Origin: Tetracentron sinense
Taxonomy: Eukaryota; Streptophyta; Magnoliopsida; Trochodendrales; Trochodendraceae
Reading direction: 5' to 3'
Length of the DNA: 64,000 nucleotides
Assembly (NCBI GenBank): GCA_015143295.1
Contig: CM026570.1
Location: forward strand, 8,022,047-8,086,046
The notes below the pieces were generated by a model. It saw only the letters and a list, made by a program, of their open reading frames with translations, was not told the DNA's origin and did not search any database. The position numbers were made by a program, and so were the translations under genes. Each line of letters opens with the position of its first letter. Position 1 is the stretch's first letter. Positions 1 to 64,000 of the stretch are shown one piece after another.

Positions 1-187
1 GGAAAGGGTTTTGCATATCAGTTGCAAATACATTGTTATGTATCAGAGGTTTGCAATTGAACTCATTATTGTTTAACAGCTGAACCTCATCTCTTAAGTT
101 ACGTTGAACTTCCGTCTATAACTGAAAGTAAAATAATTATTATGCCCTTAAGATTTTATTTCATAACCTCACAAAGCTAAATCAACT

Positions 188-890
188 GTCCTTGAACTAT
201 GATTAACAAGTTTTAACTTTTGTGGTTAATTTTTGTTATCTTATTTATCTAAAACCAAAGGTTAGATGCTTTAATCTTAAAGATTAGTTAATCTTAATCA
301 CCGTTAAAGGGTGTTAAAAGGAGACACCTCCTTAACTGCTCTTGAAATATGGTTAACAAGTAATAACCCCTATATATGGTTAATTTACTTTAATTTTTTT
401 TGTTTGAAAACCAAGGTTAGATGCTTTAACCCTAAGGATTAGTTAATCTTAACCACAATTAAATAGAGTTAAATGGGGCCACCCCTTGAACTATGATTAA
501 CAAGTTTTCAGCAATGTAATTTTTTTTTAAAAAAACCAAGCTTAGATGCTTTACCTTAAGGGTTAGTAAATTTTAACTACGATTAAAGGGAATTAAAAGG
601 GGACACCCCTTTACCCTTGAATTATGGTTAACAAGTTTTAATCATTGTGCTTAATTTTTTTATTTCTAAAGCAAAGGTTAAATGCTTTAACCCTAAGGTT
701 AATGAATCTTAACTACAATTAAAGGGAGTTAAGATGAGTAACTCTTTTAATTGTCCTTGAATTATGGTTAACAAGTTTTAACTTATATTGTTATTTTTTT
801 CTTACAAAACTAAGGTGAGATGCTTTAATCTTACAGGCTAATAAAACTTAACTACAGTGAAAAAAATGAGTTAAAAGTAAATACATGTCA
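188..890. repeat. Tandem array of about five 130-150 bp repeat units
   Basis: Five consecutive units begin near 191, 339, 482, 613 and 753 with variants of CTTGAACTATGGTTAACAAG. Each contains AGGTTAGATGCTTTAACC, then a TTAGT(G)AATCTTAACCAC block, and ends with GTTAAAAGGGGACAC or similar. Units differ by point changes and small indels, so the array is old. The same core occurs singly or as inverted pairs at about 1.65, 2.95, 5.9, 8.95, 10.35, 11.3, 12.6, 13.8, 18.3, 20.4, 59.2, 59.8 and 63.1 kb. No coding potential was seen. It is most likely a tandemly amplified piece of a non-autonomous foldback element. Confidence 0.8.
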
Positions 891-1317
891 AAAGGGTATT
901 ATTGTTCAAATTAAATGTCAGAGGGTATTATAATCACATTGTAAACGATTTTTTAATGCATTTTAACCGAAAGCGGAAGAATAAGGTTCTTTGTCAACCT
1001 GGTGAACCTGGTGAACAATGATGAGTTAATTTGGGTTTGTGGAAAGCCCTTCTCGCAATAACCAAACTTTAACTAAAACCTGCACGTGCCTGTGTAAAAG
1101 GCCCACTAGTAATATAAAAAGTGAGGGACACTTTCATTATCTTAGCTGCGAGGGCGGTTTAGTTTATCATGGTCATGGACAAGTGTCAACCTCACCGCAT
1201 TAGCACGTGTAAATGCAGCAAGAATTTTGAGGAGTTAAAAGGAGGAATCAGATGGGATTGTTCATTGGAATTTTGGCATTTGTTTGGAGGTATATGTGGA
1301 AGCACGCGTAAACAGAC
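890..1317. other. Intergenic stretch without recognised feature
   Basis: AT-rich sequence without a long open frame, RNA gene or clear repeat boundary. Confidence 0.5.
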
Positions 1318-1520
1318 CAGGGCGGTTTAGAGTTTTTTTAATATTTAAAACAGTTTTTAATTTAAAAAAAAAGAATTAATATTTAAAAAAAAAAAACTTA
1401 AAATTGGTGGGTGAACCCTAAGGGTGGGTGAACCTTACCCATGGTTAAGTGGTGTCAGAGGAGACACGTGGTGACCTCTAGTGGTGATAACCGGATTTGC
1501 CAAATCCCGTAATCACCAGA
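1318..1520. mobile_element. One-armed copy of a foldback element
   Basis: An A/T-rich centre leads into GGGTGAACCCTAAGGGTGGG, a TTACCCATGGTTAAG block, GGAGACACGTGGTGA, and ends GGTGATAACCGGATTTG. This matches the right arm of the complete palindromic element at 62948-63214, at the opposite end of the window. The left arm is missing here, so this is a truncated copy. Confidence 0.65.
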
Positions 1521-1619
1521 GATGATTTGGCTGCTAAACACGGGACCCTTTCTCTTTGTTACCTCAAAATTTTGTTGAGCAGTTATTAGTGGACCACAGA
1601 GTCCGTTGCTTAACTAACC

Positions 1620-1765
1620 GCCATGTCTTGATGTGCTTAGTTAAATTAAAGTTAAATTTTTTATTTTTTAATTAAAAATCGAGATTAGATTGCTTAATCT
1701 TAGGGGTGAGTGAATCTTAATCCGGTGAGTGTTAAAAAGTGGGTCGTAGACCAATGAGGACCACC
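1620..1765. repeat. Single copy of the foldback-core repeat
   Basis: Contains GATTAGATTGCTTAATC followed by a GTGAGTGAATCTTAATCC block, the same core as the array at 188-890. It is degenerate and lacks a clear inverted partner. Confidence 0.5.
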
Positions 1766-2463
1766 CTTTCGTTACATAATGGAAACCACTGATAAGTACA
1801 GCAATTTTTTATTTTTTTTAAGGGCTGGGAATATAGTAGAGTTTTAAATTTTCTTTGGTGTGGCAAAAGTATATGAATGAAAACAATTAAGGAAAATAAT
1901 CCCCTCCTTGGTCAGTGACACAAGGAGGGAGTCTCGGGGCCTTTTTATGCCACTTGACCCTTATTTACTTCCTTTAATTGTGATTAACATGCACTCACCC
2001 ATTAAATTTTCAATTGAGCTAATATTTTGCCATTATCTCTTAGGATACCCATCTTGACATTCAACAATTGGATTTTATAACAACCTGTTGCGTGTCACGT
2101 TATTAGACATTGTTCATTGAAGGTTTTAGTGAGTATGACTCACTTATAAATGTATAATCGAACTAATATTTTATCACGTGTCTCTTGGAAGATCTGTTTT
2201 GACATCTAAAGGTTGGATTCTAGAACAACCGGTCACATTATTGATAAATCATGCTTATTAAAACCTTCAATAAGCAGCCCCTAATACCATGACACCTAGT
2301 GTGGTTTCAGAATTCATCAATTTGATGTCAAGATGGTCTCTTGAGGGATATGTGACAAAAAATCAGTTCAATTAGACATACCATCCGATAAAAAATAGGA
2401 AAATTGGCTTACAAATGGAAGGGTAAATTAATATGTTACTGAGAAGAGAAGTAGAGGGGAGAG

Positions 2464-2591
2464 TTATGTAATATCATAAACAAGATAAAATGTTTCTATA
2501 ATTACACCAAATCTCATGGGAGAACAATGTAATATCATAAACAAGATAAAAGGTTTTTATAATTTCACCAAATCTCAGGGACGTCAGTATA
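2464..2591. repeat. Two-copy tandem duplication, unit about 64 bp
   Basis: The segment containing AATATCATAAACAAGATAAA followed by CACCAAATCTCA occurs twice in direct orientation with a few mismatches. No coding content. Confidence 0.8.
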
Positions 2592-2934
2592 ATTTACTCT
2601 CTTTTTTTAGTATTAAGTCCATCGTAGTCATAAAACTTATTAATGTTGCATTCTAATAAAAGTCAAGAAAAATAACAGCCCTCTTTATTGGGAGAGTCAT
2701 TATATAAATAAAATTAATTAAAATTTTAATTTTTTATATTATAATCTTTGTTATATATTTACAAAGTTTTGAGAGGGCTAAACTTTCCATGTAATCAATA
2801 ATTATATACAAAAGTGGATATTATTTATTTATTTTTTAAAATATACCTATAGAATATAATAAAAACAGAAATGGTGAGTTCAATCGCAGTATCTACATAG
2901 GCATAGGGTGGAGCCCCGGGGGGGCGGATGTATG

Positions 2935-3330
2935 AGTTAATTTTTTTTAATAAAAAATGACGGTAGATATATAAACTTTAGGGGTGAGTGAATCTTAACC
3001 ACAATTAATGGATGTTAAAATGGACAAGTGTCAAGTAAGGAAGGTGCGCGTTCCATTGAACACAAAACGCAAGTGTGAAAAAACAATTTCCATAATATAA
3101 AAATATAGTAATTTTAGAGTAGTCCACCCCACATTTGACTACATAATCAAATGTGTTCCCATTTCATTTTATTTAACTATGGTTAAGTCTAACTAACTTA
3201 AAGTTATTATTATTGTTATATTCTAAGTAACAAAGTTAAAAGGATGAACCCTAACTGTGAATAAATCTTAACCACAATGAATGAGTGTTAAATTGATAGG
3301 TAAAAACTAATGAACACTGAACCCATCTTT
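2935..3330. repeat. Cluster of foldback-core repeat pieces
   Basis: Two partial copies of the core (GGTGAGTGAATCTTAACCAC and related) lie at about 2940-3030 and 3180-3310. They are degenerate and have no recognisable ends. Confidence 0.45.
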
Positions 3331-3457
3331 TTCATTTTTTCTTGTTAGTTAACCTTTTTTGAAATGCTACATTTACAAATTTTATTACTAACATTACTTG
3401 GGACCCCCACCCCCCCACCCCCCTTTTAATTTTCTTGATACATGTAAGTTCCCTCTA

Positions 3458-4293
3458 CGTGTGGGAACCCCCACCCAATGTGTTAGGAAGGTGGCTCTCA
3501 ACGCGACCCTATACTACGTGTGGCAGGAAAGAAACAACAGAATTTTCAAAAACCAGTTTCGAGATTTCCACTCTCTATCGGAGCTGATTAAAAGTGATTC
3601 AAGAGGTCGGTTTTCATTTGATAGACCTACAGTGGAAGACTCAGATAGGAATAGGTCTTTGCTCGCCAAATGGGGTATCGAAGTTGAGTTTTTTATTTCC
3701 AACGTTAAAGTTTGTTCATGGTGCTTTCCTCCGGAAGGTTGGTGGGCTTTGAATTCGGATGGGTCCGCTCGCGATGATGGAGCTGGGATGGGTGGGATAT
3801 TGCGTGATCATAGGGGTGCCCTCTGTGCTGCCTTTGCTGAGGGTTGTTTACTTGAACATATTGACGTGCTAGAGTTGAAAGCAGTTATTAGAGGTCTTCG
3901 TATGGCTAAGGATTTTGGAGCAATTAAACTTTTGGTGTTTGTAGATTCTAAGTAGGTCGTTGACTGTCTTAATGGTGCTTCTAAGCCTCCGTGGAGATGG
4001 AGGGCTGAGTTTCAGGGTGCCCTCACGTTAGCCAGTGACTTTTCAGAGTGTGTTTTCCGGCATGTTTGGCGTGAATCCAATCGGGCTGCTGATTCCCTAG
4101 CGAAATTCTGCTCGGACTCTTCTATTCTAAACTTTCCTCATCTCCCTCTCCCTCTCCCTCTAGTGACTCAGTGTATTCTTGAGGAGGATCGGGCTGGAAA
4201 GATTTATACTAGAATGTAATATCGTTTGTGGTTTCAATATTATCTGATCGGGGTCTGCCTTAACCCCAGCTTACCATCCAAAAAAAAAAAAAA
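3458..4293 (+). mobile_element. 5'-truncated LINE retrotransposon with TSD
   Basis: An 836 bp insertion ends in a poly-A run (4280-4293) and is flanked by an exact 11 bp direct repeat, AGTTCCCTCTA, at 3447-3457 and 4294-4304. This is the signature of target-primed reverse transcription by a non-LTR retrotransposon. Only the 3' part of ORF2 is present, including the RNase H region. The coding frame has a single in-frame stop, so the insertion looks fairly young compared with the other LINE pieces in the window. Confidence 0.92.
3461..4219 (+). pseudogene. LINE ORF2 C-terminus with RNase H domain, one internal stop
   Basis: One continuous frame from 3461 to the TAA at 4217-4219 is broken only by a TAG at 3953-3955. 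It encodes the end of a plant LINE polyprotein. A spacer with YYVWQERNNRIF is followed by an RNase H-like domain. The first acidic residue is in NSDGSARDDGAGMGG, the second in VLELKAVIRGL and the third in VFVDSK. After the stop, the frame continues with a VVDCLNG block and HVWRESNRAADSLAKF, the usual RNase H end with its His and Asp. In a complete LINE this domain degrades RNA in the RNA-DNA hybrid. Reverse transcriptase and endonuclease are absent because of 5' truncation, so it cannot move on its own. Confidence 0.88.
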
Positions 4294-4800
4294 AGTTCCC
4301 TCTAAGAAAAAATTGATGGCTCCACCCGGTAATCATTTACGTAAGTTAAGAGTCAGGGAGATATACGACCAACTCTGGCGCTGCTCCTTTATTTGACTTG
4401 GAATGAAACCCAAAATATCATTTGGGGCCATCTCTTTTTTCTGTTTTTTGGGGCATGTGGGCAACTCTAAGTTACACTTTTACAGTAGCTGAATGATGAC
4501 AAAATGCAACCTTTCATCTGTTGTAAATTTTGGACAAATTTTAAAGCCTTTGCTTACTCTCAAAGTCTCGTGTTAGGTAAGGAGGACTAGGAATCATGCA
4601 AGTGTGTGGGATCCACCGATTTTGACAACATTAAATCGATAGGTTCTCTCTCTGGTGTGGTTAGACCAATTAAGAGGTGGGACCCATTTATGGGATGATC
4701 TTTACCGTCTGATTTTCATATGGACAAATCTAGCAGTAAGCCGTGCTTACCGCATTCTCATTCATTCCTTACTTGCCAAAAAAAAAAAAAACACTAGCAT

Positions 4801-4955
4801 CTATCCTTGTTTTAACAGTCTTGCTTTTTGACTGAAAATAAAAAATGGCTGAGAATAGGATTAAGCACGTCCCAACTAACACCTGTCCTTGTTTTAACAA
4901 TCTTGCTTTTTGACTGAAAATAAGAAATGGCTGAGAATAGGACTAAGCACGTCTC
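4801..4955. repeat. Two-copy tandem duplication, period 82 bp
   Basis: The segment with CTTGCTTTTTGACTGAAAAT and ATGGCTGAGAATAGGA occurs at 4801-4873 and again at 4883-4955 with few differences. Confidence 0.8.
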
Positions 4956-5095
4956 ATCTACCGGTACTAGTTGATGCCCACTGAGCTGTCCTCATTACAA
5001 GTTCCCAAGTTTTAAAGGAAAATCTTTTCTCATCAAAGGAGTGGTTTGATTTGATTGGTGTGATTTATCGATTTGGATGCTGCAAGCTTTAGAAT

Positions 5096-5372
5096 GGCCT
5101 CGGATTGTCTCTGCGAAGCCAGAAAGGCACCTCGGGGTTCATACATTGTGCGATAGTTGGCAAATAAATAAATGGGGGAGAAGTCATTTTATTTTCTCCC
5201 CATTATTTTGACTTCTCCCCATTTGATATCTCTCCCTCCCTTTATTCTCACACGCTTATCGTCACATGTCTTATTATGAGTTGAGAAGTCAAAATCATGA
5301 GCCCATGATTTTGACTTCTCCACCACTTGTCTCTTATCCTATTGAACCCCGAGATAAGATAAGCCTAAGACC
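5096..5372. mobile_element. Mutator-type MITE, degenerate TSD
   Basis: The left end reads GGCCTCGGATTGTCTCTGCG and continues with a CTCGGGGTTCA block. The right end is a decayed inverted copy. The interior has inverted GAAGTCAAAATCATG blocks. The flanks CTTTAGAAT (5087-5095) and TTTTAGAAT (5373-5381) match at 8 of 9 positions, as expected for an old 9 bp Mutator-type TSD. No coding capacity. Confidence 0.75.
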
Positions 5373-5422
5373 TTTTAGAATACATTAAGTTTCAGTGTAC
5401 TGAAAAGTATATACCAAATTAA

Positions 5423-5716
5423 TGGCCTTGGATTGTCTATGGTGAAACCCGAAAGGACTCATCTTAGGTTTCATAAAATAGGGGACAAGTGGTAGAGAAG
5501 TCAAAATCATGGGGCCCATGATTTGGACTTCTCCACCCATAATAAGACATGTGGTGATAAGTGGATGAGAGAATAAGAGGGAGAGATATCAAGTGGGGAG
5601 AAGTCAAAATCAAGGGGAGAAAATGGAACGACTTCTCTCCATTTTTACACCAACTATCGCACAATGTATGGAACCTCGAGAGCCCTTTTTGGCTTTGCCA
5701 GAGACAATCCGAGGCC
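5423..5716. mobile_element. Mutator-type MITE with exact 9 bp TSD
   Basis: A 294 bp element has inverted ends GGCCTTGGATTGTCTATGG (left) and, as reverse complement of the right end, GGCCTCGGATTGTCTCTGGC. It is flanked by perfect 9 bp direct repeats CAAATTAAT at 5414-5422 and 5717-5725. Long inverted ends with a 9 bp TSD define Mutator-like elements. It carries no transposase and must have been moved in trans. Relatives lie at 5096, 7459, 21244, 21594 and 60682. Confidence 0.9.
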
Positions 5717-5879
5717 CAAATTAATTAGTCCCCAAAAAGATCCAGATGCGTCCACGATCGGAGAGAGCCTTTCTGGCTTCGCCAGAGAGAATTCGAGGCC
5801 TCCATGGGACCAAGGCCCACAACAAGTAGCAAGAGGGAAAACTCCAATTTAAAATTTAGCAGCGTTTAGCGGATTGCCG

Positions 5880-6030
5880 TGTCCCCTGTCCCTTTTAACT
5901 TAAGCTTAAGTTAATTAATATTATTATTTTAGTTTTTATTTTTCTAAATACAAGGTTGGATGGATCAACCCTAGGAGTGAGTGAATCTTAACCACAATTA
6001 GTGAGTGTTGAAAAAGGGGTGGACCAATGA
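5880..6030. repeat. Foldback-core repeat copy
   Basis: Contains AGGTTGGATGGATCAACCC and GTGAGTGAATCTTAACCAC, the core seen in the array at the window start. An inverted AACTTAAGCTTAAGTT lies just before it. Confidence 0.5.
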
Positions 6031-6546
6031 GAACTTTGGAATTCACAATTTGTTAAACTTTGTTCTTTAAAAATATCAATACACCATCAAACCAACATGT
6101 AATACGCCACTAAGTGTTGATCGATAAGTGTGTGTTCGTTTCGCAAGAAATTAGCGTGTGAAATATCAATTCCTAAAAAATTATCTAATGTTCATGTGTT
6201 TGGTGTATCCATTTTCCGATAACAGAGATTGACATGATAAACAAATTAATCACCCTTATAGAAAATTAATGTCTCAGCCTCAACATTGAAACCTGGATTT
6301 CTTATCAAATTTTAAAAGGTCGAGAGCAGGGGCAAAGTCAAGAATTTTTCATTGCGGGGTGGGGGAAATTTTATGTATCAAAAAAATTAATAAAGTTTGT
6401 GTGAAGAATAATTAGGTGTACAGGAAATATTATAGGGGTTGAGGGAGAATTTTGTGTGTGTGAGAGTATTTGCTCTATATAATTATAAAATACGTTAATA
6501 TTGTATTCCAATGAAGTTCCAGTGCACAAGACCATTATTATATAAA

Positions 6547-7419
6547 TTAGCGGGTGGCACGTGAAATGCATGTGAGAGCAAGGGGAAGGAGTTAACCACA
6601 GTTAATAAGAGTTAAAAGGGACACGTATTAACCCATAGGTGTGATTGAACTGGCTAGTGGCACGTGAGAGCAAGGGGAAGGAGTTAACCACGTTTAATAG
6701 GAGTTAAAAGGGACACGTGTTAACGCGCGGGTGTAATTGAACTCTCCCCAAGTTCAATCACGATTGGCTGTGATTCTAAATAGATAGATGAGCAAGGAGT
6801 AGTTTGGGAATTAAAGTAAAACATTAAATCAGGGCAAGGGGTGGTTTGGGAATTAAAGTAAAACATTAAATCAAGGCAAGGGGTAGTTTGGGAATATCGG
6901 AAAAATCATCTACGCATGCCTCTCGCATTATAATAGTAAATTAAAGTAAAACATTAAATCAAGGCAACGGGTAGTTTGGGAATATCGGCAAAATCATCTA
7001 CGCATGTCTCTCATATTATAATAGTAAAGAAAAGATAAATTAAATTAAAACATTAAATCAAGGCAAGGGATAGTTTGGGAATATTGGAAAAGTCATCTAT
7101 GCATGTCTCTCGCATTATAATAGTAAATTAAAGTAAAACATTAAATCAAGGCAAGGGGTAGTTTTGGAATATCAAAAAATTATCTACGCATGTCTCTGAC
7201 ATTATAATAGTAAAGAAAAGATAAATTAAAGTAAAGTAAAACATTAAATCAAGGTAAGGGGTAGTTTGGGAATATCGGAAAAATCATCTACGCATGCCTC
7301 TCACATTATAATAGTAAAAAAAAGATAAATTAAAGTAAAACATTAAATCAAGGCAAGGGGTAGTTTGGGAATATGAGAAAAATCATCTACGCATGCCTCT
7401 CGCATTATAATAGTAAAGA
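6547..7419 (-). mobile_element. Non-autonomous Helitron with multiplied termini
   Basis: Read on the minus strand it begins TCTTTACTATTATAATGCG (ending at plus 7419), preceded by A. It ends with a short hairpin region followed by CCACCCGCTAA at 6547, followed by T. A 5' TC, a 3' hairpin plus CTRR, and insertion between A and T are the diagnostic Helitron features. Two things are odd. The 3' terminal domain is present twice, the inner end reading CACTAG near 6642-6647. The 5' terminal ATTATAATAGTAAA motif occurs six times at intervals of about 85-105 bp. No Rep/helicase gene is present. Confidence 0.8.
6785..7419. repeat. Tandem repeats inside the Helitron
   Basis: A nested array. First come three short units of about 43 bp built on GTAGTTTGGGAATTAAAGTA and ACATTAAATCAAGGCAAGG. 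They are followed by longer units that add TCATCTACGCATG and CATTATAATAGTAAA. The latter motif is at about 6927, 7011, 7108, 7197, 7302 and 7402, each occurrence being a copy of the element's own 5' terminus. Confidence 0.85.
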
Positions 7420-7458
7420 TAAAATTAATTATATTTTTAATTTCTTATATTATACATA

Positions 7459-7730
7459 GGCAAATGACTGTCTCTAGTGATGCCAGAAAAGTGGTCTCGG
7501 GCTTTCACACATTACACGACATGTGGCGATAAAAGGAAAGAAGTCATTTCATTTTCTCCCTATGATTTTGACTTCTCTCCACTCGATATCTCTCATTTTT
7601 CTAATCAATTTATCACCACATATCGCATAATGTATAAAAAAATCAAAATCATGTGAGGCAATGAAATGCCTTCTCTGTCACATGTCATATAATGTTTTGG
7701 AAGCCCGAGACCACCATTTCTTTTATTGCC
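7459..7730. mobile_element. Degenerate Mutator-type MITE
   Basis: The left end includes GACTGTCTCTAGTGATGCCA and GGTCTCGGGCTTTC. The right end has the inverted GGAAGCCCGAGACCACC. The interior has GATTTTGACTTCTCTCCACT as in the other family members. No clear TSD remains. Confidence 0.6.
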
Positions 7731-8900
7731 CTTTCTTTTATCGCACACAATTCTTTGCTTTGTACATATAAACAAATTACAAAATTTTAAAGGACTTTAT
7801 TTTGTACCTTCTACGTAATCAACAATTACATCCTTATTTGGGACATTATATTCAAAATTTTAACATTCTTTTAGATTACACCAACAAAATAATAAATTTT
7901 TCAAAATTTTGGGGGCCATTGCTCCTCCCCACCCCCTACTCGGGAGGTGCTACATAGTCATATATACGCCAATTGAGGCTTTGCTTGTGTATAAAACATC
8001 TTGTGTAACGTACTTAGGAGTGTGTAATACCTTCCACAATGCATGCTCGCCATCTCCTCGCCACTTGTCAACAATACCGGAGAAGATCCTTAGTCTATTA
8101 TTAATTTAATAAGAAGCATGCTAGCTCTCCTGTTGGCCTTCTTACTTTCAACCTAAAACCAAGACTTATTAAAATAAGTGAAGGTGGAGCCAAGTTTTCC
8201 CGAATTTTTTTTAAGGCCAAGTTTCGTGGGTTATCTCGATAGTTTATGTCAGTTTGTAAATTTTTAAGGCCACTGCTCCCTTTACCCGTGGCTACATCAT
8301 CTTCAATTACATAATATAAAACTTAATTTTTTAAAAGTTGAGTGGCTACTCCCTTGCCCCGTGCCTATGTCTTTTTAAATTAAATAACATAAATATAAAT
8401 TTATTTTTTTTACTCCTCAAAAGTTCGGTAGCTATAGTCCCCCGTAGCCCCCAGCTCTGCCCCTGTACCCAAGCTATGCCCCTATATATATATATATATT
8501 TTTTTTTTTACATAAGTTGAGGAGGCTTTAGCCCCCGGCCCCATGTGGCTCCGCCCATGACAATAAGGATAATGTTGGTTTTGAGTGTTGGTTTTTGGAT
8601 GAGAGGAGGGCCAACACAACTCTATTAATTACTAGAAACAAATAGGAGAATCGATGTTTATACTATTGAATATTTTTTTAGTCTTAGTATGAGTGGGAGC
8701 TATGCTTCACTACGTTGAATGGTTGAAGTGGAGCTCCCCTTTTCTATTAAAATGATGAAAATTCTAGGAAACAAAACTACCATAGTGTTTCCCCATAGTT
8801 ATAGAATTTCCACCGAATGTTGCATTGTAATGGGAGAGGTTCATATTTAAACACTTTTTTTTAGTCATCTCCTCGGGTGAGAAGCAGATTATTGCTCAAT
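7731..8900. other. Intergenic, with a C-rich dispersed repeat piece
   Basis: No credible gene. Between about 8230 and 8560 are short blocks with GTAGCCCCCAGCTCTGCCCC and CCCCATGTGGCTCCGCCCAT. Related text recurs near 12150-12420 and 63640-63700, so this is a dispersed transposon-derived sequence of unknown class. Confidence 0.45.
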
Positions 8901-8914
8901 TTCTCAAAAAGTCG

Positions 8915-9065
8915 CCTTTAAACTATGGTTAACAAGTTATTAACCCTTGTGATTAAAAAAGGTTTTGAATTTTTTTTTTAAAACCAAGGTTAGATGCTTT
9001 AACCCTAAATGTTAATAAATCTTAACTACAATTAAAAGGAATTAAAATGCGACATGTGGTGAGAA
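8915..9065. repeat. Single unit of the foldback-core repeat
   Basis: An almost complete single unit of the 188-890 array: AACTATGGTTAACAAG, AAGGTTAGATGCTTTAACCC, TAAATCTTAACTACAATTAA and GCGACATGTGGTGAG in the same order. Confidence 0.75.
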
Positions 9066-10160
9066 AAGGGGGGACAGGATGCCTTCCTTCATTCCAACAA
9101 CGAGAGCTGATTATTAATTTTTTTTTTAAGTACTAATTCCATCTCAAATGAGGAGATGACTATAGTACTTTATCTACCCTCAATGATTAAAAAAAAAAAT
9201 TCTTCTCAAAACCTCTGTGATTAAAAAAAATTTCTCCTACAAATTAAGGTTAAATACTTTAATTTTTAATTTTTCGCATTTACTCCAAAACCTTCCATAG
9301 ACGCAAGATGGGCCTAACACTACACTTAGAAGTGTTTTATTATTTTAATGGTTTAAAAAGCAAAATTCAAAGAATGTTTTGACATTTGGATGGCCCAGTT
9401 GCGTCTTTGGAAAATTTGTGACTGGTGCTAGCAAAATCCAACACCCTATTATCATATGTGCTCGTTCCTATCTTTCACACACGTCTTGAGGTTTAGAACT
9501 TTGGGAAATTGCCCCTATGTTTAGTAATGGATCGGTGCTCCACCGATGACCACCTACCATTTCATTTCTAAGTGCAATTTGTCACAAACATGATTGATCT
9601 CTCAGTGCCCTTCTCATAAATCAAATGTCCATCATAACCAAACCCTAGACATGGTTATGGGTGGTACAGGTGGGGTCGACCACCTACCCTAACCCGTTTT
9701 AAACTTGTTAAAAAGGCAAACCCGAATCCAGCCTAATTGCAAAAAAAAAAAAGTAAACAGTTATATGTAATTAATTATCCATAAATCAACTAAGGGTACG
9801 ATTGTTTTGAAAACCGGTTCAAACTGGCCGATTGAACCGGTAAAATCAGGAATCGGCCGTCAGTTAGTCTTTAAAACCATTAAAATGGGACAATTTTATA
9901 AGCCATTCTTAAAACCATGGAACAGAAGAATCGAACCGGTCAAACTTGTTGAACTGATTCAACCGAGAATTTGGTCACTGAAACGGTTCGATGGCCAATC
10001 CAATTATGAAAACATTGGTTTGACTTTTGAGCCCAACCTGATTATGAACGAGGCAAGGAGAAAATAATCCGATATCTACCCATACGCAACACAACTCAAA
10101 TCAGATGTCATAAAATGCTCAGGGGTCATGGGTCGGGTCGGGTCGGGTCCGGTCAGGTTA
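9066..10160. other. Intergenic, hAT-like subterminal repeats in second half
   Basis: No gene was recognised. From about 9650 to 10160 there are many CCGGTT, AACCGG and GGGTCGGGTC motifs, typical of the subterminal repeats of non-autonomous hAT elements. Boundaries are not clear. Confidence 0.35.
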
Positions 10161-10229
10161 CAGGCCATATACAATTGATGTGGCTAGGGCGTGTGTTAGG
10201 TAAAGTGGCATGAGTTCCAAGTTGTAGAA

Positions 10230-10604
10230 AGACTCGTGATTCTCTCCAGTTGTAACTGGACTCGGGGTGTCCAGTTCCGCTATTGATGCTGCCACGTGTC
10301 CCATTGCACACTCCTTGACTGTGGTTAAGATTCACCCACCCCTAGGATTTTCGGTCACCCACCTAATGCTTGGTTTTAGAAAAAGAGAACTAAAAAAGAA
10401 ATTTTAACCCCGGTTAACATTTACTAATTCCTAAGGTTAACTTTTTTAATAATAATTTTTCTAAAAACTAAGTGTAGGTGGGTGAACCCTAGGGAAGAGT
10501 GAATATTAACCACAGTTAAGAAGTATCAAAAGGGACATGTGGCAACATCAGTGGCATAACCAGAGTGGGAGAGTCCGGTTACAACTTGAGATGATTACGA
10601 GTCT
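10230..10604. mobile_element. Foldback (MITE-like) element of about 375 bp
   Basis: The two arms are imperfect inverted copies. The left starts AGACTCGTGATTCTCTCCAG and passes through GCTGCCACGTGTC and CTGTGGTTAAGATTCACCC. The right passes through GGGTGAACCCTAGGGAAGAG, TTAACCACAGTTAAG and ACATGTGGCAACATCAG and ends near TACGAGTCT. The centre is A/T-rich. The arms carry the dispersed core, showing that the core is part of a palindromic element. No TSD could be fixed by eye. Confidence 0.78.
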
Positions 10605-11087
10605 GTAGGAATAGTTTTGAAACCTTGTTCTGTCATTGTTATTGGGGATTCTGTCTTGTCCAAGTAATCTTAGTTTTTTTTTTTGGGTAATAAGTAATAT
10701 TAGTAATCTTAGTTCAGTACCAAAAAAAAAACGTACATCTTAGTCAAAAAAAACCTCCATCAAAGTTCAAACGCATGTAGTACCAAAAAGTTCAAACGCA
10801 TGTGCGATCAAGGAGATACTCCATTATAGTTTAATTTAACTGTTTTATGGGAAATATTCACCTCCTCGGTAGGTGATGCAAATAGGGGCGTCTTGGGTCT
10901 CCTTTTCATGCCACGTCTTCCTCTTTAAACTTTTTTTTAGTTGCGGTTAAGATTCGTTAACTCCTAGTGTTCATCCATCTACTCTTTGTTTTTAGAAAAA
11001 TAAAATCAAAAAAGTTTAACTGTTTTAGAAAAATAAAATTAAAAAAAACTTAATTTCAGGATTAGAAATTAACTTGAGTCAAGGCAC

Positions 11088-11247
11088 AACTCTGTGAGAG
11101 CGAGGAGCAATAGTGCCCTCCTCGTCCGTGGAGCGAACAATTGCTCTTGTTTTATTATAGGATATAGGATAATTTGATTTTACTAATAGAGCAATAGTTT
11201 GCTCCTGGCAAGGAGCGACATATTGCTCCTCGCTCTCACATAGCCGA
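11088..11247. mobile_element. Small foldback element with GAGCGAGGAGCAAT arms
   Basis: The left arm contains GTGAGAGCGAGGAGCAATAG. The right arm contains its inverse, ATTGCTCCTCGCTCTCACA, and the inner parts (GGAGCGAACAATTGCTCT against AGAGCAATAGTTTGCTCC) also pair. A lone arm recurs at about 59684-59737. No TSD was identified. Confidence 0.7.
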
Positions 11248-11264
11248 CCTTCAACTCTCATCAA

Positions 11265-11410
11265 CTCCGGTTAATTTTTTTTAATTGTAGTTAAATTTTT
11301 TGTATTTTATTTTTCTAAAAGCCAAAGATAGATGAGTGAACCCTCAAGGGTAGATGAATCTTAACCACAGTTAAATGAAATTAGAAGGAAGACACGTGGC
11401 AAGAAAATGG
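11265..11410. repeat. Foldback-core repeat copy
   Basis: Contains TAGATGAATCTTAACCACAG and GAAGACACGTGGCAAG, the usual right half of the core. Confidence 0.55.
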
Positions 11411-12600
11411 AAGCCGAAATGCCCCTCTTCCCCTTATTGGCCACCTTCCAAGGTTTATCCTGACTTTCTTGGTTGTGTAGTATGAGGGGATCTGCACTGC
11501 AAGGGACTTAGTCAGGTGCTCTAAGAGACCCGAATACACTCATTGCCAATAAAAATTAGATGGTCTAAGCCCCAGAATGAGGTGAAGGGCTATGTCAATC
11601 GCTGCACATCAATTCAAAGGAATGGATCACACACATGGAATGTAAAGGGTACGTGAAACCAACCACAAATAAGGCCCGTTTTTCTCTCTACAGCCCTAAA
11701 GTGAGCTTGAGTAAAGCATTGTATCATTTCCGTTTAAATGATTGTAATTTTTGCAACACTTCATACTTTTTTTTGCTTAAGATGCGGATAATTGAAACAG
11801 TTATCTGGAAATGACTTAAAGGAGAAATTCACGGACTAGACATGTAGTGGACGTCTCGTTCGTATTTGCGCAATGGAGGGTGGGTGTCCTTGTCGTCGTC
11901 GGCCCCTAATTTACTATTTGTTTCAAAAAATAAAACAAAAAAAAAAGGGAAGGAACGATCATGACAGCCTCTGTTCTCTTGATGTAAGTTTGAATTGGAG
12001 GATTTTTTTTCAACCACTTGGACTGTATGTGCGTATGAACAGTTGCCCTTACAATGGCAACGGATTTTCTCTGACAGATGCCCAAGTATCACATTTGGGT
12101 AAGTCACTTCAGCTGACGCGTGAGATGGTGTTTCATTAAGGAGGTGATGTTATGCATCCGGGGCAGAGCCACATGGGGGCCAGCCCTGAAATTATGGAAA
12201 AAAAAAAACTATAATATTAATAAGGGCGTAGCCTGGGAGATGGATGGAGCTTGGGGTTGGGGCGCTATGGATCTCCTAAATTTCTGCAAAAAATTTTATT
12301 ATTTATAGATGGACACAAACATACACGATGGCCTATGAACTTGCCCTCAAAAAAAAAAAAAGGGCTGTGCCCCTCGAACCCCCTTTGTTAGCCCTCCTCC
12401 AAGAGAATCCTGGCTCTGTCCCTCCATGCATCTCGCACGTTTTGTTACAGTACGTGCACACCTCCCAGATTGCCACGCCTCCTCTTTTACACTTATTAAC
12501 TATGATTAAAATTTACTCAGCACTAAAGTAAAATAAATTAACCCTAGTTTTTAGGAAAAATATTTTTTAAGAAGTAACTTTGGTTATGATACACTCGTTC
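11411..12600. other. Intergenic, with C-rich dispersed repeat pieces
   Basis: No gene was recognised. Blocks with CAGAGCCACATGGGGGCCAG at about 12165 and CCTCGAACCCCCTTTGTTAG at about 12375 belong to the same dispersed family as 8230-8560. Several short open frames here overlap A-runs and have no family resemblance. Confidence 0.4.
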
Positions 12601-12739
12601 ATGTGATTATTTTTTTTAAAACTAAGATTAGATCATTTAACCCTAAGGGTGGTGAATCTTAACCACAGTTTTCAAGTGTTAAACATGAAATTTGGTGAGC
12701 TCAGAAGGTGTGTGTATACTGCTAAATGAAATATGCGAG

Positions 12740-13480
12740 ATGCATGCTAATCGAATCGTAATAATGTTTTAGGACCAATTGAATTCAAATCGGATTCCAA
12801 TCGTAATCATAAAATTCAATCTATTTTTTTTTATAATTGTTAAAACATATTTAATAAATCATAAAAATAAAATAATATATTATCTAAAAGATTTCATTCA
12901 TATCTATTGATAAAAGAAAGTAATGAACATTTCATTGCATACACTATACAAAATACGAATAAACTCCATGTATGAAACGAAACATACTTAACTCTTAAAT
13001 TATCAAAGATACATCAACAAAAGTAAACTCATATAATCATGTTGTATGATAACTAGTATCAAACGACTTATACAATTAAAAAGATTAATAAAATAAACTA
13101 TTATGTTCTCCCATAGTCTAACTCTTAAACTTCATCTTTTTTTTTCTCTTTTCTTTTTTCTCCCGTGTCACAACAATATAGAGAAAATCCAAATAGAAGT
13201 TTTGGTATGTTCCTAAGAGAGATTTTCCTATTACTTTTCTTTTCTTAAAAGACATAAATAACCTTTATAAATTGAAAGAGTAGAAAAATATTCAAAAGAT
13301 ATTGATCCTTTATAAGATTTTTGTGTTCAAATCGCATGAATCGTATGATTTGAATTATAATCTAAATTATAAATCAAATAAGATTTATCCAATTAAAATT
13401 TTTACTTGCGATTTGAATCATTTTACTTGGGATTCGATTCAAATCATAAGATTTGAATTATAAATCGCAAGGATTTAACA
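12740..13480. repeat. AT-rich element with hAT-like subterminal motifs
   Basis: Both ends of this A/T-rich stretch are dense in AATCG/CGATT motifs: ACCAATTGAATTCAAATCGG on the left, GGGATTCGATTCAAATCAT on the right. This suggests a decayed non-autonomous hAT-like element. Termini and TSD could not be defined. Confidence 0.35.
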
Positions 13481-13769
13481 ACCATAACTATCATCTCCTT
13501 AGTTAATTATCACTGCTCGTATTAGTTGAAAAGGCTTACCCGATTGTGACACTTGGGCATCTCCAAGAGAAAATCTGTTGCCTTCATAATTAATATTTTA
13601 TAAGGTTCATATCAGCTGCTGAGTTTTTCTCTTTGCATGAATTCTGTTTTGCGTAGAAACTCGTGATTTATGCAAAGTTTTGCTTAGAATAAAAGATAGT
13701 GAAGAACAAGGTCACCAAAGTAAGCTTATCATCAATAGAAAATTGGCACGTGGCATTAAACTAAGTAGC

Positions 13770-14070
13770 TATTTCATGTGCCCCTTTTAACTGTGATTAA
13801 AATTGAAGCCACAAAAATCTAACTCTCTTTAACTCTAGTCCAGAGTCACTAATCATTAGGATTAAAGAATATAACTTTAATTTTTAGGAAAAAAAAGTTT
13901 TATTTTTAAATTTTTTTTTTTCAGCTATGCTTAAGATTCACTAAACCTTAGGGTTTAAGAATCTAACTTTTGTTTTTAGAAAAAATTCTCTTTTAACTCT
14001 CTTCGACTGTGATTAAGATTCATTAACTCTTAGGGTTAAAGAATTTAAGATTGCTTTTTAGAAGTAGGTA
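13770..14070. repeat. Consecutive reverse-oriented foldback-core pieces
   Basis: Three successive minus-oriented copies of the core (for example TAAGATTCACTAAACCTTAG and AAGATTCATTAACTC), separated by runs of T. They resemble the array at the window start but in the opposite direction. Confidence 0.6.
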
Positions 14071-17000
14071 AGCATTTATTTTTTAGAGGCAACATGTTAC
14101 ATAAGTAACCCATTTTTTAAAGACAAGTGGCCCAATAAACTTGCGCATTCAGCTAGCAAGTGGAGCGTACAGTCCGCTAATCAGTGCTCTTTTGCATATA
14201 TCCTTGTTACTTTTACTTCAGTTAAGATTTAAATTAATGCTGATGATAAAATGACATAATTTTCCCTTGCTTAAGTTATTTTTCCTTCTTATAAAATGTT
14301 ATTGGTGTTAGTTTTATCAATTAAATTATTATTTTTAAATTTCTTCTTATCTTTCTAGTATCATGACTTTATTGACATGAAAAAGAATCTAATTATGACT
14401 TTAGTTACATATAATCAAAAAAATTTATTATTTATAAACAAAATAAAAAATGGTTCCATGACTTATCCTAGCATCTTACACCATCAACTGATGTTATGCA
14501 CCGACTTCTCGGACATTTATTTCACTGTATAATAGAAATCGACGTGCCAAATTCATTAGTATCATCACCATCATATTCAGTCCTTTGTCAAGATTATTAA
14601 GGATCAGGAACACAGGTCCTGACAATCTAATCTGTTTACCATATATTCTGCTAAAAGGATCTGTTAATTTCATGAGCATTATAAAGGAACGACACTCATG
14701 ATTGCTTAACATGCCTGGTATGTTGTTTAATATTTGCCATAATAAAGATATAAGAGTACTCCCACAAGTGAAAAAACCTGAAATATCTCCAGTGGACGCC
14801 TAATTGAGTGGTTCAAGGATAATTAAACAACTTGTGCTAGAGTTGGTGAGCCTAATACTCTTACTATATTTTTCCGCCCATAATTGATTAAGCATTGGTT
14901 TAGTTTCTTTTATCTTTTTTGATGATTCTAGTACTACGTCGACTTAGGAATTGTCATCGAGTTAAAGCATTGGTTTACGCATCGTTCTCGCGTTAGGCGT
15001 GATTTTTTATGATCCCATGTGTTCAGTGATTATGCGCATAAACATTGTTTAATCAAAAAATTTCCCTCTAAAATAATCAGAACTAAAGTTGAAAATAAAG
15101 TAATAAAGGAGCATGTTTTAGAGGATTCTGAATTTCTAAGACAGGTTAGAAATATACTGTAGCGTTAGCCATCTTGAGCTTTTTATAAAGATGTTTTTGA
15201 GATCTTACCAAGCTCAACCAAGATAACAAAAGCTGTTTCACTGATATCTTATTTTTTTGATGAGTGTTCTTTCACATGTCATCTGGATTAATGATGGTGG
15301 GATGTGAAGCAACAATGATTAGTTTGAAAAGGGAAAGGAAGAACCATGTTAAACAAACTGTATAATCACTAGAACAAACATGGAATCATCAATTAGACTG
15401 TTTCTCTATTTTTTTTCCCTTTTATAAAGAGAAGAACTGTTGGTAATTAATAAAAAAGCAAGCCTTTAACAAAAACAAACCTTTCTTTTTACAAGTGATA
15501 CAAGATCAGGACTTCTCAGGAGGCCACCCATTCTAGTACTACTCTCCATGAGCAGTGTAATTAATTTTGAGAGTTCATAGGGATCCGATATACTAGTGCT
15601 GATATGATTACACCCAAAAGGATTTATCCTCATCATTAGGCAAAGCCCCAACATTGCCATTTCTTCAAAAATCACAATTAATGTTTTCAATATTAGCGAT
15701 TACTTTGTTTTTGCAAACACATTTACCGATAATTTAATTTAACCTCAAGTTTTTTTTCCAAGTTGAATTAAAGAAGCATTTCCTTGATCCGCGGATGTTG
15801 ACCTATACGAGTTTGGCTATGTCCGTGGTCGATCAATAAATCATGAGTACTACACAGTAAATACTAAAGTTGCACTTTAGGATTACCTATTCCACATATT
15901 CTAATTTGTGCTATATATCTACTCAATTCACATAACTTCTTAGTTCCACCACTCCATTTTTAAAAAAAAATTCTTAGAGAAACACCCATAATTAAGAGTG
16001 TGGGAATTTGGCCTAACCTAGAAAGAATTACAAAAGCAAAAGGTGGAGGATTGGGACATAAACCCTTTTTTTTCCTTGGTAGTGGAGAGAAAATGATTCA
16101 AGCATACCTGTAGAGACTACACTCACTAGAGAAATCATCTGTTTTGCCAAATAACCCCCTCATTTTCCTCTTAAATTTTGTTTAAACCAATGATAAAATG
16201 ATGAAGGTGAGTAAATCACGTTGAGAGATCTAGAGAGAGAGAGAGAGATCTAGAGAGAGAGAGATTGGGTTGGGTTGGGTGGGAAGGGGACCGACATGGT
16301 GGAGGACAATTATAAATAATGAGTGGGGAGACAAACTCCTTCTTTTAGGTTAGATTAATACTAGTGGGACTGAGAGAGGAGTGGTTCTAGTGGCGCACGG
16401 CCCATGTTGTAGGACAAGTGATCTTTTATCCTTCAAGATCTCCATTAAAATATCATTATCTAGATAAGCTTATGTGCATTATTAGAAGAGAGGATAATAT
16501 AAACTAAAATATAACATGCCTAATACGCCCACATGCACGTATATTAGGTACCTGTCCTGATCACAAACAATCTGAAAATTATACCCTCACCTCAACTCAA
16601 GCTTATATAGTACTCGCCCTCCGGCTACCATGGTGAAATTATGCCCTTAATTTTTAGAGAGATCTCGGGCTCTAGCTAGTCTCCGAGAGTTACTCACACC
16701 ATTTACTAACACTAACTTTACTAATAATAGATTACGCCTTTATCCAAAAAAATCTCAATGTTTTTTCTATCGTTATATGAAATTCAAAAGGAAAAAAAGA
16801 AAATCAAGGTTCCCATTTCTTCAAGAACCAACATGGGAGACTAGTTATTTATCAAAAAATTTATTATATATAATTTAACAAAAAAGAAAAAGCCTCCCTA
16901 ACTCTGCTTGCTCTTTCTAGACAGCATTGTCATTTAACTAGCAGTCTGCATGGTTCAACATGCCTAGACTTAGATACATTTGAATTATTATGAAACCAGA

Positions 17001-18230
17001 AGAAAAAGAGATCCATTATTTAGCTTAATTTGCTTGCAACCTGCCATCCAGTAATTACATTTGCAAAGTTCGATCTCAAAAAATGTTATCCTCAAAGTAT
17101 TTCAAGTTTAAAAACCATCAATAACCATTGATAACTATCTCTGTACCTATTATCCGGCAACGGAATATCGATGTGGAATATAATTAAATGACATAATACA
17201 ATACAATTCATGTTACTAGGTCCAAATCACTGGGATAAGCCAACAAGGCATGTTTTTGGATCTTTTTTATATTTTCTCAAATATTCGAAATTTCAAGCAA
17301 GCAAAAGCTAGACTTAATTTCTCTCATCCTTAATTACTCAAAAAGGGATAATAGAACAAACCATTTTAAGAGACCCAATCACTTGTTTATCCTATTACCA
17401 TTTAGGGGTGAATATGACTACCATTCTCAAATAGACTGGTATGATTGTGTCAGTGGTAATGTCTATTTCAAGTGGTTCAATTCTTTGAATTGAGGTATGA
17501 CGATTGATAAGTGCACCATTTAACACAACTTCACAATAGGCGCAAAGGGCTCTAACACCCTAACACTGTATAACAACATGTGTTGCGGCCTAACCGTACT
17601 CCCAAAAAAAAAAAAAACTAGCATTATGCTACTTTTAAAGCATTTAATTATCATATTGAGATCGAGATCTAATAACGAAAGGTGGCAGGAAATAATCTTT
17701 CCTGTTGAATGAATCTTCCATATATAGTTTCTTATAGTTATATAAGTAAGAAATTTATAAAAGAAATAATAAAGAATTAATTATAATAATCAAGAATATT
17801 GAGAAGTCAAAAAATGAAAAATATTGTAACAGTGGGGGTGTTTACGAGGAAATTCCACATTCAAAACCCAATGGCCGAGGAGTTGGCCATCACATGGAGC
17901 CATGTTGGGTGCTGTTCCCCGCCCCCAATCCTCATTCACTCTGGCTTTCGTCCACACCACACCCACTAGACCCTCTCTCTCTCTCTCTTCCACAATTTTG
18001 GTCAATACTCCTCGCAGTTTGTGCTGCTTACATTACCTTGTTTTCCTTATAGCTATTAGCCTAATACTATCACCCTATAAAGGAGCTGTTTACCTTCTCT
18101 TCACTCCATTATTTTGACTTTGAAGTTTATGCATATCTTTATCAACTTCGTCATCCCGATTGGGACGCTTCAACATTGCTACTAATTGGAGCCAGACGTA
18201 GGAATAGACGGACATGACGATATCCTGATC
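14071..18230. other. Long AT-rich stretch, no recognised gene
   Basis: No family could be assigned. Two minus-strand open stretches, 15466-15690 and 14494-14712, have unusually non-repetitive protein text (for example NHECRSFIMLMKL and LLRSPDLVSLVKRK). The first is followed by a donor-like AAG/GTTTGT. They could be exons of a decayed host gene but show no motif I recognise. GA-rich microsatellite tracts lie at about 16228-16264 and a CT tract at about 17970-17988. Confidence 0.35.
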
Positions 18231-18239
18231 GGTTCATTG

Positions 18240-18548
18240 TCAATTGCAATTGAACTCTCCCAGTGTTCAATTGTACCCATAGGTTAACACGTGTTCATTT
18301 TAACTTTTATTAACTGTGGCCAAGATTCACTAATTCTTAAGATTTAATATTATAACCTGAGTTTTCTTTTTTTTAAAAATATTTTACTTTTAGAGTTTAT
18401 TTTTTTTTTAAAAAATCAAAGCTATATTATTGAAGTCCAAGGGTTAGTGAAACTTAACCACAATTAATATGGGCTAAAAAGGACACTTGTTGACATGTGG
18501 GTGTGAATGTGTGATTAAACTCGTGGAGAGTTCAATTGCGATCTTGAC
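18240..18548. mobile_element. Foldback element of about 310 bp
   Basis: The left arm begins TCAATTGCAATTGAACTCTC and contains GGTTAACACGTGTTCATTTT. The right arm contains AAAGGACACTTGTTGACATG and ends in GGAGAGTTCAATTGCGATC. The inner parts are the dispersed core in opposite orientations around a T/A-rich centre. The outer arms share sequence with the 3' part of the Helitrons at 6547 and 19872, suggesting that the Helitron family captured or descends from this repeat. Confidence 0.7.
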
Positions 18549-18935
18549 CATATCCATTCCATTTTATAAAAATTATAACTTTTAATGAGGAATTTCTTCC
18601 TTCTTGCCTTTTTTAAGTTATTAGTTTTCATTGAGTATATTTACAACATCTCACTTAACTCTCATTTATTTTATTACCAAATTTTTTCTTTCATAAATTT
18701 TTTATTTATCCCTCTCAACTTAGCCAAACTTTTAATTTCCCTGTAATTTTTTCAATTGCAAAAAATCTTCCCTCACTGACTTGATCCCGGTACCATTCTC
18801 ATTAAAAGGAGCACAACATCTCATCTCAGCTGGAAGTGCATTTATGCAATTATCAATTTGGTCTAAAGATATACTGAAAAGGAACGAAAAAATTTGCCAA
18901 AAGATAACAACTTGTCTAATCTACCTAGGCATGTC

Positions 18936-19622
18936 TAGGGCTATAAACGGATCAGAATTGTATCGGATATATATGGTGATATCTGAATCCAACCTGATTA
19001 AAATTCCACATATTCGAATTCCATTCGCTTAGATTCTAAATTGTCCAATTGAAATATGAATAACATTACTAATATTTATTATTATTATTAATATCCTTAA
19101 AAACTAATATTTAAATTTAAAATTTTAAAAAATATATTGATAGTAATGTAATATGTGTACAAAGTTATTATTATTATTATTATACTAGCAGGTGGCACGT
19201 GCGATGCACGTGAGAGCGAGGGGAAGGAGTTAACCACAGTTAATAGGAGTTAAAAGGGACACATGTTAACCAGCGGGTGCAATTGAACTCTCCCCGAGTT
19301 CAATTGCGATTGACTATGATTCTATTATTTAAATAGATAGATGAGGGTAGTTTGGGAATTAAAGTAAATCATTAAATTAAAGTTTTGTTTTATATAAGGG
19401 TAGTCTAGGAATTTCGGGAAATTCAAGCTACGCTTGCCTCTCCCATTATAATAGTAAAGATAATGTAATCGAATCGAATTTTAATTGAATTGATATAAAT
19501 CCAAACTTGATCAAATTATAATCGAATTCAATGCCTCAAATCCATATTTAATTTGATGAATTTAATATATGATCAAGTGAATCGAATTCAAATCTTGAGA
19601 TCCAATCCATCGACAGCCCTTA
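18936..19622. mobile_element. Non-autonomous hAT-like element with nested Helitron
   Basis: The left end, TAGGGCTATAAACGGATC, and the inverted right end, TAAGGGCTGTCGATGG, resemble the TAGGG-TGTCAATGG termini common in plant hAT elements. The subterminal regions are rich in GAATCGAATT motifs. No matching 8 bp TSD was found. A Helitron (19185-19460) sits inside. Confidence 0.55.
19185..19460 (-). mobile_element. Short non-autonomous Helitron
   Basis: On the minus strand it begins TCTTTACTATTATAATGGG (ending at plus 19460) after an A. It ends with the hairpin CACGTGCATCGCACGTG, then CCACCTGCTAG, followed by T. It is 276 bp long with single, complete termini, and is the cleanest copy of the family in the window. 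It has no coding capacity and lies within the hAT-like element 18936-19622. Confidence 0.85.
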
Positions 19623-19808
19623 AGTGTATAAACTATAGAATATGGACAACAAAAACATCTTGTAAATGAGCGAGTCTCCAGTCTAAAACTCATAAATCGA
19701 ATTCAAATCTTGAGATTCAATCCATCGACAGCCTTTAAGTGTATAAAATATAGAATATGGACAACAAAAACATCATGTAAATGAGCGAGGCTCCGGTCTA
19801 AAACTCAC
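19581..19808. repeat. Two-copy tandem duplication, period 115 bp
   Basis: The block from ATCGAATTCAAATCTTGAGA through CATCGACAGCC and TATGGACAACAAAAACATC to the TCTAAAACTCA end occurs at 19581-19695 and again from 19696. It includes the right terminus of the hAT-like element, so the terminus itself was duplicated. Confidence 0.85.
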
Positions 19809-19871
19809 AAAAATGCAGGCCTAAGCCTTGCTCATTGACACCCCTAACCTACCCTTAGAATTACTATAAAA

Positions 19872-20275
19872 TCTTTACTATTATAATGCGAGAGACAGCC
19901 GTAGATGATTTTGCTCAAATTTCCATACTACCTTTATATCAAAACAAAATTTTGATTTAATGTTTACTTTAATTCCCAAAGTACCCCTTGCCTTTGATTT
20001 AATTTCAAACTATCCTTGCTCATCTATCAATTTTGAATCACAGCCAATCGCGATTGAATTCAAGGAGAGTTCAATCACACCCGCAGATTAACACGTGACC
20101 CTTTTAACTCCTATTAACTGTGGTTAACTCCTTCATCTCGCTCTTATGTGCATCGCACATGCTACTAGCGAGTTTGATCGCACTCGCGGGTTAACAAGTG
20201 TCCCTTTTAACTCCTATTAATTGTGGTTAACTCCTTCCCCTTGCTCCCACTTGCAATGCCCGAGCCACCCGCTAG
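19872..20275 (+). mobile_element. Non-autonomous Helitron with doubled 3' end
   Basis: It starts TCTTTACTATTATAATGCG after an A. A first Helitron 3' end, hairpin ATGTGCATCGCACAT plus GCTACTAG, is reached at 20168. The sequence then repeats the roughly 107 bp 3' domain and ends GAGCCACCCGCTAG at 20275, followed by T. Only the outer end has the A/T insertion context. The minus-strand Helitron at 6547 has the same doubled-end arrangement. Confidence 0.83.
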
Positions 20276-20334
20276 TCTTAAATAATCATAAAGCTAAGAT
20301 AAGGATATCAGTAATTTTAAAAAGGAGTCAAATC

Positions 20335-20760
20335 CTCTCCTATCACGTTTGTACTCAGGAGAGTTCAATGGCACACTAAAAAAATCCCCTTTTAACTCTA
20401 GTTAAAAAGTTTGAAGGTTTGTATTTTTTTCCCCTAAAAATTAAGGTTAATTTATTTAGCCCAAGGGTTAGAGAATCTTAATACAATTAAGACTTTAGAG
20501 TTGGGATTGAACTTCCCAAGTTCAATCGCACCCAAATGTCAATAGGTCTCTTTTAAAATCTGTTAACTATGGTTAAGATTCACAAATTCATTGGATTCAA
20601 CAATCTAACCTCAATTTTAAAAAAAAGAAAATATAATAGTAAGAGTTAAACTTGTTTTTATTTTTTGGTAAAGTAGAGTTAAACTTTTTAACCAGAGTTA
20701 AAAATACCTTTTTGGACTTGTGAGTGGATTGAAGTGGGGAGAGTTCAATGGCAGCTGGAC
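20335..20760. repeat. Cluster of foldback-core and GAGAGTTCAATGG pieces
   Basis: Contains GAGAGTTCAATGGCA near both ends and an inverted GAACTTCCCAAGTTC in the middle, with core pieces between. It is a rearranged set of the same repeats as 18240-18548, and no clean termini are visible. Confidence 0.5.
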
Positions 20761-21243
20761 AGGATCTCGACTGGAGACTTTGTTGACACTAAGACAGTAT
20801 CATGTCAAAATCTTAAAAAGATATTCCACGTCAAAACACAGCATACGTCCAGATTGTGAGACACCGAACATTAACGTATGCTCTATCCATATATAGCTTT
20901 CTTTACCCAAAAAAACTAACAAAGAAAAGAAATGAAGCAGTAATTCTATTTAGCCGAGCCGAACCGAGTGGAGCGAAGCCGAAAAAAGGAACGGTAAAAT
21001 GATAAAACTGTAGAAAATTAAAGAAAGAAGGGTAAAAGAGTAAAAAAAAAATTGAGAGAAAAAGCAAAAGATGACGGAACTCCTTAACGAAAAGGATTGT
21101 CAGATAGCCTGGCAGACAGAGAGGGCTCCCCTCTGAAGCGGAATCTTTTCTGTACGGCTCAGAGTGGAGAGACCCCACGCCCAAACCCACACGCCTAATT
21201 ATTGTTGCCTCTCCAGCAGCGGCCAGAATGAAAAGACCAAAAG

Positions 21244-21530
21244 GGCCTCGGATTCTCTCTAAGCTAGAAACCCCGTTCTCTCCGGCAACCATAAAAGGAG
21301 ACAAGTGGTGGAGAAGTTAAAATCACGGGTTCCATGATTTTTACTTCTCCGCACATTACATGACACATTTTGATAAGACGGTGACATAAAGGGAGAAAGA
21401 TATTAAGTGGAGAGAAGTCAAAATCATGAGAAAAAAATAAGATGACTTCTCCTCTTTTTATCGTCACATGTCTCCTATTCTATGGTTGCCCAAGACAGGT
21501 TTTTGGCTTCACCAGAGAGAATCCAAGGCC
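21244..21530. mobile_element. Mutator-type MITE
   Basis: Inverted ends are GGCCTCGGATTCTCTCTAAG and, reverse-complemented from the right, GGCCTTGGATTCTCTCTGGT. The interior has the family's inverted GGAGAAGTTAAAATCA and GTCAAAATCATGAG blocks. The flanks do not give a convincing 9 bp TSD. Confidence 0.75.
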
Positions 21531-21593
21531 AAAGAAAAAATCTCTCGCCATTTTTGCAACATGCACGTGGCTTCATTCTAAGAGTACCCCGTG

Positions 21594-21882
21594 GCCTCAA
21601 ATTATCTCCGGCAAATGTCAGAAAAGTGCTCTCAAGCTATTACAATGTGTGCGATAAATGGTTGGAGAAGTCATTTCATAGGCCTATGATTTTGATTTCT
21701 CCAACCATTAAGTGACATGTGGCGATAAAATGATGATATAAAGGGGGGAGAAATATCAAATGAGGAGAAGTTAAATAATGAGAGAAAATAAAATAATTTC
21801 TCCCTTTCCCGGTAAGTGTCGCACACATTGTGGTAGCCCGAGAACACGTTTATAGTATCCCACTAAGAGAGAATCCGAGGCC
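21594..21882. mobile_element. Mutator-type MITE with decayed TSD
   Basis: The left end reads GCCTCAAATTATCTCCGGC and the inverted right end GGCCTCGGATTCTCTCTTAG. The flanks TACCCCGTG and TACTCCGCG match at 7 of 9 positions. It lies 60 bp from the previous MITE of the same family. Confidence 0.72.
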
Positions 21883-22367
21883 TACTCCGCGAGTGGACAT
21901 GGATGTGATGACGATAGCCTCACGTCACGCGCAAGTAAGGAGACACGCCCCTTGTCAGATGGGGTTGCATCTTTGCATGGGGATATAGCTGGTCAACCTT
22001 TCCCTTCAGAGGCGGTTAGGGCTTTCTAAAAGAAAGAGCGAATTTCACGCACTTATTTGGGAGTTCCTAAATTACTCTCAACTTTTTATAAATGACATAT
22101 GTGTCCTATTTACATCGGGCTGCACCAGTGGAGAACTACCGGCCCAGCCCCTGGGGCGGGCTGGGCCAGTTTTGGGCTCAATTTTGGGTTCAACGTTGAG
22201 TCTGGTTGGATACAAACGAACTTTAGCCCAATGTGAGGGTGAGCAACACAATCTTTTTGAACTTTTTGGTCATTCTTCTCAATTTAAAAGGCCTTGACAT
22301 CTGCTAAATACAATAATATCTCACTATTTCACTTTACTGAAGAGTGAAATTAGCAACAATGCTCGCT

Positions 22368-22556
22368 ATAGCTGGAACCAAATCGTCTGTGTTATTTGGT
22401 GTGACCTTCCTTGTGTTCTTCGTATTTAAAGATCAAGATCTCCTATACCAACTATTTTAACATACAAGACTAGATCTTAGCCTTTCAACCTTTAAGAACA
22501 CAAGGAAGGTCACACCAAATAGTAAAGATGATATGATTTCGTTGTAGCCCAAGGTT
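22368..22556. repeat. Inverted repeat with 28 bp perfect stem
   Basis: Bases 22393-22420 (starting TATTTGGTGTGACCTTCC) are perfectly complementary to 22494-22521 (ending GGTCACACCAAATA), with a 73 nt loop. Weaker pairing extends outward (CAAATC with GATTTCG) and inward (AAGATC). It could be a small foldback transposon or the source of a hairpin RNA. No TSD or promoter was identified. Confidence 0.7.
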
Positions 22557-22949
22557 ACAAATAAATATTGCCCTCTAAAAATACCAAAAAATGTGTCAAG
22601 TACAAGCTTTTTATAAGTGCAATATACTGTAAATCTGACACATTTTTTAATGTATTCATTGGTTGTATGTATCCCTGGGCTAAGTTTCACTCTATTAAGA
22701 AGGTGATGACATCAATCAAATTGTGTGCTATCAATTCAAAACAAAAAAAAAAAGGGAATATGGCTACAAATAAGATCCAATTAGAGTGCCCCTCTCCGTA
22801 GGAAATGAAACCAAGATCTCCTCCAACTGGTTATCCATTACTCTCTCTCTCACACATCTTTATTACAGGTTTAAATGTGTGTTTGTTAGTACGTTAAAAA
22901 ATCCTTATTATTATTATTATTCAATTGTTTTTGTAGTAAAAGTGGCCAT

Positions 22950-23090
22950 TGCCTTTTTTTTTTTTTTTTTAAAGATAAATGTGGATATCCTGAGTCTTAA
23001 AAACTACTAGTCTCAGCTGCATAGGGAATACCCCCACCCCATACAATTGATATTGAGGGGAGCCCAATAATCGACCTGGAGACCTCCGGG
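22950..23090 (-). mobile_element. Short retroelement insertion with TSD
   Basis: A 141 bp insert is flanked by exact GTGGCCAT repeats at 22942-22949 and 23091-23098. Its T-run at 22953-22970 is a poly-A tail read on the minus strand. The paralogous copy near 23990 reads GAAGTGCCATAGC without the insert, confirming the boundaries. No polymerase III boxes were recognised, so it may be a truncated LINE or SINE. Confidence 0.82.
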
Positions 23091-23225
23091 GTGGCCATAG
23101 CTTAATAATTATTTTTTTTGTAAGTATAACTTAATCAATTTTGTTTCGCATTTCTCATTATCCTATAAGTTTGATTATATTTATAAAACCTAGTCTCATT
23201 CACATGCATTAACTTCTTCTTCAAG

Positions 23226-23389
23226 CACACGCTTGGGTTTGTCACAGTGGTAGAGTATCTCCCTTTGGGGAGGAGTGACTCGTGTTCGAGTCCTGGTGTG
23301 ACCGTTGAGCACCCACCTTTGAGCTCTAACCCACTAACCCTGACATAGATAGATAAATGATCTAGCTGACTACCGAACAAAAAAAAAAA
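23226..23389 (+). mobile_element. tRNA-derived SINE with TSD
   Basis: The head contains an A-box-like CAGTGGTAGAGTATCTCCC and a B box GTGTTCGAGTCCTGG at tRNA-like spacing, and the tail is poly-A (23379-23389). The flanks CTTCTTCTTCAAG and ACATCTTCTTAATAAG are variants of the single ACATCTTCTTCAAG present at the empty site (about 25107) in the paralogous block. This direct empty-site comparison makes the call strong. Confidence 0.88.
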
Positions 23390-23500
23390 CATCTTCTTAA
23401 TAAGAAAGTACATTTCGTCCATTTCATACACACAAGATTCTCATAACCATTATAGTTTGAGTGCACTCATAAAATCTATATGATTGACATATACAATATC

Positions 23501-23566
23501 TTAGGAGGAGCTTTGTTGAACTTCGAGAACTAGCTCCTCCACGCAGAGCTGACATTCCAGCCCAAT
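23501..23566 (-). pseudogene. Extra copy of MUTE terminal exon (open frame)
   Basis: A second copy of the last MUTE exon lies downstream of the gene's canonical last exon. It keeps the acceptor (TTGTTACAG before 23566), phase 0, the same 21-codon length and a TAA at 23501-23503. It would encode IGLECQLCVEELVLEV plus QQSSS, against [16 protein letters not shown] plus QQSFY in the proximal copy. No stop or frameshift has arisen. It may be a non-functional relic or an alternative last exon reached by skipping 25247-25312. Nothing in the sequence shows which. The proximal copy has residues that look more conventional for the family (Ser in place of Cys, final Phe-Tyr). Confidence 0.8.
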
Positions 23567-23934
23567 CTGTAACAAGAATAAAAGGAACCAATTTATTATT
23601 AAATTCACATACTCATAATGAAGGAAGATTACAATATTTGTTTTCAATAGTTTTCTAAATGCCAAAAAGAATTTGTTGGATAATAAACACTAGTTCTTAG
23701 ATTATAACCCACATCTGTCTATGAATTTTCAATGTACATTGAACACGTTAATTCCTCTCAATTAAACGAGCCAAATCAGGTTCTAAGACTACTGAAACGA
23801 GCCACAGGCTTTGGACTCTAAACCCAAGCCCATCTCAATTAATAATCGGGCGGGCCCATCGTTGTGTTTATAATTACTAAACTACCACTTCCCAAGGCCA
23901 TTTTTGGGTTGCTCCGGTTGACTTTTCAACCGAA

Positions 23935-25507
23935 GCTCCTTTTCTTAATTAATCTTCTTCTTCTTCTTCAATTGCTTCTCTAGTAGAAGTGCCATAGCAA
24001 TTGTTTTTGTAAGTATAACTAATTGAATTGCCTTCCAAAACAAAATTATTTTCTCTAATATTTCTTAAAAGGAATGAAAAACATGTTGGAGATATTTCGT
24101 AAAATATCTGTATGTTATATTTAAGACATGCAAATTACAAAACAAGCAAATTAAAATAACAAAACAGAAGATGTGGTGCACTTTACTGATTGAGGCTTGA
24201 ATTAGATTCAATGTCCTTAAGATAAATATTGCTCCACTATGGTGCTGTAGCAACTTGTCTCCAAAGATACAACAATCACGCTTCTGGTAACTACCACTAG
24301 AAACCTAGAAGCATAGCGAACCCAAGGTGTGAAAAACTCTCTCTTGAATGCAGATTCACTGTATGTAGAAGGATGACAGGAACTAGGAAGCAGAAGAATA
24401 ATTTCGTACTCCAAAAATGCAACTGAGAAGCCTTTAAATATAGGCTGAGGAGACTATTCAGAAAAGTTATGTCTTTTGGGTTTGAATTTCAATCCGAACA
24501 AACATGACTGTTGGATAAAAAACCTATTGGGTTTATAGTTGAACTTGAATGGGCTTTAGCCCAAACAAAAAATAAAATATAGGGGCCTGGGCTTAAGGCC
24601 CACAACCTAACCAACCGGACCGGACTCGAACACGGCTCGGGTGGCGGCGGCACACATGTGTGGTTGCATGGTTCCACCCTTAGATAGGTGCTCACCCGTT
24701 TGCAAAATTTGGGTGCCACAAGGGCTCATCCTTTACTCCAAGGCAATGGTATATAAACCAACTTTGGTTTCAATAATTTTTCGATGTAGGATTATTATTC
24801 TATACTATTCTTCAACTAATAACGCATGTTCAAGTGACCAACTTTAAAGTCAATTTCTCATTCACCACTTAACTGTTTTGGACAAATAAATATACCACAT
24901 TAATCTCCTCGTGGAGGAGAACACGGATCCAATTGGACCCGCCTCAAAACCCATGTGGGTCCCACATTTATTTTGAATCAAAGTTTTCAAAAAACCAGAT
25001 TTTTCCAAAACTTCCCAACAAAAACAATCTCAAGAAAAGTAAACTAATTCCTTCATCGTTTAAGTTTGATTACATTTATAAAACCTAGCCTCATTCACAT
25101 GCATTAACATCTTCTTCAAGATAGAAAATGGATTTCTTCCATTTCACACACACAAGATTATCATAACCATTATAGTTTGATTGCACTCATAAACTCTATA
25201 TGATTGACATACACAACATCTTAGTTGAAGCTTTGTTCACAACATCTTAGTAGAAGCTTTGTTGAACTTCGAGAGCTAGCTCATCCACGCTGAGCTGACA
25301 TTCGAGCCCAATCTGTAACAAGAATAAAAGGAACCAATTTATCATTAAATTCACACACTCATAACTTAAGTAAAAGAAGATTACAATATTATTTTTTACT
25401 AATTTTCTAAATGCCAAAAAAAAACTGTTGGATAATAAACACTAGGTCTTAGATGATAACCCACATTTGTCTATGAATTTTCAAGGTACATTGAAAACGT
25501 TAATATT
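23935..25507. repeat. Duplicated MUTE 3' block, proximal copy
   Basis: Partner of 22897-23765, interrupted only by the solo LTR at 24084-25020. It holds the canonical third exon of MUTE. Next to the stop codon there is an additional 26 bp tandem repeat (ACAACATCTTAG...GCTTTGTT at 25214-25239 and 25240-25265) not present in the distal copy. Confidence 0.85.
24084..25020 (-). mobile_element. Solo LTR, probably copia-type
   Basis: On the minus strand it begins TGTTGGGAAGTTTTGG (25020) and ends ATATCTCCAACA (24084), giving TG...CA termini with a short terminal inverted repeat TGTTGG/CCAACA. Direct repeats AAAACA flank it at 24078-24083 and 25021-25026. A TATA-like CCTATATTTAAAGG lies mid-element on the same strand at about 24440. 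No internal region or second LTR is present, so it is a solo LTR left by recombination. It lies in the 3' flank of MUTE on the gene's own strand, between the two copies of the last exon. Confidence 0.82.
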
Positions 25508-26778
25508 TCAATTGAAAATTGATAGTTGATAATCTCTAACTTTCAAATCTTTTGGGAAATGTACATAAATATTTATAAACGTGGTTCCAACACAAGATAG
25601 TTTATATAATTGCACCACTAGTTACTGTAGTTCTATATTATTTGTGGTGATAATGAAAAATCACTAGTACTTAAGTTAGATTCTGCGAGAAAAATCAACT
25701 AGTCATGGATTGTTTCCCTTGAATCCAATCCAATCATCCACGAAATGGGAGAAAAATGTTACTACTAGTTTAAGAAATGATCGTTCTATCTTTCACTTGC
25801 CCTTAGATGATCATTCTTTATTCTGAGTCACCTAAGGATTTTGTTTGCGCAATTGGGCTGGTCCCCAGGCTTAGAGAAGCCTAGAGAGATATAGCACCCC
25901 GAGGAGAAGTAAAATAGGTGTCAAACAGACTCCGACAGCGCCATTTACCACTCAATCAGTACATAGAAAGTTAATCACTTATATATCCTAAAGAATAAGA
26001 GAGGGGGGAGGGAAAGAGTTCCGCGTCGATTACTAAAAATTAGTTTGTAACAATCTGTATGTATAGGTATAGTTTTCTCAATAATAAAACTTTTTATGTT
26101 AGTGTCTTTGAATTCTATAATTAAATTGAATTGCGCCTTTTATGGCAATAAGCTCTAATTATCAACCAGTCCTAAACCATTAAGAAAATCCAAAGATGCA
26201 TGGATGCCCCTTTAAGTGCAATGATACCTTTACATGCACTTAAAGTACTATTCTTGGAGGTGTAACAATTTATTTTTCAGATATGGAGTAGGACAAGTAC
26301 TAATTAACTTAACAGTAAGGAAATTTGGAATAGTTTGTATTCATACCTTAACAACAAAGGAGTATAAGACAGTGTCCTCCATGCTACTGATGTTGAGATG
26401 AATGATCTCAAATGAAAGTTTCTCCAAGACACTGATTATTTTCACAATTTGACCCGGAATACGCCTTGAAATTGTTCGTAAAATGACATTTGATCCAGAT
26501 ATTTTGGCCTCAACGTCTGCGACGGAAGAGTTGCAGCATGCACAGAACTCTTTAACATTTTCAAATCCCAAAGGGCTATCAGGTGGAGGAGTTGGCTGCA
26601 ATGGTCTTGGGCTAGGACTAGGACTAGGACTAGGGCTTAAACTCTTCCTTTGTTTCTTGGATTCCAGTGATTGTAAAACTTGGTGCAACTCCTTGATGAA
26701 TTCTATTACACCCCCTATAATTGATGCTTGATCTCCCTAATACACAATGAAATTGTTAAAATGGTATCGTGTGTCTCT

Positions 26779-26809
<31 letters not shown>

Positions 26810-26906
26810 CCCTTTTTACATAGAAACATGGGGTCAAGGAGCGTAAAACCTTGAGATGGTCGTTCATTTGCCTTCTCCTGTTTCTCTCCACAGCTATATG
26901 GGACAT
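25247..26906 (-). CDS. MUTE: MUTE-like stomatal bHLH transcription factor
   Basis: Three exons on the minus strand: 26906-26811, 26736-26347 and 25312-25247, all joined in phase 0 (donors AGG/GTAAAT and AAG/GTATGA; acceptors TTAG/GGAG and ACAG/ATTG). Together they give 183 aa. The protein begins [20 protein letters not shown], with the basic region at residues 3-14 and helix-loop-helix to about 55. A Ser-Pro repeat tract follows (about 66-76), then a C-terminal ACT-like regulatory domain from VEAKISGSN at about 107 to the end. The short N-terminus and the C-terminal text are those of MUTE rather than SPEECHLESS or FAMA. MUTE acts in the nucleus with ICE1/SCREAM-type bHLH partners to end meristemoid divisions and specify guard mother cells. 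Intron 1 is only 74 nt and half of it is a CT repeat. The last exon is duplicated downstream. Confidence 0.95.
26779..26805. repeat. (AG)n microsatellite in MUTE intron 1
   Basis: About 13 AG units (CT on the coding strand) begin 5 nt inside the intron, directly after the donor GTAAAT, and fill more than a third of this 74 nt intron. Confidence 0.9.
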
Positions 26907-26964
26907 GTTCTCTCTCTCTCTGTGGCTGCCTTTCTTTCTTCCATCTCATGAACACAACACTATC

Positions 26965-26972
26965 TATTTATA
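26965..26972 (-). promoter_or_regulatory. TATA box of the MUTE gene
   Basis: TATAAATA on the minus strand, 58 nt upstream of the ATG at 26906. This predicts a transcription start near 26935-26942 and a short leader. No other TATA-like motif is better placed. Confidence 0.65.
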
Positions 26973-26989
26973 AACAACAATATGAGAAG

Positions 26990-28540
26990 ATAACTACTCT
27001 CTGAGCAATCTCTAGAATTACGTCTATGTTCTTATTAAATGCATATGTTGCACTCTCGTGAGGTCACTTTTATTCTCTCTCTCTCTATCTCAACTATATT
27101 TCCTCTCACGCTTATTACCTTGGCTTCATTTACGTGCCCCGGCGTGAGACAATAGAAGGGAAGGTTCTACTCATATGCCTCATGCACATCACCTGTTCCT
27201 TCCCTCTATCATGCACGCCATGCGCAGCTCTGAAGCCTAATGGATTTTCCAAGAGATTCAGGATCAAAGGATTTGCTATCAAAATGTCTTCTTATTGAGT
27301 TTTTCTTAAATAATTTTCGTAAATAACAATATTATTCTAATATATAATATACGAAGATGCAAGGTAAAATCATATGCCGAATGCATGTAGATATAATGAT
27401 GCATGTGATACATTTATACATGTATATGATATGTCAAAATTTGTTAACTTTAATTCTACTCGGCTTGCATACCCAATTGGGTGATCCGGTACGCATCTAA
27501 CAACATATACTAACACCACTACCCATATAGTAGAGTACCAAAAAAACATGCATACATACATGCCAACTTCTTGGCTTAACAAGAGAAGAATAAACAAGAT
27601 AACTATTTGAGTAGAGTAGGAACAAGAGGCGGAGCTCCGCTTCAAGCTGTTTTGATGGATCTCCCATTTAGTGAAAAACATGGTTGCAGTCCTGTAATTA
27701 GAGCATGGAAGTGACAGTTTTGTAAATAACATTTCTTGATAACAAGGCTAACTAAAATGTCCCTTTTAAAACGGTTTGAAGCAAAGCTCCACTGATATTT
27801 AAGGGTGATGTTATGAGCACACTATTTACTTACTGGACACCATTTTTTTTAAAAAAAACAATTTTTTTAAAAAAAGAAAGACTTGCCTATTTGCACCCAT
27901 ACCCTTAAACCCTTTTCTAAAAACTTCTTTTTCTTGTAAGAATGAACCCGAAGCTCCTCTTACCTTACCTTCAAAGAGCAGACAAGTTACATAAATATAA
28001 ATTACAGTAAGTTTATCAAATCAATTCTTTTTTTTTTATGAGTATCTTTTTGTCCCTTTCGTTCCATTCTAATGGAGTTTATGAAGTTACTATATTTTGA
28101 AACCTTCTCAATAATAAACAGTTACTTCATGCTCTTCATTGTGAAATGAACATCCTACTGATCATTTTCAAATAGTTTGATTTCCTCCACACCATTTTCA
28201 ACGTTGAGTTTCATATGATTTTTAATTTGTTGTAAGCTCTTTAACCCACACAAAATAGAAGTGCAATATATAAAGAATTGGGTATGATTCATTCGATACC
28301 AATTTATTGGACCTTCAATTGGGTTTGGGTCTACCAAAAGGATAATGTATTATTATGTGTTATAGTTTTAAGTTTAGAATGATATAATTAGAAAAATTTT
28401 AGGTATTTTTTCAACTTCTTAGTTTGCTTGTAGAATTAATTACATTTTACTAGTGTAAAGTTAGTAAATTATATATTTGGTGTCTAGTAAGTAAATATTG
28501 GTGTGCTCGTAGCAGTACCCATGCATCACTCAAACCTACT
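26990..28540. other. MUTE upstream region and intergenic sequence
   Basis: No gene was recognised. A CT-rich tract at 27075-27090 lies within 200 bp upstream of MUTE and may be in its promoter. The rest is AT-rich unique-looking sequence, and short open frames here have no family resemblance. Confidence 0.45.
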
Positions 28541-28552
28541 AATTAAGAGGAA

Positions 28553-28625
28553 TGCTAGCCCTACTCTCAATCAACCACTACTCTCAGCCTCCACCAACCA
28601 TCTATTGGTCAGTATTTAATTAACG
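28553..28625. repeat. Single arm of a GCTAGCCCTACTCTCA MITE
   Basis: GAATGCTAGCCCTACTCTCA followed by CAACCACTACTCTCAGCC and CCACCAACCATCTATTGG matches the arms of the foldback element at 56145-56303. The opposite arm was not found. Confidence 0.55.
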
Positions 28626-29045
28626 AATGTTAACTAATATTAACTGATTCAATGTGATAGCACGGCCTGCCAATAACATCATGGCTCCAAAATTAGGCTT
28701 TTTTTAATTCATTTTAAGAGATCGCTCATCTTATATGAAATCAGGGGCATTTTTGTATCAGCATATACCTTCTACTCCTAATCAGTTTTGTCTTTTCCTA
28801 AAGTACAGTAATTGACATTAGTTTATAGCCTCATATATAACATCAAATTCACCTAATAATATATGCACGACGATGCTAGTCATACTCTCATAAAGGTCAT
28901 ACTCTTACTAGTATTGTTTTAAACAGTTTTTTCTTTTAAAATTGTTACTTGAACTAGTTGCAAAAAGAAACCCGCTGAAGCAACAACACATGTCGTTTCA
29001 CTAAGTAACAGTACTGAATTCTATTCGGCTTAGAATTCATGACCT

Positions 29046-29165
29046 TTTTTTCCTTTCTCAAGAGGAAAGCTGGAGTCGAACTTGTGACCTCCTGGTTAAG
29101 GGCTCAAATTTCATATTCCCAATCCCATCACTATTAGGCCCCCTGTTAGATTGAGCTAAAAAAAA
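29046..29165 (-). mobile_element. SINE-like, tRNA-related sequence
   Basis: On the minus strand an A-box-like TAGCTCAATCTAACAGGG is followed about 60 nt later by a B box AAGTTCGACTCCAGC, then an A-rich end (GGAAAAAAAGG). It is not a functional tRNA because no cloverleaf forms. No TSD was defined. Confidence 0.45.
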
Positions 29166-29194
29166 TAAGCCAATTAATCCAATGGTGCACTCCT

Positions 29195-29413
29195 TTATAT
29201 AGCCAAATCACCATTAGAGAAAATCAGGCAACAACTAGTACTGGCCATTGAGTTTTCAAGGCAAAGCTGATGAAGAAGAGGTGCATGATAGTGGAACCTG
29301 TAGATCACAGCTAATAGGTGAATGTATAAGCCAAAGTAGCCGCGAGCTAATGCCCGTGAAGGAATGAATACTAAAAGGATATCTGACATTCCAACTCCCC
29401 AGTCCCCACACAC
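29195..29413 (-). other. Unrecognised open stretch, possible exon
   Basis: A minus-strand frame reads MCGDWGVGMSDILLVF and then a hydrophobic stretch containing GYFGLYIHLLAVIYRF. An acceptor-like TATTACAG lies just upstream and a donor-like CTACAG/GTTCC inside. The text looks like part of a membrane protein but no family is recognised. It could be chance. Confidence 0.25.
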
Positions 29414-30250
29414 AAGTGCTGTAATATCATTTATGGCTATTTTCTTGGACTCTTACTTCCCTTGGGAGGGTGTTTGGCTACAGATTTTTAAGTTATTGGC
29501 GCAAGCGAGTAGCAATCTCTTTCAGGGAGTTCAATTGAGCTTAGTTCTTTCAAAAAAGAGGCAAACAAGTAATCATCCATTATCAGCGCTCCCAAAATCA
29601 AGCCGGTACCAGATGTGTTTGTCTCAAATTTTTATCCATCCATGTACAAGTCCCATTGTTTTCGATTTTGGGTGAGAAGTGAGGAATGGAATTTAGTCCT
29701 AGGTTGCACCGTTTTGTATTTGTGTTATTTTTTTTTTTTTTTAAAGAAAATGGATTTTAATTTTATTGTATTTTTGTATAGCACAATGTTTCAGCTCGTT
29801 TTCATCATGTAATGAACTTATGTTCTTGGGTTATCGTGTTTTCTCACAGCAGTACCAAATGTGCCCCTACAATGCCATTGAGTTTGAAAACAGAGATGGA
29901 CAACATAAAATTAATAACCAAACACCCCCTTATTTTCAAAACCATACAACTACCAACAAAAAGAAATTCTGTAAGAAAAAGCAACTGTAATGACAATTCA
30001 TATTCTACTCATCAAGATTATAAGATAAAGCAGGATGATAATAAGATTCCATTGAGATCTTTACAGGGATACTCTATGCCATAGCCTGTTAATAAATAGT
30101 TGATCTGTTGATTTATTGATGATGGCTTTGATCCTTGAACAGAGTTGATTAGTGCTAACTCTTTTGATATGCCCCAAAAATCACATTTAACATTTTTGGA
30201 CTTCTTTGAGGGCTATTGCCAATATCTTAAGCTGATCACGCAAAGACTAG

Positions 30251-30361
30251 CTGAAGGATTCGAAACTTGGAAAGTTCATGATCCGACTCACCATGAACTT
30301 TTTGGCTGCAATGCTGCAACCCACCCGAGAAATGGCTGATTATCTGCATACACAGCAAACG
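30251..30361 (+). CDS. Candidate internal exon of an unrecognised gene
   Basis: A 111 nt open segment is bounded by an acceptor-like ACTAG and a strong donor G/GTATGT, beginning and ending in phase 0. It encodes 37 aa including KFMIRLTMNFLAAMLQPTRE and MADYLHTQQT. The composition looks like a genuine amphipathic or helical protein segment. A compatible phase-0 exon follows at 30731. No upstream or downstream exons were found, so this is either a fragment of a larger gene or a decayed copy. I do not recognise the family and assign no function. Confidence 0.38.
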
Positions 30362-30730
30362 GTATGTGCATTAATTTCCCCTGCAATAAATATGTACAAT
30401 GCCTGTGGTTGGTATGTATTTTATTTTCCTGACATCAAATGAACTTCAGATTTAAGTCTTTGGAAAGTAATCTGAAACTCTTGATCAAACATATTAATCT
30501 GGTATATTGGTTTGAAGTAACAGTAACTGATGGCAATCTTGTAATTATCACAGCAGTTGAATTGGCTCCAAACAAAAAAAAAATGCTAAATTATGTAACT
30601 TAATGAAAAATAACCTTCATGTTTAATTATTTGATAGCATTAAGTCGGGGTTGGGGTCATGTGAATTGTGAGTGAATTACGCCATACCCATTTCATAGAA
30701 CTGTTCAAATATTCAATCCTTCACATCCAG

Positions 30731-30784
30731 TACCAGAGTCAATGGTTTGACACAGATCCAGCCATTCGTAATCTTGTAACACTG
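30731..30784 (+). CDS. Candidate second exon of the same unrecognised gene
   Basis: A 54 nt segment after ACATCCAG and before a GTAGTT donor, phase 0 at both ends, encodes YQSQWFDTDPAIRNLVTL. Joined to 30251-30361 across a 369 nt intron, the frame stays open. The matched phases and the acidic-aromatic text favour real exons over chance, but no continuation was recognised after it. Confidence 0.35.
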
Positions 30785-30799
30785 GTAGTTGTTCCTGCA

Positions 30800-32260
30800 T
30801 CCCAATATAATAAAAAATTATAAAGTCCAGTTAGGAACCAAAAGTACCATCGAACAATACAAGCAGCCAGAACACTTGTAGTTTATTTACGTATTTGCAT
30901 TGATTAATCTTACACCCATTTACGTTAAGGAAATGTGTACTGCTTAAATGAAAGGTCTAATCTGTGATTAACTATTGAGTCTGTTATGGGTTCAACCCAA
31001 TTTTAATTACCAATTAGGGCCCATTCCTTTACTGAGAGTTACATAGCTTAGCACTTTGCAGTTTGCACTTTGTCATGGTAGTTGTTAGGAAATTTGAGTC
31101 ACATACTCACATTTCAGATTTCATGTTTGACAATATTTTATGAGATTTGAAATCATTCATTTTGCTGCATTTGAAGTCTTAAGGGAATTACAACCCAAAA
31201 GATGAAAAGCACGATACATCTAGTCCTCAAAAGAAAATGCATATTGTCAAATGACAGAGCTTGCAAAGTGCAAGACTTTACAAGTCTCAACAAAGAACGG
31301 ACCCTTACAAGAGAAGGGAAAAAACCTAGAAATTTGGATAATTGCACCGTCGAACTACGCATTCCATGTTAAACTTTGCACATGCATTCACTCAGTCTCC
31401 TCATCCATCCACTATATAAGAAAGAAAAATCCTCAAAGACAAATTTCAAATGAAGTAGGGTGAAATCTTAAATATAACATTCATCACTAAAGATTTGTTC
31501 CATAACAAAAAAAAAACAGCAATCCCCAATCATGTAATATTTGCTTGGGCAATTGATGATAGAAAGATGTACGACTCCCAAAAAAAATCTGCAATCAAAG
31601 TAAAATAACTTTCTTATAGACTTTAACCATTGCTCATTATTGAGTTAAGATGCGCAACAGATGTGAAACTGAATCCAAATAAAAGTGAGTAATAACGAAC
31701 AAACATGCAATTCATGGAAGTTATCATGCAGGATTTACATAACCTCATCAAATGGATTTGACAGTCATTGTTAGAGGAAAAGGAAGTTTAAGGTGGAAGA
31801 TGGTGTTGCAGTACAATTTTAAGCTCAGGATGACAACACAGGATGCAGCTTCCTGCAGTTTCTCAAATATTAATAGTATTCTCTTTGGGTTTATGACACA
31901 AATATTCAGGTAACTCCACCCTGCCATGCTATGTGCTGCATTGCCGGTCTCAAGCCCGGATATAGGAGGATTGTGTCAGGTTCGCAGCCAGTGTAAAATT
32001 TTGCTAAATCTGATAACATGAATCCTGATTGCCAGTGAAAAAACTTAGCTACATTTATAACATGAAACTCAATCTGTTATTTCAAATATGGTTCTATTGA
32101 CCAAATAGATTGCAATCTGTTATTTCGAATATAGCTCTGGAATCTGGATAGAATAGAATGGCGGCACAGGATTTGTGTTGCTGATTCCAAACAATTGGGA
32201 ATAACGGTAACACTACCTAGGTTAAAAGAACCCAAAGTAGACCGGTTTTGCAGCCTCAAA
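30800..32260. other. Intergenic, no recognised feature
   Basis: No gene or repeat family was recognised on either strand. Short open frames lack motifs and overlap one another. Confidence 0.45.
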
Positions 32261-32379
32261 TCTAAAAACCAGATTTAACATGACCCATAGTACGTTGACT
32301 TTGCCAGCCCCCCCAAAAATATGATGCAGAAACAATGTGAAGTTCGAATTTAGGTCTTTTTACAAAATGAAAATGATAA

Positions 32380-32825
32380 AAATACCTTTCCGTGACTCGA
32401 CCTAGTTTGGCGAGCCGAAAAACTCGACTCAACTCGACCGAGTCACCTGAGTAACTTGCCGAATAGTGTCTCCTTCGAGTTTTGAGGCAACTCGACTCGA
32501 AACTCGATCGAGTCCCATAACTCGAGTGACTCACCGAGTTTTTGAACTATTATATTAATACCTTTAAAATCCAATATTATAATTAAAAAATCAAAAAAAT
32601 TATGGGAAATACTATAATAAATTTATAAAATTATATTATTGTTTTTATTACATAATATAATCAGATTTTAATCGGATCGCTATAGATCCAAAACCAATCC
32701 AATTATAATCGGATTCAACAGCCCAGATCCATATTCGATCCAACAGATTTATAATAGGATTAGGATCTCATCTAATCGGATCGAATTCGGATCGGATCAA
32801 GATCCGATCTATTGACAACCCTATT
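32380..32825. mobile_element. Non-autonomous hAT-like element(s)
   Basis: Dense ACTCGA/TCGAGT motifs at 32390-32540 and ATCGGATC/GATCCGAT motifs at 32660-32815. The right end, CTATTGACAACCCTA, is the inverse of the TAGGG-TGTCAAT terminus common to plant hAT elements. The left end was not resolved and two elements may be merged. Confidence 0.5.
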
Positions 32826-34320
32826 TGCATTACCTTTGGCGAAAGTTTCCCAAAGGTAAATTTTTTCTTCAAACTAGAATGAGCCTTTGCATAATTAGTG
32901 TCATTAGTCATAAACTAGGCACAAATGCATCGATTTGATGCATTTATATTAAATTTCTAAGTTCAAAATTCAAATTTTTTTATTTTAGGGAGGAAAAATT
33001 TTGGGAAAATAAAAATTTTAATTTTTTCAACTTAACTCCATGTGGCTTTGATTGTAGTTCTTAGAGTGGGTTGGATCATGAATATATTATGTATAAAACA
33101 CTGATTGTGTATTTTTATTGTTATAATTAATGGAGAAATGAAAGAAATATTTCATGTAAATTATATCAATATTAGTCAATTATACATTGTTATCAGTGCA
33201 CATCTTCGCCCCCTTCCCATTACATCTCTTATGTACAATGTTTTTTTATTCTCAAATGTATATTAATATCTATTTTAACGTTTCCTGGAGTTTCATTGAA
33301 TTTTTTACAAAATTTCCAATTTTTCCCTTGATGTGCAATATATTCCCCACAAAAAAATATATCCTGCGATATTTGTATTTTTCCAATGTGCAACATATCC
33401 CGCGATATCAACATTCAGAACCTTGATGGTGACTTAGAGGATGCAGCAAAACCAACGATTCCACTATCTAGATAATAGAAATATCAGTGCTCTACACTTT
33501 TAAAGACGGTCTTTCGTATGTCCACAGGTACAACGAGCACTGGTATACATCTTCTTTCCATGTACTAGGAGATGAGTGAGACCCACTATCACACAATATA
33601 GGCTGGTGCCCTAGCCACCTTTTTTAGTTTATTATTTTATCTTCACTTAGTTTTTTTTTTTTTGATCGGTCTCTCCAATTTACTTTGTTGAGTAAGTTTA
33701 TGATCAAAATTAAGTGCTTTTCTATTGTTAGTAGTTCACAAGTAGAAATCTTCATGAGCCTCTATTCTTTATTTGCCTCCTAGTTTATAAGGATTAGTTT
33801 ATAGTCTTTAGCAAAGTGCATTATTTTTTTGATCATTGAAGTGTTGACTTCAATTGTTTTCTTAAAATTGATTCTATTTTGTTTCAATAGTACTAGGTAT
33901 GAGAGTTGGAATCTTAGTGTTGAGTTTTGTTATTTATTGACTATTTTAAATCAGGAAGTTGAACTCTTAAAAAAGATTCACTCTCTGGATCGTAGTTCTC
34001 TTGCCCATTGGCTATAATTGTGATTTGTGCACCAAAGAAAATTACTGCTGTCCCAATAATTAGCAGCCATATTCTCAACTTCTGAGTACTTTACAAGCCT
34101 ACAAGCCCTAATCGCCCAATCTTACTAATTAGGTTCTGTTCTGTGACCAGCAACCTCAATATTGAAATTGGGCTTGTCCTACATCACATAAGCAGACACA
34201 TCACCATGTTTGCAGCTTGCACCAACCATATTGTTGATATATTTACAAAGGCTTTTAGATGTGACAAATTGTGTGGGTGGGTCTGTAAACGGAGCAAATT
34301 CAAAGCGGATACCACATTAT
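32826..34320. other. Intergenic, no recognised gene
   Basis: AT-rich. A T-run followed by GATCGGT at about 33648-33667 resembles the 3' tail of the minus-strand LINEs in this window, but no coding text follows. Confidence 0.4.
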
Positions 34321-34324
34321 CCGA

Positions 34325-34700
34325 TCCATTTACTAATATCTGCCATCTATCTGAATCCGCTTTGTTATCTGACAGATAATTAAAAAAACAAATTCCGTAT
34401 CCGTATTCCGCAATATCCGATCGAATTCGGATATTATTCGAATCTGTTCGATTATACCAACCGAATTCGGATAATATTCCATTACCGTATTTGAAATATC
34501 TGAATCTATTCATCCTATTACCAAATTTGATTTTTCAATACCCTAAAAATAATTTTCTATTATTGTAAAGATATAATAATATTAATTATATATTAATACT
34601 AATCGGTCGGATATTTAGCGGAGTGGATGCACCACTATTTGTATGCACTCCAATTAGTAAACGATTTGGATTTTACTATCCGAATCCGATCCATCGAACT
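34325..34700. mobile_element. Decayed hAT-like non-autonomous element
   Basis: Many CCGAATTCGGAT and TATCCGATC motifs occur near both ends (34390-34500 and 34600-34700) around an AT-rich centre, as in other hAT-like elements here. No TIR/TSD pair was resolved. Confidence 0.42.
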
Positions 34701-34799
34701 AGTTCTCCTAAAAATCCTTTATGATGGTACACCAGGGCCGAAGAAACCGTCGAGCAAGATTTTAAACACACTCATCAGATGAGACTAAACCATAAAAAA

Positions 34800-35310
34800 C
34801 TCTTCTATTACACTCATTCAAAATAATTCGCCCAATAGCACTTGGAAACATAGCCCAAACTATAGAAATAGGTGCCTCTGATGGAATTGATAACCAACTC
34901 GATAAGGACACAAAGGAACCAAGAAAAGATCCAAATGATCCCCAAACAGGAGAAGAATCTTCTCCAAATAGTAGAAGTGAAGGAGCAACGTAACAAAAGA
35001 TGGTTCACCAACTCCACTCCTCTCCTCTAAACTATGGCACATAATGCATCAATTAGCTAACTTCCACCCTCTGTTCTTCAAGTGGTCGCACTTGAGTACC
35101 TTGTCCAAAGATGCTGTCCAGAGGAAGAAGGATATTTTTGAAGAGATATCTGGATTCCACACAGCCCTATAGGGAGAATGTGAGCTAGAATTGGTCCGCA
35201 AGGTTTCAAAAAGGGATTTCACTGATAACCAAACATCCCCCCCCCCCCCCCCCCCCCCCAACTGAGGAAAGAAAGGGGTGACAAAGGACACATGATTCAA
35301 AAAAGTAAGG
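34800..35310 (-). pseudogene. LINE zf-RVT region, frameshifted
   Basis: The minus-strand frame at 35300-35049 contains VWNPDISSKISFFLWTASLD and KVLKCDHLKNRGWKLAN. After a frame change it continues as NHLLLRCSFTSTIWRRFFSC in 35017-34814. This is the Cys/His-containing segment downstream of the reverse transcriptase in plant LINEs. A run of 23 C at 35237-35259 interrupts the coding text. It is a degraded fragment. Confidence 0.72.
35237..35259. repeat. Poly-C homopolymer, 23 nt
   Basis: An uninterrupted run of about 23 C (poly-Gly in the overlapping minus-strand LINE frame). The length may be imprecise because such runs are error-prone. Confidence 0.85.
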
Positions 35311-35439
35311 AGATCAACTACTTCTCAATCATTAAGATTCTGCCTAAACCTAGGAAACCACACAAAGGATGAGAAAGGTGGGTAAAAGATATTGATTCCT
35401 CAATCCTTTTTTAGGAGAAAGTTGGGCTTCGGCGGACCT

Positions 35440-36229
35440 ACCCAACCTTCAACTTGGGGTTAAAGTTAGAACATGCAGTTATATAAAGGATTTTTGTGGT
35501 TTATGTCCCTTAAATGTCCTTATTATTCATAAGCATTCTTTTGCCAAGTAAATGAAGAGCAAGGTGAACTTTTCTCTTATTCTTATACATGGTTTAAAAC
35601 ATTGACACATTTCCTAATGTATCCTACGAAACACTTTTGTTTCCTTGGGTAACGACACGAAATTTACCTGTGACATCAAAATAACAGTATTTTTCTACAC
35701 ATTTCCCATTGTTTCCTATAAAAATCTTCCTTTCCACGGATACCGGCATGAAACCTACCTGTGTGGCATGCAAAATCAACATATTTTGTTAAACTTTGAT
35801 GGAAATGTTTCGGTTTCATTATTGATGAATGATATCATTTTGAAGTATAAATAGTGCATGGTTTCGGCAACATGTTTGAGTCAGTTCAGTAATACCCATG
35901 GTATTAAAAATCGACACATTTCGGTTTGTTTCGGCCGAAATATGTCGATATTGATGGCAACCGAAACACAACTTCTATGCTATATAAAGTATAAACAGTA
36001 CAAGACTTCCTAACACATTTCGTACAGTTTCAATTGATTTCGTTTGGTGTTAATTGAAATTATACATATTTAGTTATAATAATAATGGACTTCTATCGAA
36101 GTCAACCGAAGTCCAATACAACCTCAATAATTGAGCACTGTAAAAATAAAACAAGAAAGTTAATTTTTTAAAAGTACACTTGAAATATCTCATAAAAATT
36201 AGATTCATACAGTTAGGGGTTTTAAAGTA
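35440..36229. other. Intergenic, short TTTCGG-type repeats
   Basis: No gene. Repeated text such as ACACATTTCGGTTTGTTTCG (about 35910-36060) suggests a decayed transposon of unknown class. Confidence 0.35.
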
Positions 36230-36782
36230 AATATACATTATTTTTATCTGATTCATATCTGAATTCATTTACTCGTATTTGTATACGAATAGGTACCCAG
36301 TGGAGCGAATTCGAATAGTACTTTCACAATCCGTTTATAATCGGATAAGAATTCAAATATTGATGTCTGATTCGATAAATATCCAACCGTTATATAATAT
36401 ATTACAAGTTCATAAAACTAAAATACCCTTATGAATATGTAATTTTTACATATGTTTAAGACATTAAGTTGTTATTTTTAATACAAAGAAGGCTAAAATA
36501 AAATTTTATCATTTTAATAAAATCTATATATTTATTTACAATTTTGGCATTGTTCTTTCTTTTTATTTTTTTTATTGAAATAATCCTATAATTCATAATC
36601 CAGTTATTATCCGAATTCGAATATTTTAATCGAAGTCAAATACGAATATTTTAATTGAAATAAAATATGTATTCTCAACTTCCCTATCCGACGGATATTT
36701 AATCGAATAAGAATAGTCGGGTATGCAATCGGTTACCAATTCATATATACCACTATCCACTTAGAATTCCCTCAGTTTACAG
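36230..36782. mobile_element. Decayed hAT-like non-autonomous element
   Basis: GAATTCGAATA and ATCCGAATTCG motifs flank an AT-rich centre, and the right end contains CAGTTTACAGCTCTAC, the inverse of a TAGAGCTGTAAAC-type hAT terminus. The left end is uncertain. Confidence 0.45.
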
Positions 36783-36834
36783 CTCTACCTACAGTACAAC
36801 AAAGCATGTGAAGCTTTGGGGAAAAATTTGCTCT

Positions 36835-37217
36835 CTTTTTTTTTTATCAGTAATGTGGAATATATTAATAAACAGGGGAACTAAAAGTAGTTTACAAGGA
36901 GGTAAACTGAAATAGCAAAAAGAAAACAAAATAGAAACAATCAACAGAGAGAGACAACATATCCAAAGTAACTATTCATAGTAATATATCAAGACAACAT
37001 ATCCAAACTAACTCTTCATAGTAATATATCACCCACGTTTGCCCCCTATCACAAATAGATACTCATTCCACAATAGAGCGACGAATCCGATCTCAAATAC
37101 GGGGAATGGGAAGAGATGAATTATCAAAGACGCGACTATTCCTCTCTTTCCAAATGGCCCACGAAACAGTTCCAAGCAATGTAACTCCTCATAGTAATAC
37201 ATCACCCACGTCTTTCC
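36835..37217 (-). mobile_element. 5'-truncated LINE with 11 bp TSD
   Basis: A T-run at the left end (poly-A on the minus strand) is followed by minus-strand LINE tail sequence. It is flanked by direct repeats AAATTTGCTCT at 36824-36834 and 37218-37228. The 383 bp insert keeps weak coding text (for example LFRGPFGKRGIVAS) from the region before the LINE 3'UTR, with many stops. Confidence 0.85.
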
Positions 37218-37228
37218 AAATTTGCTCT

Positions 37229-38196
37229 TTTAAATTTGAATTTTGAAATCTGAGAGAGAGATCCATTATAAATCTACATTCAAATTGTTGGGAAGTTGAG
37301 ATTTGGGAAAACAACTTAGAGATAATTGAAGAAAATTTGAGGGGGAAATATCACCTACCCGTGGAGTTTACTTCGAGAAGAAGTCATCTAAGCATCCTCT
37401 GAGATCCAAGAACAAGGTGCGGCCTTCTTAAAGATCTCTTATGTAAACCTTTTTTTTCATTCCTTTGACATCTAGTAGTAATGGCCTACATTTAGTATAA
37501 GGCAAAATAATACTTTAGTAATATACCCCTACTTCACAAAAAGTTTTTATAAGACCATTTTATCCTTGTATCAACTTAAGACCACTAAAGAGAACATGTA
37601 TAGTATAGTTAAAAATATTTGCGAATAGAGAAAAATATCAAGAAGAAAATATAGTCAAATAACTAAATTAAGGCGAGACAACACATGTAACTTAATAAGA
37701 TTATCATATTTAATACTCTACATGCTTGCATTTTGTTATGTAGTGAACTCTAGATGTGTATTTATGCTTAAGTATTCAATTCCTAAAGTACCATATAAGA
37801 TTTTAGCGTTTCCCTAATGTTTCCAAAATTTCCTTAATTTTTTAATTGATTTCTTAAGATTTCCTTAAACTTCCACGAAACGTGTCAACTTCCTTAGCGA
37901 CCGAAGTTTAGACCGACACCAACGTTTAATACCTTGCTCTTATATAACAAAATGTAGATACATTTTTCATCTAAGCTATTAGACCTATTCATTTGTTCAC
38001 CCTAAATTTTAACAATAAACAAATGAGATAGTAATAAATAACTATAATGCTCATAACCGAAAAGTCCAAATAGGAGATCATGAGTCATGAGTGTCCTGTG
38101 GAGGATAAGGCAAAACAGTGAACATCAAATTTCAATTTAGGAATTTACGGTATTTAAAAGTGATCCAAAGACTACATTGATGAATTTGAGCTCCCC
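37229..38196. other. Intergenic, no recognised feature
   Basis: AT-rich with no gene or defined repeat. Confidence 0.45.
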
Positions 38197-38212
38197 AACA
38201 CTTCAAGCAGAT

Positions 38213-38403
38213 GTGGACTTGGGTACTTGGGTCCTCTGTTGGTTTGAGTGTATCTATGTCAAGATGTGTTCTTGGGTTTTGGAGGGAGCCTGTTATCCTT
38301 CTCTTCTCTTTTCTCTTCTTTTGAGTTTACACCTTTGTAAACTCTCCTTTGTAGCTACTTTTTTCTGAATGCAATTGCTGTTTTATTGATCAAAAAAAAA
38401 AAA
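38213..38403 (+). mobile_element. Very short 5'-truncated LINE insertion with 16 bp TSD
   Basis: Direct repeats AACACTTCAAGCAGAT at 38197-38212 and 38404-38419 bracket a 191 bp insert ending in TTGATC plus a poly-A run. Only the LINE 3' end is present. The exact long TSD indicates a fairly recent insertion. Confidence 0.9.
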
Positions 38404-38556
38404 AACACTTCAAGCAGATACTACTTCAAAGCTCAAAGGAAACAATGTTTAAAAAAAGATTACGGTATCAAGGATAATCCACCTCGAGGGATTTCTCAAA
38501 ATTCTGTAGGTGTAACATGAAACCAAAATTAGGAGCCGATCATTGTCGTTGACTTC

Positions 38557-38706
38557 ACATGCTCCAAAATTTGAGATAGACACATACCATACTTTTTCAT
38601 CAAATAGGCAACAGCAATTGTCAATTGTCACACTCCAAAATTTGAGATTGACACATACCATGCTTTTTCATCAAATAGGCAACAACAATTGTCAATTGTC
38701 ACACTG
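38557..38706. repeat. Two-copy tandem duplication, unit about 75 bp
   Basis: The block with CTCCAAAATTTGAGAT, GACACATACCAT and CATCAAATAGGCAACA occurs twice in tandem with three or four mismatches. Confidence 0.88.
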
Positions 38707-38839
38707 CAATGTAGATCCTAGTAAATTATCAAATTTTAAACTCCAACATATCTATAGATTGTCAGTTCACTTCAGACATTCAAACTTCACACTCTGGATT
38801 TTACTTGGTTGACATCAGGTTTTTTAAAACCAAAATCAA

Positions 38840-41060
38840 TTTTTTTTTTGATCGGTAATCAAAAGGATATATTAACTAAAAGAGATCTACAAAAGAGATC
38901 AAGTAAAGAGTTCACAAGTGTGTGAACTCAAAACAAAAACAAGCAACAAAAGCATGTAAGGATAGAAGAAACATGGGGCAAAGCTAACAAAATCAACCCA
39001 AGAGGTCTCCCAGATCCACCCCAACCTGTCGGATGGACATCCATTCAAACACAAGAGGCAGATTCGAGAGCAAATAAAGGAGATGGAAGAGGGAGAGTCT
39101 TCGAATATTCTCTTGTTTCTCTCTTTCCAAAGCGACCAAGAGATAGCACCTATAAGAAACGACCAGGTTGCCCTCTGTGCACTATCCGCCCTTATAAAAG
39201 ATCAGCAAGATAAGAAGTTTAGAAAGGAAAAAGAGAAGACCCAATCCACTCCTACTTGGGATAGGAAAATGCCCCCAGATAACATTTACAATAGGACAAT
39301 GCAGCAACAAGTGATTCACTATCTCTTCCGCTTAAAGGCTCAAAAAATAGTGATTGGCCATACTCCCCAAGGTACCCAACATGATGTTGCCCCGTATTTT
39401 GCCACTCACATAACGCCATAAACTGTCTCTCTCATCCCCAAACCTCCAAATCCACTTGCCTAGCAGGCCTTATTCACTTGGACTAATGACTTTAGGTTCA
39501 GACCCCCACCACTCATTGGACGACTGATACTCTCCCAAGCTACCAAATGGTACCTAAAACTATTGCCTTTTCCTTTCTAAAGAAACTCCCTTTGCATCTT
39601 TTCGAGAGATGTGGCTACTAACCGAAGGATGGTGAGGATGGACATCAAATATGTGGGAAGACTACTTAGAGTGCTTTTAATAAAGGTTAACTTCCCTACT
39701 TTAGATAAGATGGACGATTTCCATCCTGACAATCGATTGGCAAATCTCTCTAGAATTGGGGCCCAAACCGACTTTTCTTTAAAACCAGCCCAAAGGGGCG
39801 TGACGATTGACGAGGTACATGGAAGGAAGGTAACCCACTCTACACCCCAAACAGGCCACTAACCTCGCAACTTCCGATACCTCTCCAACACTCACGATCT
39901 CAGACTTTGCCAAATTAACCCTCAACCCTAAGACGTTCATTTGGGAAAGCCTACTTGAAAACAACGTAGCACACATCTGAGAAAAAGAAGCTGCGAGGCC
40001 GAATCTCCACAAAATAATAGAGTGTAATAAGCAAATTAGAGATTAGAGATATTTAGGTGATTTCAGCCTACGGAAAATCCCTCAAAACCCACCCTATTCG
40101 CTAACCTCGCAACTTCCAATACCTCTCCAACACTCACAACCTCATACTTTTCCAAATTAACCCTCAAACCTGAGACATTCGCTTGGGAAAGCCCGCTTGA
40201 AAACAACACAGCACACATCTGAGATAAAGAAGCTGTGAGGCTGAATCTCCACAAAATACTAGTGTCGTTAGCAAATTGGAGATGAGAGATATTTAGGTGA
40301 TTTCAGCTTTATGGAAAATCCCTCAAAACCCACCCCATTTGCTCGGGAAAGCAACCGACACAGCACCTCTGAGACAATGATAAAAAGAGTAGGGGAGAGA
40401 GGGTCCCCCTATCTTAAACCCTTAGAGCTCCTGAAAAAGCCTTTGGAGCTACCATTTAGGAAGATAGAGAAGGAAGCATACACAAGAGAAAAATCCATTT
40501 TATTCACTTTGGTCCAAAGCCCATCCTTTGCATCAAATATAGGAGGAACTGCCAATTCACATTATCATAGGCCTTTTCCATGTCAATTTACAAATCAATC
40601 CCGGATTTTGTGACCTCAGGCACTCATCCACACATTAATTAGCGATGAGGATTCCATCTAAGATTTATCGACCACTAACAAAGGCACTCTGCTGGGGTGA
40701 GATGATGGAACCCAAAACAAGTCAAAGATGCGCTGCTAAGATTTTGGTAAGGATTTTATACAAACAGCTTACCAAACTAATTGGCCTAAAATCTTTGATA
40801 TCCTCTACTCCAAATTTCTTCGAAATCAACACCACAAATGTATTATTAATCGATTCATCAAATTTGTTCGATTCATGGAGTTCCTACAGAACTGCAAGAA
40901 GGTTCGAACCCACAATATCCCAACATAAGCGGTAAAACTCTATGGAAAAGCCATTTGGACCGGGAGATTTATCTCCTACCATTGCTTTAATAGCACTCCA
41001 AGCTTCTTCCTCCTGGAAAGGTTTTTCTAATTCCCCTCTTTGGTCTAGTGCTAGGGTGTC
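38840..41060 (-). pseudogene. Degraded LINE: reverse transcriptase to 3' tail
   Basis: The minus-strand translation, with many stops and frameshifts, follows the standard LINE order. EEAWSAIKAMVGDKSPGPNG and DFRPISLVSCLYKILTKILA (RT fingers/palm) lie near 40980-40750. GPSLPYSFYHCLRGAVSVAF is in the palm. GLRVNLAKSEIVSVGEVSE lies at 39860-39930. A tail with SWSLWKERNKRIFEDSPSS lies near 39120, and the element ends in poly-A (T-run at 38840-38850). A segment of about 240 bp is duplicated internally. It is non-functional. Confidence 0.8.
39862..40320. repeat. Internal tandem duplication within the LINE
   Basis: The segment from CTAACCTCGCAACTTCC through GAGATATTTAGGTGATTTCA to AATCCCTCAAAACCCACCC is present at about 39862-40100 and 40103-40345 with about 90% similarity. 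This gives two copies of the same RT segment. Confidence 0.82.
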
Positions 41061-41079
41061 AAATGGTTTCCCATTTTTT

Positions 41080-42390
41080 TGCCGTGTTTTTGCCGTATAA
41101 CACTCATACTTCTTGAACGGATCATTGTCGTATTATACCCATACTTGGTAAAAACTTTATCCTTAGTAGGAGCAATCAACTTCTAAATAATCTTAGCTGG
41201 GGAGGACGAAGGACTAGAACTAGAATCCACTAGACATCAAAATGAAATTTAGAAGGGAATGACCCATTTAGTTCAAGAGATCAAATTTTCTAGCCCTCAC
41301 CAAAATGGTGTAAACAGAAATCTTAAAGGAATTCCAAAAGAATTTTTTTTTCCCTGAAGCCATTGCGTGTCAAAGACAACTAACCCAATTTAAGATTCCA
41401 AAATGTAATAAAAGGAAGCAACGTTGGCAATAAAAATATTTTTGATGAGGCGCATCTATAAAAATGAGGAAATGCTACACAAAAAGGTCTTTCACCGTAC
41501 AAAGATCAGCCCAAAACCTAGCTCTCATTCTCCACATTATACCAGATATAAGGAGAGAAATTTGTAGTGAGTTAAGACCACTAATGAACCTTCAAAATAG
41601 CAGGAATGGTTTCTAGGATTTAAGTTGAAAGCGCAATCATTTGGATCCATATAATAAATGCTTTAACGATGGAAAACCAAAAGGCTATTGGTCTCAGAAG
41701 TGATCCTCCTAAGCCTACCTTCATATTCCGCTCCCAAATTTCCCCGCATTAGCCCACCAGCTCCCTTTGTCTTACACATATTTTACCACATGATCCTTAC
41801 ATAGTTGCGTTGCCTCCTAGAGGAAGTACCTTTGATCTTCACTAATCTATCTGCCATAGTGCAGATGATTTCGTATGAGGACAAATAATAGGCAGGTAGA
41901 TTAGAAAGAGTTAGTGAGTAATTTTCTGTCCAAGAGATGTTCTTATTCCATATGGTCATTCTTTCTCTGAAACTTCCCTACAGCTGGATCCCAAAACTCA
42001 AGCAATCTCGGGTTTGTCCTGAGGGGATAAACAAGGTTGAAAATACGAAAATACGCCACCCTTCCAATTTAGATACCATAATTAGCAAGGTCATTCACTT
42101 CTCGTCTTATCAAGTTGATTCTCATTAGCCCATTGTTTCTTACACTAATCTTAAACCTGGAAATCACCTCAAAGCACTTGAGAATGAGCTTTAAATTATA
42201 GATTTGCTCTTCCACAGCATTGCAAATAATGATGGTATCATCTGGAATGTGAGGTTAGAAAACATCCCTCCTACCAACTGCAACACCTATATTGAGATGA
42301 CAGTTCTCCACCTTCGTCAACATCCAGCTTATCATGTCACCAACTAAAATAAATAGGAAAACGATAGGGGGAAAAAAAATTGGTCTTTTG
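41080..42390 (-). pseudogene. Second degraded LINE fragment
   Basis: The minus-strand translation includes IPDDTIIICNAVEEQIYNLK (the decayed RT active-site strand), LILKCFEVISRFKI and EFWDPAVGKFQRK, then sequence towards the zf-RVT region. It repeats domains present in the neighbouring LINE, so it is a separate copy in the same orientation rather than its 5' end. Many stops; no TSD found. Confidence 0.6.
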
Positions 42391-43009
42391 TTGGTGTCTT
42401 GTTGATATATGAAAAGAAAGCTGATATAGTACCCCCGTTAATCCACATCCTTCACCTCACACAAAAAACAAATCATATATGCCCAAATATATATATATAT
42501 AAAATAAAATTCAACATGATAAAATTTCCAACTATGTTGAAAATCCATCTTATCATCAATTGAGAGACTTAACCAAATTCCCCACGAAGTATATGAATCA
42601 TCTGATCAACTCAAAGTCCCAACATTTTAGACAAATAAAACAAAATTTCAACTCTGGCAATAAATGATGTTAATATAATCAACTTCATCTTTGTTAGTCT
42701 GCCTAGAACCAGGAGCGATAGCACCAGATTTAATTATATCTTAGAGTTTGGAGCTTACATGCACGCGCATGCACAAACATATATGTATGAACGGATTTCC
42801 TTAAAAGCTCCGATAAATTAACTTCATGAGTTAATTCACAAACATTTCCCTATCAATATGCTCAACTATACAAACAAAAAAAGGAAAATTAATATGTCAA
42901 CTTCAGCATCTAACAATTCTAAGCTCACAAAGTAAACAATTGTCCATTCTAACACATCTTAATTTATACATAATCTTTTATGAACAAAGAAGAGGAAGAG
43001 AGTACATAA
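42391..43009. other. 3' flank of the hAT-type gene
   Basis: AT-rich with no gene. The expected right terminal inverted repeat of a hAT element was not found here. Confidence 0.4.
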
Positions 43010-45232
43010 TTATCCCATGCGTAGCCTTTTAGCACGTGCAATCTCCTCATGCTTTTGTGCTTGCAACGAATTGGAGAATCCTGGAGGAGGAAAGCTAATT
43101 GTTGTAATGCTAGAAGGTGGGGACCGCGGAGCATCAATCTCATCAGCATAAAGTACGCCATATTCTCTCTCTTCAATGGCTTCCATGTCATTCTCTAAAT
43201 TGTCATCATTAACAAAACTATCCCAGTTCTTATAGGTTCCCTCATAATCCTCCCTGTATCGCGTCAGTAATCGATGGTTATAATGGACATATAGTAAAGT
43301 ATCTGCACGATCAGCGTTCATCTTGTTCCTCTTAACACTATGGATATACCCATAAGTACTCAATGCTCTCTCCACACATGAGGTGCTAACGCATTGGGAC
43401 AACACTTTAACTGCCAAACTGTAAAGCTCTGGAGCAGTTACACCATATAAATCCCACCATGATATTGCAGGCATTGTCTCTCTATCCTTGATTGCTTGAG
43501 GACGAGTAAAAACACCTCTGTTACTGACAAAGTCACTAAGTTGTTGCCGGACTAAAGACGCTTCCCTTGGATCCCTAACTAGTTGATCCACTACATCCAA
43601 ATAAATCTTGTGAACATTAGGATCTGCATGAGGCTTCTTCCTTTTCTCTCCCCCCGGAGCCACACTCATCAACCAAGACTCTGAATAATAATAAGGAGTA
43701 AGCACATATGCAAGAGTATACAAAGGAAAATCCATCTTCTCCCATCGCCCCATAACAATATTTTGAACGGCTTGATACATCTCAACATTATCCAACAATG
43801 CCACTTTTATGCATCCCAACATGTCCTCCATCCTCCCATAAACTTCCCCAATTACAGCTCTATCTAAGTCACAAAAGCGAATCATCCCCCAAATTGGCTT
43901 TGTGAATGCCAATATAATCTTTAAATTCTTCCAAAAGTCGTCATCCAATATGGTTTTTCTTACCTCTTCATGCTCCATATTTAAACCTCCTCTCTTGAGT
44001 TCTTCCCATTCCTCGCTCAAAACCATGCTCACTAAATCATTCTTCACCCGAGCAATACGGTCTAATACAACAAAATGATGTCCAAATCTTGCCTTTTTAA
44101 CTTGTATAACATTCAATGCTGAAAATGTTCGAAATATACAGAGAGCCGAACTATGATTTTTAATGTATTTCATGATGCCCTTTGCCCTCCTATAACAATC
44201 ACCAACAAAAGATAAACATGGATGCATTGAGTTTATAATATCTCTTATCAAGAGGCTCAAAGTATGAGCCATGCAACCAGACCAAAAGATATGAGGGTGT
44301 CTCTTTTGAATGATGATCCCTGCAGTCTTACATGCGGTTGCACTATCAGTTACAACTTGCACGACATTACATGCACCAACAGTTTCAATAGCTTTGAGCA
44401 AAAAATCTGCTATATATTCGCCTGATTTTTCATCTCCAAGGCAATCAATGCCACGAATAAACATCGTCCTACCTCCTGACACTGCCATTACATTAACTAA
44501 TAGTTTATTCTTGAGGTTTGTCCAACCATATGAGACAATTGAAACCCCATACGTTGGCCATTGTTGCTTCAAAGAAATTAATGCCTGATCAACTTTAGTT
44601 CTTTCTTGATCAAGAAGCGTAGTCTTTATCTTCTCTACACATGGTGGCTCATACCCCTTAGGTGCTTCATTAATTGCCTTCACCATATCAGACCAAAGAG
44701 GGGACTTTGCTACATTAAGAGGTATCCCATTCCCATAGAAAAATCTTGCAATTACCCCATCCACATCATCTCTATGAGATATTCTAAGCATATCAGGGAT
44801 GCTCTTCTGTCTTTTTGCTATCTTCATACTCCTGTTCGTCTTGCATATTGGTGAAACAACTGAAATGCTCGGAACTAGCTTTTTGCGTGAACAACCTCCG
44901 AAAATTCTCTTAGCTTCGTCTTCTTTGTTTTTCATTTTCTCCCTCTCTTCTTCATGTACCTTAGAACATAATGCCACTCCTTGCGATTTCTGTCCAGGTA
45001 ACAATCCGATCAAGTGAGCTCTAATACGAGAATATGTCCCTGTATAAGGTTCGGACCTGCACCCAAAATTACAAATCCACTTGCAAGCATTCCCCTCCTT
45101 TCTATGTTCAAAAAATGTTACATATCTTTTGAGAGGGGTAGGTGTTAGCTCCCCAGGCTCATCCTTAATGTCTCCAACCTCAAAAAATGGATTCTCTGCT
45201 GATACTGAATTTGCTCCCTCGTGTTCATCCAT
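43010..45232 (-). CDS. hAT-superfamily transposase-like protein with BED finger
   Basis: A single open frame of 740 aa (ATG at 45232, TAA ending at 43010). Domains: a BED-type zinc finger at about 36-90 (Cys50, CNFGC, RIRAHL), basic nuclear-import stretches near 116 and 137-142, a DUF659/transposase core at about 155-340, and the hAT C-terminal dimerisation region at about 590-660. Of the three catalytic acids expected in hAT enzymes, the first is missing (SYGWTNLKN, Tyr235, where relatives have SDGWT). The second (VVTDSATA, Asp296) and third (CVERALST, Glu621) remain. hAT transposases cut DNA by hairpin formation; DNA-binding relatives have been domesticated in plants. The frame is intact although the neighbouring elements are ruined. 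It could be a recently silent transposon or a domesticated gene. Confidence 0.88.
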
Positions 45233-46510
45233 TTTGATCCTTGAAAATCCTTGAAAAAAAAATTAGCATTAATAATCACACAAAGTATGTTTTTGAGAAA
45301 AATGATGGTTTACACCTACAATCACAAGTTTATTTAACTAAATAGTGCAAATGCAACGAAAATGACATCTCTGTAACAAGTAAATCATAATAGAAGCAAG
45401 AAAACATATAGTATAAGTTCAGATGCACAGTAATCACCATATTTCAAGATTACATGGTATATTTTGCCATCATAATTAAGAACTACGTATCCAAACAGAC
45501 CCACCAAGGGTTAGTGCAGTTGGCTAGCATCCCGGGTTTGCTCCATGTGCTCGTGTGTTCAACTCCCACTCCTCAACTTACCCTGGTATCCGTAGGGAAA
45601 ATTCCGATTGGATCGGTGCGGATACCTGAAGGGACTATTCCTTGGATCGAAGGCTTTGGGACACCCTCCGTTACCAAAAAAAAAAAAAGTAGGCAGACAA
45701 TTTTGCTTATAAACCTCCAAAATTTTTATGTTAGGATATTACAACATTTTCACTGGGGGTAGGTAGGAGGTGCTTTCTTTCTCTTTGTTTTCTGTGAGTT
45801 CATTTACCCGTGAACTCCCTTTTTATTTAATTTCCACTAAATAGTACATGGACTTATTACCCATTAAAAAAAAATTATTACACCCTTCTATATCAAAGAG
45901 GCAATTGTAAATGACTGTGTCATGAATCCATGATAGAAGAACAATCAAAACAAACAAGCTAAACGAAAACCCTAACAATTTCTACTAAGACCCAAAACAG
46001 GATTAGAAAAACATGAGCTATGCACTATTCTCACTGAACCTTAACATATCTTTCTTTTTTAATTATCAATTACTCAACCACAAATAGCCCATTGAATGCA
46101 CTGCTGTACTACAATTTATACTGATTTTTGAAAAAAAATGGGATCTTTAATCCTTCTGATCTCATCCAATATCTTCCCTAACAATTATGTTTCTGCCATT
46201 GCAGCACACTATGAAATGTTTTGCAGTCAATTCATCATTTTATAATTGGAAAATAAAAATGAAGAAGAAAAATGATTTAACTTCAAACAGAACAAAATCC
46301 AATAAATGGCAAGAACAGAGCAGAACCTGATAAGGAATTTAAGTTGACTCAAATCTATATAAAGTAATTATAGAGATATTATGTTTACCTGAAACAGAGT
46401 ATTCAAATGCTTTGAAATTGAGATTGGAGAACTTGATGAGGAATTTCTTCTTGCTTGAAAGTTGAAACTCTTCTTCCACTTCACCCTTCTTCCTAGGTTT
46501 TCAGTTTTCC
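45233..46510 (-). promoter_or_regulatory. Probable 5'UTR exon and intron of the hAT gene
   Basis: On the minus strand a consensus donor TTTCAG/GTAAAC at 46389/46388 is followed about 1.1 kb later by a T-tract and TTTCAAG at 45250, or a second AG at 45240, just before the ATG. This suggests a non-coding first exon of about 46500-46389 and an intron 46388-45250. The first exon start was not located and splicing is inferred. Confidence 0.5.
45501..45688 (+). mobile_element. tRNA-derived SINE inside the hAT gene intron
   Basis: An A-box-like TTAGTGCAGTTGGCTAGCAT is followed by a B box GTGTTCAACTCCC at tRNA spacing, a unique body with GGATCGGTGCGGATACC and a 13 nt poly-A tail. It is in reverse orientation to the host gene. 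The TSD is not clear. Confidence 0.75.
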
Positions 46511-46559
46511 TGAATGACCTAGTTTTTTAGCAGGGGGGATTAGATTGACTAAGAGTTAG

Positions 46560-46653
46560 TTCGGGTCAGGTAGATTTTGGTTTGTAAACAAATATCGGAC
46601 CTGGTTATAAACGGGTAGAAATGGGCAAACCCGGACCATCGACGGCGTCCTCA
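46560..46653. mobile_element. Probable 5' terminus of a hAT element
   Basis: Read on the minus strand from 46653: ACGCCGTCGATGGTCCGGG, TTTGCCCATTTCTACCCG, then CCTGACCCGAACTAAC. This resembles a decayed hAT terminus (TAGGGGTGTCAATGG-type) with CCCG subterminal repeats. It lies just upstream of the putative first exon of the transposase-like gene. A matching 3' terminus was not found. Confidence 0.42.
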
Positions 46654-46659
46654 ACCAAA

Positions 46660-47935
46660 CCCATTTAAATTTATTAATCATATTCCAAAATTTAATTACA
46701 TGTGAACTTGAATTTACTCTGTATATAATTAAGACTTAGGAAACCTGAGAGAATCTCAAGTCTATAATTAAACATGCATAATAATAAATTAGCTACATCT
46801 CATAAGTCATGACCTGTTGGGTCAGGGGATCTGATCTAATTATATAATGGGTTTATGAAACAAAACCCGATACTTTTCACGGGTTCAAATAATAACCCTA
46901 CGGTTGGTGGGTCGGGTACAAAATTCCTGTTATAATTACTGTTCTCATAAGATCATGCACCTGAAGTATTTCAAAAGATTTTGAGTTTTTTTGTTTTTTT
47001 ATATATAATGTTAATTATTGAGATTAAAATTAAATATAATTGCAAACTAAGTTTCTTCTTTTGTGTTTTGGGTGAAATGAAATTGGCTTTGCTTTCAGAT
47101 AGATAAATCGAGAGTAATTATGTACTATTATGTGTAACCAAAACAAAAACAAAAAAAATTATGTACTCTTATGTCAAACCATTGTTTTTTAAACAAATAA
47201 TTTTTCAATGAGGAATGCTAGCCTCAAAAGCAAAGTTTTACCGTTGTTGCTTTAACCCAATGTAAAAGCAACTTATAAAATCAAAAAACACGTGTTGTTT
47301 ATCTCTGCGAGTTTGAAATTTTGCATCCGTGGTTTTTGGCACACCGGTTTATATATTGAGAAGTGATTGAAAACTTTGGATAATACCTACTATCAAAAGC
47401 TAAGCCACTTGATTCATAATCTAATGGAGCTAAGAATTAAGGTAGGGCCCACCATTCAATGCATATATGCGTGTGGACTGTTGGATTTAAAATTTAACGG
47501 TACAGCTCTCCTTAGTAAGTCCTATCAAGAGTTTTCGATCACTACTTTCCTTCTATATTTGGGAGAGCAATATTGACAATGAGCACTTTGTGCGAGCAAA
47601 AGCATGCATTACCGTAGATGGTGATTCAGGACAATTTGCGGTACTAATCTTTATCTTAATGTACTAATCTTTGTCTTAGTGTCCTTTATCTTTCTATTCT
47701 CATAAAATCTTTAAATATACAAAATAAAAACTAAGGGAGTGCTAGCCCCCTTGCTTGCTTATTGTAAGTTGTGGATTTTGCAAGTGCTGAGTTGGACAGC
47801 CATGTGAAGACTACAAGGATGAAGGTGGAAATGATCACTAAGTCAGCCTAAACTTGAGTATAACCATACTGACTAGGACAGTTTTGAGGAGATAAATGGT
47901 TGTGAAATGGAGGACAATAAAGCACACTTAAGAGA
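46660..47935. other. Intergenic, no recognised gene
   Basis: AT-rich. GGGTCGGGT-type motifs at 46805-46920 suggest a further hAT-like fragment. Confidence 0.35.
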
Positions 47936-48594
47936 GAAGTGTCGCGACCCAAAACTCACTCTAAGAGTTAGAGTAAATCTCGAACGACTTATCATGACCT
48001 ACATGACATGCTTAACAAACCATCCTACAAAACACACGGAACATATACAATAGAGGATAAAATAGTGTAAACATATACTAACATGGCACAACGGAAGTCT
48101 AACAAAACATTTTATTTATATATATAATTCAAGTTCTATACAGAAGTGAAATCAACAAAAACAAGGTGCGGACATGCCCGCCAAAATACATGGGTATAAA
48201 ATCTCTCATGCTCACTCACACTCACTTAGAATCTACCACCTAATAATGGCCCTCTACATGAGGCTCCTCAACAGGGACCTCCTCGAAGTACTTCTCTCAC
48301 TCCCATAGACCGGGAGCACATATGTCAAAGGGAGCAGCTGCTCCACTAACACCCGCTGACATCAAATGTACGGCTGAGTATTGAAACACTCAGCGGGTAC
48401 CAAATACTAACCAATAGTCATAGCAACATAATAATGAAAATAAAACAGAAGCAATTCATGTCATAACAGGAAGATAAACAGTTTATATTTCATGCTTGCA
48501 TCACATCAAAGCCAAGAAAACTCTTGAAATCATCGTGTGCTTGACTTGACTTGAAATACTCTTTTCGTGCTTGAAAACTTATCGTGTCATGGTC

Positions 48595-48690
48595 TGTTTT
48601 GTTTGTCTTGTCTTGTTTGTCTTGTCATGTCATGTTTGTCATGTCGTGTTATGCGTGTCATGTCGTGTCGTGCATGTCATGTCATGAAAT
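48595..48690. repeat. TGTCATG-type microsatellite
   Basis: Irregular repeats of TGTC(A/G)TG(T/C). The Cys/Met-rich open frame across it is an artefact of the repeat. Confidence 0.8.
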
Positions 48691-48759
48691 TAAATTGTTC
48701 GTGCTTGCTTGCTTGGAATTTAAACATGCTCATGCGCTTGGGATGTTAGTGCCCTTGAA

Positions 48760-48920
48760 CAACTTGAAGAGATGGTGGTGTAAACCCCCTCTTTTGCGAA
48801 ACATGGAATAAAGCAACTTGAAGTGAGAGAAGTGTAAAACCTCATCTTTTACGAAAATGCAATGAAGCAACTTGAATGGAGGGAAGTGTAAACCCCCTCT
48901 TTTGTAAAAATACAATAAAG
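48760..48920. repeat. Three-copy minisatellite, unit about 56 bp
   Basis: Three direct units share CAACTTGAA, GTGTAAACCCCCTCTTTTG and a following AATAAAG/AATGAAG, with mismatches. Confidence 0.8.
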
Positions 48921-50799
48921 TAACATGCATGCTTGGAGGCGCACTAACATCTTGCTTGACGTGTTCTTGCCTTAATAACCCAAACCGTGTACCTTAGTAT
49001 CCGCTCCTGCTCTCAAACATCGCTCTCACAGTTTGAGAGCGGATTCGCCATGAGAGCACGGTTTGCCATTTTGGAGAGCGCGGTTTCAAATTGTGAAAAT
49101 CTCGGTTGATTTGAAGGGCAGAAAATCGTTATTTTTGAAGTTATTGGAATCATTTAACCACTGTAAGTAGCGTCGAAAGAAGAAGAGGGCGGAAGGAAGA
49201 TGATGAACTGTTCTTTTATATTTTACCCTTATTAAGTGTGCGAAAGCTGCAAAGGTCTTTTCTTTCATCATGTCACTTCACACATTTATTTAAAAATTTT
49301 TATTTTCTTTCTTTTATACCTATCCAATCCTTACGTCTATCTCTATCCACAAGTACATAAATATTAACCGATTGAATATCAATCGATCAATAGATCTTTC
49401 AAATCTCTTAAAATATATTTTATGGTTGAGAATTAAAATAAATGAAAGTTTTTCTACATCTTATTTGCTTTGACTAGATATTGTATGTTTTATTAATTTT
49501 AAAATAATTTTCAAAAATCTATATAGACGCTCCGGAGGCGCTCTTAACATTATTATAAATTGGAATTTGACGCTCTCGCGTTCTCGCCCCCGCTCGCCGC
49601 TTTGGTTACTTAGGTTCTTGCTCTTGTCAAAAGCGATGCAAAATATATCTTAGGATATGTCCTACCTCTATTTACCAACCCTTAGGTTTGACTTTGTCAT
49701 GGTGTTCGTGAATCGAGAATAAAACCATTGTTCTTGAAAAACCCGATAAACCATGTCATGCATGTTGTGCTCGTGAAGCCGTGTACATACTTTATCTTGG
49801 AATTAAACGCGACATTGAAAATAATAATACATGGAATAATATTATTTCAACACATAAGAATATTCATGCCATTATAAAAAAACGAGTAACACACTATCAT
49901 AAAACCCTAGAAATTTCATATGCCTTAAATCATGTTTTTCTTGATCAATGTTTCATCCAATCCATCTATCATCCATGTGTGTTCATTATTGGTAAAATAC
50001 CCTTCCCATTTCATTCATTACAACATCCACATGGCATCCATCGCCCATCACATTCTTCATCCATCAATTTCATCACATTCTTATGCTTGAAATTTGGGGA
50101 AAACCCACAAAATGAAGAAAATGATAAGAAGATGAAGTAGAAGAGTAGCATAGGGTACCGGCCTTGAAAAATGAAAGAAAACCCTTGGGAAATGTCGTGG
50201 AAGACATTGCCGAGCTTGGAGAAGGAACTCCACGTGTGCTTGAGCTTTAAATTGAGAAATTCAAGCTTTTTGGATGATCTAGGGTTCTCAAACCCTTGAT
50301 CGTTCTCTCAAATGGGGAGAACCTTTAGGAACCCTAGGTTCTCTCTTCCTCTCTCTCAAAATCCTCAAGTATGAGCTTTGAGGGTTTATGAAATCTTCAC
50401 CCACGATTTTGGGCTTATATAGAAGAAAAGGGAGTCAAAGACCCATTTACCTTCAATGATTTGGCAAAAACCAACCAAAAGGGCAAAATCCCGCATGATC
50501 GGTCGACTGGTCAAAAATGACCTCTCTGGAATAAAGCCCATACAAAAAGTGCGATGTTCGGTCGATCGGTAATGGGTATCAGTCGACCGGTGACTGTTCG
50601 GTCGACCGATTCCTTATGTTTTTATCCATTTTGCTGTTTTCTCTCATTTTTCCCACTTTGATATTTCGACCATAACTTTTGACTCGTTTGTCGGATTTTG
50701 ACGATTCAACTTGCGTTGGACTTGTCATTCAAAGATGAACATTTCTGGTATTTTAGAATCTTTCAATTCTTCTTTATTTATTAATTAGACTGCGTGAAA

Positions 50800-51598
50800 T
50801 GCCAATTGGGGATGAGAACGCTATTCATTAGGTACGAAAAGTTTCAAGATGCTACAAGAAGAGTACCGAGAGCAGTCTTAGCTGGACTGGAGAGCAAGTT
50901 GGAGAAGATGAGTTCCTGGTCCGGAATCTCAGTCCAGTATTGTGCTATTTTTTCCATAGGGAGTGTTCCCTATTTATAGACTTGGCAAAAGCACTTCATA
51001 CCCCGAAAATAATAAGCATTATTTAACTAATTAATGTTATCAAATCTGGATATCTCAGGCGTAAGCCTTATCTAATCACGAATATCTCGCGTCACTTTCT
51101 CAAGTGCCCATGACGACATTTACTCTTTCTCATACACTAAGTGGTCTGACACAGGCGGCACCCCACTTTGCAGTCTTGTTGCCGGACGCGCAAAAACGAA
51201 GGTGTTTGCCTTTGTCAGCGATCCTCTCTACCCACCAAACCACAATTCTCATTTTTTTTCCCGAATATTTACCAAATCGTGAGGTGTCATAACTTGCAAA
51301 CGACAGATATTACCATGTCTTGAGGTGCAATAACTCACAGTTGACTGATAATTTATAAAGGCAATGCAGCCTGTTAACCATGGATTTCATACTTGTTCGA
51401 AGTGTTGTGACCCACAGATAACAAGTGTTATTACAAAGGCATAATATTAAAGTTCGAGGTGCCAACCCACATGTAAAGGACTTTATCTTAGGCATTTGTC
51501 CTCCTTTAGTTAAACAGTTTATTTGTAATTGCATACCCAAGACGCAAAGGTCCGTAAAATGGATAGATTAACTAAAGATTAAATATTAATCATTTTTA
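50800..51598. other. Intergenic, no recognised feature
   Basis: No gene or defined element. Repeated CTTGAGGTGCAATAACTCAC-like phrases at 51270-51450 hint at a decayed tandem repeat. Confidence 0.4.
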
Positions 51599-51599
51599 G

Positions 51600-51800
51600 C
51601 ATCCAGGATGCATCTGGAAGGGTTGAGGGTGCTCGGAGGCACGGTCACCTTTCGAATCCGAAAGAGCCGAGTGTGCCCGGAGGCACCGTCACCTGTCGAA
51701 CATATTTTAGCACCGACAGTGCACCTGAAAGGACCGAGTGTGTCCGGAGGCACGTCACCTGTCGAACATGTTTTAGCACCAACACTGCACCCAAAAGAGT
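51600..51800. repeat. Minisatellite of about three 60-70 bp units
   Basis: Repeated CGGAGGCAC, GTCACCTGTCGAACAT and TTTTAGCACC phrases in direct order; the first unit is the most diverged. Confidence 0.8.
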
Positions 51801-51810
51801 CTACGCGTCT

Positions 51811-51906
51811 CACTATTCCTCCATGTCACACTAGCAAAAGTGACCATCAACACATATACACTATTCCTCCATGTCACACTAGCAAAAGTGACCATCAACA
51901 CATATA
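51811..51906. repeat. Perfect 48 bp tandem duplication
   Basis: 51811-51858 and 51859-51906 are identical 48 bp units (CACTATTCCTCCATGTCACA... to CACATATA). Perfect identity indicates a recent duplication. Confidence 0.93.
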
Positions 51907-51909
51907 AAA

Positions 51910-52990
51910 GAGAGAAATCAAATAGTTTGGTTGGAGCTTATTAAAAAGTATTTTGATATTTCTCATTTATCTGACAATTAATGGTAATGCAACTGTTTGG
52001 AGAATGTAGCTCTAAACCCAGATTTTTTTGTGTGTAAATATATAAATGCTACACGTTATTATTCGAAAACATCAAAAGAGAGTGATATATATTAGCATCC
52101 GCCAATATATACATACAAATAAATATATAAATATATACAGGATAAGCTCTGGGTCGGTGGTACCACTTACCAGCCTAGGGTGAACCAAAGGCCATGCCTT
52201 ATAACACATTAACTTAGGGCCCTAAAATGTCTAGGGTTTTGAAATCATGGGATTTTTTTAATTTTGAATTTTGAAGGAATCACATAAAATGTAAAAACCC
52301 AAACATTTTATAAGTATAAGATAAAAAGAAAAGATTATCAGATAAAAAGAAAAGATTCTTATATTTTTAAAGAATTTCTGTAAAATGTTAAAAACTCCTA
52401 AATTTTAAAGGATTTCTTAAATTTTTTGTGTTTCGTTTTTATAACAGAGTTTAATTACACAGTGGAGCTCTTGTTCACAATGGAAAAGTAGAGCTCCTCT
52501 TTTTTTGTGTAAGGCAGTGAAGAGAGACGGTGTCAGTTTTGCAAAACAATCTCTCTTTAATTACAAAATATATTGTCACCCCTAATAGGTAAACAGAAAT
52601 GCTAGCCATATTGGTAAATCTTCTAGAGACCAACTTGGTGGCTACAAATGTCATACATTTCCTAATTTTTACTTTTTTCATCTGTTAAAAACATCAAACA
52701 TCTCCACGTGTTATACTTAGTCTTGCATTATACTTAGTCTTATGTCTATGAAAAAATTTGGAGTAAATGCGATTGGGCTAGCACTCCTCATAGGTAAAAA
52801 TGGAAGCTCTCTTTTTGGATGAAGTAGAGCTCGCTTTATATTTGAACTCTTTTATAAATTTGTCTTATATATTCTTGTTTTTTAAAGAACAATCGAAAAT
52901 TGTTCCAAGGAGAACGAGGTCTTGGTTATCGCTAAGTCGACGCCCTAAGGCCATGCTGTCCTACTAGCATGATGCTAGCATTGCTCTAAG
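51910..52990. other. Intergenic, no recognised gene
   Basis: AT-rich. A 21 bp direct repeat (AGATAAAAAGAAAAGATT) lies at about 52319-52352. No gene family was recognised. Confidence 0.4.
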
Positions 52991-52996
52991 ATTATA

Positions 52997-53170
52997 GAGT
53001 CCGGATGGACAACAATGCTTGTTGTTGCGCTGTTTCTCATCTGTGTCTAGCTTGGATTGGGGCCCACCCTCTATTCACATGGAGTCCACCCTTATTGATG
53101 TATGACCTTCCCCTGTCAGACACAGGACGGACAACAGTACAACAACGAGTGTTGTTGCCCATCCGAACTC
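52997..53170. mobile_element. MITE with GAGTYCGGATGGRCAACA ends
   Basis: Inverted ends: GAGTCCGGATGGACAACA on the left and, reverse-complemented from the right, GAGTTCGGATGGGCAACA, continuing about 50 bp into the element (inner AGACACAG/CTGTGTCT). No clear TSD. It lies about 400 bp upstream of the TATA box of the gene at 53658 and is related to 56515-56645. Confidence 0.78.
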
Positions 53171-53570
53171 AAGAGTATATCATGTTGGCATTGTTCATTT
53201 GCGAGGGGATTCCAAGCATATGAAGGGACTTAGTCCTTCCTTGTTAGGGTTGGACGTTTGTACACCTTATGTTACAACAACAAAAAAAAAATTTGTTTGT
53301 TCGTAAGAGTTCATGTTAAGCGAGTGTGTCTCTCTCTAACATAGCCAAGTGCTCTCTCTTACCAACTGCCTTTGTTCTTTTAGGATGATCATCCCCATCG
53401 TTACTTGCTAAAATGAGCTTAAGTCCACACAACACCATCTCACTACAACGTCACTCTCAACCCATGCGGAAGAAAACGACCAAGCCAATATTAAAGACAA
53501 ATGATCTAAACATGTCGCTACTGCTTGCGCTAGCCGCGTACCCCCCACTAGCACCAAAACTCCACCACCC

Positions 53571-53578
53571 TATAAAAT
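53571..53578 (+). promoter_or_regulatory. TATA box of the basic-7S-globulin-like gene
   Basis: TATAAAAT lies 80 nt upstream of the ATG at 53658. It predicts a start site near 53600-53610 and supports the 53658 start codon over the upstream in-frame ATG at 53586. Confidence 0.7.
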
Positions 53579-53657
53579 ACGCACCGTGCTCAGTATCATC
53601 CACCAGTCACTACTACTACTACTACACTATCTTCTCCTCACAACCCGTCTTCCTTCA

Positions 53658-54923
53658 ATGGCTTCTTTTCTTAGTTTTCTTCTGTTATTTTCTCTCCTTC
53701 TCATCTCTCTCTCTCATGCCCAAAGACACTTGAAGCCGAACACACTCGTCTTGCCCGTCAGTAAAGATGGGGCGACACATCTCTATGTGACTACCATCCA
53801 CAAGAGAACTCCCCTCTTGCCTGTACCATTTGTTCTAGACCTCAATGGCCTGTTCTTATGGGTAAATTGCGAGCATCAGTACTTGTCATCGACCTACCGC
53901 GCTCCCCGTTGCCACTCAGCGCAATGCTCAATTGCCAATACTCACCGGTGCCGCACATGTCCTTCTCCGGCTAGGCCCGGGTGCCATAACAATACATGTA
54001 GCCTAGTACCTGTGAACCCTGTTACTAATAAGAGTGGGAATGGGGAGCTTGCACAAGATGTCCTCTCAATACAATTAACAGACGGGTCGAACTCCGGTCC
54101 CATGGTTACTGTCCCTGGCTTCCTCTTTGCTTGTGCACCAGCCTTCTTATTGCAAGGACCACTTCCAATTGGTGTTCAAGGAATAGCAGGACTAGGAAGG
54201 ACTCAAATTGCATTACCTACTCAACTTGCCTCCCACTTCGGGTTTCGACCAAAGTTCGCCTTATGTCTTACTTCCTCGGCCAGCAATGGTGTCATTTTCT
54301 TCGGCGATGGGCCTTATATGATGCTTCCGGGTATCGATATTTCACAGGCAATTGGCCATACCCCACTGGTCATAAGTCCTCAAGGAGAGTACTATATAGG
54401 AGTGAGATCCATAAGAATCAATAACAAGCTTGTTCCACTCAATACATCCTTGTTGTCCAAGAACATATATGGTTTCAGTGGAACCATGATCAGCACTGTT
54501 GTTCCTTATACCATTCTTGAAACCTCCATTTACAAGGCTGTTACACAATTCTTCGCTAATGAGCTCTATTGGGTCCATAGAGTGGCACCTGTGGCACCTT
54601 TTGGTGTATGCTTTAACTCGACTAATATCACAAGTACAAGAGTTGGGCCTGGTGTTCCGAACATCGATCTTGTGTTGCAGAATGAAAATGTGGTTTGGAG
54701 GATCTTTGGAGTGAATTCCATGGTTCGGACCGGGCAGGATGTGTTGTGTTTGGGGTTCGTGGATGGAGGGCCGCACCCTATGGCTTCGATCGTTATAGGG
54801 GGACACCAACTGGAGGATAATCTTCTACAGTTTGATCTGAGTAGGTCATCGTTGGGGTTCAGTTCATCACTCTTGTTCAGGCGAACTAGTTGTGCCAACT
54901 TCAACTTTACATCCAATTCCTAG
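53658..54923 (+). CDS. Basic 7S globulin / xylanase-inhibitor-like protein
   Basis: An intronless 421 aa secreted protein with an aspartic-protease fold. The start at 53658 begins MASFLSFLLLFSLLLISLSH, a clear signal peptide with likely cleavage after Ala21; an in-frame ATG at 53586 is upstream and lies near the predicted transcription start. The N-terminal lobe has FVLDLNGLFLWVNC (residues 58-71) where proteases have DTG; Asp61 remains. The second active site reads GFSGTMISTV (272-281), with Ser replacing the catalytic Asp. Twelve cysteines, VQGIAGLGRTQIALPTQL (173-190) and IVIGGHQLEDNLLQFDL (378-394) fit the family of soybean basic 7S globulin, carrot EDGP and cereal TAXI inhibitors. Members lack protease activity, bind microbial glycosyl hydrolases and are extracellular. 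The exact target is unknown. Confidence 0.93.
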   Translation: MASFLSFLLLFSLLLISLSHAQRHLKPNTLVLPVSKDGATHLYVTTIHKRTPLLPVPFVLDLNGLFLWVNCEHQYLSSTYRAPRCHSAQCSIANTHRCRTCPSPARPGCHNNTCSLVPVNPVTNKSGNGELAQDVLSIQLTDGSNSGPMVTVPGFLFACAPAFLLQGPLPIGVQGIAGLGRTQIALPTQLASHFGFRPKFALCLTSSASNGVIFFGDGPYMMLPGIDISQAIGHTPLVISPQGEYYIGVRSIRINNKLVPLNTSLLSKNIYGFSGTMISTVVPYTILETSIYKAVTQFFANELYWVHRVAPVAPFGVCFNSTNITSTRVGPGVPNIDLVLQNENVVWRIFGVNSMVRTGQDVLCLGFVDGGPHPMASIVIGGHQLEDNLLQFDLSRSSLGFSSSLLFRRTSCANFNFTSNS

Positions 54924-54929
54924 AGAGAG

Positions 54930-55245
54930 CTTGATAATATAAATATGTACATGCAATCTTATGTTTATGTCTCCGAGTAGTTATATTGTTAATAGATGGA
55001 AGTCCTTGTCTGTGATGGCCTAAGCTCTCCTTTTGCATATCCAACTTAATTAAACAACCATGTTTCCATTAAGATCAGCACCTCAAGCTTCATATATGGA
55101 GCAACAATTTAACCAGGAACATGCTCAATGGCGCAAGAATTACATGAGGCAATTGGTAGTAATTGCCACCCGATTTCGCGATATGTCTCCGACTAAAGCT
55201 CTTGGTTCCAGTAATTGGTAAATTAACATATATTTAGAAATACTC
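54930..55245. other. 3' flank of the basic-7S-globulin-like gene
   Basis: Presumed 3'UTR: an AATATAAATATG-type A/T-rich signal lies at about 54935-54946. No other feature was seen. Confidence 0.4.
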
Positions 55246-55249
55246 TAAC

Positions 55250-55409
55250 CTTATGTTTGGTTGCCGAGAAAAAATTATAAACATGGAAAAAAAAAGAAAA
55301 GAAAAGAAAATTGGACAAAACATAACTAAAAATTGTATTGGAAATCCAAAATTTTCTTTTCTTTTCCATGTTTTCTCCTATTTTCTCGACAACCAAACAT
55401 AGCATAAGG
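55250..55409. mobile_element. Foldback MITE with GTTTGGTTG ends
   Basis: Left CTTATGTTTGGTTGCCGAGA and right TCTCGACAACCAAACATAGC are inverted copies. The arms extend to AACATGGAAAA/TTTTCCATGTT around an A/G-rich centre. It is about 160 bp, almost entirely stem, with no coding content. Confidence 0.82.
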
Positions 55410-56140
55410 TCAGTAGTGCTTCTGCATGTGCATATAGATGACAACATTTGCAATGTGGAAGCACATATAATAGACGACAACGGAGTTCATTATACCACTT
55501 TTTCTTGGGGTTAGGCTGACCAAACTAGAATATATAAATCACAAAAATTTACTATTTAAGATAAGAACAATCACTAGCATCTGCAAATTTTTGCTATTAA
55601 GATCATCAGAAATAAGAGTTCTCCAACTCATTTTACAATTCAGACGTTTGTTTTGTAACATGTTCTCTAAGGTATGTGTCTAGAATATATTCTTTAACCT
55701 AATTAGTTCAATCAAGGTATATGAATAACTAGAATATTTTCTTCAACTCTGTTTCATATATACTATCTAGTCATGGGATGTTCTTAATATCTTAACCTTA
55801 GGCTGACCTAGTATTTCGGGGAATTGATCGGTCTGGTTAGGGATTGTCCACCTTAGGAGAAAGGGCTGGTGGCTGGTGCTGAGCACCAGGAACATTTCCG
55901 ACCAAGAAATAATCAATATCTCCCTACCCGCATCAATTCCATCCGGCCCATCCCTAACTTTAACGGGCCGGGCCTCCCAAGCATTTCTCCTACTTTCATA
56001 CGGGGAAAATCGTCTTGAGTGACGAATTTTCACACCTCTGTTTTTTTTTTTTTTTTTTTTAGAGGGAGGAATGCTAAGCACACTCCCACAAGTCAAAAAA
56101 TTTTCATCACTTTACCTAGCTCCTTTGATAATAAAATATA
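55410..56140. other. Intergenic, no recognised gene
   Basis: No family was recognised. Includes a T-run at about 56041-56060. Confidence 0.4.
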
Positions 56141-56144
56141 GAGT

Positions 56145-56303
56145 AATGTTAACTCTACTCTCAGCCAACCCATATTCTCACTCTCTACCAACCACCTATC
56201 CCTTTTTTTTGGTGAGAGAGTCTTTTAAATCATTACAAAATGGACAGGTGGTTGGTGGAGGGTGAGAGTAGGGTTGATTGAGAGTAGGGCTAGCACTCTT
56301 CTA
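56145..56303. mobile_element. Foldback MITE, CTACTCTCA arms
   Basis: The left arm (AACTCTACTCTCAGCCAACC, CTACCAACCACCTATCCC) is the inverse of the right arm (GGACAGGTGGTTGGTGGAGG, GTAGGGTTGATTGAGAGTAG). The loop contains a T-run. A single arm of the same family lies at 28553-28625. Confidence 0.78.
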
Positions 56304-56514
56304 AAATATATATTTTATGTCACAACCAACTTGTGGGATCCATGCAAAGTATTAACTCCTTAAGTTTTTTTTTTTTTGGGTTTAAGGTCATCATCTAACA
56401 CACACACACATACAATCAAACCTATGGTAATTGCTAAGGTGCCTTAAGGGTAGATCCACACACCCACTCTAAATGGGTCCGACTAATTCGGAGGAGTGGA
56501 TGCCCCCTTATACA

Positions 56515-56645
56515 CGAGTTTGGATGGGCAATAGCGCATGCTGTTGCGCTGTTGCCCCTTTGTGTCTTGAGAAAAGTAGGCCTACCATTTTTGGATGTGG
56601 GTTGAATATGGGGGCCACCAGTTGCGCTGTTGCCCATCCGAACTC
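56515..56645. mobile_element. Short Mutator-type MITE with 9 bp TSD
   Basis: The left end CGAGTTTGGATGGGCAATAG is the inverse of the right end TTGCCCATCCGAACTC. It is flanked by CCTTATACA (56506-56514) and CCTTATACG (56646-56654), an 8 of 9 match. A 131 bp relative of 52997-53170. Confidence 0.82.
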
Positions 56646-56945
56646 CCTTATACGTCTTGCGGAGTCTAGTACCCAACTGATGTGGGACCTAAGGAGGGTT
56701 CTAGTACCCAACTGATGTGGGACCTAAGGAGGGTTAGTAATATCTTAAGGTTACTCTATTTAGTCTATAGAATCGCTGATTTTCTGACTTCTAATCAGAT
56801 AGTCTACACACTTCCTATTAGGTTGATCTTTTGTCATATCTCTCTAAGGGACCACATATCCTACACCCAACTGTCGAATTTGAAAAACTCACGCCACATA
56901 TCCTTCAATTTATGTGAAGCAACTTAAGGATAAAGCAGTTGAAGT

Positions 56946-57023
56946 TGGCTTAAGATACTTAAGGATGCAGCTTATGATGTGGATGACATATAGGATGAGT
57001 GTGCTATCGAAGCTCTCTCATTA
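56946..57023 (+). pseudogene. CC-NBS-LRR resistance gene relic (coiled-coil segment)
   Basis: One frame reads SWLKILKDAAYDVDDI, a TAG stop, then DECAIEALS. This is the highly conserved WLK-LKD-AYDVDD-LDE-ATEAL signature of the Rx-type N-terminal coiled coil in CC-NBS-LRR immune receptors. Only about 25 codons survive, with one stop; no NB-ARC (P-loop) or LRR text was seen nearby. It is a tiny fragment, probably carried here by duplication or a transposon. Confidence 0.72.
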
Positions 57024-57029
57024 ACAGTA

Positions 57030-58420
57030 TCGCACAACACAGGTATGCGGCTCTTTCATATCTTATTTTAATCTTTTCATATCTTATTTTAATCTTGAAT
57101 ATGTTACCTTCATACCTTCATAGTGAGAAGGGAAGAGGATAAGTGAGACTAGATAAAATTGTTGCAGAAATGTAAAAGTTCCATTTGAGAGGGTGTTGTA
57201 GACTGGGCAATTGATAGATAATACAATTGTTGCTAAGCAATGTGAGCAATATAGAAGAAGAAAATGACATTTTACCTACACTGAATTGAGTTTCAACCAT
57301 TTATCCTTGCAGTTGAGGTAAAGCTTTGCTTATGCTTCTAATTACAAGTTACTAAAACATTAAATTTTAGTTGTCCCCTAAATGGAGTGCAAATGATACA
57401 CCTAACACAAAAAACCTTATTAGATTTCCTCACAAAGCAATACATGTTCTCATGTCAGGGTACTTTAAGAAATTCACATATAAATTGAGGGACATTTTCA
57501 TTTCGCCGGATTAATAACCAACCGAGTCTAGGCCAGATCAAACCTAGCCAATCATTGATTGCAAAGATAAAATTGTTGGATTTTTATTTAGAACTTGTTT
57601 TTTTCAAATTATCATAAGCTCTTATTTGGGACTTAATCACTTATGTCTGTATTATGCCCTGATAAAAGTGTTTGGTTTAATTCGTCATAAGCAATTATAT
57701 AATAGCCGATTGTGAAAATAATCGGTGATTCCATAATCTTGGCATGAGGTGATGATTGTAGAGCATAACCGCTTATATACCTTTTAAGATTATATGTGGC
57801 CTAAATTTGCATCCAATACAGCTTATAAGACAAGCTCGAGAGTGATTCTTCAAAATATTCATTTCTTTTTTATAAAATGATCAAAACACTTATTTTTTAG
57901 AAAGATCAGATAATTGCTTATCGGCATAGTAATAAAGTTGGGGTGCAGGACTAATTCAGTAGGGGTTTAGTTTGGAAAAAAAATTGACAAAATTTGGCAA
58001 AGAAAAAAATGTAAAAAATAAAAAATAAATTTAATAATTATAAAGAAAAAATAACTTGATACTAACCATAGTTACTAAGGTGGAGTTCTAGACTTTTTGT
58101 CTTAAAAAAGTTTAATTTTTTGGAAAAATTAGGAAAATTCGAAAATAAATTGGTAAAATTTTGGATAAGGTATATAAAAATATTAAATAGGATAACTAAT
58201 TATAAGTAAACATATTTCATATATTACATATTTATTCGGGACTTTTTCAAAAAAAAAAACTTAAATCAATCGTGAAATTCGTCACTTTTTAAAAAATTAA
58301 TGAATAGTTCGGGAATTAATTGTTCGATGAAAAAATACATATTATTCAAGACTTTTTGAAAAAATCAGAAAATTTTGTTACCATGCTTATCGGCAAAGTG
58401 TCAACCAAACCGGATTATAG
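57030..58420. other. Intergenic, no recognised gene
   Basis: AT-rich. From 57590 on, repeated TCATAAGC and CACTTATG phrases resemble the tandem array that follows, suggesting a single decayed element. Confidence 0.35.
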
Positions 58421-58424
58421 TTAT

Positions 58425-58640
58425 CAACGCTTATTGACAAACACACTTATTCATGACATGCTTATCAGAAAAATCACTTATGACTGCTTATTGACATACA
58501 AACTTATTCATGACATGCTTATTAGAATAATCACTTATGACATGCTTATCAGAATAAACACTTATGAATACTTATTGATAAACACACTTATTCATGACAT
58601 GCTTATTAGAATAACTACAATGATCTGAATCAAACGGACC
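58425..58640. repeat. Tandem array built on ATTCATGACATGCTTAT
   Basis: Repeats of ACTTATTCATGACATGCTTA and GCTTATTGACAAACACACTT at irregular 35-65 bp spacing, ending at AAACGGACCCTTAAAA, which resembles an inverted TIR (GGGTCCGTTTGATTC). This is probably the internally amplified end of a MITE. Confidence 0.65.
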
Positions 58641-58768
58641 CTTAAAATAACAATGCCAAGACAAACGGCAATTAAAAGTTTAGAATAACAGGCCACGGGA
58701 CCTAAGGTTTTGGGCAGAACCCAGCCCAACAATTTATTGGGCCGGGCCAGGCGGGGCCCTGCTCTATT
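58640..58768. mobile_element. hAT-like terminus
   Basis: GGGCCGGGCCAGGCGGGGCC followed by TCTATTGACACCCCTG is the inverse of the TAGGGGTGTCAATAG-type hAT end. The other end was not located. Confidence 0.45.
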
Positions 58769-58769
58769 G

Positions 58770-59095
58770 ACACCCCTGCAGTCAACCTCGATTACCAAGG
58801 TGTGTTCCTCCCATAGTTGGCTCATACCCAAGCACTGATGTTATTATCATTCCCGGGACTTTGGCAGCTACACTGTGACATATAGGCGTTGTTCATCATA
58901 TAAGATATTCATGGGCCTGCATTTTTGAGAACTCTGTAACTACACTGGTAAGGGGCCATCAACTCTCCTTAAGACAGACCTTTTTGTTATCATTGCTGGA
59001 CTTACCCTTATGACACTTTAGTGGCTATCTTAGGTGTGGCTATGTGTTACATGATAACTTTTTTATCAAAAAATAAATAAAAATCTACACTTGTA
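58770..59095. other. Intergenic, no recognised feature
   Basis: Nothing recognisable on either strand. Confidence 0.45.
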
Positions 59096-59099
59096 ATGA

Positions 59100-59260
59100 A
59101 GAAATCGAATCACAGCCAATCGCAATTGAATACGGGGAGAGTTCAATCAAACCCACACGTGTCCCTGTTAAGCTTTAGTAATTGGGGTTAAGATTCACTA
59201 AAACTTATGACTTTTAGAAAATATATTTAACTCTGATTAGATTTTTTTTACTCTTTAGGA
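59100..59260. repeat. Helitron-like/foldback-core piece
   Basis: AATCACAGCCAATCGCAATT, GAGAGTTCAATCA and GGGTTAAGATTCACTAAAAC match the 3' half of the Helitron at 19872-20275 and the core repeat. Helitron termini are absent. Confidence 0.55.
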
Positions 59261-59683
59261 TTAATCTGAATGGATCTGGGATGGTTTATCCTCGATGGAC
59301 TTTCCAACCTTTTCTGCCACTCATTTCGATAATTGGCCATAGGACCAGAGAGCATCATCTGGTCGGCACGATTTTTGAGACATCCAATCAAACACAGGAT
59401 TTGCGGATAGACAATCAAACATCACATCATTCTCTTTCACAAATCCTTGTAGATGATATGATTGATCCGCCCGATAGATCAATTGGTGGGGTCCTAGCAG
59501 ATGAGGAACCACAAATAATCAAATCAATTGGAGAATACTACAACTCAGATTTCCTCATGCATATGTGGAGAATGATTCTCAGGCTTCTATGCCATTGCAT
59601 TATGTTTCCCATTAATCCTAAGTAGTCAGCATTAATTTTTACATTTATTGTTAACTCAACTTATAATTTGAAGAAGAACGCTA
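59261..59683. other. Open frame of 114 codons, unrecognised
   Basis: A plus-strand frame at 59281-59625 (text such as LVDDMIDPPDRSIGGVLADE) has no recognised family, promoter or splice context. It may be chance or a decayed gene. Confidence 0.25.
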
Positions 59684-59890
59684 GTTCGCTCCACTGGCGA
59701 TGAGCGAACTATTGCTCCTCGCTCTCACAAAGCTAACTCAACTTATATGAACTCTAGTTAATTTTTTTAACTCGTGTGGTTAAAAAAATTTATTTTTATA
59801 AAAAAAAACAAGGGTAAATGAATGAACTTTAGGAGTGAGTTTATCTTAAACATAATTAAATGGAGTTAAAAGAGGGACGTGTGACATTAA
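59684..59890. repeat. Lone GAGCGA arm plus foldback core
   Basis: Contains GCGAACTATTGCTCCTCGCT, matching one arm of the foldback element at 11088-11247, followed by a core piece (GTGAGTTTATCTTAAACAT). Confidence 0.55.
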
Positions 59891-60681
59891 AAGGGGCCCG
59901 AGACGCACCTCCTCGCGTCACTAATGGATGAAGTAATTATTTTCTTTTGAAGAAAACTTATGACTGGATTTTGAAAAAATTATCTACCCTCACGATAATT
60001 GCAACACCTGTCATTGTTACCGACTTAAGAAAACAATCTTTTTCAAAGAAAGAAGTTATAAATGATCTCAAATCTGATTTTGTCCTAAAAATAAGAAGGA
60101 AAAGTAACAGATGCTGCAACCACAATTAAGAATGTAGAAGTTTACATTGGTACTAACATTTCTTGTAAAATATAGCTTCCGGCTTGTGCTGTAGGAAATC
60201 CAAAATCATCAGAATATTAACCTTCTCTACCCTCAGCGTGTAATGTCCGAAATCCAGAATCAGAATACTAATTCTAGGCATATCTCTAGATGCACGATGG
60301 TCGAACGTGTGAGATTGATGAGTTAGGGTAGGGTCCACCGAGAATGATTGATGGTAGCTAGGTCCATCTTATATACTGACCATAGAAATGACACGATAAA
60401 ATAAATTATTTATCTCCTTCATAGACCCTGGAAAACTATGAGGCACAAATAAGCCTGAGGTGGATGATAGTCTCAGATTTTATATATACCAAGGTAAATT
60501 TGGTAATGACATTGACGACCTTAATTGAGACTTTAGCTTTTAAGTTGTGAAGGAATATATACGCGCGGTACCAGGAATCTTGACCACACACTTGGTGGTG
60601 GTGCACCAATGAATTAATTTGGATTGTTCAATTGGTGGGTCCATGTGGACACGACAAATGAACACGTGGACACTACAAATG

Positions 60682-60904
60682 GGCATGCGATTGTCTCTGG
60701 CGGATGCCAGAAAATGGTCTCTGGCTTCTCCCATATCATCTAACATGTGACGACTAGCAATAAAAAGGAGAGAAGTTTTCATTTTCTTCCCATGTATTTT
60801 ACTTCTCCCCACTTGATTTCTCACCCCTTTTTATCGTCATATGTCCAATGATGTGTGGAACCAGAGACCATTTTTTTGGCATCGGCCGGAACAATCCTAT
60901 GCCC
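60682..60904. mobile_element. Mutator-type MITE with decayed TSD
   Basis: The left end has GCGATTGTCTCTGGCGGATG and the inverted right end GGGCATAGGATTGTTCCGGC. The interior includes TTTACTTCTCCCCACTTGAT. The flanks CTACAAATG and CTGCAAACG match at 7 of 9 positions. Confidence 0.7.
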
Positions 60905-61465
60905 CTGCAAACGATCAAATGGTAACCAACCAATGGCAGTAGATATGTTTTGAATTTGATTCACTGGAGTTAGTTCAGCTACTGAATGGCTCCAACACCC
61001 AAGGCCATTCAGAAACTTGTCCTCCTTTGAGATCAATGCCAGAATGTGATGTTGGGGAAATAATGAAACCGGACGGAAAAAAATAAACTAAAACACATTT
61101 ACAAGATAACACAAGAGATATACGTGATTAGACAACATCCTGTGTACATCTACGGGTCGAGATCCGATTATTTCTTTATTCACAGAAACTTTGAGGAACC
61201 AGTACAAAAGCATTTAACTCACCTTCTCTATGAAAATCCAAAGAATAATCTCTATCTATCATCCTTTAAATCTTTTTCAAGTCTTATTATGTTTTAACCA
61301 TTTCTATTATCTCCCACTCCCAAAGCAAAGACATTTCCATACAAATCCTAAACTCATACCTAATATATATATAGGCCGAAACAAAAGTCTTAGATAATTA
61401 AAAACAATCTCAAACGAATTAAAAATTTCCAAAAGCATAAAACCGGACTTTTTCAGGAAATTAGC
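60905..61465. other. Intergenic, possible LTR fragment
   Basis: TGTTGGGGAAATAATGAAAC at 61053 resembles the start of a copia-type LTR, and a TATATATATAGG motif lies at about 61364. No matching CA end or TSD was found, so no element is claimed. Confidence 0.3.
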
Positions 61466-61469
61466 ACAC

Positions 61470-61700
61470 TGGCAATTGATCGCCCATCCCGGTCCTTCTC
61501 AATTTAAGCCAACTTTCAACATAGTTATAAATTACATCCTTCGTGAGGGAAATAGTATGGCTCACAACTTGCCCAACAAGCACTTAATCCTTATTATCAC
61601 CACTTATATTCCTTCAGCATGTCCATTTGGCCAGTTCCGCCTCATTCCCTTGATGTAGTTACTCTCTTTTAATCAAAGCTTATCTCTTAACCAAAAAAAA
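61470..61700 (+). pseudogene. LINE RNase H tail, 5'-truncated
   Basis: The frame reads INYILREGNSMAHNLPNKHL then a stop after PFGQFRLIPLM. This corresponds to the last helix of the LINE RNase H domain (REGN--AD/H-LA). The sequence then runs through TCTTTTAATCAAAGCTTATC into an A-run at 61692-61699. No TSD was defined. Confidence 0.7.
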
Positions 61701-62030
61701 TATATATATGTCAAGACAATTTTAGACGGGGGGATCTTTAGTGGGGGGCAATTTCCCTGCACTACTACATCCATAAGGCCCGATTCTTTTTGTTAGGATT
61801 GGAGATGAAAATTAATAATTTATGAGAATTGTTAGTTTTATGCTGTTCTTTTATTTTTGATGATTTCTTGAGATTTCAGTTTTCACGAAACTTCAAAAGT
61901 TGTAAAATAAGGAATTTCATGCCTCGGGAAAAAATTTTACAGACTTCAAACATGATGATGGTAAACATTTTATTTTATCCAAATATTATACATAATTAAA
62001 ATAATAAAAATATTATCAAATAAAGAGACT

Positions 62031-62200
62031 TGCAGGATCGAGTCGTATTATTAACTGAAGAGAATTGTGTGTATCCTCTTACTAGGAGGGATGTTACGAG
62101 ATCGATTCCCATGAGGGTTGTGATTTGAAATCTCTACTCTTCCTTGACTTAAAACAGATACTAACTTACTAACCAAGAGGGTTTAAAAAAATCGAAAATC
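62031..62200 (+). mobile_element. Possible SINE
   Basis: A tRNA-like ATCCTCTTACTAGGAGGGAT arm followed by a B-box-like AGATCGATTCCC suggests a tRNA-derived SINE head. The A box and termini are uncertain. Confidence 0.35.
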
Positions 62201-62257
62201 AAATCTCGAGTACTGTAAATCACATCAAAAGAACATACCCCAATCTACATTTGGGAT

Positions 62258-62477
62258 ATCATTGTATTTTTTTTTATATATATAACAGGAGGTGTCCCCA
62301 ACCCTTTGAGTTAAGACTAATCCCTGATGGTGCGATGAGAGCCCGCAACACGCCACATCGTGTAAGTCTAGGAAAATTTCATGCGGAACTAGCTCAAAGG
62401 GAGAGTGAGAAGTCAAACTCATGAGCTTCCGCTTCACGAGGCGTAAGTCCCGAGAACCTTATCCCATCTAGCTGCTC
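62258..62477 (-). mobile_element. tRNA-derived SINE
   Basis: On the minus strand it starts GGAGCAGCTAGATGGGATAA, has an A-box-like GATAAGGTTCTCGGGAC and a B-box-like ATGAGTTTGACTTCTC, a conserved-looking body (CGCATGAAATTTTCCTAG, GTGGCGTGTTGCGGGCTC) and ends in TATATATAAAAAAAAA. It is not a functional tRNA. No clear TSD. Confidence 0.62.
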
Positions 62478-62479
62478 CA

Positions 62480-62945
62480 AATGAGAGATGCAGGAGTCCA
62501 AGTAGGGGAGGATGTGGTGTGACTTCGCCTAACAAAAAGTAGGACTAAATTGTCCTAATCGTTGGTGGTAGTGGTTGTGAATCTCTCTCAATTCTTACTC
62601 ACAATACGTTCACTTTTTGAAGCAATCAATCTTCCTTCTCACATCATCCACTCATATCTGTTTTAGACTTTAGATTCTTACCTCAAACACGCAAGGCTTT
62701 CGGCCCCACCGACGACCAACTACCAACCACCATTCCCTTCTCCTTGTTCTGGGTATAATAACTAGTAGTAAGGTATTGCGGTGAGCCCTGGCACCATCAC
62801 CATCTGATCACTGCCAACATCTTGATCTCCAACTATTATGTCTTACTAGTGGGGCCGCTTGACTGTGAAAGCACATTAACAATATATGTGTATATAATAT
62901 ATGTGTCTAGCTCAATTCTGTATGCATTTTGGAGCCAAATCATTT
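62480..62945. other. Intergenic, no recognised feature
   Basis: Nothing recognisable on either strand. Confidence 0.45.
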
Positions 62946-62947
62946 GT

Positions 62948-63214
62948 AAATCCGGTTATCACCCCTAGAAGTCACCACGTGTCTCCTTTGACACCCCTTA
63001 ACCATGGGTAAGGCTCACTACCCCTAGGGTTCACCCACCCATCCTTGGTTTTTTTTGTTTTTAATATTAATTCTTTTTTAAAAATTAAAAAACTGTTTTT
63101 AATATTAAAAAAAATCTAAAAACTAGGTGAACCCTAGGGGTGGGTGAATCTTACCCACAGTTAAGGGGTGTCAAAGGAGACACGTGATGAACTCTAGGGG
63201 TGATAACCGGATTT
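62948..63214. mobile_element. Complete palindromic foldback element (267 bp)
   Basis: Left arm AAATCCGGTTATCACCCCTA ... CACGTGTCTCCTTTGACACC ... AGGGTTCACCCACC pairs with right arm GGTGAACCCTAGGGGTGGG ... GTCAAAGGAGACACGTG ... GGGTGATAACCGGATTT. Arm identity is about 90% over about 95 bp, around an A/T-only loop. A further GCCAAATCCGATTATCACC follows on the right. The half element at 1318-1520 is the same family. Confidence 0.85.
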
Positions 63215-63239
63215 GCCAAATCCGATTATCACCGTAGAG

Positions 63240-64000
63240 GATTTGACTCCATTTTGTATTAGAAGTCAAAGTACAAGATTCCAGCCACTAGTGCAGGACT
63301 TGCAGGTTCATACTGTAGACCACTTCGGAAATCCAATACCATGGGCGTCACTGTCATCGTCGTGGGTTCAAACCCCCCACTTGTCCTTAAAATTAGTTCT
63401 GCTTCCTTACACGTCATGTATGGGGCCTTGGATTCTTAATTTCTTATCCAATTATTCTTTTAAGACTGGACACTCTTGCTTTCAACTTTAGCAATATGTG
63501 ATGTATATCGAATTCACCATTCTTACACCGTTTGGTTTGTGCCACTACACTTCTGGGTGTATATCTCCCCAGGGCGGAGTCATATGGGAGCCCCTTGAAC
63601 TTTAGGAAAAAAAATATGTAAAGTATACCATGGCGTAACTGGTGAGCAAGGCCGGAGCCCGGTGGCCGTGGGGGCTTTGCCCCTCTCCCACCAAACTTTT
63701 GAGGAGAAAAAAAAAAATTATACTTATATTATTTAATTTAAGATCGTATAAGGATGGGCAAGGGCAGTTGCCTCCCTTAACTTAAAAAAATATATTTAAA
63801 AAAAATACTAAATTTTATATTATGTTATTTACTTTGAGATGGCATAACCATGACAAGGGAACAAGTACCCCTCACTGTATAAAAAAAATTAAAGCATTCT
63901 TTATAAATTGAAAAATAGACTTAGATGACCCACAAACTTTGGTCCTAATTGGGGACTGCGCCACCTAATCCCTCACTCCTCATTGTTAACCCCTAGAAGA
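63240..64000. other. Intergenic to window end, C-rich dispersed repeat
   Basis: No gene. The stretch 63640-63800 (GCCGGAGCCCGGTGGCC, GGGGCTTTGCCCCTCTCCC) belongs to the same dispersed C/G-rich family as 8230-8560 and 12150-12420. Confidence 0.4.

Follow-up and report, generated by a model that had tools for sequence, protein, structure and literature searches.

A MUTE-like gene of Tetracentron sinense is followed by a second copy of its terminal coding exon, the product of an ordinary tandem exon duplication. The structure of the two copies, their divergence and the polarity of their differences make it very probable that the distal exon is an unselected relic of that duplication, which drifts without coding selection and, we infer, goes unused. 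We propose that, after the whole-genome duplications of the lineage, one chromosome underwent a tandem duplication in which approximately 0.55–0.63 kb (later inserts excluded) of one MUTE gene was copied, from the end of intron 2 through the terminal exon into the 3' flank. According to this model, the proximal exon would still terminate MUTE, and the distal copy, positioned beyond the normal end of the gene and cut off from it by a solo LTR and other repeats, would since have drifted free of coding selection. The distal exon would remain unused because transcripts normally end, and the nearer, locally identical acceptor is picked, before the distal exon; its short length and youth would account for the open frame and acceptor that it retains. 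A duplicate exon that is neutral, short, and young is expected to be still open and spliceable, and openness alone does not amount to function. The locus thus provides a roughly dated case that is polarized by homeologue outgroups inside one genome. Titles and beginnings of abstracts of the papers listed for MUTE isoforms, the MUTE ACT-like domain, tandem terminal exons, and stomata or MUTE in Trochodendrales contained no earlier report of this duplication.

The MUTE gene and its homeologues

The window, the whole stretch of 64,000 nucleotides that was analyzed, corresponds to C20:8022047-8086046 of a 1.16-Gb assembly. Its minus strand harbors a three-exon MUTE-like gene that encodes a product of 183 residues. 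The exons, in coordinates of the window, are as follows.

26811..26906, minus strand: MUTE exon 1, 96 nt; basic region and start of the HLH; donor AGG/GTAAAT; Pfam HLH
26347..26736, minus strand: MUTE exon 2, 390 nt; remaining HLH and most of the ACT-like domain; donor AAG/GTATGA
25247..25312, minus strand: proximal terminal exon 3, 21 codons, phase 0, TAA stop, acceptor TTGTTACAG

In a Pfam profile search, the product matched HLH (PF00010) with E = 5.4e-11, over the cut-off of that profile, and the plant bHLH ACT-like domain (PF22754) with E = 1.4e-5 at 25.6 bits, slightly below the cut-off of 27.6. This combination of domains, the end of the second being encoded by exon 3, bears out the assignment of the gene as MUTE-like and resembles MUTE itself, which regulates stomatal development and belongs to bHLH group Ia. 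We use the name MUTE, as opposed to SPCH or FAMA, as a provisional label for the gene. Three coding exons, the last of which specifies the C-terminal ACT-like segment, are also shared with MUTE, and the homeologue on C14 has this structure as well. A search of PDB sequences with MUTE returned 17 matches at E <= 1, none of which was recognized as an ACT-like domain; the best corresponded to bHLH parts (MYC2, E = 3.7e-5). A side feature of exon 2 is a CCTAGT-type hexamer repeat at 26600-26640, which produces an SP-rich run two codons longer than that of C14.

MUTE had been described in the original prediction as single-copy, which is refuted by two further loci, an intact copy on C14 and a decayed one on C8. 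When exon 2 of the C20 gene was compared with the genome, C14 was 84% identical and other sequences covering most of the exon reached at most 48%. Shorter, partial matches at 58-66% identity were located on C8 (the broken MUTE), C180, and C22 (30.25 Mb). The C14 and C20 genes differ with Ka of 0.054 and Ks of 0.558 (Ka/Ks 0.097). In the C8 gene, in-frame stops and changes in length have accumulated, and these include the terminal exon. The decayed third homeologue occupies C8:8342500-8349500, where part of exon 1 is found twice.

The T. sinense genome report describes a 1.17-Gb assembly with 24 chromosomes, 65 to 33 Mb long, and places chromosomes 8, 14, 16, and 20 in one collinear group that arose from two whole-genome duplications (PMC7709256); our placement of C8, C14, and C20 in this group assumes that contig numbers follow chromosome numbers. 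A marker of collinearity lies on the plus strand at 53505-54923 of the window, in the form of an open xylanase-inhibitor-like gene (TAXi_N and TAXi_C domains) 27 kb from the C20 MUTE. Its best match outside the window is about 90 kb from the C14 MUTE, and other matches are no farther than approximately 100-150 kb from the C14 MUTE and 50 kb from the C8 MUTE; one further good match on C14 is 7 Mb away. No second copy of the duplicated block was found in 7-kb stretches at the C14 and C8 homeologues. Among the three MUTE loci found, only C20 has its last exon doubled and a 26-bp repeat across the stop codon.

Extent of the duplication and insertion of repeats

The second terminal exon lies downstream of the first in the direction of transcription, at the position originally predicted. 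The two exons share identical TTGTTACAG acceptors, phase 0, a length of 21 codons, and a TAA stop, and the five predicted amino acid differences between them, which include FY (proximal) versus SS (distal) at the C-terminus, were confirmed from both exon sequences. The earlier description of a tandem repeat of the last exon holds as far as the duplication goes; the repeat is not limited to the exon and spans about 25516-23945 and 23766-22894. The elements of this region are listed below.

23501..23566, minus strand: distal terminal exon copy, IGLECQLCVEELVLEVQQSSS followed by a stop; open, with the same acceptor as the proximal exon
23945..25516, minus strand: proximal duplication unit; end of intron 2, exon 3, 3' flank, with the solo LTR inside; ends approximate
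22894..23766, minus strand: distal duplication unit; ends approximate
25212..25263, minus strand: 26-bp tandem repeat (from alignment), two units with one mismatch; spans the stop of the proximal exon
24084..25020, minus strand: solo LTR-like insertion, TGTTGG...CCAACA, 937 bp, with TGTTTT on both sides; high-copy family; inside the proximal copy
23226..23389, plus strand: SINE-like insertion in the distal copy; high-copy; poly-T on the minus strand; ends approximate
22951..23090, minus strand: second SINE-like insertion in the distal copy; A-run and ATGGCCAC flanking repeat; ends approximate
23753..23960, minus strand: spacer between the copies, which overlaps the end of the proximal unit; 23955-23855 matches a high-copy short repeat

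Within the window, BLAST aligned the duplicated block at 83% identity over 399 columns (E = 6.8e-121), together with a 66-bp piece at 92%, a likeness far greater than chance would give. The acceptor by itself carries little meaning because the 9-mer TTGTTACAG occurs 4493 + 4528 times in the genome. The distal copy, C14, and C8 each contain only one unit of the 26-bp repeat. A G/A difference creates an AATAAA at 23592-23597 in the distal copy, approximately 30 bp before the distal exon, probably by chance.

A query with 24091-25019, which falls within the 937-bp element, yielded 953 first-look candidates, 40 of which were scored. Among the 41 matches listed, which include the query's own place, 37 cover >800 of the 929 query bases, and several sit 4-7 kb apart on the same strand, as pairs of LTRs do. 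On account of these many relatives and their spacing, we read the element as a solo LTR; it contains an AATAAA at 24972. Queries with the two SINE-like insertions (23236-23395 and 22955-23095) and with the spacer repeat were likewise high-copy, with 2099, 1732, and 1097 candidates, respectively, and 40 scored in each case. Alignment of the two copies reveals an empty site in the proximal copy at the position of the second SINE-like insertion.

Haplotypes mis-joined during assembly could in principle produce such an arrangement. The two copies differ at approximately 10% of sites, which exceeds the difference expected between haplotypes; moreover, they carry different insertions and reside within one contig of 35.3 Mb. 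We found no point in favor of an artefact and hold this explanation to be highly improbable. Elsewhere in the window, an unbroken frame of 750 residues with DUF659 and hAT dimerization domains (43010-45262, minus strand) resembles a hAT-type transposase gene, and direct repeats at 6851-7435 (87-88% identity; shifts of about 187, 275, and 378 bp) suggest a tandem unit of about 90-95 bp.

Divergence of the two exon copies

The distal exon possesses the in-phase acceptor, open frame, and stop that a functional alternative terminal exon requires, and its substitution level is like that of non-coding flank, as a relic of an exon requires. The copies differ at 6/66 sites in the exon, 17/186 in the aligned end of the intron, and 20/174 in the 3' flank; the exon count is that of the ungapped sequences, and a gapped alignment with a 26-bp gap before the last codons counts 5/61. 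The exon is indistinguishable from the combined flanks (6/66 versus 37/360; Fisher P = 1.0). Five of the six exon differences are nonsynonymous and one is synonymous (Ka 0.111, Ks 0.073), a ratio that differs from that in exons 1 and 2 of the C20 and C14 MUTE genes (20 nonsynonymous, 42 synonymous; Fisher P = 0.022). When the comparison is restricted to exon 3, in which the proximal copy and C14 differ by two nonsynonymous and six synonymous changes, the difference is not significant (P = 0.10). In simulations of six changes (20,000 runs each), five or more were nonsynonymous in 0.3% of runs at an omega of 0.1, 8% at 0.3, and 52% at 1. Thus, neither the ratio of changes, the flank comparison, nor simulation found purifying selection on the coding sequence of the distal exon, at the low power that 21 codons afford. 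No excess of synonymous change separates the copies, and the flanks are equally diverged; of the refuting conditions set with the original prediction, this one goes against use of the exon in an isoform. Each of these tests is weak because the exon is short; taken together, they favor drift. Because the exon has only 21 codons, the distal copy may nonetheless be weakly constrained or have been used recently.

The distal copy had also been described as free of inactivating changes. This is true and carries little weight, because 56% of neutral copies that received six random substitutions retained the AG, frame, and stop (100,000 runs starting from the proximal exon). The openness of the distal exon is therefore unremarkable, and we reject it as a sign of function. 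The sole hint favoring use of the distal exon comes from the acceptor side. The last 30 bp of the intron contain 0/30 differences, compared with 17/156 in the remainder of the aligned intron (Fisher P = 0.079, for a stretch picked out after the fact); these 30 bp and the first eight bases of the exon lie in a 38-bp run that is identical in both copies. The acceptor may be under constraint.

The homeologues allow many of the differences to be polarized. The product of the C14 gene ends in SFS, and both C14 and C8 end in TTC TCC TAA, which indicates that the final S of the distal exon is ancestral and the Y of the proximal exon derived. The distal copy accordingly did not acquire both residues of the SS that contrasts with FY: Y arose in the proximal exon, and the distal exon gained only F>S. 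The clear derived changes of the distal exon are S>C, F>S, and a silent CTC>CTG; C14 and C8 keep the S and F codons at the first two sites. Since the duplication, the proximal exon has acquired a clear S>Y and a likely V>A (polarized by C14 only), and no synonymous change could be assigned to it. The D/E difference has no polarity, with GAT in C14 and GAG in C8. On the intron side, four flank changes were assigned to the proximal copy, six to the distal copy, and seven to neither; the corresponding numbers for the 3' flank are seven, six, and seven. As the proximal exon has itself changed at the amino acid level only, relaxation may extend beyond the distal copy. The last residues of MUTE differ between tomato and Arabidopsis (PMC6828996), and S>Y in the proximal exon need not therefore mean lost function.

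These observations liken the distal copy to decaying gene fragments and exon relics in general, with which it shares partial copying without upstream exons, substitutions at a non-coding level, and insertion of repeats. It differs from them in being still open with an acceptor, as a short young copy should be.

Possible uses of the distal exon and age of the duplication

Exon phases confirm the prediction that exon 2 joined to the distal copy stays in frame, and splicing to the distal exon is possible, if unsupported. Some MUTE transcripts might bypass the proximal exon together with its poly(A) site and join exon 2 to 23566, which we consider unlikely. Frame, phase, and acceptor permit this event, the acceptor stretch is identical, and a precedent exists in the mutually exclusive terminal exons that tandem duplication generated in Drosophila pip (PMC9013439). 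In both cases an exon was copied alongside its acceptor, which yields two potential in-phase ends. In contrast to pip, the distal MUTE copy, characterized here at the level of DNA, diverges like non-coding flank and lies behind repeats beyond the proximal terminal exon. To form such transcripts, the polymerase must cross the 937-bp LTR with its AATAAA and the spliceosome must pass over a nearer acceptor identical in sequence, which would presumably disfavor them. The weak tests for coding constraint also argue against this use.

The derived F>S and S>C changes make the distal form a slightly poorer fit to the ACT-like profile: its match scores 23.4 bits and ends at residue 164, versus 25.6 bits and residue 180 for the proximal form, a small difference. 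The D/E-E of exon 3 presumably corresponds to E162/E163 of Arabidopsis MUTE. Those residues form part of a modelled compound-binding site, and binding of the compound to the ACT-like domain disturbs the pairing of MUTE with SCREAM, according to a study in Arabidopsis (PMC11500415). If the distal exon were used, MUTE would acquire a different C-terminal end to its ACT-like domain, with possible effects on SCREAM pairing; a master regulator would then have gained an alternative C-terminus recently, in the domain tied to that pairing. It is tempting to speculate that, through a lineage-specific second terminal exon, one of two MUTE homeologues produces an isoform whose ACT-like tail is altered (S>C, F>S). 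Nature would then have supplied an experiment on whether partner choice with SCREAM depends on the last segment of MUTE; the chances of such an isoform, judged from the sequence, are slim.

The distal copy might alternatively serve without being translated. Read-through transcripts could splice the proximal 3' UTR to it, or it could supply an alternative 3' end that tunes the level of MUTE mRNA and leaves the protein unchanged. The acceptor identical in both copies and a donor-like GTATGT stretch after the proximal stop are compatible with such a role. A GTATGT hexamer is common by chance and would be expected often on that account, and we regard non-coding use as very improbable.

After Jukes-Cantor correction, divergence of the flanks is 0.097-0.125. 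At 3.25e-9 per site per year, which the genome report gives as a synonymous rate for the order (PMC7709256), the duplication would be approximately 15-19 million years old. It would therefore be younger than the split of Tetracentron and Trochodendron, placed at 44-30 million years (PMC3618518), and is probably restricted to Tetracentron.
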